A stretch of DNA of 64,000 nt from Desulfurispirillum indicum S5 (GCF_000177635.2 NC_014836.1:229501-293500); one strand, 5' to 3'; counted from the first letter of the stretch, positions 1 to 64,000 are shown. The notes: generated from the letters alone by a model not told the origin. Numbers and translations: made by a program.

Positions 1-305
1 AAGTTTCAAAAGGGCGAAGCGAGGGGAGTTCTGGGGGTTATGAACGCCTGGTGTACAGGAAGTTCGGATCTCACTCCTCCTGAATTCCTTGTGGCTCAAG
101 GGCTTACTATTCGCAGTGCAGACCGCAATTTCAGGAGGCCTTCGCCATGGGGTGTTGCGAAGCGTTTCCAGCAGGAGTTCAGGAAAGCAAAACAGAGTCT
201 ATACCCTTTGCGAGCAATGCTAGGCATAGTGCAAGTGGAGCAGCTTTGCGGAGCCGCGCTATCTTTGGTGGGAAAGGGGATGCGCTGCGCACACGCCTGG
301 CTTAT
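1..305. other. Stretch without a convincing gene
   Basis: This stretch lies downstream of the leftward manC gene. Two short open frames cross it, but neither has a recognisable protein family, a good ribosome-binding site or a plausible composition. No hairpin with a T-run that would end manC transcription was seen. Confidence 0.5.
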
Positions 306-1718
306 TTAATTTGTGCCAGATTTAGGCGCTCTGCCAAAATCATCTTCAAGCCGAACGATATCGTCTTCGCCTAAATACGAACCTGTCTGTATTTCGATAA
401 AGATAAGATGAGAGGCTCCGGTGTTAGCAACGCGATGCACGGCTCCTTGGCGAATGAAAATGTGGCTATCTTCACCGTATATTTGATTGCGGTCATCTAT
501 AGTAACTTCACCGGTTCCACTGATTATGATCCAATGTTCAGATCGATATTGATGTTTTTGTAGTGAAAGACGCTTTCCAGGCTTGACAGTAATTCGCTTA
601 ACCTTGCATGTCGAAAACTCTGCTATTACAAAATATTCACCCCATGGACGTTTGACTGTGGTGTGGTACTCAAGTAGCTCCAGGTGCCGTGGATCTGCTT
701 GACTGCTGATCAGATCAACGAGATCACGAACTTTCTGGGTGCTCTGCTTTTTTGTAACCAAAAGCGCGTCTGGAGTATCGACAATAACAAGATCCTGGAT
801 GTCAACACCGGCAATCAGCCTTTGACTGGAGAGCACCAGATTGTTCTTGCTGTTAATGTGGACAAACTTGCTGGAAATAGTGTTTCCGTAGTCGTCCTTT
901 GGTTGAGTGGTGTCAAGGGCATCAAAGCTTCCCATATCGCTCCATTTAAACGAGCATGGGACAAGGCGAACATGAGTGCTTTTTTCCATAACCGCATAGT
1001 CAATGCTGTTGGAGGGTATATCCAGCATAAACTCTTTCTGAATACGCAGGCAGTGCTCGGTATCTTTTCGAATGTTGTGGTGGGCTCTCAGCGCGGCATC
1101 ATATATGTCAGGTGAGTGCTGCTTCAGTTCTTGGAGGTAGGATTGAGCGGTAAAGCAAAACATTCCACTATTCCAGTAGCTTGCTCCTGACTGGATATAC
1201 TGCTGGGCAGTCGCTCTATCCGGTTTTTCTTTAAAACCATCTACGTTTTCTCCGTCAGCAATGATGTAACCATACCCTGTTTCAGGGTATGTGGGACTTA
1301 TGCCAAAGGTAACTAAATGTCCCTGGCTCGCAAGCTCTTTTGCTCGATTGACTGCTTGAATGTATTGCTCTGTATTCTCAATTTCATGATCTGAGGGGGT
1401 GGTGAAGACGATTGCTTCACCTGGAAGGTTGAAACATGCTAGCGCAATGGCAGGCGCGGTGTTGCGTCCAATAGGTTCAAGTAAGAAAGTAGTGCGCGAT
1501 TGGTCAGTTGAGAGTTCATGCAGCTGATCTTTGGCTATGAAATACTGTTCTTGACTCGTGACAATAAAAAGTTCGCTTGACAGGGGTAAGTTGCGTTGTA
1601 CTGTCTTCTGGAATAGGGATTTTCCGGAGAGTATCTTTGTGAACTGCTTGGGGAAGTGCCGGCGTGAAAGGGGCCAAAGACGTGTGCCCCCTCCTCCGCA
1701 TAAAATGAGATTTATCAT
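306..1718 (-). CDS. manC: Mannose-1-phosphate guanylyltransferase / mannose-6-phosphate isomerase
   Basis: A 470-residue type II bifunctional enzyme. It interconverts fructose-6-P and mannose-6-P and makes GDP-mannose from mannose-1-P and GTP in the cytoplasm. The N-terminus has the nucleotidyltransferase signature GGGGTRLWPLSR (residues 8-19) followed by PKQF. The last 130 residues form the cupin-type isomerase domain with VKRPWGEY, a QKHQYRSEHW stretch and the HRVANTG motif. Length matches the AlgA/ManC/WbpW family. The start is set by GGAG shortly before the ATG. With manB at 21.2 kb and gmd/rmd nearby it supplies GDP-mannose for GDP-D-rhamnose. It is transcribed away from the other sugar genes. 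Confidence 0.95.
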   Translation of the reverse strand: MINLILCGGGGTRLWPLSRRHFPKQFTKILSGKSLFQKTVQRNLPLSSELFIVTSQEQYFIAKDQLHELSTDQSRTTFLLEPIGRNTAPAIALACFNLPGEAIVFTTPSDHEIENTEQYIQAVNRAKELASQGHLVTFGISPTYPETGYGYIIADGENVDGFKEKPDRATAQQYIQSGASYWNSGMFCFTAQSYLQELKQHSPDIYDAALRAHHNIRKDTEHCLRIQKEFMLDIPSNSIDYAVMEKSTHVRLVPCSFKWSDMGSFDALDTTQPKDDYGNTISSKFVHINSKNNLVLSSQRLIAGVDIQDLVIVDTPDALLVTKKQSTQKVRDLVDLISSQADPRHLELLEYHTTVKRPWGEYFVIAEFSTCKVKRITVKPGKRLSLQKHQYRSEHWIIISGTGEVTIDDRNQIYGEDSHIFIRQGAVHRVANTGASHLIFIEIQTGSYLGEDDIVRLEDDFGRAPKSGTN

Positions 1719-2234
1719 TATAACTCCGGTTGATATGATACAGATAATTGGGGCATTTTTTTACAAAAAGTGGCTGGGAAGCGACCCCCAATACTTTCGC
1801 TTACCTGGGAGTGGCTCTCCTTGGCTCTTGGGTTGCGGCGCCTCCATAGTGGTAGCAGCCCTTCAGGTCTATAGCGTTCCAGTGGGCGCGTCCTGTACGG
1901 GGCAGCACACGAGGGGAGATGCAGAAGAAAACAGTGCGCCTCAGGCATGCGCCAAGGCGTTTCCCGTGCGGTAACCAACATCATGACGGTATGCTAGGCC
2001 TATCCTTCAGGGTGTGATGTGTCTATGCTACGCAATCCTACTAGAATGATGGAGTGCATGTCAATTGGTCGCTTTGGTTCAGCTTGGGCTTCATTTACGG
2101 GCAAGTCTTGTTAATGTGGCCTTGTTGCGCTAAGATGAAGGATTATGTTTGCCAGAGGGAGTCTGGGTTGAGCAATCTATGCACTGGTATTCTGACATGC
2201 TTTTCTTTACGCCTAGTCGGGGCAGGCTCTTGAT
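1719..2234. other. Divergent intergenic region, about 0.5 kb
   Basis: This is the gap between leftward manC and the rightward glycosyltransferase. It must hold promoters for both, but no pair of -35/-10 boxes stood out. The first half holds one copy of a degenerate repeat (1763-1935) that recurs inverted near 46.2 kb. Short open frames here follow the repeat and look non-coding. Confidence 0.5.
1763..1935 (+). repeat. Dispersed degenerate repeat, copy A
   Basis: The sequence beginning AAAAAGTGGCTGGGAAGCG and running through ATAGCGTTCCAGT, GGCGCGTCCTG and CAGCACACG matches, with gaps and substitutions, the reverse complement of 46119-46321. The order of conserved blocks is the same in both copies. 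No transposase or terminal inverted repeats are seen. It could be a non-autonomous element or a decayed intergenic repeat family. Confidence 0.7.
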
Positions 2235-3467
2235 ATGAGAGTTCTGCAACTAGGTAAATTTTATCCCCCCCACGTTGGTGGAATCGAAAGCCTGATGTTC
2301 CACTTGACAGAGGAGCTTAATCGCCGCGAGGTACACTCGGATGTACTGTGTGCCCATAAAAAATTTTGGGGCACTAAGGAACAGGTTCATGGTTACACTG
2401 TCTGGCGTGCAGGGTCGCTGGGGGTTCTTTTTTCCACCGCCATCTCGCCGGCAATGATTTACAGGCTTAAGAGAATTATTGATAATTATGACATTATTCA
2501 CGTGCATCATCCTGACCCAATGGCAAATTTGGCCTTGTTTCTGGCGAAGCCAAAGGGACGCCTGATAGTGCACTGGCATAGCGATATTGTCCGGCAGAAG
2601 CGTTCATTAAAGCTCTATGAGCCTCTGCTTCGCTGGATGTTGCGGCGAGCTGATGTGATTATTGCATCCTCAGAAGCCTATAAAAAAGGTTCTTTGTATC
2701 TGCGATTTTTCCACTCTAAATTAAAAATAATTCCATATGGCATTAGTGCGGATGGTGCTGATCTTGTTTGTGGAGACCATGTGCAGGAACTTCAAAGCAC
2801 ATTCGGTAATCGAAAAGTTGTATTGAGTCTTGGAAGACTTGTTTACTATAAGGGCTTGAATTTTCTTGTACATGCGGCGGTATTTTTACCAAAAGAGTAC
2901 GTCATTGTCATTGCAGGTGATGGCCCATTGCGAAATAAACTTGAAAAGTTGTCGCGCAGGCTTGGGGTTGCAGATCGTGTGCATTTTCTTGGAGAAATTT
3001 CGGATGAGCAGCGGTGGTTGTTTCTGCGAACTTGTGATGTTTTTGTGCTCCCTTCCCTGGAGCGATCCGAGTCCTTTGGCATAGTGCAGGTTGAGGCTAT
3101 GGCTTGTGGCAAACCTGTAATATCCACTGGAATACGGCATAGTGGTGTAGGATGGGTTAACCGTGATGGGGTCACTGGGCGCGTGGTTCCCCCTGGTGAC
3201 CCTAAGGCTTTGGCCCAGGCAGTTATTGAAATTGTAGAGAACAAAAATAACTATGCGCTCTTTTGTCAAAATAGTCTGTTGAGATTTCAGGATATTTTTC
3301 ATATACATCCTTTTGCTTGTGAAATCATAAAGACGTATGAAAATGTTCTTGGTTTTCCTGGTAATATGCAAACCTGTTGCTCGAGAGCCTCCGAGTCTGT
3401 GTCTCAGCGAGTTGCATCTCAGCAGGCAAATACTGTTTCAAGAACTGCCAATGGAGATACATTATGA
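2235..3467 (+). CDS. GT4-family glycosyltransferase
   Basis: A 410-residue retaining GT-B glycosyltransferase, probably cytoplasmic and acting on a lipid-linked polysaccharide. The N-terminal acceptor domain has [11 protein letters not shown] (residues 8-18), typical of GT4. The C-terminal donor domain carries the EX7E motif ESFGIVQVE near residue 279, followed by GKPVIST and a glycine-rich nucleotide-binding segment. Its stop overlaps the gmd start (ATGA), so the two are translationally coupled. The neighbours suggest GDP-mannose or GDP-rhamnose as donor, as for the WbpX/Y/Z enzymes of the Pseudomonas common polysaccharide. The exact linkage cannot be read from sequence. Confidence 0.88.
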
Positions 3468-4498
3468 AAAAAGCTTTTGTTACCGGCATCACGGGGCAAG
3501 ATGGAGCCTATCTAGCGCAAATCCTGCTGGAGAAAGGATACAGGGTTTATGGCGCCTATCGTCGGGTAAGTTCTGTGAACTTTTGGCGCATGAAAGATTT
3601 GGGTGTTCTTGGAGATCCAAACCTGGAGCTTGTTGAATATGATTTAATTGATCAGGCTAATGCAATACAGCTTATTGGACGCTTACGGCCAGACGAGGTG
3701 TACAATTTGGGAGCTCAGAGTTTTGTGGGGGTCTCTTTCGATCAACCTATTGCAACCGCAAGCATTACCGGGATTGGGGCTGTGCATTTACTTGAGGCTA
3801 TTCGGATTATTGATCCAGGCATTCGCTATTATCAGGCGTCCACCTCTGAAATGTTCGGTAAAGTCCAGGCTGTTCCCCAGGATGAGTTAACTCCGTTTTA
3901 CCCACGAAGCCCTTATGGTGCCGCCAAGCTTTATGCGCACTGGATGACAGTGAATTATCGCGAATCTTATGGTATCTTTGGGGCCAGTGGCATTCTTTTT
4001 AACCATGAGTCGCCTCTGCGCGGAAAAGAGTTTGTAACACGCAAAATCACCGATGGTGTGGCCAGCATTGCTTGTGGTCAGCTTGATTGCCTTGAGCTTG
4101 GAAATCTTGATGCGAAACGTGACTGGGGTTATGCACAGGAATATGCCGAAGGCATGTGGCGTATGCTGCAGGCAAAGGAGCCTGACACCTTTGTCTTGGC
4201 TACTGGCAGGACGGAAACGGTTAGAGATTTTGTAACCATGGCTTTTCGCGCTGTAGATATTGATATTGCCTGGGAGGGGCGAGAAGCAGAAGAGAGGGGA
4301 TATGACAAACGCTCTGGTAAGACTCTTGTCAAGGTAAACCCCGAGTTTTTTCGGCCTGCTGAGGTTGATTTGCTTGTGGGGAACCCAGCCAAAGCAAAGC
4401 AAGTCCTGGGTTGGGAGGCGACGACAACATTGGAAGCCCTTTGCCAAATGATGGTTCAGGCAGACTTGCAAAGGCGTGACCATGGGTACAGTTTCTAG
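3464..4498 (+). CDS. gmd: GDP-mannose 4,6-dehydratase
   Basis: A 344-residue short-chain dehydrogenase/reductase that converts GDP-D-mannose to GDP-4-keto-6-deoxy-D-mannose. The NADP-binding motif GITGQDG lies at residues 7-13. The catalytic set is the TSE motif near 127 and YGAAK with Tyr151 and Lys155. FNHESPLRG is also typical of Gmd. The chosen start overlaps the upstream stop codon. An upstream in-frame start (3377) would add 29 residues with no family match. It is followed directly by rmd, so the product probably goes to GDP-D-rhamnose. Confidence 0.96.
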
Positions 4499-5378
4499 AG
4501 TTCTTATATTTGGGATTGACAGCTTCACCGGGAAGTACGTGAAGGATGAGCTGCAAAAGCGAGGCTACATGGTTTACGGCACAGCCTACCCGGGAGGCAG
4601 CCCTGTGGGAGACTTCATCCCTTGCGATATAACTAATTCCCTGCAAACGGAAGAGATCATCGCTAATGTCGAGCCAGATTATGTAATTATCCTGGCCGCT
4701 ATTACCTTTGTGCCCCACGGTCAGGATCGCTCAATATACGACATAAATCTATTTGCGCCATTGAGCATTCTTCGTCAGCTCAGTAAGCTTTCACGAAAAC
4801 CTCGCCGTATAATTATCCCCAGCACAGGTCACATTTATGGTAACGCCACAGGGGGGGCTTTAAGTGAGACGTGCTGTGCCAACCCAGTGAGCCACTATGC
4901 TTTGAGTAAATACGCACTTGAGCAAATGTGCAATGCATACCAGGAAAACTTGGATATTGTTATCCTCAGGCCTTTTAACTATACGGGAATTGGTCAGGCT
5001 GGACACTTTCTTATTCCTAAGCTTGTTGAGAGCTTCCGCAATCGGTTACCTTGTTTGGAGCTTGGAAATCTTGATGTTTATCGGGATTTTTCAGACGTGC
5101 GGGACGTGGCAAGAGCTTACTCAGTATTGCTTGAAACGGATGATCTTCAGCACAGGGTCTACAATGTGTGCTCTGGCGAGGCAGTTTGCCTGCGTCAAAT
5201 CCTGGACTGGCTGCGGCAAATGGCGGATTTTTCTCCACAGGTACGCATAAATCCAGACTTTGTGCGCAAGAACGAGATGCGTCAACTTTATGGCAACAAT
5301 GAGCGCCTGCTATCATTAGGGTGGCAGCGGCAATTTTGCCTGAAAGATACCCTGCGGTGGATGTTAACAACTTGCTGA
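4482..5378 (+). CDS. rmd: GDP-4-keto-6-deoxy-D-mannose reductase (NAD-dependent epimerase/dehydratase family)
   Basis: A 298-residue SDR protein, probably RMD, which reduces the Gmd product to GDP-D-rhamnose. Visible features are the N-terminal nucleotide-binding loop [10 protein letters not shown], the PSTGHIYG strand, and the catalytic YALSK (residues 139-143). [12 protein letters not shown] is typical of the RMD/GDP-sugar reductase branch. The ATG at 4482 has AAGG seven bases upstream. A GTG at 4476 is also possible. It overlaps gmd by 17 bases, so the pair is co-translated. A GDP-fucose synthase or GDP-talose reductase role is less likely. Confidence 0.85.
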
Positions 5379-5475
5379 AATGCGTCGAATATAGTTGGCA
5401 CGCAATTAAAATGTTTAGCCGCAAGGCGTTCGCTGGGCAATGACGAGCGAATACGGGCAGCGCCGCACTTTAAAT

Positions 5476-7737
5476 TTATTTTTCTGTGTGCGTCCAGACC
5501 CCATCCCAGTGGGGGCCAGGAGGCTCTGCGAGGTAGTGATCAATCCGCTCCAGGTAGAGCCGGGCAACATTGTCTGTGGGATAGTCGTGGCTTATATGTG
5601 AGAAGTCATCGTATGCCTGACGGAATTGCTGTTGAGCGTAAGCATTCATGGCTTTTTCGTGCCGTTTGATCCATTCCTTGGTTTCTGAGCTCAGCTCAAT
5701 GTGAATCCCTATAGGTTCATATATGCTGATGGGGGTAGTGCGGCCTTTAACGCGCACTCGGTCTATGCAGCGGCAGGCCCAGTCTGGTGCAGCAGTAGCT
5801 GTAGCCTCGCTGATAATGATATTGACGCCATAGGCCTTGGTGAGACCCTCCAGACGAGAGCCAAGGTTTACGTTATCCCCCATGACCGTGTATGCCATGC
5901 GGAACTCTGAACCCATGTTGCCGACATTCATAGGTCCGCTGTTGATTCCTATCCCCATGGCAAGGGCTTTCATTCCCTCTGCCGTGAATTCCCTGTTGAT
6001 CTCTTCCAGTGCCTGCAGCATGGCGAAGGCCCCTTCAAGGGAGTGCCGCGCATGTTCCGCATCTGCCAGTGGCGCTCCCCAGAAAGCCATGACGGCGTCG
6101 CCCATGTACTTGTCTATGGTTCCGCGATGTTGATGGATTGCTTTGGTAATTGGTGTTAAGAGGCGATTCATTACATTGGTGAGTTCGGTGGGGGCAATGC
6201 CTTCTGAAAACGAAGTGAAGCCCCGCACATCGGAAAACAACACACTGAGATCGCGTTGCTCACCTTCGAGGCCAAATGACTCTGGAGTATGTACCATTTC
6301 ATCAACCAGTTCTGGAGGTACGTATTGTCCAAAACGGTCAGTAACCCAGCTTTTTTGTTGGCTTTCTCTCCAGAAGTTCATAGTAAGATGCCAAAGGCTG
6401 AGTAGCAGTAACAGCACTAGACCTGATGCAAAGGGAAGCACCCAGTTCTGTTGCCAGGCCCACAAATTCAGACCGGTGTGGATTGCTGCCAGCAGGGCGC
6501 TGCTGGCGACAATGGACACTGCTTGCAGGCGTGGAAAAAGAAGAGTTGACAGGCCGCCGACTATTCCAAGAACTAACAGTGCGGCTGCCAATGTATAAGG
6601 GGGTTCTGCTTTGTAGCTCTGGTGAAGTATGCCCGCCAGCATACTGGCATTGATTTCAGGCCCAGGGTAGACGCTGGCAACCGGTGTGGAGCGTAAGTCC
6701 ATCAGTCCAGGAGCAGAGGCTCCAAAGATAGCCAGAGCCCCTTCAAGGGCACGGGGGTCAGTCCTGCGAAATAAAATATCTGCTGCTGAAATGTAGGTAA
6801 AGTGCCCGCGGGGGCCATACCAGGGAACCAAAGCGCCGCCCCGCGCATCAACAGGGATTTCAAAACCACCGAGCTCGATAGTTTCAAGCTGGATAATTCC
6901 AGCCCCTTCACTGACCTTCAGTGTAACCGGAGGCTGCCCAAACAGAGTATATATCATGGCAGTCGGAAGGTTTGGATAGAGTGCCCCCTCCCAGTACTGA
7001 ACTACAGGTACACGCCGGAAGACGCCATCGGCATCCACAAAGGGGTTGTCAAAAAAGCCTCCCCCGAGTGCTGCATGTTGAAGGTCTGCCAGGTTGCCAG
7101 TAAATCGTTCAGGTCGAGGCCACGGAACAGCCTCTATAATTTCAGGCTCAGCATCAACGAGCAACGGAATGGGCAATGCTCCGCTTGAAGGCGGGTCACT
7201 ATCCCCCGCTTGTGACTGGAAGTAGTAGCCCATCACCACAGGATAAGTTGCGAGTGCGCTTGCCAGAATAGCATCTCCACTCTCTACATCAGGTGCAGGC
7301 GGCAGATCGGGATAGCGCTCACGCAGTTGCCCCCACTGCTGGGCCAGGAGGTTGCCCTCGGGCTCTGCAAAGACGATGTCAAATCCTAAAATGCTGATGC
7401 CATATTCTTCAAAGAGGATCGTGGTTAGCTCGGCTATTTGGTGACGTGTCCAAGGCCACTGGCCAATTTCGCTCAAGCTGCGTTCGTCCAGGTCAATGAG
7501 AACGATGGAAGGATCTTTGTCGCCGATCAGTGTGGCTTGTACGCGCAGGTCATAACTTAGCCATTCAAGCCTCTCCATGAGTCGCAATGTCCAGAAGCCA
7601 GCCATCTCCCCAAGTAAGGCCAATACTATGCACAAGCTGCCAACATATTGCCAGGGCAGTAATTTGCGATTGTATACTTTTGCCAACTTGCCCTCCGGCA
7701 TCACGTGAATATAATGCGCACTTAGATAAAACAGCAT
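5476..7737 (-). CDS. CHASE2-domain adenylate/guanylate cyclase
   Basis: A 753-residue membrane receptor cyclase. A transmembrane helix near residues 30-50 leads into an extracytoplasmic CHASE2 sensor (about 55-370), then a cluster of hydrophobic helices (about 380-455), then a class III cyclase domain (about 495-680). Both metal aspartates are in place (FSDVRGF and GDAVMAFWG). Lys in DKYMGD and Asp in VMGDNVNL are the residues usually linked to ATP specificity, so cAMP is the likely product. A 70-residue tail follows. The start is uncertain: ATG at 7737 or 7701, neither with a clear Shine-Dalgarno site. It diverges from the outer-membrane/FecR operon, a partnership seen in other bacteria. Confidence 0.92.
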   Translation of the reverse strand: MLFYLSAHYIHVMPEGKLAKVYNRKLLPWQYVGSLCIVLALLGEMAGFWTLRLMERLEWLSYDLRVQATLIGDKDPSIVLIDLDERSLSEIGQWPWTRHQIAELTTILFEEYGISILGFDIVFAEPEGNLLAQQWGQLRERYPDLPPAPDVESGDAILASALATYPVVMGYYFQSQAGDSDPPSSGALPIPLLVDAEPEIIEAVPWPRPERFTGNLADLQHAALGGGFFDNPFVDADGVFRRVPVVQYWEGALYPNLPTAMIYTLFGQPPVTLKVSEGAGIIQLETIELGGFEIPVDARGGALVPWYGPRGHFTYISAADILFRRTDPRALEGALAIFGASAPGLMDLRSTPVASVYPGPEINASMLAGILHQSYKAEPPYTLAAALLVLGIVGGLSTLLFPRLQAVSIVASSALLAAIHTGLNLWAWQQNWVLPFASGLVLLLLLSLWHLTMNFWRESQQKSWVTDRFGQYVPPELVDEMVHTPESFGLEGEQRDLSVLFSDVRGFTSFSEGIAPTELTNVMNRLLTPITKAIHQHRGTIDKYMGDAVMAFWGAPLADAEHARHSLEGAFAMLQALEEINREFTAEGMKALAMGIGINSGPMNVGNMGSEFRMAYTVMGDNVNLGSRLEGLTKAYGVNIIISEATATAAPDWACRCIDRVRVKGRTTPISIYEPIGIHIELSSETKEWIKRHEKAMNAYAQQQFRQAYDDFSHISHDYPTDNVARLYLERIDHYLAEPPGPHWDGVWTHTEK

Positions 7738-7840
7738 TTGACATTATGTGACAAGAGTAATAGATTGCTTTAGAGATGAAAAGGTATTTTTCTCTTTATG
7801 CTTGACATGTGGCCTATGGGCAGCTTTTACAGGTGATGCA

Positions 7841-9196
7841 ATGAATCAGCCCCCTTGGCAAGGCAGAACGAGTTTCGTCTTCCGTCTTGCAATGTTTGCT
7901 GTCGTATATTACATGTGCATTGTTTCTGTGGCCAGTCAACCTCTTTCCCTGCCTCCTCTTGCCGAACTCCAACAGCAAATGCAGCAGCGTGACTATGCTG
8001 GCGTTTATCAAAAACTTGAGTTGCTTGAATACGAGTTTGCTGGCAATCCTGCCTATGACGCTCTTTTCGGTCTTGCCGCTTTGCGATCAGGTGATCCCGC
8101 ACGCGCATCATGGGCGCTGGAAAGACTGGTTCTTGTTGAGCCAGACAATCTGAATGCAAAACTTGCTCTGGCCAGAGCCTATATGGAGCTTAATCGGTTT
8201 AATCGTGCCCAGGGCTTACTTGATGAGGTCAGGCAAATGCAGCCTGCAGCACGGATACTGCAGGCTGCAGAACAACTTCAGGCGGAACTGGAAGAGAAGC
8301 GTGCCCCAAAGCATTGGCAGCTCACTGGGCATATAGTGGCGGGAACAGGGTATGATACGAATGTAGGCAGTGCGCCTGGAACCTTTATTCACGAAATCGC
8401 TGGGCCAGTGCGTATAGATGAAGAAGCGAGCGCTTTTTCTGAAATAGTGTTGCGCCACCGCCTTCAGTATAGCTCCGACGAAGATTGGCGTTTTTTTGGA
8501 GGATACAGGCTCAGGGAATACCGACCATACTCTGCTACGGATTACCTGCGTCACCATTTCACCACCGAGACGGGAGCCATTCGAAACGCTGGAAATTGGC
8601 GCTTATCGCTGGAACCGTCTCTGACCAAGGTATGGCGGGACAGTGATGAAGAGAGCCGGGAAGGCCGTATCACCGCAAACACCCGTTATCAGATTAATCA
8701 GCGAACATACGCTCTCGGATTTATAACATACAGTCGTCTTTCCTATGACCAGAATACGGAAGATAACGGTGATTTTCTAGTGCTTGGTGGCGGACTGGCG
8801 CAAATGCTCAGCGTATCGGGAAAGCCACTGACTCTTTCCACAACGGCGTACTACCTGAGCAGCGATCAGCCTGACAGTGCCAGCGGTGATATGCGAAGCT
8901 TGGGAGCTGATATTAATGCTACATGGCGATTGACACAGAAAATGGATGCCAATGGCCGCCTCGGCTGGATTCAAAGGGATTATGCCTGCAGCCTGCACCC
9001 GGCTGTGTGCAACAGTGACCGAGATGACACTCAGTGGCGCATCTCTATTGGGGGAAGCTATCGACTCAGCGAGCGCTTGCGCATCGAATCACAAGTTAGC
9101 CATGCCAGGCAGGAAAGCAATGTGGATCAGTATGAATACAAGCGAACAGTTGCCAAAGTGAGTGTGCGTTATGAATTTAAGCCTTGGCGGAAATAG
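7841..9196 (+). CDS. TPR and outer-membrane beta-barrel protein (Slam/DUF560-like)
   Basis: A 451-residue exported protein. After a signal segment (about residues 5-33, ending near VSVASQ) come TPR-like helices (about 40-150) and then alternating strands rich in Tyr and Arg up to the C-terminus, the pattern of an outer-membrane barrel. [10 protein letters not shown] at the junction is typical of surface lipoprotein assembly modifier-like proteins. The ATG at 7841 is preferred because it begins the signal peptide. An upstream in-frame start at 7748 would bury the signal. The gene overlaps the FecR gene by 26 bases. The lipoprotein downstream is a candidate client (inference). Confidence 0.72.
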
Positions 9197-10466
9197 TACA
9201 GTGCACCGCAGAGGTGCTTGCCTTGTGAGCTGTACTGCTTATGCAGCAGCGTATCGGATGAGTGTTGTTGTGGTGACAATTCTGTTTGTTTTCAGTTACA
9301 CAGGCGTAGCGTCGACCGTAGCCGGAAGGTTTCAATTCGTGCACGGTACCGTGGAAGTCACCCGTGAGGAACGCACCTATCGTGCGCATCGTGGTGATGA
9401 TATTCATGAAGGTGACATTATTACCACCGCTCCAGCCAGCAGTGCTCAGGTCCGTATGAGTGACGGTGCCCTTATTGCCGTTCGTCCGCGCAGTGAATTG
9501 ACTATAGAAACTTACAACTATACCGGTGAAGATGATGGCGAAAACAGCAGCGTCCTGAATCTCGCTCGTGGTGGATTGCGTTCTGTTACTGGTGCTATTG
9601 GGAGAGCCCAGCCTGATAATGTCAAAATAGATACCCCCGTGGCGACTATGGGTATCCGTGGTACCGACATGGACGTGTTCCTCGTGCCTCCGCAATCCCC
9701 TGCTGGCCCGGCTGCAGCCCTTCCGGACAGTGTTCTGCGCGTCAACACGGGAGTCGGTGTTATTATTGCTGCCGGATTAATGCTTGATGTACCTGCTGGG
9801 TTTATTGCCCAGGCCAGCTTCGGTCAGCCGCCGCAGTTTATCCCAGCTCTACCACCTGCAGCAGAAGCCATGGAAGAGGAAAGCCTATTGCAGCCAGAGG
9901 AAGAGGGTGATGAAGGTGAATCTGAGACCAGCGCTGACGGAGCAGCAGATGATGCTCCCCTAACTTCAGAAGATGAGAGTGGAGCAGTTGAAGGAGACGC
10001 TGATGAAGCAGAAGGCACTAATCAGCCGCAGACAGGCGAGAGCGCAGATGGAAGTGGAACAACTGAGGTGCCAGGTGCAGCGATACTCCTCGGTGAATCT
10101 GATAGTGACGTTTTCACAGACATGAGCGATGATTTTAATGAAACACTCATCTTTATCGTCGAGCAGACACTGGAAGAGAAACTTGATGAACAAGCCAACA
10201 CTCCACCAGTAACCGAGCCCGATCCCCAACCCGATCCCCAACCCGATCCCCAACCCGATCCCCAACCCGATCCCCAACCCGATCCCCAACCCGAGCCCCA
10301 ACCCGAGCCCCAACCCGAGCCCGAGCCAGAACCGGAGCCCGAGCCCGAGCCAGAACCGGAGCCCGAGCCCGAGCCAGAACCGGAGCCCGAGCCGGACTGG
10401 CCTGATCCTATTGATGACAATGTACCTGAAGTCCATAAAGCCACAATAAACATTCAGATTCAGTAA
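9171..10466 (+). CDS. FecR-domain protein with acidic proline-rich tail
   Basis: A 431-residue exported protein. A hydrophobic signal or anchor lies at about residues 28-45, followed by a FecR domain (about 50-165) with the characteristic [20 protein letters not shown] and ATMGIRGTD segments. The middle is acidic and low in complexity. The C-terminal third is a Pro-Asp-Pro-Gln repeat grading into Pro-Glu repeats (about 349-408), probably an extended periplasmic or wall-spanning spacer. FecR domains here are usually linked to peptidoglycan or scaffold roles rather than iron signalling, because no sigma factor is adjacent. The start is ATG 9171; a GTG at 9162 is possible. Confidence 0.85.
10217..10397 (+). 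repeat. 12-bp tandem repeat array encoding PDPQ/PEPE
   Basis: Tandem copies of CCCGATCCCCAA give PDPQ, then CCCGAGCCCCAA variants give PEPQ, then CCCGAGCCAGAACCGGAG units give PE repeats. The array stays in frame with the FecR-domain gene. It is a likely site for length variation by slippage or recombination. Confidence 0.95.
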
Positions 10467-10478
10467 AAGGGGTCAACC

Positions 10479-13400
10479 ATGCGTGCTGTCACCTTGATAT
10501 TTTCAATGCTCTTTCTCCTGGTCGGCTGCTCTGAAATGCTGCCGGAATCACCGGGTGCTGGAAAGGCCAGTGTCAATATCTCAATCAAGCGTCCAGTAAA
10601 TCAAATACAGGAAGATCGCCTCCAGGCTGCTTTTATTGACGACAGAACAATGCAGCTTGATATTTTTATCTATCCTTTTCCTTTTGGATCTTACGATGAT
10701 ATCGTGAAACTACAACGCTGTATTGTGGCTGCCTGGAGCATGAGCAGCGAAGGTGAGCCCACGTATGGAGAGATCATCACTCCGGAAATCAGAAGCACGT
10801 GCAATGTCCCTGGCGATTTTGATAGCGCAGGCCAGATGGCAATGAGCATGAGTGCCGTGCGAGAAGTGTCAATACCCTATGGAAGTGGCACGGTGAACAC
10901 GCAAATCAGTGAGCTGGAACCGGGAAGTTATATGATAGCGGTGATTCAATCTGGCGCTTATGGGGAGGAGATGAGCAAAGTTCGAACCTATGCAACCTTA
11001 GAGCCGGGGCCAAATAACATAGTCATCAATCTCCTGCATGGGAAATGGGTGTTTGTCAATGAATCCGATGACCCCGCCCCCCTTGAACTGCAACTGCTGC
11101 ACAAAACAGAGTTCTTTGTTGAGGATAGTGAACCTGTCGGGCTCGTGGAAAGCCCAGCTGCTGCACTGGGATTTTCAGGCTCAGGCACAGTTCAACTAGA
11201 AGCCGTTTATCTTCATGAGACACTCGATATCCCGGAGCACATTTACCTCGACGCTTACCTGGGGTACCATGGGTCAAATCTTTTTGGGCAATATGATAAC
11301 GCCAGTGCGCGCTATTATGGGCTGATGGATAACCATGCAATGAGCTTCATTGCAGCAGAGCAAGTTGATGCAGTTGCAAGTACAGAACCCGCGTTTATTA
11401 TGCAACAGTACTTTGCTGGCGCAAGTTCCCATAAAATTACCTTGGGCGAATTAATGGGCTGGAGCGGTATCGACAACGCCTTTGGCCTTATTTTTTATGG
11501 TGCTGATGGCACAGGGTTTCTCAATAGCCTGGCAAAAACGACAAAAAACCTAATTTATAATACTGATTTTGAACAAATTGACATACAGCATTACTGGTAC
11601 AGGGAAGATCTCAGTGAGCCAGGCTTTCCAGTTATCGAACTTGACGTTATGGTAAGCGAGCACAGTATCAGCCCGTTCGCCGACACATCTGAAGTTGTAC
11701 AAAAACTTATGGGCCTGGATTCGGGAGAGCGTATTACAGGGACACTGGTAGAGTACTTCTCCACAGAGCGCGAAGGAGGCACCGTAGGCCCGGTTTCACC
11801 GCCAGTAATAGATTATGACCCCAAAGATGGCTTCTCCGTGGCAAGTGCTTCCTCTTCGGTAGTGCCGGCACTCCTCAACCGTGCAACCCTGACCCGTATG
11901 CTGCAGCAGCAGTTGGCCCTGGAGCAGGCAGAAAAAGATTTGGGGATCGGCACCATTACCGCTGCCAGTAACCAGCCGGGCCCCAAGTGTTTTACCTCAG
12001 ACACCAGCAGAGCCTATACATGGTTACTGTATCGCTACAATGGAACAAGTTGGGTACCCGGTTACGAAGAGTCTGGAGAATTTATAGCGTCAAACGATAA
12101 TCTTGATTTTGAAGCAGAGGAATTCCCTGTAATTCAAGCTGAAATATGTCTGCATCCAATCAGGCTGGCAGCCCAGCAGCCAGCACCAGAAGAGGGTCCA
12201 AGCAATCTCATTGCCCATTACACTTTTGATGGTAACGTCGCAGATGTTAAAGGCGCCTACGATGGCGCTTCGTCGGTTGCGGGCGTGACCTTTGACGCCG
12301 GAAGGTTTGGCCAGGCCGTGTACCTGGATGGTGGCTATATTACCCTGCCGCATGAATACAATCCCATTATTTCCCCTGACGCAGAAGAGTTCAGCATATC
12401 TACCTGGATCAAGGTTGATGAGCTCCCTGAGGCAGATGACGAGTGGGTGATTTTTAACCATGGCTGGGGGGAGTTCAAGCTGGCGCTTAACCATACAGGC
12501 TCTGTAAGCTTTGCCGTTAATGAAGACCAGGGTTATGGTGCGTGGCGCACTATTGAAGGACCTGTCCCGCTTGGTGAATTTGTCCATATTGCAGCGATAT
12601 ACTCCAGAGATAATGGTATGCAACTTTGGGTAAATGGTGCAGGGGTTAGTTTTTATAATAGCCTAATTAATGGCATGCGCGATCCAGATGGGATATATCG
12701 CTTTATCGGATTTGGCAGAAGCTCGGATGAAGATGGTCCATTCTTCCAGGGAGCCATTGACGAAACTCGAATATTTGATCGCGCCCTTACAGAGGCAGAA
12801 GTCTTTCTGCTGGCAGATGCGATCACCGGTACAGCTGGAAATGACAATCTAATCGGCACATCAAATAATGATATTTTTATTGGAAGCGCAGGCGATGACA
12901 TAATCGATGGCGTCGGTGGTGTAAATACTGTTGTTTACGTTGGAAATCACACATTGTACCAGGTTATAGACAATGGTGGCGGGAGCTATACTGTAGTAAA
13001 ACCTGATGGCACAGATACTTTGACGAACATTCAGTATCTGAGTTTTGGCGACGTTCAGAATATTGCCATAACTGATCTGCTCAGTGAAAATATAGTCGTA
13101 ATCGACTGCGGGATGGATGACTGTAGCTGGATACCTGCTGGGAGGTTTGCATTCCCTGATGATGGAGAGTTCTCTCTCAATGATCCTTATGTGCGGTTGG
13201 TTCCCGCTCAGCTTCAGTGTGAACCACCAAATCCTCTTTGTTGGGATAATATTGTATGCAGTGTAGATGGCTCTACAGGCGAATTTGGAAGCGGAAACAG
13301 TACGTGCTATATCTTCAGCAGCGACCCTGGAGCTCTGCAAAATGCAGTAAACCTAAGTGAAGACTTTCAGTTGATACTCTTTGACAACGACGACAGGGAT

Positions 13401-14369
13401 GTACCAAACCATGACTTAGAGGATGCAGTATACCTGATCATGAGTGATTTTCTTCCCGGCGAAACAATTGAAGGCGCTGTTGTTGTAGAGTATGAAGAAA
13501 ACAGGCACTTTATATCTGCAGCCGAAGCCTTCCTGTTTAATTTTTTCTCTTCTGAATTGGACGTACAAACCTATCTCTGGATCGAGGCCGCTCCGGGCTT
13601 CAGGTACACTGAAACCTGGAACCCTTCGGAAGTCTTCTTCGGGCACGGGGGTACTGAGTCGCTTCCTCTCTTTTCAGGAACCCTCGACACTGCCACAAGT
13701 CTCATGGGTGACCCCTTCGAGGATATCCATAGCTCGCATTGGGTTTATTTTAGAAGTGGTTCTTTGGTGTTTGGTGAAAACCCGAACGTTTATGATGTCA
13801 ATATCCACTGGTTTTCCAACATTCCCATGTTTGCCCCTCTGAATGATACGGGCATATCAACATGCGTGACGGATGACGACCTTATCTTTGGCACCTCCGA
13901 TTGTACAGTGGGGCCTGAGATTCCCCTGCAGGACGCCTATCATGGCACAAACTCATTTGCCTTTGAGAAAATTGATGCCTCTGGCGCTGTACTGTCAGAG
14001 GCGGGGCCAGATGACTGGGATTGCGTACGTGACAATACCACTGGCCTGCTATGGCAGGCTGACGGAAATCAAAGTGGCATCTGGGATAACTTCCCCCTTC
14101 CAGATTCAGGCTTCTGTGGATGTGAAAAATGGCGAGTGCCTGCACGCGAAGAGCTGCGTTCACTGATTGACTATCAAATGCTACTTGATGACGAAGCACC
14201 TGCAATCAGTGACGTTTTTTTTCCTGACTCCATTATGAGTTTTTACTGGTCATCTACCGGGGACGATACCCATGCCTGGGCAGTGAGTTTTGAAACGGGA
14301 ATGGAAGAACTCAAAGTACGAAATATCGCAGAAGCGTGGGGATATCGCGCAGTGTGCGCTCCCTACTGA
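10479..14369 (+). CDS. Giant lipoprotein with LamG-like, RTX-like and DUF1566 domains
   Basis: A 1296-residue predicted lipoprotein. The N-terminus is a short signal peptide with lipobox LLVGC (Cys17). A LamG/concanavalin-like jelly-roll domain spans about residues 577-778 (LIAHYTFDGNV, FSISTWIKV, GAIDETRIFDRAL). It is followed by RTX-like calcium motifs (TGTAGNDNL, GSAGDDIIDG, about 785-820). The last 110 residues are a DUF1566/Lcl C-terminal domain (DNTTGLLWQ, KWRVPAREELRSLIDY, YWSSTG). AAAAGGGG precedes the start. The protein probably sits on the cell surface and binds carbohydrate or protein. It has no recognisable catalytic motif. A small DUF1566 gene follows, as also happens at 33-35 kb. 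Confidence 0.85.
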   Translation: MRAVTLIFSMLFLLVGCSEMLPESPGAGKASVNISIKRPVNQIQEDRLQAAFIDDRTMQLDIFIYPFPFGSYDDIVKLQRCIVAAWSMSSEGEPTYGEIITPEIRSTCNVPGDFDSAGQMAMSMSAVREVSIPYGSGTVNTQISELEPGSYMIAVIQSGAYGEEMSKVRTYATLEPGPNNIVINLLHGKWVFVNESDDPAPLELQLLHKTEFFVEDSEPVGLVESPAAALGFSGSGTVQLEAVYLHETLDIPEHIYLDAYLGYHGSNLFGQYDNASARYYGLMDNHAMSFIAAEQVDAVASTEPAFIMQQYFAGASSHKITLGELMGWSGIDNAFGLIFYGADGTGFLNSLAKTTKNLIYNTDFEQIDIQHYWYREDLSEPGFPVIELDVMVSEHSISPFADTSEVVQKLMGLDSGERITGTLVEYFSTEREGGTVGPVSPPVIDYDPKDGFSVASASSSVVPALLNRATLTRMLQQQLALEQAEKDLGIGTITAASNQPGPKCFTSDTSRAYTWLLYRYNGTSWVPGYEESGEFIASNDNLDFEAEEFPVIQAEICLHPIRLAAQQPAPEEGPSNLIAHYTFDGNVADVKGAYDGASSVAGVTFDAGRFGQAVYLDGGYITLPHEYNPIISPDAEEFSISTWIKVDELPEADDEWVIFNHGWGEFKLALNHTGSVSFAVNEDQGYGAWRTIEGPVPLGEFVHIAAIYSRDNGMQLWVNGAGVSFYNSLINGMRDPDGIYRFIGFGRSSDEDGPFFQGAIDETRIFDRALTEAEVFLLADAITGTAGNDNLIGTSNNDIFIGSAGDDIIDGVGGVNTVVYVGNHTLYQVIDNGGGSYTVVKPDGTDTLTNIQYLSFGDVQNIAITDLLSENIVVIDCGMDDCSWIPAGRFAFPDDGEFSLNDPYVRLVPAQLQCEPPNPLCWDNIVCSVDGSTGEFGSGNSTCYIFSSDPGALQNAVNLSEDFQLILFDNDDRDVPNHDLEDAVYLIMSDFLPGETIEGAVVVEYEENRHFISAAEAFLFNFFSSELDVQTYLWIEAAPGFRYTETWNPSEVFFGHGGTESLPLFSGTLDTATSLMGDPFEDIHSSHWVYFRSGSLVFGENPNVYDVNIHWFSNIPMFAPLNDTGISTCVTDDDLIFGTSDCTVGPEIPLQDAYHGTNSFAFEKIDASGAVLSEAGPDDWDCVRDNTTGLLWQADGNQSGIWDNFPLPDSGFCGCEKWRVPAREELRSLIDYQMLLDDEAPAISDVFFPDSIMSFYWSSTGDDTHAWAVSFETGMEELKVRNIAEAWGYRAVCAPY

Positions 14370-14386
14370 GCCACGTGGAGGTTCTT

Positions 14387-14956
14387 ATGCATAACAGGTT
14401 CTTAAAGGTTTTTATTGCCGCCGTAATCACAATACTTTTTTCCAGCATTTCTTTTGGTGACGTGTGCCAGGGAGTGCACCACAGGCAACACTACCTTCCC
14501 CAGGAAGATGGCACTGTCCTGCACGCCAACAGCGGACTGATGTGGATGAAGTGCGCAGTGCAGGACGATGCAGACTACAATGATGGCTGCTTAAACCCAG
14601 CGGAGTTTTCCGTTTGGACCGAAGCGATAACCGGTACGAATGGCGTGCTGTATCTGGCCCAGGAAATTCAGTATGCAGGGCATGATGATTGGCGTCTGCC
14701 AAATATAAAAGAACTTCACTCTGTAGTTGATTTATGTGACAACTCAGGATTCAACGACGTTTTCAACGTCCCAGATGGTCTTTACTGGACATCGTCACCC
14801 GCAAGCATTACAGGGGATTTCCAGGTTTGGAAGGTAAATATCAGTGAAGGTGGCACGTCCAGCACAAGCGTAAAACACGATATGGAAGAAAGCCAACCTG
14901 CTTATCTCCTACTCGTCCGTGGTGGAGTAACAGGCAGTGGGCCGGTGTTGCCATGA
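14387..14956 (+). CDS. Secreted DUF1566 (Lcl C-terminal-like) protein
   Basis: A 189-residue exported protein with a signal peptide (about residues 1-24, ending ISFG) and one DUF1566 domain. Diagnostic pieces are HANSGLMWMKC, DDWRLPNIKELHSVVD and YWTSSPAS. GGAG seven bases before the ATG sets the start. It lies 17 bases after the giant lipoprotein and shares its C-terminal domain type, so the two probably work together at the envelope. Its function is unknown. It is a paralogue of the protein at 34271-34807. Confidence 0.82.
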   Translation: MHNRFLKVFIAAVITILFSSISFGDVCQGVHHRQHYLPQEDGTVLHANSGLMWMKCAVQDDADYNDGCLNPAEFSVWTEAITGTNGVLYLAQEIQYAGHDDWRLPNIKELHSVVDLCDNSGFNDVFNVPDGLYWTSSPASITGDFQVWKVNISEGGTSSTSVKHDMEESQPAYLLLVRGGVTGSGPVLP

Positions 14957-15157
14957 ATCCCCAGTTATGCTGCTGCTCCCCCATGGCGTGTTGACTGCGC
15001 TGTCACCCCTGCTAAGAAATCCACTGGGTAGCTAAAAAAACCACTTGCACCGCGCGCGTGCTTTCAGAGAGAAAACGTCCGAGATAGTGTCTTTCTTGAA
15101 CTCTTGCAGCTTGCTGGAATACTTCAAAACACGCAGGCAATTGAAGAATGCTTAGGT

Positions 15158-16459
15158 TCAGGCGCTCGCATGCGAAAATGGCTTTCGCAGTATGACTCCA
15201 ATGGTCTTTATTATGATAACGAGGTCGAGCCAGAACCCAAAGTGTTTCATGTAAAAGAGATCGTACTCTGATTTGCAGGCTGCACCAGTAACGCTGTTGG
15301 TGTATCCTTGTTCCACCTGTGCCCATCCCGTCAGGCCGGGAAGCACAGCCTGCCTCAGTCTGAACTCTGGAATGACAGAAACATATTTGTAATAGAGCTC
15401 CAGCGCTTCAGGCCGAGGCCCAACAAGGCTCATCTGGCCGCCAAGCACATTCAGTACCTGTGGCAGCTCGTCAATATGATACTTGCGTATGACCCTGCCG
15501 ACGGCAGTAATATACTGTTCGTGGTCACAGTCACCTGGCTGGTGGCCAGAGTCCTTTATGCTGAACATGCTGCGAAATTTCAGCATGGTAAAAACCCTTT
15601 GGCAATGCCCCATGCGTTTTTGGTGAAAGAAGATTCTCCCCCCAGACTCAAACTTTATGGCAGTACCTGCACATATGATGGCAAGAAGCAGGAATGGCAT
15701 CGCCATCAAAGCAATAAGTAGATCGAAGAGTCTTTTCCCTATTCTGTTAAAGGGTTTCCTGGCGACCCTTTCCAACTCGTTACTACTGTTAAATTGCCTG
15801 ATCACTCGCCCCGTGACCATCTCTGCTGCCTCAGCATAGCTGATTACCTGCAAGGCTCTGGCTGCAAGGGCCTTGCTCCACTCAGCAGAAAGTTCGGTTG
15901 TCTGATCCCGAGCTACCCAGGCAACGTTTACAGAAGTGAGTTGTGATGGCGCATTCAGGTACTCCCAGGTTGTTGCCACCTTTGTGTGCAGAGAACAAAG
16001 CGCATGGCTACTCGTGCTTGGGATAACTGCTATGCGCACAGGCAACCGGCAACCTGCTGAATACCAAATGCATAGCCATATCCCCACAAGGAGCAGATTG
16101 AAAAAGAGAGCGAAGGCAGATAATGAAAGAAATGTAAAGCAAATAATGGTTATGGGAATATGCGTCAGAAATACTGCAGAAATGGGTAGGATAAGAGAAG
16201 GTGATCCAGGGTAAAGGCTCAGTTTCTGTAAGACGAAGGCACTTACCAGGCAGCCGAGTATTGAAGCAGCAGCTGCAATAGCCACTTCTGCAGGCACTGT
16301 GCTTATCAGTAAGTGAAAGCAAATTATAATAAACACAGCTCCTGCGTGGTACATCAGGCGCGCAGGCTTATCAAATAATGCACTTCCCCTGTAAATGTCC
16401 GGTTTAATGACCAGCTCTGAAGGAAGTGAAGGAAACCGAAAGTTTTTTGCAGATCTCAT
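15158..16459 (-). CDS. Polyprenyl-phosphate sugar-1-phosphate transferase (WcaJ/WbaP family)
   Basis: A 433-residue membrane enzyme that should transfer a sugar-1-phosphate from a nucleotide sugar to undecaprenyl phosphate, starting a glycan. The N-terminal part has several hydrophobic helices. The C-terminal catalytic domain (about 240-430) has KRLFDL, GRIFFHQKRMG, MLKFRSM, HIDELPQVLNVL, MSLVGPRPE and LPGLTGWAQV. The start codon overlaps the HlyD stop (ATGA), so it is coupled to the type I secretion operon, an unusual place for it. It could prime a glycan for the exported protein or the O-polysaccharide. Substrate unknown. Confidence 0.9.
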   Translation of the reverse strand: MRSAKNFRFPSLPSELVIKPDIYRGSALFDKPARLMYHAGAVFIIICFHLLISTVPAEVAIAAAASILGCLVSAFVLQKLSLYPGSPSLILPISAVFLTHIPITIICFTFLSLSAFALFFNLLLVGIWLCIWYSAGCRLPVRIAVIPSTSSHALCSLHTKVATTWEYLNAPSQLTSVNVAWVARDQTTELSAEWSKALAARALQVISYAEAAEMVTGRVIRQFNSSNELERVARKPFNRIGKRLFDLLIALMAMPFLLLAIICAGTAIKFESGGRIFFHQKRMGHCQRVFTMLKFRSMFSIKDSGHQPGDCDHEQYITAVGRVIRKYHIDELPQVLNVLGGQMSLVGPRPEALELYYKYVSVIPEFRLRQAVLPGLTGWAQVEQGYTNSVTGAACKSEYDLFYMKHFGFWLDLVIIIKTIGVILRKPFSHASA

Positions 16460-17772
16460 TCTTCTTTAAATGAAACAAACAGGCGGTCAAGGAAAGGATC
16501 AATAAGATACTGGAGTAATGTACGCTCGCCGGTCTTTATGACAACCTCGGCAGGAAGACCGGGCACAAGCCGGTTGTTTGCTCCAAGTTTTTGTAATTCT
16601 TCGGGTGATATTGCTATTTTACTGAGGTAGTAAGGCATTCTTGTTTGCTCATCAATAAGCCTGTCCGGTGATACCGCGATCACCTCGCCCTCTATGACAG
16701 GCGTATTCCTTGCGTCAAAGGCACTGAACCGAAGATCGGCCTGCATATCGCGGTGTACTCTGTCTATATCCTGTGGGCTGATTTTTGCCTCGACGATCAA
16801 TTCTGCATGCACTGGGACAATTTCCATTACCGTTTCTCCAGCGCGTACTACACCACCAATCGTATGAGCCGATAGTGAGAGTACAATACCGCTTTCGGGC
16901 GCAAGAACATCTGTGCGCTGCAATATGTCTTTTGCAGCATGATATTGTTCACGCAGGGAGCCGAGCCTGCGCTGGGCATCGCTGATCTGTGCTTCCACAT
17001 CATGGTGAAAGTCCTGTTCAAGTTTTACCAGACTTAAACGCAACTCAGTAATACTGCTTTGCGTGCGTGCAATAGCAGCCAAATCTTCAGAACGGCGGCT
17101 TATGATTTCCTCAAGAGCCCTTTCTTGGTTTAGAAGACTGTTGCGCGGGTAATGGCCATCTTTGGCCAGCTCACGCAGACCAGCAAGCTCCTCTTTCAGC
17201 AGCATGATTTGGCGATCGCGGCTAGCCAGGACATCCCCAAGGCTTTCAATATATTTTTGTTGAGCCTCAATGTTTTCTAAAATAATCTGCTGTTCATTTT
17301 GTAAACTTTTTCTTCGTCGCTCAAACAGCTCTCGTTGCGTTTGAACCAGCTCGACAACCTCCGTATCATCGCTGCTCAGGACCTCCAGTGGGAAAATGAC
17401 ATCTGGCAGCCCGCCCCTTTCGGCCAAAAGTCGCGCATACTGCACCTGCACGCTGATTAGTTCATAACGCGCCGTTGTATACTCAGCTCGGGGTCTCGAA
17501 TCGGCTAAGCGAATCAGAAGCTCGCCTTTTTGAACGAGCTGGTTTTCACGCACGAGGATTTCTTCGACAATTCCACCATAGAGGTGCTGTACCGCCTTCC
17601 GGTTTGTTTCTACGGAGACTACGCCCTCGGCGACAATGCCTTTGCCCAGGGGCGCAGTAATCGCCCAAAGTAAAAAACCCCCAAAACCCAGGCCAATAAG
17701 AAGAAAGCCCGCGATAAGAACGCCTCTTATATTCGTGTTTGGTATTTGCTGTTGCATAGAAGAACCATCCAT
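16456..17772 (-). CDS. HlyD/PrtE-type membrane fusion protein of type I secretion
   Basis: A 438-residue periplasmic adaptor linking the inner-membrane ABC exporter to TolC. There is one N-terminal transmembrane helix (about residues 16-38), then a half-lipoyl domain (VVSVETNRKAVQHLYGG), a long coiled-coil hairpin (about 100-290) and a C-terminal beta-barrel domain ending GERTLLQYLIDP. Length and order match the PrtE/AprE/RsaE group. The gene begins two bases after the exporter stop. An internal ATG five codons in is an alternative start. It should serve the RTX protein at 35194-37983, which lacks an exporter beside it. Confidence 0.93.
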   Translation of the reverse strand: MDGSSMQQQIPNTNIRGVLIAGFLLIGLGFGGFLLWAITAPLGKGIVAEGVVSVETNRKAVQHLYGGIVEEILVRENQLVQKGELLIRLADSRPRAEYTTARYELISVQVQYARLLAERGGLPDVIFPLEVLSSDDTEVVELVQTQRELFERRRKSLQNEQQIILENIEAQQKYIESLGDVLASRDRQIMLLKEELAGLRELAKDGHYPRNSLLNQERALEEIISRRSEDLAAIARTQSSITELRLSLVKLEQDFHHDVEAQISDAQRRLGSLREQYHAAKDILQRTDVLAPESGIVLSLSAHTIGGVVRAGETVMEIVPVHAELIVEAKISPQDIDRVHRDMQADLRFSAFDARNTPVIEGEVIAVSPDRLIDEQTRMPYYLSKIAISPEELQKLGANNRLVPGLPAEVVIKTGERTLLQYLIDPFLDRLFVSFKEE

Positions 17773-17774
17773 AG

Positions 17775-19526
17775 TTAGCGTTGCTCATTCTGGCCAGCGA
17801 GTTGGCCCTGTTGTTTTAATGTCTGCTGGCGTTGCTGCTGAATCCAGCGCAATACCTCGTCTCGCGGGCCAAAAGCTTTCAGTTGACCCTCGGTCAGCAT
17901 CATAAGTTTGTCAACTGTGCTCAGGATGTTGGTCTTATGAGTAATAACGAATATTGTACACTTACGCTGCTTCAGGTACTTGATCGCCTCAACGAGAGCA
18001 GCTTCTCCTACGTCGTCAAGGTTAGAGTTCGGCTCATCAAGAACAATCAGCACTGGTTCCCCATAGATAGCCCTCGCGAGGGCTATGCGCTGTCTTTGCC
18101 CACCGGAAAGAACGACTCCCCCCTCGCCAATGAAGGTATCGTAGCCATCGGGGAATTTCAGAATCATCTCATGCACGCCGGCAGCCTTTGCCGCATTAAC
18201 GACTTTGATGGAGTCTATATCACCGAAACGAGCAATATTTTGTGAGACGGTACCTTCAAGTAACTCGATATCCTGTGGAAGGTATCCAATATAAGGGCCT
18301 AAGAGGATTTTATCCCATTGATGAATTTCAGCCCCATCGAGTCGAATTGAACCTCCAGCAGGAGGCCATGCCCCGACAAGCAGGCGTGAAAGTGTAGATT
18401 TCCCAGAGGCGCTTGGCCCTACTATGCCAACGGTATCACCGGGAAGTACTTCGAAATTTAAGCCCCGTAGTATTTGTGTCCGACTACCTGGGGCAGCAGC
18501 TACAAGATTCGTGGCAGTGATTGAGCCTTTGGGCGCAGGAAGGCTCATGGTCTTGATTTTAGCGGGAAACAGTGCAAAGTGTTCTTCAAGACGCTTAAAC
18601 GCATTTCTTGCGCCCAGGAAATGCTTCCAGGTTCCAATGAGCAGGTCAACTGGTGCCAGAGCTCGGCCCAGCAGAATTGAGCCGGCAATCATCATCCCTG
18701 CAGTGAGCTCTTGTTGAATAACGTAGTAAGCACCTAAGCCCAGAATCAGCGATTGGGCACTGATGCGTACAAATTTTGTTATTGCCTGAATAGTGCCAGC
18801 CCTCTCACTTGCCATTGCCTGCAGGTAAATATGGGTCTCATGCTTTGGTTTCCATTGATTACGCACATTATTGTGCATGCCCATGGCTTCAATAGCCTCG
18901 GCATTGCGGAAGTTCATGTTCGCAAAACCAGAAGCCTCGTTGTAATATTTATTGGATTCTCCCAGTGGTTTCCGGGTTACCCACTCATTCAACAGTGCCA
19001 GTAAAATTAAGATAATTGCAGATACTATGGCAAAAACTCCTAAGGCAGGGTGAAGCATGAAAATAATGATGATATAAATCGGCGCCCACGGAGCATCAAA
19101 AAAAGCAAACAACCCGTTTCCCGTGAGAAACTGACGAACATTCGTTATGTCATTAAACGTGTGTGATGCACGAGTGGATGCACCCCTGAGTGCCCGCTCG
19201 AAAGCAGTATCGAACACACGGTTGCTGATTTGCGCATCCATTTTATTTCCAGCGCGAACCATAGTCTTGCTGCGTACGCCCTCCAGAGCAGACATGACCA
19301 CATAGAGTCCAACTACAATGACAGTAAGCATAAGTAGTGTCGTCTGATTGGAGCTCATTAAAACCCTGTCATATATTTGCAGCATGTAAACAGCTGGAAG
19401 AATCATTAACATGTTGATAATAAAACTGAACACGCCGAGTGAAACGAATGTAGACTTGAACGTATACAACAGGGAGCGTAGTTCTCCCTTTTCGCCCTGG
19501 GCAGATGTATTTATTTGCGAGCTCAA
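17775..19526 (-). CDS. Type I secretion ABC exporter (PrtD/RsaD family)
   Basis: A 583-residue fused permease/ATPase. Six hydrophobic helices span about residues 20-310. The ATPase has Walker A GPSASGKST (about 370), signature LSGGQRQRIALARA (about 470) and Walker B VLIVLDEP. There is no N-terminal C39 peptidase, so substrates with uncleaved C-terminal signals such as RTX proteins are expected. It overlaps the tolC stop by four bases (ATGA) and is followed at once by HlyD. The closest characterised type is the exporter of metalloproteases and Caulobacter S-layer protein. Confidence 0.95.
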   Translation of the reverse strand: MSSQINTSAQGEKGELRSLLYTFKSTFVSLGVFSFIINMLMILPAVYMLQIYDRVLMSSNQTTLLMLTVIVVGLYVVMSALEGVRSKTMVRAGNKMDAQISNRVFDTAFERALRGASTRASHTFNDITNVRQFLTGNGLFAFFDAPWAPIYIIIIFMLHPALGVFAIVSAIILILLALLNEWVTRKPLGESNKYYNEASGFANMNFRNAEAIEAMGMHNNVRNQWKPKHETHIYLQAMASERAGTIQAITKFVRISAQSLILGLGAYYVIQQELTAGMMIAGSILLGRALAPVDLLIGTWKHFLGARNAFKRLEEHFALFPAKIKTMSLPAPKGSITATNLVAAAPGSRTQILRGLNFEVLPGDTVGIVGPSASGKSTLSRLLVGAWPPAGGSIRLDGAEIHQWDKILLGPYIGYLPQDIELLEGTVSQNIARFGDIDSIKVVNAAKAAGVHEMILKFPDGYDTFIGEGGVVLSGGQRQRIALARAIYGEPVLIVLDEPNSNLDDVGEAALVEAIKYLKQRKCTIFVITHKTNILSTVDKLMMLTEGQLKAFGPRDEVLRWIQQQRQQTLKQQGQLAGQNEQR

Positions 19527-20881
19527 TACTCACCTCTCTGAGAATTCGATTCCAAAAAATCATTCATCTGGGCCATATGCTCACCAGTCAACATACCTGC
19601 ATGGAAATACAGAGCCAGTTGCCCAATGATGTAGTCGTACTGTGCCTGGAGCAGCCGGTTGCGATGAGAAAAGAGCGAACGCTTTGCGTACATCACATCA
19701 ACAGGGGTACGGACACCAGCCTCAACGCTTCGTTGCATGGAGATCAGCGACACTTCACTTGCTTCTATTGTCCGCTTGAGCGAAGAAATTCGTGCAGAAG
19801 CCCCCTGGATTTGCAGGTAAGCATCAGTAACTTGTTGCGCCGCTTCGCGAAGCGCCTCGTCAAAGTTGGATCTGGCTCTGCTTTCCTCTGCTTGCGCCTC
19901 CCTGTGGGCAGCGCGTGTACTTCCACCACTATAAAGTGGTACATTCAGCTGCACCGAGGCCCCAAGGACCGTTGCTTTGTCGCGCGGCAGCATATCACTC
20001 GTTTCATCGGTTGTCACATATTGAGCTATTAGGTCTATAGTTGGTGCATACCTTGCTGATGCAACTTTGACACTAGCGCCAGCAATCTCTAGTTCGAGCT
20101 TCTGGTGTAAAACACCCAGGTTTTCCCGGCGAGCAACCTCAAGCCATTCGCCCAAGTCTCTCTGCGGCTGCACGTATTCTCCCGCATGCGCAAGACGTGC
20201 AGGATGAGCCTGTGTGACCCCTGTGATGCGTTCGAACATCGTTTGAGCGATTTTGCGCTGACTACGCGCCTCTACTATGCGGGACTCCACACTTAGGAGC
20301 TCTGAGTACACCTCATTGACATCTGCGATCGTAGCCTGACCCCTGCGCTGCATTGAACGGGTTTGCTGCAGTTGCTGTTCAATGGCTGAATGCTCAGCCT
20401 CCAGCAGTTGTTCGTGATCAAAAGCCGCCAGAAGTTGAAAGTATACCTGCGCTACCCGAACCTTCAGCTCAGCCTCAGCTATTCTCAGTTCGATGTCTCC
20501 ACCATCGGCCTGCAGAGAGATCTGTCGGTAACGATGATAAGACTCAAGATTCAACATTGGCTGTCGTAGGGTCAAACCGTAGCTGCTTGTTTCCTGGTTT
20601 TTATTAAAGTCAGCATCAAGATCCCGTGTTTTTGTAAAACTCGCTCTGCCGTAAAGCTGAGGCAGCAAACCTGCTCGGCCCTGAGCTCGGTAGGTCTGGG
20701 TAGCCTGCTGTTTGAAAATGCTCCCTTGATATCGTGAGTCATTCTCCAGTGCGAGGGAGTAGGCACCCAAAAGATCAATGGTTGCTCTTTTTTTTAAAAC
20801 CTCGCTTGCTGCCAGGTTTCCGGCGTATAGGATCATCAGAATTGACAGGAAAATTTTTGCTGTATTGTGAAGATATGACAT
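19523..20881 (-). CDS. TolC-family outer-membrane channel
   Basis: A 452-residue outer-membrane efflux/secretion protein. A signal peptide (about residues 1-26, ending NLAAS) precedes two repeated coiled-coil halves typical of TolC, with SLALENDSRYQ near the N-terminus and SYGLTLRQP and LNVPLYSGG marking the barrel strands. It is first in the leftward operon tolC, ABC exporter, HlyD, sugar transferase. All junctions overlap or nearly touch, so the four are probably one transcript starting in the 20.9-21.1 kb gap. Confidence 0.93.
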   Translation of the reverse strand: MSYLHNTAKIFLSILMILYAGNLAASEVLKKRATIDLLGAYSLALENDSRYQGSIFKQQATQTYRAQGRAGLLPQLYGRASFTKTRDLDADFNKNQETSSYGLTLRQPMLNLESYHRYRQISLQADGGDIELRIAEAELKVRVAQVYFQLLAAFDHEQLLEAEHSAIEQQLQQTRSMQRRGQATIADVNEVYSELLSVESRIVEARSQRKIAQTMFERITGVTQAHPARLAHAGEYVQPQRDLGEWLEVARRENLGVLHQKLELEIAGASVKVASARYAPTIDLIAQYVTTDETSDMLPRDKATVLGASVQLNVPLYSGGSTRAAHREAQAEESRARSNFDEALREAAQQVTDAYLQIQGASARISSLKRTIEASEVSLISMQRSVEAGVRTPVDVMYAKRSLFSHRNRLLQAQYDYIIGQLALYFHAGMLTGEHMAQMNDFLESNSQRGEY

Positions 20882-21092
20882 CCCGTTCCCTTACGCATGT
20901 ACAAAATGTAGCCGAGCAGTGCACCTGGCATTGCTTGTCTTTTCGCCAGGCTTCCGCATGATTTTACTGGCGATTCTCTGCTCTTTTTCTTCATATGTCT
21001 TCCCAAAGCCAACTCGGAAAACTACTCCTCAAGATCGCATTTGTCAAGGGAGCGATATCGCGTCACTAGATTTGATTTCTTGCGAATTTACG

Positions 21093-21122
21093 TTGCAAGT
21101 GTTCGGCAGTCACTGATATAGT
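21093..21122 (+). promoter_or_regulatory. Candidate sigma-70 promoter for the manB-wzm-wzt operon
   Basis: TTGCAA and TATAGT are separated by 18 bases, ending 44 bases before the manB start, in the divergent gap with tolC. The -35 box matches four and the -10 box five of six consensus positions. No other pair in this gap looked as good. Confidence 0.4.
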
Positions 21123-21166
21123 GCTCCGTTATTTGCTTGTTGAGAATACATGTAGAGGACGAATGC

Positions 21167-22519
21167 ATGGATTGTTTTAAGGCCTATGATATTCGCGGTA
21201 AAGTTCCAACAGAACTGAATGAACCTATTGCCTATAATATAGGCAGAGCTTATGCTTCACTTTTTCACTCTGAGAATGTGGTTGTTGGACATGATATGCG
21301 GCACGAAAGCCTTGAGTTGTCCGATGCCTTAGTCGCGGGACTCAACGACGCCGGGGTGAGCGTCATTGATCTTGGCCTTTGTGGTACCGAGGAAGTTTAT
21401 TACGCTACGGCTGAACTTGGCACCGATGGCGGTATTATGGTCACTGCAAGTCATAACCCGAGAGGGTACGGAGGCATGAAGCTGGTGGGTTCTCACGCAG
21501 TTCCTTTGAGCTCTGCCGAATTGCGTGCAATCCGTATGCAAATTCTTTCTGGATCGTGGCTCTCCGCCGGAAGTGAAAGCAAGGGCAGTATTAGCAAGCG
21601 CTCCCTGCGCGAGAGCTACGTCAAGCACATGCTCAGTTACGTCAATGACAGAGATTTGCGTCCATTGACTCTTGTCGCTGATCCCGGCAATGGCTGCGCT
21701 GGTCCTGTGGTCGCAGAGCTGGCAAAATATTTGCCCTATAATATTATTTTTCAGAATGAAACTCCAGACGGCAGTTTTCCCAATGGTGTTCCAAACCCTC
21801 TTTTGCCTGAAAATCGCATCAGAACCGCCCAGGCCGTACTTGATCACAAGGCTGACCTTGGAATCGCGTGGGATGGGGATTTTGACCGCTGCTTTTTTTA
21901 TGACTCCAGTGGGCGTTTTATCGAAGGCTATTATATAGTAGGTTTGCTGGCCCAGATGCTTTTACAGCAACACCCCGGTCAGACAATAATTCATGATCCG
22001 CGCTTAACCTGGAATACCATAGAGATGGTACAGCAAGCCCGGGGGAAAACCATACAGTCCAAAACGGGTCACGCCTTTATGAAACAGTACATGCGACAGT
22101 ACGACGCACTTTATGGAGGTGAAATGAGTGCCCACCACTATTTCCGCAGCTTTCACTACTGCGATAGTGGAATGATTCCCTGGCTGCTGATAACGCAGCT
22201 CATGTGCCAAACAGGCCAGACTTTAGCCCAGTTGGTTGATGATCGCATAAAAGCCTATCCCTGCAGCGGTGAATTGAACTTTACCGTAAGCAACCCGCAA
22301 CAAATCATTGAGCGGGTACATGATTATTACAGATCATCAGACGCTGTTGTGGATTTCATTGACGGCTTGAGCATGGGTTTTTCGGACTGGCGCTTTAATC
22401 TTAGGTCGTCAAATACTGAACCGCTGCTTCGTCTGAATGTTGAGTCTCGAGTGGACGAAGAGCTCATGAGGGAAAAGACCAAACAACTCTCTTATTTGAT
22501 ATCATCAGGTGAACTTTGA
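21167..22519 (+). CDS. manB: Phosphomannomutase / phosphoglucomutase
   Basis: A 450-residue alpha-D-phosphohexomutase that makes mannose-1-P for ManC, and probably glucose-1-P for GalU. The catalytic loop TASHNP places the phosphoserine at Ser95. The metal loop DGDFDR is at 236-241, the sugar-specificity loop is GEMSAHHYF, and the phosphate-binding end is RSSNTEPLLRLNVES. The start ATG at 21167 follows AGAGGA by seven bases and gives the usual MDCFKAYDIRG beginning. It opens a ten-gene run of overlapping or nearly touching genes that ends near 34.8 kb. Confidence 0.95.
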   Translation: MDCFKAYDIRGKVPTELNEPIAYNIGRAYASLFHSENVVVGHDMRHESLELSDALVAGLNDAGVSVIDLGLCGTEEVYYATAELGTDGGIMVTASHNPRGYGGMKLVGSHAVPLSSAELRAIRMQILSGSWLSAGSESKGSISKRSLRESYVKHMLSYVNDRDLRPLTLVADPGNGCAGPVVAELAKYLPYNIIFQNETPDGSFPNGVPNPLLPENRIRTAQAVLDHKADLGIAWDGDFDRCFFYDSSGRFIEGYYIVGLLAQMLLQQHPGQTIIHDPRLTWNTIEMVQQARGKTIQSKTGHAFMKQYMRQYDALYGGEMSAHHYFRSFHYCDSGMIPWLLITQLMCQTGQTLAQLVDDRIKAYPCSGELNFTVSNPQQIIERVHDYYRSSDAVVDFIDGLSMGFSDWRFNLRSSNTEPLLRLNVESRVDEELMREKTKQLSYLISSGEL

Positions 22520-23310
22520 TGCACCTGATTCGAAGTGCCTGGCAATTCCGCATATTTATAGTATCATCTATAGTCAATGAACTCCGAATACGCTTTGCCG
22601 GCAGTCGGTTTGGCGCAACCTGGATGATTCTGCAGCCGTTGGCTCAGGTGGCAGTATTTGCGTTTATTCTGTCTGGAATCCTCTCAGCGAAACTTCCTGG
22701 GGTAGAGAATACCTATGCATATGCAATTTACCTCTCAGCGGGAGTGCTTGCGTGGAGCCTTTTTGCTGAAATTATATCCAGGTGCTTAACCATGTTTATT
22801 GACAATGCGTCACTTATAAAAAAGGTTTCGTTTCCCAAGATAACCTTGCCACTTATCATTATAGGCACCAGCATAGTCAATCATACTGTATTGTTTCTTG
22901 TCATAATGGCAATATTCAGCGCGCTTGGACATTTTCCAGGGGTGCATATTCTCTGGTTGCCGCTGCTTATGCTTGTTATGATTCTTCTGGCGTCAGGAAT
23001 TGGGATAATACTAGGCATATTTAATGTCTTCATTCGGGATACGGGGCAATTAGTGCCAATAGTCCTCCAGTTTTTATTTTGGTTTACCCCAATTGTATAC
23101 CCGGTATCGATCGTGCCCGAGAGCCTGCGTCACGTACTTTGGCTCAATCCCGTGTACCACCTGACAAATGCCTATCAGGGTCTGCTGGTGTACAATAGTA
23201 GGCCCGAAATAACTCCCATTGTGGTACTGACATTTTTGGCCTTGGGCATACTTGGTCTCTCACTGGTACTTTTCCGTAAAGCCAGTATGGAAATGGCAGA
23301 CGCGCTATGA
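22519..23310 (+). CDS. wzm: Polysaccharide ABC transporter permease
   Basis: A 263-residue ABC-2 type permease with six hydrophobic helices. Wzm proteins export undecaprenyl-linked O-polysaccharide across the inner membrane. The N-terminal RFAGSRFGATWMILQPLAQV and the FWFTPIVYPV segment near the C-terminus are typical. It overlaps the manB stop by one base (TGATG) and the wzt start by four (ATGA). Transport needs the ATPase Wzt next door. Confidence 0.94.
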   Translation: MHLIRSAWQFRIFIVSSIVNELRIRFAGSRFGATWMILQPLAQVAVFAFILSGILSAKLPGVENTYAYAIYLSAGVLAWSLFAEIISRCLTMFIDNASLIKKVSFPKITLPLIIIGTSIVNHTVLFLVIMAIFSALGHFPGVHILWLPLLMLVMILLASGIGIILGIFNVFIRDTGQLVPIVLQFLFWFTPIVYPVSIVPESLRHVLWLNPVYHLTNAYQGLLVYNSRPEITPIVVLTFLALGILGLSLVLFRKASMEMADAL

Positions 23311-24533
23311 GCAGTTTACTCTCCGTATCGGGTGTCGGGAAGTCTTACCGGCGCTACCGTTCTGAACTGTCGCGAGTTGCCTCCTGGTTTTTTCCCCGCA
23401 TTACGGCACAACATGAAAAGTGGATACTGCGTAATATCAGTTTTGAGGTGCAGGCTGGCGAGTCGATAGGCCTTATTGGTGAAAACGGGGCAGGCAAGTC
23501 AACACTGCTGAAAATAATAGCAGGAACCCTTCCCCCAACTGAAGGAAGCGTGACTCTTCGAGGACGAATAGGAGCAATCCTGGAGCTTGGAATGGGCTTT
23601 AACCCAGAGCTCACCGGGCGACAGAATGCTCAGCACAGTCTTGGCCTGATGGGTTTTACGCCCAGGCAGATCCAGCAGCAGATAGAGCAGATCGAGCACT
23701 TTGCAGAAATCCATGAATATTTTGATGCTCCTTTACGCGTGTATTCCAGCGGTATGCAGGCCCGCCTAGCCTTCGCTATAGTGAGCGCATATCGGCCTGA
23801 AATTTTAGTAATAGATGAAGCCTTTTCCGTAGGTGATATGTACTTTCAGCATAAGAGTTTTGACCGCATACGCTCATTCCGGGAGCAGGGGACCGCCCTT
23901 ATCGTTGTATCCCATGACGCGAACTCAATCAAAACTCTGTGCAATAGGGCTATACTCCTGAGCCAAGGGAGCGTTCAGCAGGAAGGGGCTCCCTCGGAAG
24001 TGCTTGACTACTATAATGCCCTGATCGCTCACAAAGAAGGCAGCGGCATAACTATTAACAGCACCGCTGACGCGAGCAGGCAAGTCATATCTGGTACAGC
24101 AGAAGTGAAGACACAGGAAATTTATATTCGCAACCATAAGGGGCAGGTAACCGATACGCTGGAAGTTGGTGAGAGAGTCACTCTGCAGGTAAAGGTAAAA
24201 GTTCTTTTGCCGGTAGCAGAACTTGTGTTTGGATATGCTCTGAAAAACCGTTATGGACAAGTCATGTTTGGTACCAATACCTTTTATACTCAGGACGTGC
24301 TTTTCAATCTCCGGCCGCAGCAGCAAATTACTTACAGTGTAGAATTTCCGGTAAACCTTGGAGTGGGAAGCTATTCTGTCAGCACGGCGCTTCACAGTGC
24401 CGAAAATCACTTGAAAAACAATTATGAGTGGAAAGACCTTGCACTTGTTTTTGACGTTACGAACACCAGTCGCGAGAAATTCTCTGGCAATGCGTGGATT
24501 CCTCCAACCAAGGTGCAAATAGACTATGAGTGA
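23307..24533 (+). CDS. wzt: Polysaccharide ABC transporter ATPase with carbohydrate-binding tail
   Basis: A 408-residue Wzt. The ATPase half (about 1-240) has Walker A GENGAGKST (about 58-66), signature YSSGMQARLAFA and Walker B EILVIDEAFSVGD. The C-terminal half (about 260-400) is a Wzt_C beta-sandwich, which in E. coli O8/O9a types recognises the capped non-reducing end of the polymer. The extended form implies that the polymer is finished and capped before export. The adjacent methyltransferase is the natural capping candidate. It overlaps the next gene by eight bases. Confidence 0.94.
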   Translation: MSSLLSVSGVGKSYRRYRSELSRVASWFFPRITAQHEKWILRNISFEVQAGESIGLIGENGAGKSTLLKIIAGTLPPTEGSVTLRGRIGAILELGMGFNPELTGRQNAQHSLGLMGFTPRQIQQQIEQIEHFAEIHEYFDAPLRVYSSGMQARLAFAIVSAYRPEILVIDEAFSVGDMYFQHKSFDRIRSFREQGTALIVVSHDANSIKTLCNRAILLSQGSVQQEGAPSEVLDYYNALIAHKEGSGITINSTADASRQVISGTAEVKTQEIYIRNHKGQVTDTLEVGERVTLQVKVKVLLPVAELVFGYALKNRYGQVMFGTNTFYTQDVLFNLRPQQQITYSVEFPVNLGVGSYSVSTALHSAENHLKNNYEWKDLALVFDVTNTSREKFSGNAWIPPTKVQIDYE

Positions 24534-25806
24534 AAGCACATTTTACAGCCAGTTTGAAAAACAATTTCGAGGCAGTTCTGAACTGATACGCAAACGGCTT
24601 CAGTTCTACCTGCCATTTGTCTTACCATTAAAGGAAATACACGCCCCCCCCCATTGCGTCACAGACCTTGGATGCGGGCGAGGTGAATGGCTTGAAGTCC
24701 TCAGTGAAGCTGGATTTCATGCCGAGGGAGTGGACCTTGATTCCGGCATGCTTGAATATTGCTACGGCAAAAATCTCAACGTGCAGCAGCGAGATGCCCT
24801 TACCCACCTGCGGGCACTTGAAGACCAAAGCCAACTTGTGGTCAGTGCGTTTCATCTTGTGGAGCACCTGCCTTTTGTCACCCAGCAGGAGCTGATTCAG
24901 CAAGCTATGCGCGTATTAAAACCAGCAGGATTGTTGATACTTGAAACTCCAAATCCGGATAACCTGCTTGTAGCCACAAGTGAATTCTACACTGATCCCA
25001 CGCATCAGCGGCCAGTTCCCGCCTCCTTGCTCCAGTTTCTTGTTCAGCAAAGCGGATTTATGCGCAGTATCATAGTAGGACTTCAGGAACCTCAGGACAT
25101 CGGTAGCAAGAAAAACATATGTTTTTATGACGTACTCCATGCAGTGAGTCCAGACTATGGGATTATTGCACAGAAAAACTCATTGGATCAGTATGTGCAA
25201 CGTTTCGACAAGCTCTTTGAAACCTCGGCAGGCACAACCCTGGCGCAGCTCAGTGAGCGTTATGACCAAGCCATCCATGGGCGAATGGATTACATTGATA
25301 ACATACACAAGCAAACAACCCATGCGCTTTCTGCAGAACTCGAATTTCAGGCCAGGCAATTTCAGCAGCTGCAGTCTCACATGCAGCACGAAATGCATCA
25401 AGTGTATGCAGAGCTTACGCGGCAGCAGGCACAAACCTATCAACTGGCACAGACCATGGAGGCGGTATTCAACAGTCGTTCCTGGCGTATAACACAGCCC
25501 CTGCGTACCCTTGCCAGTTACTTGCGCAACATGCGCACAGGTATTCAACGCTTGCGCCATAACCTCAGCATAGGTAAAATCGCCCACAAATTGCAGCAAT
25601 ACCCACGCTTAGCCCGCTTTTGCACGAAAGTAATCACTATAGCGCCGCCGCTTGAAAATTATCTGCGCCGCAAATACACTACCTATCGCAACCCAGGCAA
25701 TTTTCAAGCTGCATTGCAGGCAGTATCAGAGCTTGGTCCTCACGCCTGCGAAATTTATCGGCAATTACAAAGAGTGGCGAAGCAAAGGAAGATAGGTGAC
25801 ACATGA
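24526..25806 (+). CDS. SAM methyltransferase with coiled coil, probable O-chain terminator
   Basis: A 426-residue protein. The first 200 residues form a class I methyltransferase (motif I DLGCGRGEW about 47-55, AEGVDLDSGM, and SAFHLVEHLPF). A long coiled coil follows (about 240-315), then SRSWRITQPLR, a motif common at the ends of O-antigen enzymes, and a basic helical tail. The layout resembles WbdD, which methylates the chain end and uses its coiled coil as a length ruler, but no kinase domain is visible. Position between wzt and the polymerising glycosyltransferase fits this role. The cap could be methyl only (inference). Confidence 0.8.
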   Translation: MSESTFYSQFEKQFRGSSELIRKRLQFYLPFVLPLKEIHAPPHCVTDLGCGRGEWLEVLSEAGFHAEGVDLDSGMLEYCYGKNLNVQQRDALTHLRALEDQSQLVVSAFHLVEHLPFVTQQELIQQAMRVLKPAGLLILETPNPDNLLVATSEFYTDPTHQRPVPASLLQFLVQQSGFMRSIIVGLQEPQDIGSKKNICFYDVLHAVSPDYGIIAQKNSLDQYVQRFDKLFETSAGTTLAQLSERYDQAIHGRMDYIDNIHKQTTHALSAELEFQARQFQQLQSHMQHEMHQVYAELTRQQAQTYQLAQTMEAVFNSRSWRITQPLRTLASYLRNMRTGIQRLRHNLSIGKIAHKLQQYPRLARFCTKVITIAPPLENYLRRKYTTYRNPGNFQAALQAVSELGPHACEIYRQLQRVAKQRKIGDT

Positions 25807-28800
25807 GAGTGGTAATAGACCTTCAGGGAGCGCAGACCGCAAGCCGCTACCGCGGAATTGGCCGTTACTCCATGTCACTTACCAAAGCTCTGCTTTCCAT
25901 AGCAGGGCATCATGAAATTCACATCATGCTCAGCGCTCACTTCCCGGAAAGCGTTGAAGCAATACGCAGTGAGCTTTGTGGTCACCTTCCGCAGCACCAT
26001 ATCCATCAGTGGTGCTCGCCCGGGCCAGTCAGTTTTCATCTGAGTGACAATACCCAGCGCCGTAAAAACGCCACATACATCCGGGAAGCAGCTATTGCAG
26101 CCCTTAAGCCAGATAGAGTACTCATCACCAGTCTCTTTGAAGGATGCTACGATGACGCCGTAGTCAGCCTGAAGCAACACGATCCCAGCACACCAGTCGC
26201 CGTTGTGCTCTACGATCTCATTCCCCTGCTGAATCCCGACACCTATCTCCAGGATCACCGCTACCGGGAATTCTACCAAAACGCCATAAAGCAATTGAAA
26301 AAAGCCGATGCGCACCTTGCCATATCCCAGCACAGTGCTCAGGAAGGCCTTGATGCCCTTACATTACCCCAATCTTCTATAAGTATCATCGGGACTGCAT
26401 GTGACAGTCACTTTGCACCCAGGAGCATACCGAATCACCAGGCTCAAATATTTCTGAGCAGTTTCGGCATTACCGGGAAATTTGTCATGTATACCGGTGG
26501 AACCGATAATCGCAAAAACCTGGCTCGACTCATCCAGGCATATGCCGGCATACCCGCCACCATACGCCAACAACATCAACTTGTATTTGTCGGCAAGCTC
26601 AGCCCTGAGCAATCCCGTCAACTCAAACACCAGGCCCGACAATCCGGGCTTGACGAAACAGAAACCGTAATTACCGGCTATGTGGACGATCAGCAATTAG
26701 CCTGCCTCTATAATCTTTGTGCCGTATTTGTCTTCCCTTCCTGGCATGAAGGCTTTGGCCTTCCCGTGCTCGAGGCCATGGCCAGTGGCGCCCCCGCACT
26801 CGCTTCAGACCGCACCAGTCTTCCCGAAGTCCTTGCAAACCCCCACGCCATGTTTGATCCCTTCGATACAGATCAAATTCGACAGAGAATTCAACAGGCA
26901 CTCACAGACCATGACTACTGCAGGCAACTCATCGCCACTGGACTCAAACAAGCCCGGAAATTCAGCTGGAAGCAAACAGCACAAAAAGCGCTGGTGGCAC
27001 TTGAGCAAGCAGCACAGCACCCCGAAATAGTCCAGACCCGCCCGGCAAGACAACATAAACCGACAATGGCATTTCTTTCCCCCCTGCCCCCTCAGAAAAG
27101 TGGCATTGCTGATCACAGCGCCATACTGTTGCCAGCATTGAGCGAGTACTATCAAATAGAAATTTTTTCTGACCAGGAGTTCATGGAAAACTCCTGGATA
27201 GCGCAACACCTGAAGCACCGAAAACTTCAGGAATTTCCCGGCACAGCTCACACCTATGAGCGAATACTGTATCAGTTTGGAAATTCAGCATACCATGACT
27301 ACATGTTTTCTCTCCTGCAGCAGCACCCTGGTACCGTTGTGCTTCACGATGCCTTTCTCAGTGGCATCCTCGAGCATATGGAAAAAAACACAGCTGAACC
27401 CCATTTTTCGCGGCAGCTCTATTATGACCATGGCTATCTCGCTCTGCAGCAAAAATACCGTGGCGACAGCGGCACAGAACAAGCTATTAAAAATTACCCC
27501 TGCAGCCTTCATGTACTCAGGCGCTCCCATGGTGTCATTGTTCATTCAGAGCACTCAAAAGCAGTACTAGAAAACGCTTACGGCCCCCAGGTTTCTGATG
27601 TAATTGCATTTGCCCCATTGCCGCGTGCGACTCCCCATGCACTTAGCAGCCAGCAGGCTCGCCAGCAACTTGGCATAGATCCGCAGGCATTTATGGTTTG
27701 CAGTTTTGGACACATAGCGCCAACCAAACTCAGTCACCTGATTTGCCAGGCATGGACACATTCCAGGCTCAGCAATAATCCGAACATGCAACTCGTATTT
27801 GTTGGGGCCTCCGACCCCCGTGACCCCTATAGTCATATCATGAAAAAGAGCATCCAGAGTGTAACGAACGTAAAGTGTACTCAGTGGGTAGACGAAAGTA
27901 CCTATCACCTTTGGCTTGCCGCCGCGGACATAGCCGTTCAACTGCGCACTGACAGTAGGGGAGAAACCTCCGCTGCCATTCTCGATTGTCTCAATTATGC
28001 CATACCAACCATTGTCAATGCCCATGGCTATCTAGCCGAACTTCCGGAAGACACCGTCTTTCGACTCCCGGATATCATTGAACCTCAGCAACTAGCGCGC
28101 GCAATCGAAACGCTTCAAAGCAACGAACCCCTGCGCGGAGAAATTGGAAAAAGAGCAGTAAAATACGTGCAGGATCGCCACCAGCCCTGCCACAGCGCCA
28201 GCCACTACACCCATCACATCGAAAGTTTTCATAACCAGGCCATGCGCACCGCCCATGGCCTTATCAGAACCCTTGCAACAGACACCGCCAACCACGATCA
28301 GAGCTGCCTGCGCGAACTTGCCCAGGCAATAGGCAAAAGTATTCCAGCCCCAGCCAGACAGCAACAGCTTCTCGTTGACGTGACCGCCACCAGCACCAAT
28401 GACCTTCGAACCGGCATTGAGCGGGTTACCCGTGCTCTGTTCCTTGCTCTTTTGCAGGCGCCACCACAAGGCTATCGCATCGAGCCCGTATGCCTGGTTG
28501 AGCGCAATCAGCGTTGGAGCTACTACTACGCGCGCAACTATACCTGCACCCTTTTGGGCATACCCACCCATATTCTCACTGAAGAACCCCTTGAAGTTTG
28601 GCCTGGCGACCACTTTCTCAGCACAGAACTCGCCTTGCACCAGACACTGTCTGCATATCGTCACAACCTTTATACAGCGCTCGCCAACCAGGGAGTCACC
28701 ATCCATTTTATGGTACACGACCTGCTTCCACTCAGTCATCCAGAGTATTTCCCGCCAGGGGCGGATCAACCCTTCGCCCAGTGGCTGCAAGTGCTCACTG

Positions 28801-29555
28801 AAGTCGCGCACAACATCATATGCGTCAGCAACGCCGTAGCGCAGCAATTGCAGGAGTGGTATAAACAGCACCCTGCCAACCGCAGACAGCCACTCACCAT
28901 TCAGCACTCCCACCACGGAGCTGATATCAGCCAGAGCGCACCCACAACCGGAATCCCCGAAGAAGCATCGTCCATTTTGCAACACATGCGCCAGCGCCCC
29001 ACCTTCCTCATGGTCGGCACCATCGAACCACGCAAAGGCTACCTGCAGGTGCTCCATGCTTTTGACATACTCTGGAGAAACAAGGTAAATGTGAACCTGG
29101 TAATCGTTGGCCGCGAGGGGTGGCAAGGCTTGCCAGATGAAGCCCGTCGCGATATACCCAGGACTATACAGTATATGCAGAACCATCCTGAACTTGACAG
29201 CCGCCTGTTCTGGCTGGAAGGCATCAGTGACCAGTACCTTGAAAAAGTATACACAGCCAGCACCAGCCTCATAGCAGCATCCTACGGCGAAGGCTTTGGG
29301 CTTCCCCTTATAGAAGCCGCTCAACACAGCCTCCCCATTATAGCAAGGGACATTCCTGTCTTCCGTGAAGTCGCCAGGGAGCACGCCTGGTACTTCCAGG
29401 CCCATAACCCGGAGCAACTTGCTCACGCCATAACTAACTGGCTTGAACTATACCGCAGCGAACAGCACCCAGCCTCCCAGAACCTGCCCTGGCTCACTTG
29501 GCAGGAAAGCGCCCAGAACCTGTGGGGGAAATTAACAAAACCGGGAGTACCATGA
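25803..29555 (+). CDS. Three-domain GT4 glycosyltransferase (polymerase-type)
   Basis: A 1250-residue fusion of three GT-B units. Domain 1 (about 1-400) begins MRVVIDLQGAQ and has EGFGLPVLE near 316. Domain 2 (about 420-800) begins MAFLSPLPPQKSGIADHS; its EX7E-like site is RGETSAAILD, so it is less canonical and may be weak or structural. Domain 3 (about 850-1250) begins LLVDVTATS and has EGFGLPLIE near 1162. Such enzymes (WbdA, WsaE) build the repeating unit of ABC-exported O-polysaccharides. It overlaps both neighbours by ATGA. Donor probably GDP-mannose and/or GDP-rhamnose. Confidence 0.88.
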   Translation: MRVVIDLQGAQTASRYRGIGRYSMSLTKALLSIAGHHEIHIMLSAHFPESVEAIRSELCGHLPQHHIHQWCSPGPVSFHLSDNTQRRKNATYIREAAIAALKPDRVLITSLFEGCYDDAVVSLKQHDPSTPVAVVLYDLIPLLNPDTYLQDHRYREFYQNAIKQLKKADAHLAISQHSAQEGLDALTLPQSSISIIGTACDSHFAPRSIPNHQAQIFLSSFGITGKFVMYTGGTDNRKNLARLIQAYAGIPATIRQQHQLVFVGKLSPEQSRQLKHQARQSGLDETETVITGYVDDQQLACLYNLCAVFVFPSWHEGFGLPVLEAMASGAPALASDRTSLPEVLANPHAMFDPFDTDQIRQRIQQALTDHDYCRQLIATGLKQARKFSWKQTAQKALVALEQAAQHPEIVQTRPARQHKPTMAFLSPLPPQKSGIADHSAILLPALSEYYQIEIFSDQEFMENSWIAQHLKHRKLQEFPGTAHTYERILYQFGNSAYHDYMFSLLQQHPGTVVLHDAFLSGILEHMEKNTAEPHFSRQLYYDHGYLALQQKYRGDSGTEQAIKNYPCSLHVLRRSHGVIVHSEHSKAVLENAYGPQVSDVIAFAPLPRATPHALSSQQARQQLGIDPQAFMVCSFGHIAPTKLSHLICQAWTHSRLSNNPNMQLVFVGASDPRDPYSHIMKKSIQSVTNVKCTQWVDESTYHLWLAAADIAVQLRTDSRGETSAAILDCLNYAIPTIVNAHGYLAELPEDTVFRLPDIIEPQQLARAIETLQSNEPLRGEIGKRAVKYVQDRHQPCHSASHYTHHIESFHNQAMRTAHGLIRTLATDTANHDQSCLRELAQAIGKSIPAPARQQQLLVDVTATSTNDLRTGIERVTRALFLALLQAPPQGYRIEPVCLVERNQRWSYYYARNYTCTLLGIPTHILTEEPLEVWPGDHFLSTELALHQTLSAYRHNLYTALANQGVTIHFMVHDLLPLSHPEYFPPGADQPFAQWLQVLTEVAHNIICVSNAVAQQLQEWYKQHPANRRQPLTIQHSHHGADISQSAPTTGIPEEASSILQHMRQRPTFLMVGTIEPRKGYLQVLHAFDILWRNKVNVNLVIVGREGWQGLPDEARRDIPRTIQYMQNHPELDSRLFWLEGISDQYLEKVYTASTSLIAASYGEGFGLPLIEAAQHSLPIIARDIPVFREVAREHAWYFQAHNPEQLAHAITNWLELYRSEQHPASQNLPWLTWQESAQNLWGKLTKPGVP

Positions 29556-30493
29556 AACTTATTATCCAGATACCCTGCTATAATGAAGCAGGAACCCTCG
29601 CCATTGCTCTTGCAGCCCTCCCGCGCCACGTGGAGGGATTTGAAATCGTAGAGTGGCTCATCATAGACGACGGCAGCACCGACGACACCGTAAAAATTGC
29701 CAGAGGATGCGGAGTTGATCACATCGTCAGCTTCACCAGGAACCAGGGCCTGGCCAAAGGCTTCATGGCCGGCATAAAGCGGGCCCTGGCAGAAGGAGCC
29801 GATGTTATCATCAACACCGACGCTGATAATCAATATAACGCCGCTGACATACCAGCCCTTGTCGCCCCTATAATTGGAGGCAAGGCCGACTATGTCATAG
29901 GTGAGCGCCCCATCAGCGCCATCGAACACTTTTCTCCAGTCAAAAAAGTTCTCCAGAAAATTGGGAGCTGGGTCGTTCGCGTCGCCAGCAAAACCGACAT
30001 ACCCGATGCCCCCAGTGGCTTTCGCGCCATGAGCCGAGAGTGCGCTATGCGTTTAAACGTTTTTAACGAGTACACCTACACCCTTGAGACCATTATTCAG
30101 GCTGGCCAGAAAGGCATGGCCATAACATCCGTACCCGTTGGCGTCAACGAAGATCTGCGCCCCTCACGCCTCGTCAAAAGCATCCCCAGCTACATAAAAA
30201 AATCCATCATTACCATTATTCGCATCTTCGTCGTCTATAAGCCATTTCGCTTTTTTATGACCATTGGCGCAATCCTTTTTGCCCTTGGTTTCTCCATTGG
30301 CTTGCGTTTTCTCTATTACTATTTCACCGGAAATGGTGAAGGCTATGTGCAGTCACTTATTCTTGCAGGCCTTTTGATGGGCATGGGATTTCAGACCGGG
30401 CTCATCGCCTTCATCGCCGACCTGCTCAGCGTAAACCGTAAACTGCTTGAGGAAGTTCGCCTCATGCAGAACAATACCGCCTCGAAACTATGA
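29552..30493 (+). CDS. GT2-family glycosyltransferase with membrane anchor (GtrB/DPM-like)
   Basis: A 313-residue protein. The GT-A domain has IPCYNEAGTL near the N-terminus, DDGSTDDT, and the metal motif DADNQ about residue 90. Two C-terminal transmembrane helices (about 235-260 and 275-305) give the layout of polyprenyl-phosphate sugar synthases such as GtrB and dolichol-phosphate mannose synthase. It would load a sugar onto undecaprenyl phosphate for use outside the membrane. The start chosen overlaps the previous stop (ATGA). An upstream in-frame start at 29498 lies inside that gene and is less likely. Confidence 0.87.
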   Translation: MKLIIQIPCYNEAGTLAIALAALPRHVEGFEIVEWLIIDDGSTDDTVKIARGCGVDHIVSFTRNQGLAKGFMAGIKRALAEGADVIINTDADNQYNAADIPALVAPIIGGKADYVIGERPISAIEHFSPVKKVLQKIGSWVVRVASKTDIPDAPSGFRAMSRECAMRLNVFNEYTYTLETIIQAGQKGMAITSVPVGVNEDLRPSRLVKSIPSYIKKSIITIIRIFVVYKPFRFFMTIGAILFALGFSIGLRFLYYYFTGNGEGYVQSLILAGLLMGMGFQTGLIAFIADLLSVNRKLLEEVRLMQNNTASKL

Positions 30494-31383
30494 AAACGCA
30501 CCACAAAAAACTCCTCCACACCGCAGGAACCCTTATCGCTCTTATTGCCATAGTCTTTGTCGCACAGCGCCTCTGGCAGAACATTCATGCACTGGATCCA
30601 GGCAGGATAACCTCCGCCACCTGGCTCGCCATACCCTTACTCTGCTTGGTCTACAGCGCCGCAAACCCCATAAGGGCCCGTATCTGGTACCATCTGCTCC
30701 ACGCCCAGCAGACCCCCGTTCACTGGGCATGGGCCCTTTACGCCTATGGAGCCAGTGACATCGCCAAATACCTCCCTGGAAATATCTTTCAATTCGCCGG
30801 ACGCCAGACACTTGGCATGGCAGCTGGAATACAAGCCACCGTGCTCCTGAAATCGGCATTTTGGGAAATAACCCTCATGGTCGGCAGCGGCAGCCTGTTC
30901 CTCATTCTTATCCCCCCACTGCTGAGTCACCACATGACCATATCAGTTCCCGGCATCCCCATCCTCCTTATCCTGTACATAACTCTTGTTATGATACTCC
31001 TGGGAGTCCTGAGGCGATTTTTTGGCCCCGACGCCAACAAAGCAGCCGCCCTCCAGGTGCTCTTCCTTGGCATAAGCGGCCTTACCTTTGCGATACTCAT
31101 GACCGTAATCACCAGAACCCCTGTGGATCTGAGTTTGCTTACCAGTTGGACCGCAGCCTATATTATAGCATGGCTCATCGGTCTCATAACCCCCGGTGCG
31201 CCAGCTGGCCTGGGCATTCGCGAAGCCATCTTGCTGCTCCTGCTGACACACACAGCCCATGAAGCCCACCTGCTTCTTGCCATAGCCATCAGCCGCGTCA
31301 TAACAACCATCGCAGACATAGCCCTCTTTTTTTTAGCCACCACCCATAGCAAACAGCAAACCTCACCCTTTTCAGGAAGCTGA
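30490..31383 (+). CDS. Flippase-like integral membrane protein (UPF0104/LPG synthase TM family)
   Basis: A 297-residue polytopic membrane protein with about eight hydrophobic helices. GASDIAKYLPGNIFQFAGRQ and the GLITPGAPAGLGIRE motif are hallmarks of the lysylphosphatidylglycerol synthase transmembrane domain / UPF0104 family. Members near glycosyltransferases are thought to help move or use lipid-linked sugars. It sits between a GtrB-like enzyme and a large membrane protein and overlaps the former by ATGA. Role inferred from context only. Confidence 0.78.
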   Translation: MKTHHKKLLHTAGTLIALIAIVFVAQRLWQNIHALDPGRITSATWLAIPLLCLVYSAANPIRARIWYHLLHAQQTPVHWAWALYAYGASDIAKYLPGNIFQFAGRQTLGMAAGIQATVLLKSAFWEITLMVGSGSLFLILIPPLLSHHMTISVPGIPILLILYITLVMILLGVLRRFFGPDANKAAALQVLFLGISGLTFAILMTVITRTPVDLSLLTSWTAAYIIAWLIGLITPGAPAGLGIREAILLLLLTHTAHEAHLLLAIAISRVITTIADIALFFLATTHSKQQTSPFSGS

Positions 31384-31385
31384 CC

Positions 31386-33170
31386 ATGACAACAGCAGCT
31401 CAGCCAACAACCAGCAACACCCGGCTTCTATTTCTGCTTACCATTCCTATCGTGCTTGTGATTCAGGGCGCAGTGCCCTTTCTTGCAATACCCACTCTCG
31501 GGCAAGCAGTCTGGACAGTCGGGTTTGGGCAGTCGTTCCTGAACCAGTCACTCATGGCTATCCACGCCACAAATATGGGAGCCCCTGAACCAGCAGCAAT
31601 TGCCTTTGGACTGGCAGGAGCCTACACTACCACCCTTTTACTGGCCCTCGGCCTCGAAGCCCCCAATGCATATGCCACCATGGCCGCCCTTTGGTTTACT
31701 ATCGCCTATTACGGTGCATGGCGACTGAGCCGTTACCTTGGCCTCAGTCCAAACCTCGCCATTCTCAGTGCCCTCACCTGGATGAGCCTGCCCATTATCT
31801 GGAACCACGCCAGCTACTCCATGCTCTCCATGGGCATAGCCCTCCTGCCAACCTACATATGGAGCACCCTGAACCTTGCCTGGCACAGCCGCCAGTCCTC
31901 TCCCCGCAGAAAACCCGCCATAGCACTTTACCTTGCCCTCTGCCTCATAAGTATCTTTATGGACGGCTATACATTCATGATGTTTGCAACCGCAACAGCA
32001 GCCATATACCTTGCTACCTACTGGCAGAACCCCAGCCAGCGGCGCCAAATACTCTTCCAGTTGGCTCCCGTAATATTCCTTGGCTTGAGCCTTGCCTACA
32101 CCCTATTTGCCCTGTATATTGGTCAAAGCACCTACGAACGCGCTCCAATAAGCTTCTTTCGGGGCTGGGGACTCGACCTCAGCTTCATCGCCGTACCCAC
32201 CCAGGGAGTTCACTGGTTTTGGGACGCGCTGGGTCTTAGCATCCCTCGCAGCGCTGAAACCTACTTTGGCGACGCCTCTGTATGGGTAACCACCTTTGCC
32301 CTGCCCCTTGTTCTCACCAGCGCCATAGCCCTGTACCCGACCCTGAAGCACACCCGCAAAATTGTCACCATCCTGGTGTTGCTTGCCGCGATTGGCTATT
32401 ACATGAGCCTGGGCCCATCGCTGAAAATCAACTCCACCAAACCGCACCCTACGCCCGATGGAGGAATGCAAGCATCCCATGCCATCGCTCCCACCGCAAA
32501 TGCCGTGATATCCCGTTATCTTCCCGGATTTAACAACATGCGTGCCTCTTACCGCTGGAGCGCCCTCGGCATGCTTGGAAGCTGGGCAATTGTTAACCTT
32601 GCCCTCGCCCGCACACCCATGCCCCGCGCAAAGCGCATCACTCTTGCCACTCTGACATTCACGCTGCTTATCACCAGCAACCTTCCCCATCTGCAGCGCA
32701 AGTGGCAAAGCAATCATAAAAATTACCAGGCATTTCAACAAATCCAGCAAACCATACTCGTCGATCTCAAGCTCGACACTCGCCCCGGAGAGTACGTAGC
32801 CTTTTTACCCTACCGCAACGACTTTCTGGTGAATTACCTTGCGTCAGCAGCCCGGATACGGGCCTATAACATCGGTGGCGATAAAAACCTCGCCCAGGCC
32901 CGTGCCAACTGGCCCATGACACTCCGGCAATATCCCATGGCAGTCATCGATGAACACTTTGTATCGCGAACCATCACGTTACTCACCGAAACTACAGCAG
33001 ACACCGTAGTCCTGCCTCACATAGACATGCTCTGGGCTGCCCACTACTGGCCCTATCCCACAGAACACAGAGACGCCATAGAACAGATCCTGCCCCAGTT
33101 TGCCTCATACCCTGGCATTCACATACAGACCAGGGAATACTACACCGCCCTGCGCCTGCAAACCCCATAA
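31386..33170 (+). CDS. Large polytopic membrane protein, possible GT-C glycosyltransferase
   Basis: A 594-residue protein with roughly ten to twelve hydrophobic helices in the first 450 residues and a soluble extracytoplasmic tail (about 460-594). The layout and context fit a GT-C transferase that uses a polyprenyl-linked sugar on the periplasmic side, as in Gtr systems. The first loop does not show a clean DD or DE motif, so the assignment is weak. It begins two bases after the flippase-like gene with AGGAAG as ribosome site. Confidence 0.55.
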   Translation: MTTAAQPTTSNTRLLFLLTIPIVLVIQGAVPFLAIPTLGQAVWTVGFGQSFLNQSLMAIHATNMGAPEPAAIAFGLAGAYTTTLLLALGLEAPNAYATMAALWFTIAYYGAWRLSRYLGLSPNLAILSALTWMSLPIIWNHASYSMLSMGIALLPTYIWSTLNLAWHSRQSSPRRKPAIALYLALCLISIFMDGYTFMMFATATAAIYLATYWQNPSQRRQILFQLAPVIFLGLSLAYTLFALYIGQSTYERAPISFFRGWGLDLSFIAVPTQGVHWFWDALGLSIPRSAETYFGDASVWVTTFALPLVLTSAIALYPTLKHTRKIVTILVLLAAIGYYMSLGPSLKINSTKPHPTPDGGMQASHAIAPTANAVISRYLPGFNNMRASYRWSALGMLGSWAIVNLALARTPMPRAKRITLATLTFTLLITSNLPHLQRKWQSNHKNYQAFQQIQQTILVDLKLDTRPGEYVAFLPYRNDFLVNYLASAARIRAYNIGGDKNLAQARANWPMTLRQYPMAVIDEHFVSRTITLLTETTADTVVLPHIDMLWAAHYWPYPTEHRDAIEQILPQFASYPGIHIQTREYYTALRLQTP

Positions 33171-33188
33171 TCATTTGAAGGACCGCAC

Positions 33189-34274
33189 ATGCCCGTAAGA
33201 CGCCCTGCCTTTTCCCTGATTGTCATCATCCTGCTCATCGCAGGGTGTGGCAGTAAAAGCAGCACAGATCCCATATCACAGAAGCCGGGAACCACCCCGC
33301 CCGACACCCCCGCCCAGCACATTCCGCTGCAGGCAACCATCCAGGGCATAGCCCAGAATCACACCCTGCAAATACAATATAACCAGCACCCCCCCATCCA
33401 CATTGACCACACAGCCAACAACACCCCCTATTTCCTCGGCACCCAGGCCCCCGACACCAGCTATCACATCCAGATAATACAACATCCATGGCAGCAACTT
33501 TGCAGCATACAGAACCCAAGCGGCACCATAACCACCCATAGCCAGCCCGTAATTACCATCACCTGCGCCACCACCAAACTCAACGACACCGGAATACACA
33601 GCTGCGCAACAGCCAGCCAGGCGGATACCACCTGCCCCCAGGCAGCAGCACCCCGCCAGGACGCCGATACCGGACGAGACTTCGCCGCTCGCCAGGGAAC
33701 AATCCTGAAAATCGGCAACGGCAACGCAGGCTTTGACTTCACGAAAATAAGCGCCGATGGAACCCCCCTCCCCCCCAGCAGCCCCACATGGTCCTGCGTA
33801 CTCGACAATCACACCGGCCTCATGTGGGAAAGCAAGAGCCCAGGCCCTGGCCTTCATAACGCGCAGCACACCTACACCTGGTATAACCCCAGTGGATATG
33901 ACGACGGAGGCAACCCCGGAGCAGTGCAAACCAGCCCCCCAAAACCCGAAAACTGCACAAACCACCTCCCGGCCTGTAACACACACGAATACATAATCGC
34001 AGTCAACATCAGCACCCTGTGTGGCTCCCGTGACTGGCGCCTGCCCACACGCGAAGAGCTCCGCTCCATAATTGACTACAGCCAGCATAAAGTCGCCATC
34101 GACACAGACTACTTCCCTGCAACCATGGCAGGCTGGTACTGGAGCGCCAGCCCCAATGCCGACTACCACTACTTCGCCTGGGGCATCAACTTTGGCAACG
34201 CCAACGACTTCACCAACTTCAAGCACATCGCTCACCACGTGCGACTCGTGCGCAGCCACAAGGAGAAGCCATGA
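33189..34274 (+). CDS. DUF1566 lipoprotein
   Basis: A 361-residue predicted lipoprotein with lipobox LIAGC (Cys20). A proline/threonine-rich linker and a small beta domain (about 50-130) precede a DUF1566 domain (about 195-355): DNHTGLMWESK, DWRLPTREELRSIIDY, GWYWSASPN. The last residues overlap the next gene by ATGA. It closes the polysaccharide operon with its small DUF1566 partner, repeating the lipoprotein/partner arrangement at 10.5-15 kb. Function unknown, probably surface recognition or scaffold. Confidence 0.8.
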   Translation: MPVRRPAFSLIVIILLIAGCGSKSSTDPISQKPGTTPPDTPAQHIPLQATIQGIAQNHTLQIQYNQHPPIHIDHTANNTPYFLGTQAPDTSYHIQIIQHPWQQLCSIQNPSGTITTHSQPVITITCATTKLNDTGIHSCATASQADTTCPQAAAPRQDADTGRDFAARQGTILKIGNGNAGFDFTKISADGTPLPPSSPTWSCVLDNHTGLMWESKSPGPGLHNAQHTYTWYNPSGYDDGGNPGAVQTSPPKPENCTNHLPACNTHEYIIAVNISTLCGSRDWRLPTREELRSIIDYSQHKVAIDTDYFPATMAGWYWSASPNADYHYFAWGINFGNANDFTNFKHIAHHVRLVRSHKEKP

Positions 34275-34807
34275 AAGGCAAAATGCCCATAATAGCGACA
34301 CTCGCACTAGTAATTATCAGCATCAGTAGTGCCAGCAGTCGTGCCGCCCACATCTGTCGTGAGACCATTACCCCCACCACACCCGACAGCCAGTTTGTGG
34401 AGCACCACGATGCAACCGTCACCGACACCAGAACCGGCCTCATGTGGAAACGATGCAGTGAAGGCCAGCAATGGGACGGAACAACCTGCACAGGCCAGGC
34501 CATCACCTTTACCTGGCAACAGGCACTGGAGTATGCACAGGCCCATACCCACAGCCAGTACAGTGACTGGCGCGTTCCAAACGTAAAAGAACTCGCGTCA
34601 CTCATGGAAAACGCCTGTACCCAGCCAACCATCAACACCCGAATCTTTCCCGCCACACCCAGTGAACGTTACTGGACATCCAGTCCCGCACCCCGCCGAC
34701 CGGGCGCATCCTGGAATATACGCTTCCTCAGCGGACACAGCTATACCTACGACAACTGGCAACTCAGCCATATACGACTCGTTCGCCCTGGCGCGCAGCA
34801 GCAATGA
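34271..34807 (+). CDS. Secreted DUF1566 protein
   Basis: A 178-residue exported protein. A signal peptide (about residues 1-25) precedes one DUF1566 domain with RTGLMWKRC, SDWRVPNVKELASLME and RYWTSSPAP. AAGGAG lies just upstream of the start. It is the last gene of the long rightward operon and a paralogue of the protein at 14387-14956. Paired cysteines suggest an oxidised, extracytoplasmic fold. Confidence 0.82.
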   Translation: MKGKMPIIATLALVIISISSASSRAAHICRETITPTTPDSQFVEHHDATVTDTRTGLMWKRCSEGQQWDGTTCTGQAITFTWQQALEYAQAHTHSQYSDWRVPNVKELASLMENACTQPTINTRIFPATPSERYWTSSPAPRRPGASWNIRFLSGHSYTYDNWQLSHIRLVRPGAQQQ

Positions 34808-34962
34808 TGCGATTTGACACGAAAAACACATTTTTTTAACGGCGGAACTTGGCGTCGTCGCCGAGTCACCCTGTCTCAACGAAGAAGGAGGTTTTTGCGA
34901 AAAAAAAAACATGCACCACAGGGAAAACAACCTGAATCCATAGAAAAAACATATAAAAGAGC

Positions 34963-34991
34963 TTGACAAGGGGTCATTGAATCATTAAAAA
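34963..34991 (+). promoter_or_regulatory. Probable sigma-70 promoter of the surface-layer gene
   Basis: A perfect -35 box TTGACA is followed after 16-17 bases by TTAAAA/TAAAAA. It is the best promoter-like pair seen in the window and fits strong expression of the 929-residue protein about 200 bases downstream. Confidence 0.55.
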
Positions 34992-35087
34992 CTAATCGAT
35001 GTGTAGAGGATGCCGTTTGGATCTCCTGTAGATTGCAACGGGAATCATCGTGACGTAACTCGATTACAAAAAAAGGAGGGTTTCATC

Positions 35088-35138
35088 ATGGCGAACTGTG
35101 GCCCGTTTGTTTGCAGGAGGTGGCCAAGGGGACACTGA
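35088..35138 (+). CDS. Possible 16-residue leader peptide
   Basis: An ATG preceded at seven bases by AAGGAGGG opens a frame encoding MANCGPFVCRRWPRGH and a TGA stop. It lies within the predicted leader of the surface-layer mRNA and ends 55 bases before that start. The ribosome site is stronger than that of the main gene. It may be translated as a regulatory leader, or the purine-rich tract may act only as a ribosome standby or stability element. There is no homology evidence. Confidence 0.35.
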   Translation: MANCGPFVCRRWPRGH

Positions 35139-35193
35139 TTGATCGGCAGAGAAAGACAGTTATAGGTAAAATCCAAATTTGAGAGGTTAATGT

Positions 35194-37983
35194 ATGAGCG
35201 TTACAACCGCAGAAATTATTGAGCTTTATGTAGCAAGCTTCGGACGCGCACCCCGTAAATCCGAGCTGGAAGCCCTGGAAACTGCATCCGCAGGGAAGAC
35301 CAAATCTGAAGTGGCAGCAGACATGATTGAGAGCTCCGGCTCCTTCGCCTCTGCTGACAACACTGCATTCCTGAACGAAGCATACCAGGCGTTCTTTGGC
35401 CGAGTTGCTGACGCTGAAGGTCTTGCTTTCTGGGGTGCCGCCCTTGAAGCTGGACTGAGCCGTGCTGATCTGATTGCCGAACTGGTAGCTGGTGCTGACA
35501 ACTATCCCGCAGAAGGTGCCAATGCAGCCGAAGCCGCCAAGGATAAGGCAATAGCAGCCAACAAAAAGGCCGTAGCCACGTACTTTGCCGAGTCTGGCAT
35601 TGAAGATGAGGCCCAAGCCTCTGAAGTGCTCGACGGAGTTACCGAAGATCCTGCCACTGTAGACAGTGCCAAGGACGTAATTGACGAGGCCACGCAGGTT
35701 CCAGGTGAGACATTTACACTGGTGTCCGGCGCGGAAGTGGTTGAAGGCACTGCTGGTAACGATACGATCATCGCAGTTACCGATAACCTCGCTTCCAAAC
35801 GCACCCTTGATCAGGGCGACCAGATTGACGGTGGTGAGGGTAACGACGTCCTGAAAGTTGCTTTGGGTGCCAACTTTAACGGCTTTACCGGTGACGGGTA
35901 CCTCAAAAACGTGGAGACCATTGAGCTGACCAATGAGAGCAATTTCGCGCGCACCTTTAATGCTAATGGTATAGAGGGCGTTACAGAGTACGTGGTGAAT
36001 GCCACTACGAAAGACGTTAAGGTAACTAACATTAAAGAGCTTCTTGATGTTATTACGGTCAACGGGCAAAAAGAGGGGACCCTCGACTTCACATACGCTG
36101 CCGCAGCAGTGAGCGGTTCTGACGACGCGCTTACCCTCGCGCTGAATAGCGTAGGTAGTGCCAAAACAACTACTGCCGCTCAGATTAATCTTGCTGTAAG
36201 TATTGCTGGTATCGAAGACCTTTCTTTGGATGTTGCAGGGAATAACTTCGTGAATCTGACCAGCGTTACTGAAGCGAAGACTATTTCCGTACTTGGTTCA
36301 GGGAATGTTGATATTACTGCTGTCGCAGCTGGTGTTACGGCTTTTGATGCCTCAGCGGCAACAGGGACGGTGACAGCAAATCTCGCAGGCGCTGGCACTT
36401 TCACAACCATTATGGGTGGGGCCGGTAAAGACACTATTACTGTAGATGGAACCGAACTCGACATTATCGCAACCCTTGATGGTGGAGAAGGCTATGACGT
36501 TCTGACGATCAATAATGCCACCAGTGGTGCTGCTGATAATACCCTTGCCCTCAATATGCAGAACTTCGAAGAGCTGCGCATTAATGGCGCCGCTACTCAA
36601 GAGCTGACGTTCGCAGCCGCCTCGGTTTCCGGACTTGAGAAAGTAGTGCTCGGAACTATGGGTGTCGGTGGCTCGGTTGTGCTGGCGCAAATGCAGGCAG
36701 AAAATATGACTCTGCAGCTGCAGACCGCTACCGCTGGCTCTGCCACAGTGGGCAAGGCTACTTACGACGGCTATGGCGAGCTTACCATTACTACAGGTGA
36801 TGCTGCGAACGATAAGACGGCCCCACGCGAAACTGAAATAGAGGTTATAAGCAACAATGCCTCTATTGTGAATGTGAACGTAGCCGCACGCACTGCGCTT
36901 AACAGTGATATACTGCTGACAGCTGCAGATCAGCTGACCTTGAACGTGGCAACAGGCAAAGCAAGTGAAGCTATCGGCGTGACCCATGTAAAAGGTGATG
37001 AACTTACTTCTTTTGGTGGCTCGATTAACGCCCAGGTTGCAACTTCCGTAATTATTGACGCTAAAGGCCTGCTGGATGGTGCAACCATTGAGGCTAACCA
37101 GGCTGAGTCTGTTGTTGCCGATGTCGCAGCAGGTGATTTGACGCTTATCACTGGTAAAGTGGAGTCCATTGAAATGAAGGCGACGGGTGCCTTCCAGATT
37201 AATGATGACTCTGACCTTTCTGCTCTGAATTCTTTGGTTCTGACTACAGGCAAGGTATTCACTTTTGAAGATGCGAATGTAAATGGCTTGGCTGAACTGG
37301 CCTATGTTCAGGTAGACGGAAATGGAAGCATGACTTTTGGTAATAATGCAATAGGGGCTGATCAGGAAGGTGTTACGGTCGCGGCAACCGAATTGCTTGG
37401 TGGAATTACGGTTATTGTCGATGATGCAGCCTCAGTTGCGGGTTCTACAGCAGCGGTGTACGGAAGTACTATTGGTAAAAATACCATAGAAATCGGCGCC
37501 CGTGCAGAAGTAGAACTCACAGGTGGTGTAAGCGCCGATGTGTTTACCGTTGACCTTAATGTGAACGTTGATCAAAACATCACTATTACTGGTGGCGCTG
37601 GTAATGACAAGTTCGTCATTGGTAGTACTTACCAGAATAAGAACATTGTAACCATTACAGACTTTAACAGTGGAGATGCATTCCACATTGACGGGACAGA
37701 TAAAATAGCAGCAAGTACTGTTGCTGACACTTATGATTTGAATGACGCTGTTGCCTTCCTCTTGGATGCGGGGATGTCTGGAGCGACTACGAATAACGTA
37801 AGTGTACAGGAGTTTGACGCTGCTGCTGAAGACGTGACAGCCATTTACTATGGTGGTGACACGTACTTCGTGATCGGTAACAGTGATGGCAACTTCGACG
37901 CAGGCGAGGTTCTTCTGAAGTTGCAAGGTGTAACTACGGTAACAGCTGCGCAGGTTACTGCACTGTTCGATCTTACGGTTTAA
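35194..37983 (+). CDS. DUF4214/RTX surface-layer-like protein, type I secretion substrate
   Basis: A 929-residue acidic protein without a signal peptide or cysteine. The first 110 residues hold DUF4214-type repeats (YVASFGRAPRKSELE and YQAFFGRVADAEGLAFWG). The rest is Ala/Thr/Val/Gly-rich beta repeats with calcium-binding RTX nonapeptide motifs: GTAGNDTI, GGEGNDVL, GGAGKDTI, GGEGYDVL and GGAGNDKFVIG near residue 800. The C-terminus ends with hydrophobic residues (ALFDLTV), as in PrtD-type substrates. Composition matches S-layer proteins such as Caulobacter RsaA. GAGAGG seven bases upstream sets the start. The TolC/ABC/HlyD operon at 16-21 kb is the expected exporter. Confidence 0.85.
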   Translation: MSVTTAEIIELYVASFGRAPRKSELEALETASAGKTKSEVAADMIESSGSFASADNTAFLNEAYQAFFGRVADAEGLAFWGAALEAGLSRADLIAELVAGADNYPAEGANAAEAAKDKAIAANKKAVATYFAESGIEDEAQASEVLDGVTEDPATVDSAKDVIDEATQVPGETFTLVSGAEVVEGTAGNDTIIAVTDNLASKRTLDQGDQIDGGEGNDVLKVALGANFNGFTGDGYLKNVETIELTNESNFARTFNANGIEGVTEYVVNATTKDVKVTNIKELLDVITVNGQKEGTLDFTYAAAAVSGSDDALTLALNSVGSAKTTTAAQINLAVSIAGIEDLSLDVAGNNFVNLTSVTEAKTISVLGSGNVDITAVAAGVTAFDASAATGTVTANLAGAGTFTTIMGGAGKDTITVDGTELDIIATLDGGEGYDVLTINNATSGAADNTLALNMQNFEELRINGAATQELTFAAASVSGLEKVVLGTMGVGGSVVLAQMQAENMTLQLQTATAGSATVGKATYDGYGELTITTGDAANDKTAPRETEIEVISNNASIVNVNVAARTALNSDILLTAADQLTLNVATGKASEAIGVTHVKGDELTSFGGSINAQVATSVIIDAKGLLDGATIEANQAESVVADVAAGDLTLITGKVESIEMKATGAFQINDDSDLSALNSLVLTTGKVFTFEDANVNGLAELAYVQVDGNGSMTFGNNAIGADQEGVTVAATELLGGITVIVDDAASVAGSTAAVYGSTIGKNTIEIGARAEVELTGGVSADVFTVDLNVNVDQNITITGGAGNDKFVIGSTYQNKNIVTITDFNSGDAFHIDGTDKIAASTVADTYDLNDAVAFLLDAGMSGATTNNVSVQEFDAAAEDVTAIYYGGDTYFVIGNSDGNFDAGEVLLKLQGVTTVTAAQVTALFDLTV

Positions 37984-38053
37984 GTGTAAATCAAATACAA
38001 GCCGGATAAATGTAGATTTATTGTGTGCTTGTAGTTGATTGGCGCGAATTTGG

Positions 38054-38082
38054 AAAAGCCCCGGCGGCTAGCCGGGGCTTTT
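38054..38082. terminator. Strong bidirectional-type terminator
   Basis: A perfect 12-base-pair stem AAAAGCCCCGGC / GCCGGGGCTTTT with loop GGCTA, 70 bases after the surface-layer stop codon. The A-run and T-run let it work in both directions. It should insulate the highly expressed gene from the SapC-led genes. Confidence 0.92.
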
Positions 38083-38086
38083 CATG

Positions 38087-38092
38087 TATAAT
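38087..38092 (+). promoter_or_regulatory. Perfect -10 box ahead of the SapC gene
   Basis: TATAAT lies 23 bases before the likely SapC start and just after the terminator hairpin. No good -35 box is seen, since that position falls inside the hairpin. Weak promoter candidate. Confidence 0.25.
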
Positions 38093-38115
38093 CCGAAAGT
38101 AATCGGGAGTTGAAG

Positions 38116-38895
38116 TTGTTTGATCTTGTTCCATTAAATGCAAAAAAATATAAGACTTTATCCTGGTCCAAGTTCCAGGATTATAGATTTGCTTCAAAAT
38201 TTAATATTATACCAGTTGTGATAGCAGAGTTGGCTGATGTTATTGCAACTTTGCCTTTGGCTTTTGTAAGATATGCTACTGGTGAGCTTGAGCTGGTAGC
38301 CATAGCAGCACTGAAGAACAATGAAAACTGGTTTATTACACCGGCTGGAAAATGGGTGGGTGGCTATGTGCCTGCGGCACTGAGAAGCTATCCCTTTGGG
38401 CTTATTCGTGTTGCTGACGCGGGTCAGAAAATCTTGGGCATTGATGAGTCTTCAGGGTTAATACATGCCAATCAAGAACATATAGCTTTTTTTGATGATT
38501 CAGGTGAACATGCAGCTGAAGTGAAAAATATAGTACATTTCCTGCAAAAGATAACTGAAAATAAAATTGCGACTGATGCTGCTGTGCAGTCGCTTGATAA
38601 GGCGAACATTATTGAGCCATGGCCACTGGGGATTCAAGAAGGTGATGATATTACTCCCGTTGAAGGGCTGTATAGAATTAATGAAGGTTTCCTGAACAAT
38701 ATAGACGAGCTGCAGTTCTATGAGTTGCGCAAAAAAAATGCACTTGCGCTTGCTTACGCCCAGCTTTTTGCACAAAAACGCATGGAGCTATTACAGCGCG
38801 CGCGAAGCATGTATATAAATCAACGTGCTCATGAACACCTGTTGGCCCAGGATAGTCTCGATTTTGAAATTGGTGATGATACACTGAAGTTTTAG
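38116..38895 (+). CDS. SapC-family protein
   Basis: A 259-residue SapC-like protein (PF07277 type). The family hallmark is the N-terminal VPLNxxxH/Y region, here LVPLNAKKYKTL, then PVVIAELADV, and GKWVGGYVPAALRSYPF. The family is named from the Campylobacter fetus S-layer export locus. Its biochemical role is unclear. The start is TTG 38116, six bases after GGGAG. TTG 38110 is in frame but touches the ribosome site. There is no signal peptide. Placement directly after an S-layer-like gene supports a role in surface-protein biogenesis, perhaps in the cytoplasm. Confidence 0.85.
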   Translation: MFDLVPLNAKKYKTLSWSKFQDYRFASKFNIIPVVIAELADVIATLPLAFVRYATGELELVAIAALKNNENWFITPAGKWVGGYVPAALRSYPFGLIRVADAGQKILGIDESSGLIHANQEHIAFFDDSGEHAAEVKNIVHFLQKITENKIATDAAVQSLDKANIIEPWPLGIQEGDDITPVEGLYRINEGFLNNIDELQFYELRKKNALALAYAQLFAQKRMELLQRARSMYINQRAHEHLLAQDSLDFEIGDDTLKF

Positions 38896-38960
38896 CAGCT
38901 TGCTAAATACCTAAATCAGGCAGGCAACTGAAAAACCAAGATATACAAGGCACCCGCAAA

Positions 38961-39062
38961 ATGAGAAATGAGGCGTACTCTTCGTGCATTGCACGACAAG
39001 TGGCAGCGGGCAATGTCGCTTATGGAGGTTTTTCAGCAGCCGGTTATGGAGTTGCCGCATGA
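38961..39062 (+). CDS. Possible 33-residue coupled peptide
   Basis: The ATG opens a 33-codon frame whose TGA overlaps the methyltransferase start (ATGA), the same coupling used by many genes in this window. AAGG lies ten bases upstream. The peptide begins with a polar part containing one Cys and ends GNVAYGGFSAAGYGVAA. It could be a real small protein, a substrate of the next enzyme, or a translational coupler. No family is recognised and chance cannot be excluded. Confidence 0.3.
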   Translation: MRNEAYSSCIARQVAAGNVAYGGFSAAGYGVAA

Positions 39063-40594
39063 CTACCTGGACCGATGGATATGTCGCAGAAATTGGATAT
39101 TTGTATGGATATTATGGTGAACTGAATCCTCGGCGATGTCAGCTTGCCTTTTTGCACAGTGGGCTGCAGCCTCCGCAGATATACAACGCATGTGAACTGG
39201 GCTTTGGGCAGGGGGTCAGTATTAACCTGCACGGCGCAGCCAGTGGTATTCCGTGGTTTGGAACGGACTTTAATCCTGCTCAGGTATCCTTTGCGCAGGA
39301 TCTTGCCGCCCAAAGTGGGGCCGCTGTGCACCTTGCCGATGATACTTTTGCTGACTATGTAAGGCGTGATGGGCTGCCCTTGTTTGATTATATCGGTTTG
39401 CATGGAATCTGGAGCTGGATTAATGAGAGCAATCGCCAGGTTATTGTTGATTTCATCCGCTGCAAGCTCAAACCGGGTGGCATTGTTTATATAAGTTATA
39501 ACTCGCAGCCGGGCTGGGCAGCCATGATTCCATGGCGTGAGCTCCTTACGACCCATGCAAACCGCATGGGTGCTCCAGGTCTTCCCATTGCAGCGCGTAT
39601 TGATCAGGCCATGGGTTTTGCCAGGGATCTCATGGCTGCGAACCCTCTGTATGCTCAGGCGAACCCTATTGTTGCAAAGCGTTTTGAAGACATGGGGAAG
39701 CAGGATCGTCATTACCTTGCCCACGAATATTTTAACCGTGACTGGCTCCCCATGAGTGTCATGCAACTCTCAGCGCAGCTCAAAGAAGCCAGGCTTGATT
39801 ATGCCTGTTCTGCCCACTATCTCGATCATATTGATGCCCTTAACCTCACTTCTGAACAGCAGCAGCTGCTTTCGAAAATCCATGATCCTATAATGAAGGA
39901 AATGGTGCGTGACTTCTGTATGAATCAGCAATTTCGTCGTGACTACTGGAGCAAAGGCTTGCGTCGTCTTGCACCATTGGAACAGGCTGCTGCACTGCGC
40001 GAGCACGTGGTGATTCTTACTCAGCATCCCCAGGATATCAGCCTGAAAATTAAGGGTGCTCTGGGTGAGGCAGTGATGAATGAAAGTGTTTATGGCCCTA
40101 TACTGGAATATCTTGGTGACTGGAAGCCTCGGAGTATTCAGCAGATTGAACAGGCCCTTGCCAGCAGAAATATCACGCTGATCCAGATAGTTCAGGCCGT
40201 ATTGGTTCTGAGCGGAAGCGGAAGCCTGGCAGCATGCCAGGATGAAAAAACGATTGAGACAGCTCAAGTATATACAGACAGGCTCAACCAGCACATTTGT
40301 GATATGGCTCGCAGTCGCAGTGAAATTTCGTTTCTTGCCAGTCCGGTTATCGGTGGCGGTGTCCCTGTGAATCGTATTCATCAGTTGTTTTTACTTGCGG
40401 TAAGGCTGGGGCATACCGAACCTCAGCAATGGGCGCAGTATGCCTGGCAGATACTTGGCTCCCAGGGGCAGAAGCTTGTCAAGGAGGGGAAAACACTGGA
40501 AAGTACCGAGGATAATCTTGCCGAGCTCTCCAGAAATGCTCAGGAGTTCGCTGAAAAGCGCCTCCCGGTGCTCAAAGCTTTGGCTGTAGGCTAA
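39059..40594 (+). CDS. SAM methyltransferase with regulatory domain, possible protein-lysine methyltransferase
   Basis: A 511-residue protein. The N-terminal class I methyltransferase fold has motif I CELGFGQGVS (about 44-53), GTDFNPAQ, and HGIWSWINE. A central segment (about 215-300) matches the MethyTransf_Reg type domain (PF10119), and a helical C-terminal part follows. From memory, this three-part layout is that of the Rickettsia OmpB lysine methyltransferases PKMT1/PKMT2. The start at 39059 has GGAG seven bases upstream; an earlier in-frame start (38984) reads through unrelated sequence. Beside a SapC gene and S-layer gene, the surface protein is a plausible substrate (inference). Confidence 0.8.
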   Translation: MTTWTDGYVAEIGYLYGYYGELNPRRCQLAFLHSGLQPPQIYNACELGFGQGVSINLHGAASGIPWFGTDFNPAQVSFAQDLAAQSGAAVHLADDTFADYVRRDGLPLFDYIGLHGIWSWINESNRQVIVDFIRCKLKPGGIVYISYNSQPGWAAMIPWRELLTTHANRMGAPGLPIAARIDQAMGFARDLMAANPLYAQANPIVAKRFEDMGKQDRHYLAHEYFNRDWLPMSVMQLSAQLKEARLDYACSAHYLDHIDALNLTSEQQQLLSKIHDPIMKEMVRDFCMNQQFRRDYWSKGLRRLAPLEQAAALREHVVILTQHPQDISLKIKGALGEAVMNESVYGPILEYLGDWKPRSIQQIEQALASRNITLIQIVQAVLVLSGSGSLAACQDEKTIETAQVYTDRLNQHICDMARSRSEISFLASPVIGGGVPVNRIHQLFLLAVRLGHTEPQQWAQYAWQILGSQGQKLVKEGKTLESTEDNLAELSRNAQEFAEKRLPVLKALAVG

Positions 40595-40606
40595 GCTGTC
40601 AGTTCG

Positions 40607-41380
40607 ATGGTGTACTCGGTAAAAAACTTTATCCCTCTGCAGCAGCTCTGGCAAGATGACCTGCTTCGGCAGACACTGCTGCGTCAGGCCCAGGGTGATC
40701 CGTACCTGTTTATTCTGTTGGCCAGTCGCAGTGCCCGGCTGAGTATGGAGAGCCATCTTGCTCAACTCCATCCAGGCAGCAGTGCTGATGATGCAGTGGC
40801 AAGGCTCATGGGTAAAGGATTCAGCCCTTCGCAAATCACCACAAGCTTTGCCCAAAGCTGGCTTTTGCAGGATACAGTCATCTATCTGCCCACGACATCA
40901 CTGTGGCGCAGTGCCTGGTCTGGTGCCCTGTTGGCCTTTGTGCCTATAGTCTTTGGCTGGTACTGGATACTTACCCATATGCAGCTGACCCCCAGCAGTC
41001 TGGGTGCTTTTTTTACCACCACCGGAGCCCTTGCCATACCCACCTTGCTGCTGGCCTCTGGTATTGGCAGACTCTGGCGGCGAGCGTTCGCCGGTACACC
41101 AGCTCAGCTGCACCCTCAGTTTGCCCGCTGCGCTGTCAAGTGTGCCCGGAATTATCAGCCAGATCAGGAGTATATGCCTGACGTCTTCACTGGCTTCGCC
41201 CAGGCGCCTGAGTCGATCACCGAGACGGTGGCGTTGCACGATGCGGCTACGAAAGAGCAGATTATGGAAAACCACATCATAAATCTGAAAAATCAGCTGG
41301 CAATATGCTACACTGCCAGGCGAGTGTACGCGGCAAAATTGCTGGCTGAGCTTACTGGTGTCTATCACACTAAGGAGTAG
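40607..41380 (+). CDS. Unknown membrane protein with DUF6447-like tail
   Basis: A 257-residue protein not assigned to a family. The soluble N-terminal part (about 1-100) is helical. Two hydrophobic helices lie at about 103-123 and 128-150. A cytoplasmic tail ends LKNQLAICYTARRVYAAKLL, which closely resembles LQQQLAIAQTARAAYAQALQ in the next gene's product. It lies 12 bases after the methyltransferase and five bases before the small gene, so the three are probably one transcript. The shared tail may be a pairing or docking element. Confidence 0.6.
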   Translation: MVYSVKNFIPLQQLWQDDLLRQTLLRQAQGDPYLFILLASRSARLSMESHLAQLHPGSSADDAVARLMGKGFSPSQITTSFAQSWLLQDTVIYLPTTSLWRSAWSGALLAFVPIVFGWYWILTHMQLTPSSLGAFFTTTGALAIPTLLLASGIGRLWRRAFAGTPAQLHPQFARCAVKCARNYQPDQEYMPDVFTGFAQAPESITETVALHDAATKEQIMENHIINLKNQLAICYTARRVYAAKLLAELTGVYHTKE

Positions 41381-41385
41381 TATAC

Positions 41386-41580
41386 ATGGCAGAAAAACAG
41401 ACCATTACCATTGACGGCAAAAATTACAATCTCGATGAACTCAGTGAAGGGGCACGTGACCAGATCACCAACCTGCGGGTTACCGATCAGCAGATGGCTC
41501 AGCTGCAGCAGCAGCTTGCTATTGCCCAGACTGCTCGCGCAGCTTACGCGCAGGCCCTGCAAAAAGAGCTGGATAAGTAA
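41386..41580 (+). CDS. Small DUF6447-like protein
   Basis: A 64-residue soluble protein. A short beta segment (TITIDGKNYNLDELS) is followed by a helix rich in Gln and Ala, probably coiled coil (DQQMAQLQQQLAIAQTARAA). This order matches DUF6447-type small proteins as I recall them; function unknown. It lies five bases after the membrane protein, whose tail resembles this helix, and is the last gene of the SapC group. Confidence 0.65.
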   Translation: MAEKQTITIDGKNYNLDELSEGARDQITNLRVTDQQMAQLQQQLAIAQTARAAYAQALQKELDK

Positions 41581-41631
41581 GCTTTCTTATCCAGGGCAGC
41601 CACAGGCCGCTCAGAGAAGCACCTGTGGCTG
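41569..41631 (+). terminator. Two consecutive hairpins ending the SapC group
   Basis: CTGGATAAG / CTTATCCAG (41569-41577 with 41586-41594) spans the DUF6447 stop codon. CAGCCACAGG / CCTGTGGCTG (41597-41606 with 41622-41631) follows. Both stems are perfect, but neither has a T-run, so they may stabilise mRNA or act with Rho. Confidence 0.4.
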
Positions 41632-41639
41632 TGTGTAGG

Positions 41640-42060
41640 ATACATAACAGTGCTCGGCCATGTCAAAAATCAACTGGATGATATGTCCAATGTGCTCTGC
41701 GGTTTCATCCTGTGTGGCTACTTTCAATGAGAGGATGCCGATTGCACCACCTTGGAGCGAAATCATCCTGATTGACCTTGCCAGTATCCAGCAATTCATA
41801 TTCAAAATGCGGTGTATAGGGTGCAAAGAGCTCTGGTGTTGGGGTGAAGTAAATCAGCTATTCGCTTGTCTTTCCAGCCGTCCTTGCCATTGTGAAGCAG
41901 CAGGGAAATAATAGGTGGCAAACGCAGGCTGCGCTTCTCACTGACATGTCGTTCCCAGCGCCTGAGCATGTAGCGCAGTATTTGATAACGAGACGCACTG
42001 TTCTGAGTGCTTTTGTGTTCCTGCAGAAAATACAGGTGTGCTGTTCCTGGATGGCAAGGG
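41640..42060 (-). pseudogene. Broken Rpn-family nuclease relative
   Basis: Read leftward with frame changes, the strand encodes AHLYFLQEHKSTQN, then RYMLRRWERHVSEK, LRLPPIISLLLHNGKDGW, FEYELLDTGKVNQDDF and HIGHIIQLIFDM. These are pieces of an Rpn/YhgA-like protein (PD-(D/E)XK nuclease, here the EHK part), in the order expected for the family. At least two frameshifts break it. It is more distant from the three copies to its right than they are from each other. The 5' part is lost at a REP-like palindrome. Confidence 0.75.
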
Positions 42061-42073
42061 ATTCAAATTTATT

Positions 42074-42098
42074 GGTGGATGCGCTGCGCTTATCCACC
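42074..42098. repeat. REP-like palindrome
   Basis: GGTGGAT and ATCCACC flank a GC-rich centre, followed by CTAC. This form resembles short palindromic repeats common between genes in proteobacteria. It sits at the broken 5' edge of the Rpn remnant. Only one copy is seen in the window. Confidence 0.45.
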
Positions 42099-42192
42099 CT
42101 ACAGTCTGCACACTACCAGCTATCCTATTTATCGTGGACATCCCTGTTGGGTTTTGGTTTTCTCGTATTCCTCTGAATCCGGTTCGCTCGGA

Positions 42193-42480
42193 TCAAAGAT
42201 CTACCACTTCAAAAGCCGTCTTGGCATCAAAAATGTTGACTGCGTAGCGGGAGAGTTCTTCCTCAGTTGCCTGGGCAATGCGCTCATGCACCGCTGGTGG
42301 TACAGAACCAAAGCGGCGCTCAATCTGGGTATACAGGATTTGAGCCTGGCCCTTGAGCATCCCCTCTTGTATCCCCTCTTGTCTGCCCTTGAGTATCCCT
42401 CTTGCTTCCCACTTCTCAATGACTGCGCTCATAACAGCCTCCTTGTGCTCAGGTATTTCATCCAGTGAGCGTTGTATTGG
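42193..42480 (-). pseudogene. Rpn-family C-terminal fragment (copy 3)
   Basis: Only the last ~95 residues remain, from IQRSLDEIPEHKEAVMSAV to the stop, nearly identical to the ends of the two copies to the right. The linker repeat differs (GILKGRQEGIQEGMLKG instead of ARGE repeats). The catalytic domain is missing. The 3' flank also differs from the other two copies. Confidence 0.85.
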
Positions 42481-42498
42481 CATGTGGGTACTATTCAA

Positions 42499-42692
42499 GC
42501 ATCCCCCGCAACCAAGGTTGACTGTGAAGATGTATTCTGGGTACCTGCTGACGTGGCTCCCCCTCCCCCCACCGGGTTTGGGTTGGTTCCATCAACCAGA
42601 ACAGTCTCCAGATTCTCACCGTGAGTGCTGCTTTGGGGCAGTATTCCAACAGTTGCCCCCCCCCGCAAGTAGGTGGGGGGGAGAGATACTCC
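42499..42692. other. Spacer between Rpn copies 3 and 2
   Basis: Non-coding. The right part (about 42640-42692) has a run of ten C, then AAGTAGGT, then a run of seven G, and then ACTCCCTACAGAGA. The same pattern recurs in the spacer at 43603-43672. The left part is unrelated to anything else in the window. Confidence 0.6.
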
Positions 42693-43602
42693 CTACAGAG
42701 AAAGGTCCACCACTTCAAAAGCCGTCTTGGCATCAAAAATGTTGATGGCGTAGCGGGAGAGCTCTTCCTCAGTTGCCTGGGCAATGCGCTCATGTACCGC
42801 TGGTGGTACAGAACCAAAGCGGCGCTCAATCTGGGTATACAGGATTTGGGCCTGGCCCTTATGCACCCCTCTTGCTTCCCCTCTTGCTTCCCATTTCTCA
42901 ATGACTGCGCTCATAACAGCCTCCTTGTGCTCAGGTATTTCATCCAGTGAGCGTTGTATTGCTTGATCGTCGATGTCGCTATTGACGCTTATGGCGTAGG
43001 TCAGGAACTGATGGAGAAGTTCCAGTGTAGTGCACTTGTCATGATTCGCGTTGTTAATCAGCAGCATAACGGTAGGCAGGATTTCCCTGAGACTTTTCCG
43101 GCGACCGTGGTGCAGAATCATCAAGAATGCACTGGTATCAGGCCGGTATATCTGCCGCCGCTGATCCATCTGGGACACATCCCACAGCACGTAGTCAAAG
43201 ACCGGTGTGTAGGGTGCCATGGACTCAGGATCGCTGACATCAAGCAAGTCAATAATCTCCTTGCGACGCCACCTGTCCTCACCATGGTACAGCACCAGCG
43301 GTATAATGGGCGGCAGCTTGGTGGCCTGTGGGTTCTCCCGAAGGTACTTCTGCCACTGGGCACTCATGTACTTGAGAAGCTGCAGACTACACCAGTCATC
43401 AGGGTAACTCTTGTGTTCAAACAGCATGTAGATGAACGCCTGCTTGTCACTATCCCTGAAGTTGGCCAGGAATACCCGGTCACTGTAGGTTTTTCTCAGG
43501 TCATCATCGACATAGGTCGTTTCAATACGCTGCAGGGTGGAAAAGTCCAAAACCTCAGCAATGTGCGCTGGCATTTCATGCTGGAGCAAATCCTGGGCAA
43601 CA
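42693..43602 (-). pseudogene. Rpn-family nuclease, 5'-truncated (copy 2)
   Basis: Almost identical to copy 1 from VAQDLLQHEMPAH to the end, but the first ~20 codons including the start are replaced by the G/C-run spacer. Any product would need the TTG at 43589 or the ATG four codons later. The catalytic pieces SDRVF and FEHKS remain. It has two ARGE units where copy 1 has three. Probably a non-functional tandem duplicate, though a shortened protein cannot be excluded. Confidence 0.75.
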
Positions 43603-43672
43603 CCGGCAGTTGCCCCCCCCAGGAAGTCTGTGTGTGTGGGGGGAGGGGGGGGAGGGGCACTCCCTACAGAGA
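43603..43672. repeat. G/C-run spacer between Rpn copies 2 and 1
   Basis: CAGTTGCCCCCCCC, then AAGTCTGTGTGTGTGG, runs of six and eight G, and ACTCCCTACAGAGA. The C-run and G-runs could pair. It matches the spacer at about 42640-42692 in order and in its edges, so both came from the same duplication unit. Confidence 0.65.
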
Positions 43673-44650
43673 GAGTTCCACCACTTCAAAAGCCGTCTTG
43701 GCATCAAAAATGTTAATGGCGTAGCGGGAGAGCTCTTCCTCAGTTGCCTGGGCAATGCGCTTATGTACCGCTGGTGGTACAGAACCAAAGCGGCGCTCAA
43801 TCTGGGTATACAGGATTTGGGCCTGGCCCTTATGCACCCCTCTTGCTTCCCCTCTTGCTTCCCCTCTTGCTTCCCATTTCTCAATGACTGCGCTCATAAC
43901 AGCCTCCTTGTGCTCAGGTATTTCATCCAGCGAGCGTTGTATTGCTTGATCGTCGATGTCGCTATTGACGCTTACGGCGTAGGTCAGGAACTGATGGAGA
44001 AGTTCCAGTGTAGTGCACTTGTCATGATTCGCGTTGTTAATCAGCAGCATAACGGTAGGCAGGATTTCCCTGAGACTTTTCCGGCGACCGTGGTGCAGGA
44101 TCATCAAGAATGCACTGGTATCAGACCGGTATATCTGCCGCCGCTGATCCATCTGGGACACATCCCACAGCACGTAGTCAAAAACCGGTGTGTAGGGTGC
44201 CATGGACTCAGGATCGCTGACATCAAGCAAGTCAATAATCTCCTTGCGACGCCACCTGTCCTCACCATGGTACAGCACCAGCGGTATAATGGGCGGCAGC
44301 TTGGTGGCCTGAGGGTTCTCCCGAAGGTACTTCTGCCACTGGGCACTCATATACTTGAGAAGCTGCAGACTACACCAGTCATCAGGGTAACTCTTGTGTT
44401 CAAACAGCATGTAGATGAATGCCTGCTTGTCACTATCCCTGAAGTTGGCCAGGAATACCCGGTCACTGTAGGTTTTTCTCAGGTCATCATCGACATAGGT
44501 CGTTTCAATGCGCTGCAGGGTGGAAAAGTCCAAAGCCTCAGCAATGTGCGCTGGCATTTCATGCTGGAGCAAATCCTGGGCAACATTCGCGTGCTCCAGA
44601 ACAGCCTGTACAAATGTATCGTGAGGATTGTTCACTTTGTCGTTACTCAT
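43664..44650 (-). CDS. Rpn-family recombination-promoting nuclease / YhgA-like protein
   Basis: A 328-residue intact member of the Rpn (PF04754-like) family, formerly called putative transposases. The PD-(D/E)XK nuclease core has Asp in YSDRVF (about 60) and Glu-X-Lys in FEHKS (about 84-87). PPIIPLVLYHGEDRW follows. The C-terminal part has IQRSLDEIPEHKE, then a short-unit linker with three ARGE repeats, then KGQAQILYTQIERRFG. Family members are DNA endonucleases linked to recA-independent recombination, and some act in phage defence. Truncated copies follow directly downstream. No clear ribosome site is seen. Confidence 0.88.
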   Translation of the reverse strand: MSNDKVNNPHDTFVQAVLEHANVAQDLLQHEMPAHIAEALDFSTLQRIETTYVDDDLRKTYSDRVFLANFRDSDKQAFIYMLFEHKSYPDDWCSLQLLKYMSAQWQKYLRENPQATKLPPIIPLVLYHGEDRWRRKEIIDLLDVSDPESMAPYTPVFDYVLWDVSQMDQRRQIYRSDTSAFLMILHHGRRKSLREILPTVMLLINNANHDKCTTLELLHQFLTYAVSVNSDIDDQAIQRSLDEIPEHKEAVMSAVIEKWEARGEARGEARGVHKGQAQILYTQIERRFGSVPPAVHKRIAQATEEELSRYAINIFDAKTAFEVVELSL

Positions 44651-44891
44651 GGAAGAAGTATAGGTTCAGAGGCCCTTGAAGGCAAGTTTTTCTCTGTGAG
44701 TCAGCATCTGGAAGACGCTTTCGCCATGATAACGATTTCTGAATCTCTCGCCGACATGAGCCCCCCTCCACTATGTATTCACCCGTCCTGGACGATAATT
44801 CACAGGAACATCAGACTGCTTGGTAGCTTTGCGTGAGGCCCTGCTTTTTCCCTTCCAACTCCCGCGTCGCAGATGGGAGACAGCGGCCTGG

Positions 44892-45758
44892 CTACAGCTT
44901 CAGGCTCCGAATAAATTCTCCCAGTGGCTCGCCGAATTCCGGGTGCATCAGGGCCAGTTCCACGGTGGCTTTCAGATATTCCAGCTTGTCGCCGCAGTCG
45001 TAGCGTTTGCCTTCAAAGAGGTAGGCGTAGATGTCCTGCTGGTGGCCAAGTGCCTTGATGGCGTCGGTCAGCTGGATTTCGCCGCCCCGGCCGGCGCGGG
45101 TCTGCTCCAGTATGGGGAATATCTCCGGGGTCAGGATGTAGCGGCCGATAATGGCAAGGTCGCTGGGGGCTTCGGCCACGGGGGGTTTTTCCACCATGTC
45201 GCTGACTTTAAAGGTGCGTGGGGCGATTTCGCTGGCGGCTACGCAGCCGTAGGAGGAGATCTGCTGCATGGGGACTTTTTCTACTGCCAGCACGGATGCC
45301 TGGTAGCGGTTAAACTGCTCCACCAGCTGGCCGATGCCGGGGGTGGAGGGGGTGCGGATGATGTCGTCGCCCAGCATGACGGCAAAGGGTTCGTTGCCCA
45401 CGAGGTTTTTGGCGGTCAGGACGGCGTGCCCCAGGCCCAGGGCCTCTTTCTGGCGTACATAGGCTATTTCCACCATGTCAGTGATATCCCTGACCATCTT
45501 GAGGAGTTCGGTTTTGCCGGACTCCTGCAGCTGGGTTTCCAGGCGGTAGTCCTTGTCGAAGTGGTCTTCAATGGGGCGCTTGCTGCGACCGGTGACGAAG
45601 ATGATCTGCTCGATTCCCGAGGCCACGGCTTCTTCCACCACATACTGAATCAAGGGCTTGTCCAGCAGGGGCAGCATCTCCTTGGGCATGGCCTTGGTGG
45701 CGGGCAGAAAGCGGGTGCCAAGGCCCGCAACGGGTAAAACGGCTTTGCGTACTTTCAT
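44892..45758 (-). CDS. galU: UTP-glucose-1-phosphate uridylyltransferase
   Basis: A 288-residue enzyme making UDP-glucose from UTP and glucose-1-P for surface glycans. The N-terminal signature is AVLPVAGLGTRFLPATKAMP with KEMLPL; GDDIIRTPS and VEKPPVAEAPSDLAIIGRYI follow. The start is ATG 45758, with AAGGAG ten bases upstream; an earlier in-frame start adds nine residues of no family value. It stands alone, flanked by the Rpn strip and a non-coding stretch. Confidence 0.95.
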   Translation of the reverse strand: MKVRKAVLPVAGLGTRFLPATKAMPKEMLPLLDKPLIQYVVEEAVASGIEQIIFVTGRSKRPIEDHFDKDYRLETQLQESGKTELLKMVRDITDMVEIAYVRQKEALGLGHAVLTAKNLVGNEPFAVMLGDDIIRTPSTPGIGQLVEQFNRYQASVLAVEKVPMQQISSYGCVAASEIAPRTFKVSDMVEKPPVAEAPSDLAIIGRYILTPEIFPILEQTRAGRGGEIQLTDAIKALGHQQDIYAYLFEGKRYDCGDKLEYLKATVELALMHPEFGEPLGEFIRSLKL

Positions 45759-45785
45759 CGTGGGCTCGCTCCTTGTGTGGGACAT

Positions 45786-46469
45786 TTAGGGTTATTACTC
45801 AACTTTCGCACCTTGTTGCCTTGAGTTAAGTTGTTGTTATATTGGCGTTTATCTCGCGGAAACCGTATTGATTTTGAATGCTTGACTTATCTGGTATTCT
45901 ATTTTTCGTCTCCGGATATTGTCCTTTTTGACCGCGCAAAAAGGACACAAAAACGCGCCCCCCGAACGCCCGTTTTTGCGGATCGCCTGCTCGCCTGTTC
46001 TGGAGATCCGGCAGACACTGCCTCCCTGCAGTGCTGCCGGACCACTCACTTCCTGTGAGTGTCCCGTTCGGGTCTTGCCAGCCAGGCGTCGCACTCACCG
46101 GACGGGCTCAGGGGGGAACGGCCTGCTTCTGCCTTTCCCCCGTGTGCTGGCCCAGCCAGGACGCGCCGACTGGAACGCTATGGACCCGCAGGGTTGCCGC
46201 CACGACGGCGGCAACCGCAAACCAAAAGCCATGGAGGGCGGTTGTTTGCGGTCCCCAGTTCCAGGCAAGCGGACGGCTGAAAAGGACAGCACTGGGGGCC
46301 GCTTCCCAGCCACTTTTTGCGGGTAAAAAGTGGCAAAAGAAACTCGTATACATGGTGAGGATAATGTCAAGCAACGCAGTCTGTGTAGAACCATTTCGGC
46401 CATTGCAGCATGACATCAGGGTCAGCGCTGACAAACTGCCGTTTCGGGGATGTGAAACTTCAGTTATTA
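45786..46469. other. Non-coding stretch with repeat and hairpins
   Basis: About 680 bases between galU and hepT. Short frames on both strands have no family match and unlikely composition. It contains repeat copy B (46119-46321), a 9-bp hairpin CCACTTTTT / AAAAAGTGG (46309-46332) and a GC-rich segment with several short inverted repeats near 45.95-46.07 kb. It looks like eroded mobile or intergenic repeat sequence. Confidence 0.6.
46119..46321 (-). repeat. Dispersed degenerate repeat, copy B (inverted)
   Basis: On the minus strand it reads AAAAAGTGGCTGGGAAGCGG, then CTTGCCTGG, CCATAGCGTTCCAGT, GGCGCGTCCTGG and CAGCACACGGGGG. These blocks match copy A at 1763-1935 in the same order. Copy B is longer and contains an internal inverted repeat (GGTTGCCGCC / GGCGGCAACC). 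The 9-bp hairpin lies at its edge. Confidence 0.7.
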
Positions 46470-46838
46470 CTATAAGTCTGTCTTCATTTTTCTGATTATC
46501 TCAAGCAGAATTGGTATTTTGTCCCTGCAGGTAAAGTAAATCGCATCAGCGTTAATATCCACATAGTGATGGACGATGATATCCCGCATGCCTTTTGCCC
46601 TTTTCCAGTCTACTTCAGGGTATTGCTTCAGCAGTTCACCATCCGTGATTTTATCGAGATTTTTCAGCGACTCACCGATGACTATCAGCATCATGCAAAT
46701 TGCATCAAGTTTATCGATACCTGCTGGGCTATCAGTGAAATCGGAAATACTGTGAACAGGCTCAAACCGAAGGCAAATCTTGCTGGCCGCCTCTTCGATT
46801 TGGCGTAATACCTCCGCTACCAGCTCCCGGTCACGCAT
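46470..46838 (-). CDS. hepT: HepT-family (DUF86) toxin
   Basis: A 122-residue HEPN-domain protein. The RX4-6H motif is present as RDIIVHHY (Arg, His and Tyr in place), the catalytic site of HepT RNase toxins, which the partner MntA neutralises by AMPylating the Tyr. Helices before it carry GESLKNLDK. It starts at ATG 46838 inside the end of the mntA gene (8-base overlap). An upstream start adds six residues. The order antitoxin then toxin is usual for this pair. Confidence 0.87.
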   Translation of the reverse strand: MRDRELVAEVLRQIEEAASKICLRFEPVHSISDFTDSPAGIDKLDAICMMLIVIGESLKNLDKITDGELLKQYPEVDWKRAKGMRDIIVHHYVDINADAIYFTCRDKIPILLEIIRKMKTDL

Positions 46839-47124
46839 AAAGAGCCTCTTTGTCAATTCTTCGCTTGAGAAAAGGGTTCATGTTTTCGCGATAGGTGACG
46901 ATATCCACTGGGCACTGGAGCACTTCTTCAAGTTCAGACTTCAGCCCTGCCAAGAGGAAAAGATCCGGGCGTTCGATACGAATCACCACATCCACATCGC
47001 TGCTCTCCTTCAATTCCCCACGGGCGACAGAGCCAAAGAGGCCAATTTCAAGCAGGCCGTATTCCTGCGCATGCTTCTGCTTGAAGTCCTGGAGTGTCTT
47101 CAGGAGTTTATCCGTGCTTTGCAA
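46831..47124 (-). CDS. mntA: MntA-family nucleotidyltransferase antitoxin
   Basis: A 97-residue minimal nucleotidyltransferase. The motif GSVARG followed by SSDVDVVI gives the GSX10DXD signature with both metal aspartates. Such proteins transfer AMP to the HEPN toxin partner and keep it inactive. It lies 16 bases downstream of clpC on the same strand, so the pair may be read by clpC transcripts as well as its own promoter. Confidence 0.88.
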   Translation of the reverse strand: MQSTDKLLKTLQDFKQKHAQEYGLLEIGLFGSVARGELKESSDVDVVIRIERPDLFLLAGLKSELEEVLQCPVDIVTYRENMNPFLKRRIDKEALYA

Positions 47125-47140
47125 GGCACACGCTCCATTC

Positions 47141-49576
47141 CTACTTGAACTTCACCTGGTCATTTTCCACGGTGATTTTCAGGTTTTTGCGGTTTTTGAA
47201 TTTGCCTCGCAGCAGTTCTTCGGCCAGGGTGTCTTCCACGAATTTCTGCATGACCCGCTTGAGGGGTCTGGCGCCGTAGATTTTGTCGTAGCCCTTCTGC
47301 AGCAGGAAGTCGCAGGCTTCGTCGGTCAGCTGCAGGCGCAGCTGGCGATCCTTGAGGCGTCGGTTCATGGTTTCCAGCAGCAGGTGCAGGATCTGACGCA
47401 GGTGGCTCTCTTCCAGGGGGTGGAAGACGACGATTTCGTCGATGCGGTTGATGAGTTCGGGGCTGAAGATGCGGCGCACTTCACCCATGACGTTTTCCTT
47501 CATGCGGTCGAAGTCGATGACGCTGTGGGAGCGGGTGGCGTCCTTGCCGAAGCCCATCTGCTTGTCGGCTCCAATCATGCGGGCTCCGGCGTTGGAGGTC
47601 ATGATGATGATGGTGTTGCGAAAATCCACCACGTGGCCGTAGGAGTCGGTCAGGCGGCCATCGTCGAAGATCTGCAGCAGGATGTTGAAGATTTCGGGGT
47701 GGGCTTTTTCGATTTCATCCAGCAGGATGACGCTGTAGGGGCGGCGGCGCACTTTTTCTGTCAGCTGGCCTCCTTCTTCGTAGCCCACGTAGCCCGGAGG
47801 CGCGCCTACCAGGCGGGAGACGGAGTGTTTCTCCATGTATTCGCTCATATCGAAGCGCACCAGGGCGTCTTCATTGTCGAAGAGGTGTTCGGCCAGGGAT
47901 TTGGCCAGTTCGGTTTTGCCCACGCCAGTGGGGCCGAGGAAGAGGAAGGCGCCGATGGGCTTGGTGGCAGACTGCAGGCCGACGCGGCTGCGGCGGATGG
48001 CCTTGGCCACGGCTTTGACGCCTTCGTCCTGCCCCACCATGCGCTTGTGCAGTTCGTCTTCCAGGGAGAGCAGCTTCTGGGTTTCCCGCTCCTGGAGTTT
48101 TTGCAGGGGGATGCCGGTCATGAGTGAGACGACGCTGGCGATGTCCTCTTCACCGATCACGGGTTCAATCTTCTCCTGCTCCTTCTTCCACTCCAGTTTC
48201 TCCTTCTCCAGCCGGATAATGAGTTTTTCCTGCTCGTCACGCAGTTTGGCGGCGGTTTCGAAGTCCTGCTTGCCGATGGCGTCCTTCTGCTCTTCGCGCA
48301 GTTGCTGGGAGCGGCTCTCCATCTTCTTGAGGTTGTCGGGCAGGATGACCTTGTAGATGCGGGCGCGGGCGCAGGCTTCGTCTATGACGTCTATGGCCTT
48401 GTCGGGCAGGAACTTGTTGGTGATATAGCGGGTGGAAAGGCTGATGGCGGCCACGATGGCGGGATCGGTGATGCGCACGTGGTGGTGTTTTTCGTAGCGC
48501 TCCCGCAGCCCCTTGAGGATTTCCACGGTGTCGTCGTCGGAGGGTTCGCTGACCAGTACCGTCTGAAAGCGTCGCTCCAGGGGGGCGTCCTTTTCAAAGT
48601 ACTTGCGGTATTCGGCCAGGGTGGTGGCGCCGATGCACTGGATTTCGCCACGGGAGAGGCTGGGTTTGAGCATGTTGGAGGCGTCGATGGAGCCTTCGGC
48701 CGCGCCGGCGCCGATCAGGGTATGGATTTCATCAATGAAGATGATGACATTGTCGTTTTCGGTGATCTCGCGCATGATATTTTTCATGCGCTCTTCAAAC
48801 TGGCCCCGGTACTTGGTGCCAGCCACCAGCATGCCCAGATTCAGGCTGATAAGGCGTTTGCTGGCGAGAATTTCGGGGATATCCCGGCTGGCGATGCGCT
48901 GGGCCAGGCCTTCGGCGATGGCGGTTTTGCCGACGCCGGGCTCGCCAATGAGCACGGGGTTGTTTTTGGTGCGGCGGCACAGCACCTGGATGACCCGCTC
49001 GATGACGCTGTCGCGGCCGATCACGGGATCAAGCCGGCCTTCGGCGGCCAGTTTGGTGAGGTCGCGGCCAAATTCATCCAGGGTGGGTGTGGGGGCCTTG
49101 CGGGACTGGATGGTGCGGTTCATGCTGTCCAGGTCGGGACGACCGGCGATGACGCGGTTGATCTCTTCGCGGATATGGGGCAGCGAGAGGCCCATGGCGC
49201 TGAGGATATCGTAGGCTTTGCCTTTCTGTTCGCGCATCAGGCCGATGAGAATATGTTCGTCGGCCACATAGTTCTGATTGGTGAGTTTGGCCTCTTCCAC
49301 CGCGTACTCCAGTACCTTCTTGGACTGGGCGCTGAAGGGGATGTCGGCATCCATGATGGTGTTGCGGCCGATGGGCAGGTATTTTTCTATCTCCAGCTTC
49401 AGGATGTTGATGTTGATGCCCATGCGCTTGATGACATTGACGCCGATGCCGCCGTTGTCCTTGATGATGCCCAGCAGCAGGTGTTCGGTGGATATGGAGC
49501 CCTGCTGCAGGCGCGCGGCCTCCTGGCGGGCAATGATAATGATACGCCTGGCTCTTTCGGTGAACTGCTCGAACAT
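47141..49576 (-). CDS. clpC: ATP-dependent Clp protease ATP-binding subunit ClpC
   Basis: An 811-residue Hsp100 unfoldase. Two Clp_N repeats (about 1-140) precede AAA1 with Walker [10 protein letters not shown] (about 208), a middle region with a UVR-type segment ([15 protein letters not shown], about 425), and AAA2 with Walker [20 protein letters not shown] (about 540). The short middle domain marks ClpC rather than ClpB. It feeds unfolded proteins to ClpP, which is not in the window. ClpC is uncommon in gammaproteobacteria, a clue to lineage. Confidence 0.96.
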
Positions 49577-49815
49577 ACCCTGTCTCCTGTTGTGAAGTGC
49601 CGTTGCCAGCCAAATGGGAGTATACCCTGCGGGGCGATAGTGTCAACTGATTCGGAGATCTGTGCTGGTGCCTCCCTTGTCAAGGGGTGGCACATGGGGT
49701 ATAACTTGCTGCTGGAAAACGGGCGTCGCCCCTGCCCGGTCGTGTCTGCTCCAGGTGCCCGCATGGCCGCCTGAAACCTTGCGGGGCCCCATGAAAACAT
49801 ACGGGAGTTATACCT

Positions 49816-50742
49816 ATGACCATGTCCATACAGGAAAAACAGCAGCGGGTCCGTGAACTGCTCAAGGAGCGAAACGCCGTCCTGCTGGCGCACTACTATC
49901 AGCGCGATGAAGTGCAGGCCATTGCCGACTTTGCCGGCGACAGCCTTGGCCTCTCCATCGAAGCTACCAGGACCGACGCTCCGGTGATCGTCTTCGCCGG
50001 AGTGCACTTCATGGCAGAAAGCGTCTACATCCTCTCCCCTGAAAAAACCGTGATTCTGCCCGCCATACAGGCCGGCTGCCCCATGGCCGACATGATCACC
50101 AAGGAGAAACTGCTGGCCCTCAGGGATGAATATCCCGGCTATACCGTGGTCTGCTATGTGAACAGCTCGGCGGAAGTGAAAGCGTACTCCGATATCTGCT
50201 GCACCTCGGGCAATATGCTGAAGGTCATCGAGAGTATTGAAAACGACAAGATCCTCATGATTCCCGATAAGAACCTGGCCAAGTTTGCAGCGCGCCACTT
50301 TCCCGAAAAGGATATCAAGTGGTACAGCGGCTACTGCCCTACCCACGATCGCGTCAACGCGGCCGATGTGGAAGAGGTCAAGGCCCTGTATCCCGACGCC
50401 GAGGTGATTGCCCACCCCGAGTGTGCGCCGGAAGTGCTGGCCCTGGCCGATCACATCTGCTCCACCAGCGGCATGTCCCCCTACGCCCGGCAGAGCAGTG
50501 CGCGGGAATTCATCATCGCCACCGAGATGGGAGTGCTGTACCAGCTGCGCAAGGATAATCCCGACAAGAAATTTTATATTGCTTCGCGCCGCCTGCTCTG
50601 CCCCAACATGAAGATGACTACTCTGGACAGCATCATCCGCTCCCTGGAAACCATGGAGAACATCATCACGGTCCCCGAGGAGATACGCCTGAAGGCGCGG
50701 GCGGCGGTGGAAAAGATGATCGCTATCCCCCGCAACGCCTGA
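49816..50742 (+). CDS. nadA: Quinolinate synthase
   Basis: A 308-residue [4Fe-4S] enzyme joining iminoaspartate and dihydroxyacetone phosphate in NAD synthesis. LLAHYYQRDEVQ and ADFAGDSLGLS mark the N-terminus. The three cluster cysteines lie in SDICCTSGN, HPECAPEV and LLCPNMK. GGGAG is nine bases before the ATG. It overlaps the next gene by one base (TGATG), and nadB is absent from the window. Confidence 0.96.
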   Translation: MTMSIQEKQQRVRELLKERNAVLLAHYYQRDEVQAIADFAGDSLGLSIEATRTDAPVIVFAGVHFMAESVYILSPEKTVILPAIQAGCPMADMITKEKLLALRDEYPGYTVVCYVNSSAEVKAYSDICCTSGNMLKVIESIENDKILMIPDKNLAKFAARHFPEKDIKWYSGYCPTHDRVNAADVEEVKALYPDAEVIAHPECAPEVLALADHICSTSGMSPYARQSSAREFIIATEMGVLYQLRKDNPDKKFYIASRRLLCPNMKMTTLDSIIRSLETMENIITVPEEIRLKARAAVEKMIAIPRNA

Positions 50743-51416
50743 TGCGTTCCGAGCACCTGACCATCTCGCGCCACCGTGGCGCACGTTGTATCAGGGCTCG
50801 CGTTTCCCCCGAGGGCATTCGCGTTACCGCGCCTGTGCGGACGCCAGCCGCCGCCATTGATCTCTTCGTGCAGACCCACTGGGACCACCTGCAGCAAACC
50901 TTCGAAGAACTCAGCCGCCATATGCGTCACATCACCTGGGAGCCCGGCTCCCAGGTGCCCTATCTTGGGCAGTGGTACGAGCTGGAACGCTCTTGCGGCG
51001 CCTGCCTGCGTGGCAGCGTGGGGATTCGCGCGGAGAAACTGGTGGTGATTCCCGCCCTCGGTGGGAACCGGAGCCTGGGAGAGCAGGTGGCCGCCTGGTA
51101 TCGTCAGCAGGCCAAAAGCCATATATTCGGGCGCTGCAGCCACTACGCCCGTGAAATGGGCGTGAGCTATGAAGCCATCCGGGTCAAGGACCAGTCCACC
51201 CGCTGGGGCAGCTGCTCCTCACGGGGCAACCTGAACTTCAACTGGAAGCTGGTCACCATGCCGCCTTTTGTGCTGGATTACGTGGTCGTCCACGAACTGG
51301 CCCACCGCAGACACCTCAACCACGGCGCCGAATTCTGGACCCTGGTTCAGCGTCACAGCTCCCGGGTGGAAGAAGCCCGGGCCTATCTGAAGTCCTATAA
51401 TCTGGTGTTCGCGTAG
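50742..51416 (+). CDS. YgjP/DUF45-type zinc metallopeptidase
   Basis: A 224-residue protein of the YgjP (WLM/SprT-related) family. The zinc site is VVVHELAHRRHLNHGAEFW, an HExxH with the downstream His. QSTRWGSCSSRGNLNFNW is the family marker. No signal peptide, so cytoplasmic. It is coupled to nadA by a one-base overlap without obvious pathway link. Substrate unknown. Confidence 0.9.
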   Translation: MRSEHLTISRHRGARCIRARVSPEGIRVTAPVRTPAAAIDLFVQTHWDHLQQTFEELSRHMRHITWEPGSQVPYLGQWYELERSCGACLRGSVGIRAEKLVVIPALGGNRSLGEQVAAWYRQQAKSHIFGRCSHYAREMGVSYEAIRVKDQSTRWGSCSSRGNLNFNWKLVTMPPFVLDYVVVHELAHRRHLNHGAEFWTLVQRHSSRVEEARAYLKSYNLVFA

Positions 51417-51433
51417 CCCTGCCGAAAATCCTG

Positions 51434-53812
51434 CTACCGCTGCAGGCCCCGCAGCAGGCGCTGCCCCTCATCCCTGATCTGATCCCGCAGTTCCTGCTCC
51501 AGTTTTTTCTTTTCCTCTTCCAGCTGTCGCCTCTGTTCATCGGAAAGGCGCTGTAGTTCTGCGTCCAGGCGGGCCTTTAACGCCTTTTCAGAGAGGTCCG
51601 TACCCACTCGCTGCTCCAGGGCCTGCAGAGTGGAGATGTCGCCGCGCAGCACCGCCTGCAGCTCTTCAAGCTCTTTTTCGCTGATGCCGGAATTGCGGAT
51701 CATCTCCGTGGCCAGCTGCTCCAGCTCCGCTTTCAGGCGCTGTTCAAACAGGCGTCGCTGTTCGTCAAGTTCGGCGCGGAAACGGTTGCTCAGCTGGCGG
51801 TCCAGGTCGGTGGAGAGGCTGACCCTCGGGCTGGTGAAACGCCCCGAGAGACGCATATCCACGTCGAACTGGCTGACGCTGTCCAGGGTGCGGTGGATGA
51901 TGCGTTCCAGTTCATTGCCGGGGTTTTCCAGGCCGAGCCTGGCGTCCAGAAAGTGCAGTACGCCGCGTCCGCTGAGAGTGCCGCCGCTGGTGATGTCGAT
52001 GCGCATATCGGTCTGCAGGCGGCTGGGGCTCATGAAAAGGCGGTCAACCCGGGAACCGCTCTTTTCATAGCCACGCAGGGTAATATTCAGGGTATCCAGG
52101 GGCTCAGCCTGACGGCGCTCGCTGACCCAATCGATGCGCAGGGAGTCGTAGCCGCTGACACGGCTGGACTGCAGGAAGGCCTCCATGGGTCTGCCGGTGA
52201 CGCGCTGGTTGTCGGTCATGCCCTGCAGTCTTCCGGCAAACTGGTTGCCGCTGCCGGTGGTGATATCCAGCGCTGCGTTGGCGATGAGCCAGCCGGGTTT
52301 GGGGTCGTACAGGGTGAAGTGGACAATGCGCCCTTCACCGCGCGAAGGCTTGCTGCCGGCCTGCTCTTCGCGCTGGGCGGAGCGCTGGCGCAGCTTTTCC
52401 ACATAGGGGGAAAGGCGATAGTACCACTCCCGCAGGTTTTCCAGGTTCTCCTGCACGTCTTCGCCCAGGAGGGTTCCCGCCAGTTCAAAGGCGCCATCGG
52501 CGTCAAAGGAGTACTTCTCGCGCAGGGCGTCAAAATCATCGCCGGGGAGTGCCTGCAACGCTCTGATGAGCTGGCGGGCCTCGTCGCGGTCGCGGGCCAG
52601 GTCGCGCAGGAGGGCTTCGTACTGGTCGACCTCAACGCGCATTTCCCGTTGCAGGGTGCGTGCCTCCTCCAGCAGCTGGCGCAGCTCGCTCTCGCTGCGG
52701 ATGGTTCGGGCCTGTTGTTCGAGTTCCCGGAAGCGCTCCTGGTAGGGCTGCATATCGGGGCGGCCCAGGGGCAGATCCTGCCATTTGTTTTCAATCTCCT
52801 CCAGGCGCTGTTCGATGCGCTGCCCTTCCGTGCGGGTGTGCAGGGTCTCCTGACGCACCACATCCCGTGGCTCGGGCAGGCGTTGGGATACATCGGCCAC
52901 GAAGGTCTGCGCTGCCGATGGTTCCGTCGCGGGGGGCTTTGGCGCTGGCTCCAGGATGCGGGCGGGAGACTGGCGGGGCTGGTCCAGGGCGACGCCGCTG
53001 GCCACCACTTCGTCCAGCAAGAAGCGCCGCTGCAGCAGATGTCCCGAGTCTATGCGCAGGGCGATGCGCTCCGCCTGGGCCAGATTGCGCATGGCGTCGG
53101 TTTTGTCGGGAACCTGGAGGCCGCGGATCTCCAGGGCCAGGGGATTCAGGGAAGTATCCAGGGAATCGATTTCCACGGAGGCTCCGGCGGCGCGGCTCAG
53201 GCCAATTTCCAGGCCCTTTTTTACCAGGGGATCCATGAAGACCAGTATAAACAGGCTGATGCCACCGATGATGACCACATAGACCAGGGCTCCGATCCAG
53301 CGGATGGGCAGCGGCTTTTTCAGCTGGTCAAAACTGGTGTCGTAAGCCAGAAAGAGGCGCACCACGGGAACCTTCTCCGTGAATCGCGAGATGGGGCCAC
53401 GGTAGAGTTTGACGATGGCGTGAAAGATCAGCCAGGCGGGAAGGAAAAGGGCCATGGCAAGAGCCAGGGAGCCGATGACCAGGGAGTTGTTGAAGCGGGT
53501 CAGGCCCATCCAGGGGTTGTTGTACCAGGCCGTCCAGGTTGCTTCCAGGGCGGGGAGGGTCAGGATGCTGTAGCCAGCCATTTCCATGAGCGGATCAAGG
53601 AGGTAGGCGATGCCGGAGAAGACAGCCACGGCCACGAAAAAGACACCGATGTTGATATTGAGGAAAAAGGCGAGGAAGAAGACAAACAGGTTATGAAGGG
53701 TGAAGAAGGGCGAGAGGCCGGGAATGAGAGCCAGGGCAACCGCCAGGCTGATCTGCCAGGGGCGGGCTTTGGAGTTAAAGGCAGCCAGGGCGCGGCCGAG
53801 GATTTCAAACAT
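51434..53812 (-). CDS. TIGR03546/TIGR03545 fusion membrane protein
   Basis: A 792-residue protein. The first 160 residues are a small membrane domain with three hydrophobic stretches (ALIPGLSPFFTLHNLFVFF), like TIGR03546/DUF2062 proteins. A second membrane segment (about 175-200) leads to a long extracytoplasmic part with coiled coils and repeated amphipathic strands (about 210-720), like TIGR03545, and ends in a charged coiled coil (about 700-785). In other bacteria these are usually two adjacent genes, so this looks like a natural fusion. AsmA-like lipid transport is a possible role, unproven. Confidence 0.75.
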   Translation of the reverse strand: MFEILGRALAAFNSKARPWQISLAVALALIPGLSPFFTLHNLFVFFLAFFLNINIGVFFVAVAVFSGIAYLLDPLMEMAGYSILTLPALEATWTAWYNNPWMGLTRFNNSLVIGSLALAMALFLPAWLIFHAIVKLYRGPISRFTEKVPVVRLFLAYDTSFDQLKKPLPIRWIGALVYVVIIGGISLFILVFMDPLVKKGLEIGLSRAAGASVEIDSLDTSLNPLALEIRGLQVPDKTDAMRNLAQAERIALRIDSGHLLQRRFLLDEVVASGVALDQPRQSPARILEPAPKPPATEPSAAQTFVADVSQRLPEPRDVVRQETLHTRTEGQRIEQRLEEIENKWQDLPLGRPDMQPYQERFRELEQQARTIRSESELRQLLEEARTLQREMRVEVDQYEALLRDLARDRDEARQLIRALQALPGDDFDALREKYSFDADGAFELAGTLLGEDVQENLENLREWYYRLSPYVEKLRQRSAQREEQAGSKPSRGEGRIVHFTLYDPKPGWLIANAALDITTGSGNQFAGRLQGMTDNQRVTGRPMEAFLQSSRVSGYDSLRIDWVSERRQAEPLDTLNITLRGYEKSGSRVDRLFMSPSRLQTDMRIDITSGGTLSGRGVLHFLDARLGLENPGNELERIIHRTLDSVSQFDVDMRLSGRFTSPRVSLSTDLDRQLSNRFRAELDEQRRLFEQRLKAELEQLATEMIRNSGISEKELEELQAVLRGDISTLQALEQRVGTDLSEKALKARLDAELQRLSDEQRRQLEEEKKKLEQELRDQIRDEGQRLLRGLQR

Positions 53813-53902
53813 GGATGTGACCCCCTTGTCTATGCTAAAATAACAAATTACGCAATATTACGCGGCAACACTTCAGATGAGGCCTTTTCAGTAAACTGTT
53901 AT

Positions 53903-53911
53903 ATTCCAGGC
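53903..53911 (+). promoter_or_regulatory. Extended -10 promoter candidate
   Basis: TGTTATATT fits an extended -10 element (TG, one base, TATAAT-like) about 70 bases before the tRNA nucleotidyltransferase start. No good -35 box is present, which extended -10 promoters tolerate. Confidence 0.3.
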
Positions 53912-53980
53912 AGCAAAACGGGTCAAGCCGGGAAGACGCTTCCGGGTGGTCATCCCCTGATAGCCTGCCAGGAGGTAGAC

Positions 53981-55489
53981 GTGAAAACATGCTCCCTTTC
54001 CCCCTCCCATGACGAACAGTGGCTTTTGCAGACCCTGCAGGAGATCGGCACCTCCCTTGGTGGCCATGGTGTGCGCATAGCCGGTGGCTGGGTACGCGAC
54101 CACCTGCGGGGGATCGTCACCAGTGATATGGACGTCCTGCTGCTGAACATGGATGCCGAGGCGTTCGCTGAACGGCTGCAGCAGCGGGGGTACGGTTCCC
54201 GGCATATCATCGAGCCAAAGCCGGCTCAGGCCCGGATGGCGCGTACGGTCAGGGTCTGCCTGTCACTGCCTTCGGGGGAGCGCTTTGAAGTCGATCTGGG
54301 AACCCTGGCCACTGGCGATGGGGAAAGTCTCGATGAAGCTTTGCGCCAGGATGCTGCGGGGCGCGATCTGACCATTAACGCCCTCTTTTACGATCCGGCC
54401 ACTGCGACGGTGGAAGATCGCACCGGCCAGGGGCTCGATGACCTGCGCCGTGGCCTGCTGCGGGTGCCCGGTGCCCGTCGCTGTAACCTTTGGGACGATC
54501 CCCTGCGCCTGCTGCGCATTGCCCGCTTCCATGCCACCACCGGCTTTGCTGTCGAAGCGCAAACCAGGTGTCTGATGGATGATCGGCAGCTGCAGCAGCG
54601 GCTTGTCCGGTGCACCAGCCCCGAGAGAATCGGCCAGGAGCTGCTGGCCATGTGGTCGCATCCCCGGGGGAGCCGGGCCATGGAGCTGCTGCATGACTGT
54701 GGTGTTCTGGACGCGCTGCTGCTGGCATCCCAAGGTGAGGGAGAGCTGGTGGAGCAGCTGGCCTCCTGGGATATGGATCAGGGCAATGGACACCACGCGC
54801 TGAACCTGTGGCAGCACAGTATTGCCGCCATGGCGTGCATGGGTGGGCAGCAGGCCGATGCCGATAGACAAACCCTGGCCTTGCTGCAGGCGGCTGCTTT
54901 GCTGCACGATGTGGGCAAGCGCTACCGCCCCCTGTGGGGCGAAAAGGAAGGGGTGGGTCGCACCTATCACGCTCACGAGCACACCAGTGCCCACATGGTG
55001 CAAAGCCTGTGTATCTGGCTGTGTCTTGGAAGGCGTTTCTGCGAATCACTCTGTGCCCTGGTGCGTGCCCATATGCTGCCTTCGGGGCTGAAGGATGCCA
55101 AAGATCCGGCATTGCGTCGCTTTCTGCGCCGTATGGCTGAAGAAGGCGTCCAGTGGCGGTCGGTTTTTGCCCTCAGCCACTGCGATATCCTGGCCAAGGG
55201 GCAGGCCGATGAACAGCTGGCACCTGTTCTGAGTCAGCTGGCGAGCCTGGAACAACGTCTGGAGGGTCTTGAAGCCCAGGCCGCGTCCCTTGGCACGCCC
55301 ATCGGGCGCCCGGTGCTCAATGGGCGCCAGATCATGGAGGTGTTTGGCAACAGCACGGCGGGCCCCTGGGTGGGAGAGGTGTTGCAGGCCCTTCTGGAGA
55401 TGCAGGACACCGAACCGGCCATGGACTCTGCTGAAGCCGCCAGGCGTCTGCGGGCCCTGTTCCCTGCCTATGGAGCCCCAGAACGCTGA
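53981..55489 (+). CDS. tRNA nucleotidyltransferase with HD domain (CCA- or CC-adding)
   Basis: A 502-residue class II polymerase that extends tRNA 3' ends. GGWVRD (about 33) and the metal motif SDMDVLL form the head domain, RDLTINALFYD and DDPLRLLRIARF the neck with the nucleotide-choosing DxxR. An HD phosphohydrolase domain follows (LLHDVGKRYRP near 307). The start is GTG 53981, with AGGAGG five bases upstream; the frame is open far upstream but that part is antisense to a real gene. A separate A-adding type enzyme lies at 58893-61520, so this one probably adds CC only. Confidence 0.85.
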   Translation: MKTCSLSPSHDEQWLLQTLQEIGTSLGGHGVRIAGGWVRDHLRGIVTSDMDVLLLNMDAEAFAERLQQRGYGSRHIIEPKPAQARMARTVRVCLSLPSGERFEVDLGTLATGDGESLDEALRQDAAGRDLTINALFYDPATATVEDRTGQGLDDLRRGLLRVPGARRCNLWDDPLRLLRIARFHATTGFAVEAQTRCLMDDRQLQQRLVRCTSPERIGQELLAMWSHPRGSRAMELLHDCGVLDALLLASQGEGELVEQLASWDMDQGNGHHALNLWQHSIAAMACMGGQQADADRQTLALLQAAALLHDVGKRYRPLWGEKEGVGRTYHAHEHTSAHMVQSLCIWLCLGRRFCESLCALVRAHMLPSGLKDAKDPALRRFLRRMAEEGVQWRSVFALSHCDILAKGQADEQLAPVLSQLASLEQRLEGLEAQAASLGTPIGRPVLNGRQIMEVFGNSTAGPWVGEVLQALLEMQDTEPAMDSAEAARRLRALFPAYGAPER

Positions 55490-55540
55490 GCTGATCTCAG
55501 GTTGCATGGGCGCAGCAATCTTGCCAACAGTCGCTTTCGG

Positions 55541-55589
55541 TTGCGCAAAGTGTCTTGTGGTGCTAGCATAACCAGGTTTCTTTCCTGGT
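55541..55589 (+). promoter_or_regulatory. Promoter with overlapping dyad
   Basis: TTGCGC and TAGCAT are spaced by 17 bases. Just after the -10, where transcription would start, is the perfect inverted repeat ACCAGG-7-CCTGGT (55571-55589). The position suits a repressor operator or an RNA 5' hairpin. It precedes the unknown membrane protein by 52 bases. Confidence 0.35.
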
Positions 55590-55640
55590 GCTTTTCTCTG
55601 AAGCAAGAATCCCCTGGAAAAATACGGAAGGATCAAAGCC

Positions 55641-56438
55641 ATGGCATCCCATATTCTTTTCCGTCTGCGCGAAACACTGCGTTTCCTGGTGGCGCTTTTC
55701 AGCAGCCGCACCGGGCGTGGGTTTATTGCCGTATACCTGCTGAATATTCTGGTGCTGGCGCTGGTGGTTCTGCTGGGCTTCTCCGCTCTGCTCTTCGGCC
55801 TCTTCGAGGGCATGGTGCTGCGTCGCCGTACCATGATGCTGAGCCTTGGTACCCTGGTGACACTGCTGGTAACGGTTCCCCTGATCACCATGCCCTTCTT
55901 CTCCTTCAAGGATGTCATCGATCGCTTTGTCAACCTGGTCACTCGCCGTCGGCTTTTTGTGCACCTCAGTGATCACGTGTTTTATCGCCCGACGGTCAGC
56001 GGGCATATCTCCCTGCATCTGGCCAAGGCCCACGCGATTCTCGACGAAAAATACCGCCTGCTGTGTGCCGCTCCCCAGGGCACCAGCCAGATCAGTCGTC
56101 AGCTGGCCATTTCTCTTGGACGCTCCATTCGCGATGCCGTGCGCCTCTCCCGTGACCTGGTGGAAAAAGGTCGCCTGAAAAAAGAGCAACTTATCGTGGG
56201 CGCCACCTATGGCTATCTTTTCGGAGCCGCCAAGAGCAAGCTGGGGCTGCGACGTCATCAGCCTTCATGGTTCCAGCGCCTCTTCAGTGATCTGTTCTAT
56301 CGCTTTGGCGCTCTGCATGCGGTGTATATGTATTTCATCATCCACGACAGTCTGCCTCCTTCCTTTGACCCGGTGTATTTCATGGCCAGCATTGAAGATG
56401 TGGTGGGCACAAACAGCAGCGAGGGTCCGCCGTGCTGA
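55641..56438 (+). CDS. Unknown membrane protein with possible winged-helix region
   Basis: A 265-residue protein not assigned to a family. Two hydrophobic helices (about 27-54 and 64-92) are followed by a soluble part. Residues 145-190 (GTSQISRQLAISLGRSIRDA, then LVEKGRLKKEQL) look like a helix-turn-helix plus wing entry, but this is a visual impression only. Its end overlaps aroE by seven bases, so the two are co-translated. Confidence 0.55.
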   Translation: MASHILFRLRETLRFLVALFSSRTGRGFIAVYLLNILVLALVVLLGFSALLFGLFEGMVLRRRTMMLSLGTLVTLLVTVPLITMPFFSFKDVIDRFVNLVTRRRLFVHLSDHVFYRPTVSGHISLHLAKAHAILDEKYRLLCAAPQGTSQISRQLAISLGRSIRDAVRLSRDLVEKGRLKKEQLIVGATYGYLFGAAKSKLGLRRHQPSWFQRLFSDLFYRFGALHAVYMYFIIHDSLPPSFDPVYFMASIEDVVGTNSSEGPPC

Positions 56439-57283
56439 AGACATCTCCCCAGATGCAGGTTTTTGGCATCGTGGGCAAGGACACTTCCTATTCCCTCAGC
56501 CCGGTGCTGCACAATGCCATGTTTCGCCACAGCGGCTACGGTGGTACCTATGTGGCGCTGCCCGCCCGTGACGAGGCCACGCTGCGTGGTCTGCTGGCGG
56601 CCTGCCGTGGCGGTGCTGTGCGTGGCTTGAATATCACCGTTCCATGGAAAGAGTCGGCAGCCGCCCTGGTGGACTTTCTGGACCCCACCGCCCGCAGCTG
56701 TGGAGCGGTCAATACGGTTGTCTGCCGGGAGAACGGCCTGTGGGGCTACAATACCGATGGCAATGGCTTCTGCCGCAGCCTGGTGGAAGAGAGCGGCATG
56801 ATCCTGGAGGGTGCCCGGGTGGTGATCCTGGGTGCCGGGGGCGCGGCACGGGGCATTGTGCACGCGCTGCTGCAAAACGCCGTCCACTCGGTGCTGGTGT
56901 ATAATCGCTCCCCTGAGAAGGCGCGTCGATTAGCCCATGATGCCGCTGATGCTCGGGTCAGTGCCGTCAGCGAGCTTCCTTCCATGGAAGGAAGCATCGT
57001 GGTCAATACCACCAGCGCTGGCATGAAGGACGATCGCACGCAGCTCTTCAGCGCGCAGCAGCTGAAAGGGGCAGCCTATTTTTATGATATTGTCTACGCG
57101 CCGGCGCGCACCATTCATATGGAAATTTCCTGGAAGGCCAATGTGCCTTGCTGCAACGGCAAGGGCATGCTGCTGTGGCAGGCCCTGATCGCCTTTGAGC
57201 TCTTTACCGGTTTCAAGTGTCCGGTGAGTGCGGTGCGTCGCGCCCTGGACGAGGCAGCCGCCAATAAGTGGTTTGCCGAGTGA
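56432..57283 (+). CDS. aroE: Shikimate dehydrogenase
   Basis: A 283-residue NADP-dependent enzyme reducing 3-dehydroshikimate in aromatic amino-acid synthesis. SYSLSPVLHNAMF, NITVPWKE (catalytic Lys), NTDGNGF (catalytic Asp), the glycine-rich GAGGAARGIVHALL and NTTSAGM are all present. The GTG start overlaps the upstream stop. The end is followed at once by a strong terminator. Confidence 0.95.
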   Translation: MLKTSPQMQVFGIVGKDTSYSLSPVLHNAMFRHSGYGGTYVALPARDEATLRGLLAACRGGAVRGLNITVPWKESAAALVDFLDPTARSCGAVNTVVCRENGLWGYNTDGNGFCRSLVEESGMILEGARVVILGAGGAARGIVHALLQNAVHSVLVYNRSPEKARRLAHDAADARVSAVSELPSMEGSIVVNTTSAGMKDDRTQLFSAQQLKGAAYFYDIVYAPARTIHMEISWKANVPCCNGKGMLLWQALIAFELFTGFKCPVSAVRRALDEAAANKWFAE

Positions 57284-57302
57284 CGGTGAGCTGTGGAAAG
57301 AA

Positions 57303-57336
57303 AAAAAGCCGGATCGCAGAAGCGATCCGGCTTTTT
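57303..57336. terminator. Bidirectional terminator between aroE and smg
   Basis: A perfect 15-bp stem AAAAAGCCGGATCGC / GCGATCCGGCTTTTT with loop AGAA, flanked by A- and T-runs on both strands, between convergent genes. Confidence 0.95.
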
Positions 57337-57352
57337 CTTTGATCTCAGGTGG

Positions 57353-57829
57353 TCAGTGTAAGGCAGTGCCCCAGGGTTCATTGGCCATGCGTACCATGTC
57401 CTCCACCCCCAGGGTGATATTGTCGAGAATCACATGATTGATGATGCCCTTCATTTCGTCCAGATCCAGGGCATCGCCCTTTTCAAAGGAGGCCATTTCC
57501 ACACGGTCGAGAATGTCCTCGATGGTGTGGTTGTCCAGAACATTGAACTGCTCCATGAGCGAGAGAATGTTCTTGGCTTCGGCATTGAGAATCTTGCCGA
57601 TACTTTTGCTGGGATAGGTAATCCCCTGTCCAGAGCGGTAAATCAGACCGGCTGAGTGGCTGGGGATGGATTCCAGGAAGCTCACTGCGGCTCCGATATC
57701 CTCTTCACGGTGTCCCAGGGTCTCCATCACATCATATATCGCATCGACATCGCTCAGGCTGCGCTCTTCAATCATCAGCATATTGACGATGGTCTGTGCC
57801 AGTTGGGTGTGCTTGTTACTTGTGCTCAT
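57353..57829 (-). CDS. smg: Smg/DUF494-family protein
   Basis: A 158-residue soluble acidic protein resembling DUF494 (Smg), with an all-helical pattern and the closing region IINHVILDNI. Smg genes usually lie beside dprA (smf), as here, with a four-base overlap. Function is not established. The sequence is diverged at the N-terminus, so the call rests partly on context. Confidence 0.65.
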   Translation of the reverse strand: MSTSNKHTQLAQTIVNMLMIEERSLSDVDAIYDVMETLGHREEDIGAAVSFLESIPSHSAGLIYRSGQGITYPSKSIGKILNAEAKNILSLMEQFNVLDNHTIEDILDRVEMASFEKGDALDLDEMKGIINHVILDNITLGVEDMVRMANEPWGTALH

Positions 57830-58890
57830 GTGGTCCCCCTCTCAAGATAATACCTCCCTGAGTTGTGAGATATATAGCCCAACAGCTCCAGTTCCGCAAG
57901 AACTTCCAGAAAAAAAGGGCCTTCCAGCCCACTGCCCTGTCGCAGCTCTTCCGCACCCATGGCCCCCTGATCCCGTAGCAGAGATAAAATTTTCCGTTGT
58001 TCCGCGCTGGTGGTCTGATCTTCGATATGGCTGGTATTTTCTGGAGCGAAAAGAGCAGCCAGCGAAGGCAGGGAGAGCTCATTGGCAATATCCAGAGCCG
58101 AAGCAGCCAGATGGGCTCCCTGCTGAAGAAGCCAGTGGGAGCCGGCCGATTTGGCCGAAAAGATGCTGCCTGGAACGGCAAAGACCTCCCGCCCCTGGTT
58201 GAGGGCCAGACGGGCGGTGATCATGGTGCCGCTCTTCAGGGCGGCTTCCACCACCAGCACTCCCAGGCTCATACCACTGATGATGCGATTGCGGCGGGGA
58301 AAGTTAAAGGGTTGAACTGCTGACCCGGGTGCGAATTCGGTTATCACCGCTCCACCCTGATTGACGATCTGCTGGGCCAGGCGGCGGTTCCCCGCCGGAT
58401 AGACCCGTTCGATACCGCAGCCCATGACCGCGATGGTGTTCCCTGCCGTGCCCAGGGCCGCCTCATGGGCGATGGCATCAATGCCCCGCGCCAGTCCGCT
58501 GACGATGCACATGCCGTTGCGGGCAAGGTCGCTGGCGATGGAGCGGGTGGCCTCCTTGCCGTAGGCCGTGGGGCCACGGGAGCCCACTACGGCCAGGGCC
58601 GGTGTGGGTGGCAGCGTGCCGCGCCCATAGAGAATCAGGGGCGGATCGGGGATATGGCGCAGGTGCCTGGGGTAGTCGTCATCGCTCAGGCTCACCACCC
58701 AGGCGTCTGCGACGCGGCTGAGCAGCTGGCGCTCGGCTTCATAGTCCTTTTGCAGGCGGGCGCGTACTGACGGGGAAAGCACTTCCCGGGCCAGGGCGGT
58801 GAGATCCAGGGAGCCCGCCGGAGTCTCCTGGCGGTATATTGTACTCCCCAGGTGCTCCCGGAGGGCAAAGCAGGTGAAGTAATCGCGCAT
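57826..58890 (-). CDS. dprA: DNA processing protein DprA
   Basis: A 354-residue single-strand DNA-binding protein that loads RecA during natural transformation. The Rossmann core has VVGSRGPTAYG, SGLARGIDAIAHEAAL, MGCGIERVYP, FPRRNRIISGMS and SGTMITARLALNQGREVFAVP. A C-terminal winged helix (about 290-354) is present. It lies two bases after the A-adding enzyme gene on the same strand. Other competence genes are not in view. Confidence 0.95.
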   Translation of the reverse strand: MRDYFTCFALREHLGSTIYRQETPAGSLDLTALAREVLSPSVRARLQKDYEAERQLLSRVADAWVVSLSDDDYPRHLRHIPDPPLILYGRGTLPPTPALAVVGSRGPTAYGKEATRSIASDLARNGMCIVSGLARGIDAIAHEAALGTAGNTIAVMGCGIERVYPAGNRRLAQQIVNQGGAVITEFAPGSAVQPFNFPRRNRIISGMSLGVLVVEAALKSGTMITARLALNQGREVFAVPGSIFSAKSAGSHWLLQQGAHLAASALDIANELSLPSLAALFAPENTSHIEDQTTSAEQRKILSLLRDQGAMGAEELRQGSGLEGPFFLEVLAELELLGYISHNSGRYYLERGTT

Positions 58891-58892
58891 GG

Positions 58893-61520
58893 CTATTGCT
58901 CCACTGCCCGCAGCACAATGCGTCGCACGAAGTTTTCCTCCTCGCGGCGGTCGGGCCGATTGGCATCCCGGCCAATGATGTAGGCGGTGAGCATCAGCAG
59001 GGCATCGCCTACCTGGTGCCCTCTGGGGACACCCAGGGCCATCAGTTCATCGCCACGAAGAATGGGGTGAATGGTGCGGTAGGAGCGCAGGTACTCCCGC
59101 AGGAAGTGTGCCGAGGCCTGCTGATTCCCGTAGACGATGGCCAGCAGCAGCACCTCTTCCTCGTGACGCTTGACCAGACGCAGTTTCTGCCAGAGCTTGC
59201 CGGTTCTGCCCAGTTCGTGCAGCAGCATGCCGGCTTTGGAGCAGCCGAAGGCGATGATTTCGCGGTCGCGCTGGGGAAGCTCCTGCAGAATGGGCAGCGC
59301 CATGATCTGCTCGGCTTTGATGGTGCGCAGAATGAGGGCGCAGTAGAGGGCGTCGCGCCGCACATCCTCCAGACGCAAAAAGTCCGACACCACCAGCAGA
59401 TCTTCCATGGATTCCACCAGCTTCATGGTCTTCTGGTCGTAGCCCAGGGCGGGATGAATGCTGCGCATCAGATCCAGTTCGAACAGGCGCGCCATGTGTT
59501 TGGCAGGCTCCTGTTCCAGGAACATGTGGCGCAGTTCTTCGTAAATGCGATGGCCGCTGATATGCTGGATCAGGTCCAGGTCACGGGCGGAGCGCAGCAG
59601 CTTGATGGTCTGCTCGCCGATCTGAAAGCTGTAGCGCTGCTCAAAGCGTACGGCGCGGAAGATGCGGGTGGGATCTTCAATAAACGACAGGTTGTGCAGC
59701 ACGCGGATCTTCTTGTCACGGATATCCTGTACGCCACCGAAGTAGTCGATGAGCTCAAAGGTGTTCAGGGAGACCGCCATGGCGTTGATGCTGAAGTCGC
59801 GGCGGTAGAGATCGCGCTTGATGGAACCCGGGGAGACGTTGGGCAGGGCGCCGGGGTGGTCGTAGTACTCATTGCGGCTGGAGGCTACGTCAATGCGGAA
59901 ATCGTCGCCGGGCAGGATGATGACACCGGTGTTGAATCGCTCGTGGACGCGAATACGTCCGCCCAGGCGCTCCGCCAGACGATTGCCGAAGCTGATGCCG
60001 TCACCGGCCACCACAAAGTCCATATCCTGGTTCTTCACGCGCAGTACCAGGTCGCGCACGATTCCCCCCACCAGGTACACCTGTATATCCATCTCATTGG
60101 CCAGCTGGGAGGCCTCTTCCAGGTAGGCAAAGGCCTGGCGGCCCATGACCTCCACCAGCATCTTGCGCACATGGCGGGGGCGGTGGGTCGAGCGGGCGCG
60201 CTCCTGGGCCGGCAGGGTCTCGTCGGTGTCGTGGCGGTACTCGCGCAGCAGATCGGTGCGGGTGATGACCCCTGTCACGCGCTTTGCCTCCACCACGGGT
60301 ACCATGGCCTGACGGCCGCTGAGCAGGATATGCTCTGCCCGGGAAAAGGGTTCGTCGGCCTCGATATACTGAATGTCGGTATCGGTGATGGAAGTGACGC
60401 TGCGCCCGCCAAGGCCGTGGAAGAGCGCCTTCATGCACTGATTTTTCGAGAGGATGCCATAGAGGCTGCCGTCGGGCTCCACCACTGGCAGGCAGTTGAC
60501 ACCGTCACGGGAGAACTGCTCATAGGCCTCCTGAGTGGATTTATGGCTTTCGATGGTGATAGCGGGCGAACTCATGATGGTGCGGGTGCGCTTGGAGCGC
60601 GAGATGATCTCCTTGAGGGAGGCGCGGGTAAAATCCATGGCCTGCACCAGGGTCATCTCCTTGACGGTAGCACTGGCGGCTTCGTGGTGTCCGCCGCCCT
60701 CAAAGAGGGCCGCCACGTCATTGGCACCCACCATGCTGGTGCTGCGCACGATACAGTAGATGCGGCCTTCCATGCGCAGAAAGACGATCAGCAGGGTGCA
60801 GCGACGCACGCCCATGACATTGGAGAGCATTTCGGAAACGTCGGGGACATAAATGTGGAAGTCGGCGTGGCTTATGCCGACGCTGACTCCCATGATACTG
60901 AAGGTCTCAAAATTCTTCAGCAGGTCGCTGAGGATATGGATATCGGCGTCCTTCCAGTCGCGGGAGAGAATCTGGTGAACCTGTTTCAGGTCTGCTCCCG
61001 CCGCAATCAGGTCTCCGGCGCAGTAACAGTCCAGGGGCCGGGTGGAGGAATAGCTCAGGTGGCCAGTGTCTTCGTAGATACCGCACAGCAGCAGCGTGGC
61101 CAGCCAGCCTTCCAGGGCGATATGCTGCTTCTGCAGCAGGCGCACCATGAAGCTGGAGTTCGCGCCACAGTTACAGTAGTGGTGTTCGATATCCCGGTCG
61201 GCCACCTCTTCATCCACGCCGTCCTGGTGGTGGTCGTAGACAATGGTGGGAACTTTGCCGAATGCTTTGCGCAGCTTGCCAAGGCGTCGTCCATCGCTGG
61301 CGTCAACGACCACCATGTGGCTGATGTCGGCGATGTTCACTTCCGACTCCTTGTACAGGGAAATGCCAGCGGGTAAAGGGTACAGCTCCAGATAATCCTG
61401 AATATTCTGAGACAGGGAGCCTATTATGACGATGGTGGCACCGGGATGCAGGCATGCCGCTGCCACCATGGAGGCGAAGGCGTCGAAGTCGGGATTCTGG
61501 TGGGATGTGATCAGGCGCAT
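58893..61520 (-). CDS. A-adding-type tRNA nucleotidyltransferase with DHH and CBS domains
   Basis: An 875-residue protein. An N-terminal DHH/DHHA1 phosphoesterase (about 1-300; HQNPDFDAFASM, VVDASDGRRLG, YDHHQDG) is followed by two CBS domains (about 310-430) and a class II nucleotidyltransferase (about 470-700; VYLVGGIVRDL, NQDMDFV, RRDFSINAMA, EDPTRIFRAVRFEQR) with a C-terminal helical arm. This layout is known for the A-adding enzyme of Aquifex, which completes CCA after a CC-adding enzyme. The CBS pair suggests control by an adenine nucleotide. Confidence 0.88.
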   Translation of the reverse strand: MRLITSHQNPDFDAFASMVAAACLHPGATIVIIGSLSQNIQDYLELYPLPAGISLYKESEVNIADISHMVVVDASDGRRLGKLRKAFGKVPTIVYDHHQDGVDEEVADRDIEHHYCNCGANSSFMVRLLQKQHIALEGWLATLLLCGIYEDTGHLSYSSTRPLDCYCAGDLIAAGADLKQVHQILSRDWKDADIHILSDLLKNFETFSIMGVSVGISHADFHIYVPDVSEMLSNVMGVRRCTLLIVFLRMEGRIYCIVRSTSMVGANDVAALFEGGGHHEAASATVKEMTLVQAMDFTRASLKEIISRSKRTRTIMSSPAITIESHKSTQEAYEQFSRDGVNCLPVVEPDGSLYGILSKNQCMKALFHGLGGRSVTSITDTDIQYIEADEPFSRAEHILLSGRQAMVPVVEAKRVTGVITRTDLLREYRHDTDETLPAQERARSTHRPRHVRKMLVEVMGRQAFAYLEEASQLANEMDIQVYLVGGIVRDLVLRVKNQDMDFVVAGDGISFGNRLAERLGGRIRVHERFNTGVIILPGDDFRIDVASSRNEYYDHPGALPNVSPGSIKRDLYRRDFSINAMAVSLNTFELIDYFGGVQDIRDKKIRVLHNLSFIEDPTRIFRAVRFEQRYSFQIGEQTIKLLRSARDLDLIQHISGHRIYEELRHMFLEQEPAKHMARLFELDLMRSIHPALGYDQKTMKLVESMEDLLVVSDFLRLEDVRRDALYCALILRTIKAEQIMALPILQELPQRDREIIAFGCSKAGMLLHELGRTGKLWQKLRLVKRHEEEVLLLAIVYGNQQASAHFLREYLRSYRTIHPILRGDELMALGVPRGHQVGDALLMLTAYIIGRDANRPDRREEENFVRRIVLRAVEQ

Positions 61521-61599
61521 ATTCCCCCATACCGTGAAGTGATTTTCTCGCAGGTGAGGCCTGAATGAGGAGATTAGTAGACAATCGGGGCACTGGCAA

Positions 61600-61617
61600 G
61601 GGAAAAGGACTTTTCCC
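61600..61617. promoter_or_regulatory. Palindrome in a divergent promoter region
   Basis: GGGAAAAG-GA-CTTTTCCC is a perfect 8-base dyad in the 167-base gap between the A-adding gene and the PHP phosphatase. The two-base centre is too tight for a good RNA loop, so a protein-binding site is likelier. No matching regulator is known. Confidence 0.35.
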
Positions 61618-61687
61618 CCGTTGCGGATTGCAGTAGAGTGAACACTGCAGCAGGCTGCGTAAAAACCTGTGGGAAAACGAGGAAACC

Positions 61688-62428
61688 ATGCACGATCGCC
61701 ATGTCCATAGCGTCTTCTGCCTCCACGGCAGTGGACGTCGAACGGAAGATATTCTGCTTGAGCGCATAGAGGCTGGCGCCAGCCGTGTCACCTTCACCGA
61801 GCACGCTCCCCTGCCTCCGGGCTTTGACGACCCTTCACCCCTGCGGGACTCCTCCATGGCCATGGAGAAGCTCATGGAGTATCGTGCGGAAATCCTTGAG
61901 CTCAGGGCCCGCTACGCCGGAAAATGCGACGTGCGCTGCGGACTGGAAGTGGATTACATAGAAGGCTATGAAGAGCCGATCCGCCAGTTTCTCGACCAGT
62001 ATGGGGAGCTCTTCGAGGATAGCCTGCTTTCGGTGCACTTTCTCCACGGCTCCTGTGTGGACTTCTCCCCCGAGGAGTTCGAGCGCTTGCTTAGCGAGCA
62101 GTATCAGGGCGATCTGGAAGCCCTGTACCGCGACTACTACCGCGTGGTGGCCCTCGCTGCCCGCTGGGATGGCGGAGCGCATAAGCCCCGGCGTTTCGGG
62201 CACCTGGATCTGGTGAAAAAATTCCGCGATCAGTTTCCCCTGGAGCCAGACAAAGCCAATGCGCTGGCCATCGCCATTCTGCCTGACATTGCCGCAGGCG
62301 GCATGGGCATAGAAGTGAACACTGGCGGTCTGAAAAAGCCGTGCCGGGAAATCTACCCCGCCCAGCCTGTTCTTGAAGCGGCGAAGGCGCTGGGAATAGC
62401 CCTCTCCTATGGAAGCGACACCCACTGA
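61688..62428 (+). CDS. PHP-domain histidinol-phosphatase-like protein, early C-terminal end
   Basis: A 246-residue PHP phosphoesterase of the HisJ/HisK type, probably dephosphorylating histidinol phosphate. The metal site includes DRHVHSVFCLHG near the N-terminus, TEHAPLP, GLEVDYI and SVHFLHG, and FGHLDLVKK. The protein stops at GSDTH, the last metal motif, whereas relatives usually continue for some 20-40 residues. The stop runs straight into a terminator. It may be a naturally short form or a recent truncation. GAGGA precedes the start. Confidence 0.82.
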   Translation: MHDRHVHSVFCLHGSGRRTEDILLERIEAGASRVTFTEHAPLPPGFDDPSPLRDSSMAMEKLMEYRAEILELRARYAGKCDVRCGLEVDYIEGYEEPIRQFLDQYGELFEDSLLSVHFLHGSCVDFSPEEFERLLSEQYQGDLEALYRDYYRVVALAARWDGGAHKPRRFGHLDLVKKFRDQFPLEPDKANALAIAILPDIAAGGMGIEVNTGGLKKPCREIYPAQPVLEAAKALGIALSYGSDTH

Positions 62429-62432
62429 CAGG

Positions 62433-62462
62433 CGGCAGGAAATCATCTGCCGTGGCCTTTTT
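62433..62462 (+). terminator. Terminator after the PHP phosphatase
   Basis: CGGCAG / CTGCCG (6-bp stem, 8-base loop) followed five bases later by a run of five T. It lies four bases after the stop codon and between convergent genes. Confidence 0.55.
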
Positions 62463-62471
62463 GTCAGCTCG

Positions 62472-63314
62472 TCACTCCTCCCCTTCACCTTGACCAAGGA
62501 GACTGTTGAGCCCCTCACACAGGCGCATGCCGTACAGCACGATTACCCAGGAGACATAGACCCACAGCAGCAGGAGCAGCAGAATGCTGAAGGAGCCGTA
62601 GATGGTGGTGTACGCTTTGTTTATGACCGCGTAGGCCACGAAGAGCTCCTTGGTGATATTCCACGCCAGGGAGGTGACCAGGGCGCTGATGGCGGCGTTT
62701 TTCAACTGGATCGGCTTGTTGGCGGAGATCCTGAAGACGATGATGAAAGCGGCCCAGGCGATGGCATAGGGTGCGACAATGGCAAGATCCAGCCCCTGCA
62801 GGAAAGGGTTGCGCGCCAGGGTGACCTGGGCGGTGGTGGTGAAGTAGAGGGAGAGGGCCAGGCCGATGGGCATCAGGGTCATGAGGGTCCAGTAGGTGGT
62901 CAGGGACTCCCAGAAGCTGCGGGTTTCGCTGCGGAATATCCGGCTGGCGATGTGCTGGTAGTTCTTGAAAAAGAGAATGGATGTGGCAATCACGTACAGA
63001 GCTCCCATGATGCCAAGGCGGGAGATATCCCCCAGGAAACTTTCAAAGAAGTGCGCAGCCGCGTCCACATTGGTGGGCAGCAGGTAACCCATGAGGAATT
63101 CCCGCAGGTCGGCCAGCTGGTCGCTGAAGCCTGGCAGGCGCGTGGTGACGGAGAGGGCGATCAGTAACAGGGGGATGAAGGCGAAAATGGTGTAGAAGCT
63201 GAGACTGGCAGCGGAGTAGCCCAGCTCGGCGTCGAAAAACCCAAAGGCCTGGCGCAGGTTGCGGCGCAAGCCTTTGAGCCATGTATTCGGGCGGCTGGCT
63301 TTGAGGGTACCCAT
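62472..63314 (-). CDS. YihY/BrkB-family membrane protein
   Basis: A 280-residue integral membrane protein with about six hydrophobic helices. DAELGYSAASLSFYTIFAFI at the N-terminus and AYGSFS-like YTTIYGSFSILLLLLLWVY near the C-terminus are typical of YihY/BrkB (once called RNase BN). Transport of lipids or other substrates has been suggested; the role is not settled. It follows the SRPBCC gene by 11 bases on the same strand. Confidence 0.9.
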   Translation of the reverse strand: MGTLKASRPNTWLKGLRRNLRQAFGFFDAELGYSAASLSFYTIFAFIPLLLIALSVTTRLPGFSDQLADLREFLMGYLLPTNVDAAAHFFESFLGDISRLGIMGALYVIATSILFFKNYQHIASRIFRSETRSFWESLTTYWTLMTLMPIGLALSLYFTTTAQVTLARNPFLQGLDLAIVAPYAIAWAAFIIVFRISANKPIQLKNAAISALVTSLAWNITKELFVAYAVINKAYTTIYGSFSILLLLLLWVYVSWVIVLYGMRLCEGLNSLLGQGEGEE

Positions 63315-63325
63315 GCCGCTGCCCG

Positions 63326-63811
63326 CTACTGCTGCTGGCAGCGGCGCTGTACTTCTTGTGCCAGCGCGTCGTTCATCAGTTCGAACCCGGTGCGGGTGGA
63401 CTCGGCCATGGCCCGCTTGAAAAAGGGCACCAGAATGCCCGTGAAGACTTCACGGTGAACCAGGTGGGTCTGGCCATCTGAATCGTGCTCCAGCCTGAAG
63501 GAATGGACGCCGGTCAGGATGCCGGGCAGCAGGAAGCGCCCCTGCCAGGTGAGCTCCTGCTCCCTTTCGCAGAGGAGAATGCGGGGAGAGAAGCGCATGG
63601 GAGAGGTGCCGTTGGGCTGTTGGAGCGTAATACGCAGGCGTGCCCCTGTTGTGGGCTCGCCCTGGATTTCGGTTATAAAGGGATTCCAGCGGCTGTAGGC
63701 CGCGAAGTCCGTGATAGCCTGCCAGACGGTGGGTAGTGGGGCGGGTAGCGTCATTTCAGTTGTGATTTCATGGGCGAATCCACCCAGGGCAGAGTCCTGC
63801 AGATTGTGCAT
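63326..63811 (-). CDS. SRPBCC-family (START-like) protein
   Basis: A 161-residue cytoplasmic protein with a START-like/polyketide-cyclase fold. The N-terminal strand MTLPAPLPTVWQAITDF is the family signature, then YSRWNPFI, and RFLLPGILTGVHSFRLE. The fold binds hydrophobic ligands; the ligand is unknown. The start ATG 63811 has AAGGAG eight bases upstream. An earlier in-frame start at 63907 lacks a ribosome site. Confidence 0.85.
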   Translation of the reverse strand: MHNLQDSALGGFAHEITTEMTLPAPLPTVWQAITDFAAYSRWNPFITEIQGEPTTGARLRITLQQPNGTSPMRFSPRILLCEREQELTWQGRFLLPGILTGVHSFRLEHDSDGQTHLVHREVFTGILVPFFKRAMAESTRTGFELMNDALAQEVQRRCQQQ

Positions 63812-64000
63812 GCTCTTCTCCTTGTCTGTTGTTGCACTTTTCTGCCGAATGTACACGCTCCTGTCGCTTCCTGCAATCTCTGGTCGACAGAATCCCTGTG
63901 ATGCCAAAACGCTTTTGCGTCACGGGGTTTGCGCGGCGGAAAACCATGATGAGATTTGGTTCTAACCTACTTGTGAAAAATATTTTACATGACAGTGAAA

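Follow-up and report, generated by a model that had tools for sequence, protein, structure and literature searches.

A PKMT-type methyltransferase beside the gene of an RTX/DUF4214 surface protein in Desulfurispirillum indicum: a candidate route of surface-coat modification

Background

The closest described relatives of the enzyme analyzed here are the lysine methyltransferases PKMT1 and PKMT2 of Rickettsia (PDB 5dnk and 5doo), whose target is OmpB, and KmtA of Acinetobacter sp. Tol 5, whose target is AtaA. KmtA belongs to cluster A of the family (OM PKMT A) and is dedicated to a large surface protein, as we propose for the enzyme in our locus; the paper on KmtA makes no mention of S-layers, RTX proteins, PF10119, gene neighbors or operons (PMC11784438). 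Our search of a limited set of literature returned no paper on S-layers and lysine methylation, nor on RTX proteins, type I secretion and lysine methylation together; for S-layers and methylated lysine it brought up one review, on archaea. RTX proteins are unfolded without calcium and exit the cell by type I secretion. HlyC and kindred RTX-toxin acyltransferases are encoded beside an RTX protein and act on its lysines while it is still in the cytosol, ahead of type I export. The Caulobacter S-layer is built of RsaA, an RTX-type surface protein that is exported through a type I secretion system (T1SS), and to our knowledge no lysine methyltransferase has been reported for it.

We analyzed a stretch of 64,000 nucleotides from the genome of Desulfurispirillum indicum S5 (GCF_000177635.2 NC_014836.1:229501-293500), hereafter the window, to whose first letter all positions refer unless stated otherwise. 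A sequence-only reading had proposed that a module with a dedicated protein-lysine methyltransferase follows the gene of a self-assembling surface protein, and that such methylation is little described. The notion that enzymes of this kind were undescribed outside Rickettsia has to be given up, as KmtA and AtaA were published in 2024 (PMC11784438). Lysine methylation of the surface protein by the neighboring enzyme stands as a candidate.

Results

Gene organization of the module

The surface protein is encoded on the + strand at 35194-37983 and is followed on that strand by a perfect 13-bp hairpin (38053-38083), a likely partial terminator according to RNA folding (-28.2 kcal/mol and z -3.5 for the region 38040-38100), which is absent from the list of a generic terminator scan. 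As the sequence-only reading described, four genes follow on the + strand. The first encodes a SapC family protein (38116-38895; PF07277, 179.5 bits versus a curated cut-off of 28.9, E 9e-53), with a TTG start behind GGAG around 30 bp past the hairpin and an alternative TTG at 38110. The scan listed no promoter-like site on the same strand between hairpin and SapC, which makes read-through the likely route. The second is the methyltransferase gene (39059-40594; 511 amino acids), with PF10119 at 39704-39952. Its start is most likely the ATG at 39059, which lies behind GGAG and opens the motif M(S/T)xWxxGYV that begins the homologues too; a GTG in the same frame precedes it at 38984. The third gene (40607-41380), 12 bp further on, encodes a membrane protein with two hydrophobic stretches and without any Pfam match, whose C-terminal tail (residues 218-249) matches a DUF6447 profile with 18.7 bits. 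The fourth, after another 5 bp, encodes a DUF6447 protein of 64 amino acids (41386-41580; PF20045, 30.1 bits versus a curated cut-off of 27). The last two genes have in common the motif QLAxxxTARxxYAxxLxxEL.

The probable exporter is a type I secretion system encoded on the - strand, composed of an HlyD-type adaptor (16456-17772), a permease/ATPase (17775-19526) and a TolC-like outer membrane protein (19523-20881), all recognized with profiles from annotated plasmid homologues. Upstream, the window also has a large block of glycosyltransferase and export genes, and two Lcl_C domain proteins just 5' of the surface-protein gene (33189-34807). Straight after the module, at 42193-44650, a YhgA-like/Rpn transposase-family gene is repeated in tandem, in partly broken copies.

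The methyltransferase is of the PKMT kind and lies outside the Rickettsia branch

The methyltransferase matches PF10119 in Pfam with an E value of 5e-32 (111 bits) and is the only match in the 2.93-Mb source genome; the domain is also present in PKMT1 and PKMT2, as the sequence-only reading had led us to expect. The similarity covers nearly the whole length and goes beyond the SAM fold, and the refuting outcome that this reading had named for the sequence comparison did not occur. A plain sequence search of the PDB returned PKMT2 (E 3e-16) and PKMT1 (E 1.4e-14) as the only relevant matches, far beyond chance, and the profile of 26 relatives matched PKMT1 over positions 11-497 (E 1e-42). Over its full length the protein shows the architecture of the OM PKMT family, in which a class I SAM methyltransferase is joined to PF10119 and further C-terminal domains. 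Its AlphaFold model, built from ten sequences (pLDDT 88, pTM 0.87), has chains of PKMT1 and PKMT2 as its best eight fold matches in the PDB (TM 0.66-0.69); the next is the protein-lysine methyltransferase Rv2067c (TM 0.50), after which there is a long drop. The PKMT1 residues D102 and H146, which contact AdoMet, correspond to D70 and H115 here and are invariant in 26 sequences and nearly so in 96 (PKMT1 is numbered as in PMC11784438, from which the PDB chain differs by one).

The proposed likeness to the Rickettsia OmpB methyltransferases is therefore borne out for architecture, fold and AdoMet residues; it fails for the branch of the family and for the residues of target affinity. In a tree of 96 sequences, PKMT1, PKMT2 and 19 sequences split from the window enzyme and 74 others, both branches with a support of 100. 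The PKMT1 residues L103 and I130, which set the affinity for OmpB (PMC11784438), are Phe71 and Phe97 in our enzyme; Phe occupies these positions in nearly all the 75 window-side sequences, whereas the Rickettsia branch has mostly Leu and Ile. The tree and these two residues place the enzyme within the PKMT kind and outside the Rickettsia type (OM PKMT R).

Within the family, indirect evidence suggests that the enzyme belongs to the KmtA-like subfamily, OM PKMT A. It shares 50% identity with a homologue from Rhodobacterales, which are found only in cluster A, and KmtA too is without the L103 and I130 of PKMT1 (PMC11784438). KmtA, which we compared by its published description, has a like architecture and a similar size (516 amino acids versus 511; PMC11784438). 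As its N-terminus shows no evident signal peptide, the window enzyme should be cytosolic.

The neighboring surface protein

In Pfam, the surface protein matches DUF4214 (33 bits) and, at borderline level, RTX (23 bits). Its sole sequence match in the PDB, a weak one (E 7.5e-4), is 6p5t, a chain named 'S-layer protein'. Of its 929 amino acids, 129 are Asp or Glu and 32 are Lys; Cys is absent. The RTX/DUF4214 make-up (borderline for RTX), the absence of Cys and the T1SS genes in the region are those of a type-I-exported S-layer protein, which would likely be self-assembling and may build a layer. In its RTX-type surface protein, its type I system and the weak 6p5t match, the window resembles the RsaA system.

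The source genome encodes no other real DUF4214 protein. A second weak DUF4214 match was considered as a second substrate and rejected, as it sits in a TraN-like protein. The target of KmtA is a trimeric autotransporter, whereas the one proposed here is an RTX protein that would leave by type I secretion; a trimeric autotransporter as the target was rejected as well, there being no YadA anchor in the genome.

A protein so rich in acidic residues, with only 32 lysines, may be modified elsewhere, for example at carboxyl groups or at the N-terminus, and the presence of Phe at both of the positions that set OmpB affinity in PKMT1 would fit such a non-lysine target. We consider this improbable, as the AdoMet-contact residues are unchanged and KmtA methylates lysines without L103 and I130 (PMC11784438).

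Recurrent pairing with RTX/DUF4214 genes

A single-protein scan of genome contigs matched only Caulobacter. We therefore widened the survey to a broader genome search and gathered the flanking DNA, mostly 20 kb, of some 90 relatives of the methyltransferase from genomes and plasmids. Among 398 Pseudomonadota genomes, PF10119 occurs in 42 and DUF6447 in 3; in all 3 DUF6447 genomes of the random sample, a gene for DUF4214, SapC or the methyltransferase is next door. Of the 75 loci outside the Rickettsia branch, 12 have an RTX/DUF4214 gene on the same strand as their immediate upstream neighbor; of the 19 loci within the branch, none does. The spacing is 15-132 bp, or 467 bp where a DUF6447 gene lies between. 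Six complete relatives reach 50% identity or more and have their upstream side covered; 5 of them show this arrangement (L050, L089, L012, L011 and L013), and the sixth (L108) has SapC directly downstream instead. In the closest partial relative (59% identity; L129 1-7592), the DUF4214 surface protein is encoded one gene further up and a TPR-sulfotransferase fusion lies between it and the methyltransferase, which hints at a second coat modification.

One genome carries two RTX-methyltransferase pairs approximately 13 kb apart. Three loci (L118, L119 and L120) have the order methyltransferase, SapC and type I secretion genes, a Ruegeria plasmid has the order RTX, methyltransferase, DUF6447 and T1SS, and a plasmid of R. 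rubrum holds all component families. Genes for SapC, DUF6447 and T1SS recur in the same loci on independent replicons, and the co-occurrence that the sequence-only reading suggested surveying is thus seen elsewhere, RTX/DUF4214 proteins and T1SS genes included.

Our statistics on these frequencies account neither for common descent nor for the selection of loci by similarity and are guides only: at least one of RTX/DUF4214, SapC and DUF6447 occurs within 2.5 kb in 24 of the 75 loci outside the Rickettsia branch and in none of the 19 loci within it (P-value 0.0025, Fisher test); the upstream RTX gene alone does not differ significantly between the branches (P-value 0.12, Fisher test); and 12 upstream neighbors in 75 loci have a probability of 1e-10 to 2e-7 at an assumed chance of 1.2 to 2.4%. 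Because the upstream RTX gene alone gave no significant difference, we relied on the combined comparison and on that between near and far surroundings. In loci outside the Rickettsia branch, RTX/DUF4214 genes reach 7.8 per 100 kb near the enzyme versus 2.4 far from it, and SapC genes 3.2 versus 0.2, densities to be read with the same caution.

The pairing is not general. Around two thirds of the relatives outside the Rickettsia branch have no RTX, DUF4214, SapC or DUF6447 gene within 2.5 kb, and some lie in other settings, such as glycosyltransferase operons in Azospirillum and a type VI operon in Aureimonas. Two Azospirillum plasmids (L049 and L099) show a 4-bp overlap between a GT4 glycosyltransferase gene and that of the PF10119 methyltransferase; the operon opens with genes for a calcium-binding protein and a very large glycosyltransferase. 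An Aureimonas plasmid (L100 10001-12275) has the gene of a distant PF10119 methyltransferase (28%) flanked by tssG and a protein kinase gene, within an operon for type VI secretion. The partner proteins are poor in lysine throughout (11-35 Lys).

Glycosyltransferase genes near many relatives, among them the overlapping GT4 gene of Azospirillum, the large glycosyltransferase and export block of the window and the sulfotransferase of L129 would all suit an enzyme that methylates a sugar or another non-protein group, carried either by the surface protein's glycan or by a polysaccharide of the cell surface. This reading is unlikely in our judgment. In the closest relatives the partner is the RTX protein itself, in many cases without an intervening glycosyltransferase gene, and every characterized relative of full architecture (PKMT1, PKMT2 and KmtA) is a protein-lysine methyltransferase (PMC11784438).

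SapC and DUF6447 in other settings

In a sister genus (G001; L163 6860-19800), the gene of a 3,195-residue DUF5649 repeat protein is followed by SapC, TolC-type and HlyD-type genes, and there is no methyltransferase. This setting suggests a role for SapC in export or assembly and not in methylation. In another genome (G002), a SapC gene lies beside a flagellin-like gene and points away from it (L164 8145-10082), and there is also a lone DUF6447 gene (L005 14073-14267). SapC in Caulobacter adjoins a cupin-like gene, which may be another use of the family. The source genome has a second SapC family gene (G000:C1:2247335-2247982).

Signs of mobility

The module region shows signs of transfer. The methyltransferase occurs in no other of the 51 genomes in a sample of the phylum, and its relatives are found in Pseudomonadota. 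The GC content is 0.41 for SapC and 0.50 for the surface gene and the enzyme, versus about 0.59 for nearby housekeeping genes. Besides chromosomes, the RTX/DUF4214-methyltransferase pair is found in distant bacteria on plasmids, and contigs with a viral classification carry it too: a terminase gene lies approximately 3 kb from it in L145, an endolysin and a tail gene lie beside it in L146, and phage tail and lysozyme genes are also present on the R. rhizoryzae plasmid L011. Overall, in the IMG/VR contigs L144-L148 and in L011, the pair lies beside phage genes (terminase, endolysin, tail or Sak4-like), and it is possible that it is lysogenic-conversion cargo. The surface protein and SapC of the window have no relatives among the viral contigs, and DUF6447 gave no match to phage by tblastn.

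Shared travel on plasmids and prophages might in itself bring the two genes together, and the enzyme could then be a protein-lysine methyltransferase with one or more other envelope proteins as its main target. The signs of transfer and the many relatives that stand alone agree with this, as does the action of Rickettsia PKMTs on several outer membrane proteins (PMC11784438). We nevertheless find it rather unlikely: the RTX/DUF4214 gene directly upstream in the closest relatives forms with the enzyme gene what looks like a dedicated pair, present twice as a unit in one genome, and KmtA is highly specific for AtaA (PMC11784438).

Discussion

With moderate confidence, we favor a surface-coat cassette in which the PKMT-type enzyme N-methylates lysines of the neighboring RTX/DUF4214 protein before type I export. 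The surface protein would be made unfolded in the low-calcium cytosol, where the enzyme would put multiple N-methyl groups on its lysines; the methylated protein would then be exported through the type I system at 16456-20881, and calcium would fold it into the surface layer. SapC and DUF6447 would act as accessory factors, and read-through of the hairpin would keep the modifying proteins low relative to the surface protein. Methylation before export is the simplest model by analogy with the acylation by HlyC, which resembles it in logic only, the enzyme fold being unrelated and the group acyl, not methyl.

This model draws on the near-full-length match to PKMT1, the matches to PKMT folds and the kept AdoMet residues. 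It is further supported by the recurrent upstream RTX/DUF4214 gene, the two pairs in one genome and the recurrence of SapC, DUF6447 and T1SS genes, as well as by the presence of the pair on prophage-like contigs, the sole real DUF4214 protein of the genome and the lack of a trimeric-autotransporter anchor. Several observations count against it: most relatives are without such neighbors, the partners have few lysines, SapC and the hairpin separate the substrate and enzyme genes in the window, and some relatives are coupled to glycosyltransferases or lie inside a type VI operon.

More tentatively, and at somewhat less than even chances, the cassette may be a mobile one that travels across phyla via plasmids and prophages, its dedicated KmtA-like enzyme methylating many RTX/DUF4214 lysines in the cytosol before export and thereby tuning how the coat assembles, its charge or how it is recognized.

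Conclusions

The enzyme kind is known from PKMT1, PKMT2 and KmtA; its pairing with an RTX surface coat points to a little-studied modification route. If this is true, type-I-exported RTX surface proteins would be a third class of partners, which would extend the modification to the S-layer-like coats of free-living bacteria. The genetics would be simple, as a single enzyme gene adjoins a single gene for the candidate substrate, and the pair is present in tractable laboratory strains, such as Ruegeria sp. TM1040 and Rhodospirillum rubrum ATCC 11170. The prophage copies raise the question of whether phages may use the methyltransferase to alter the surface of their hosts.
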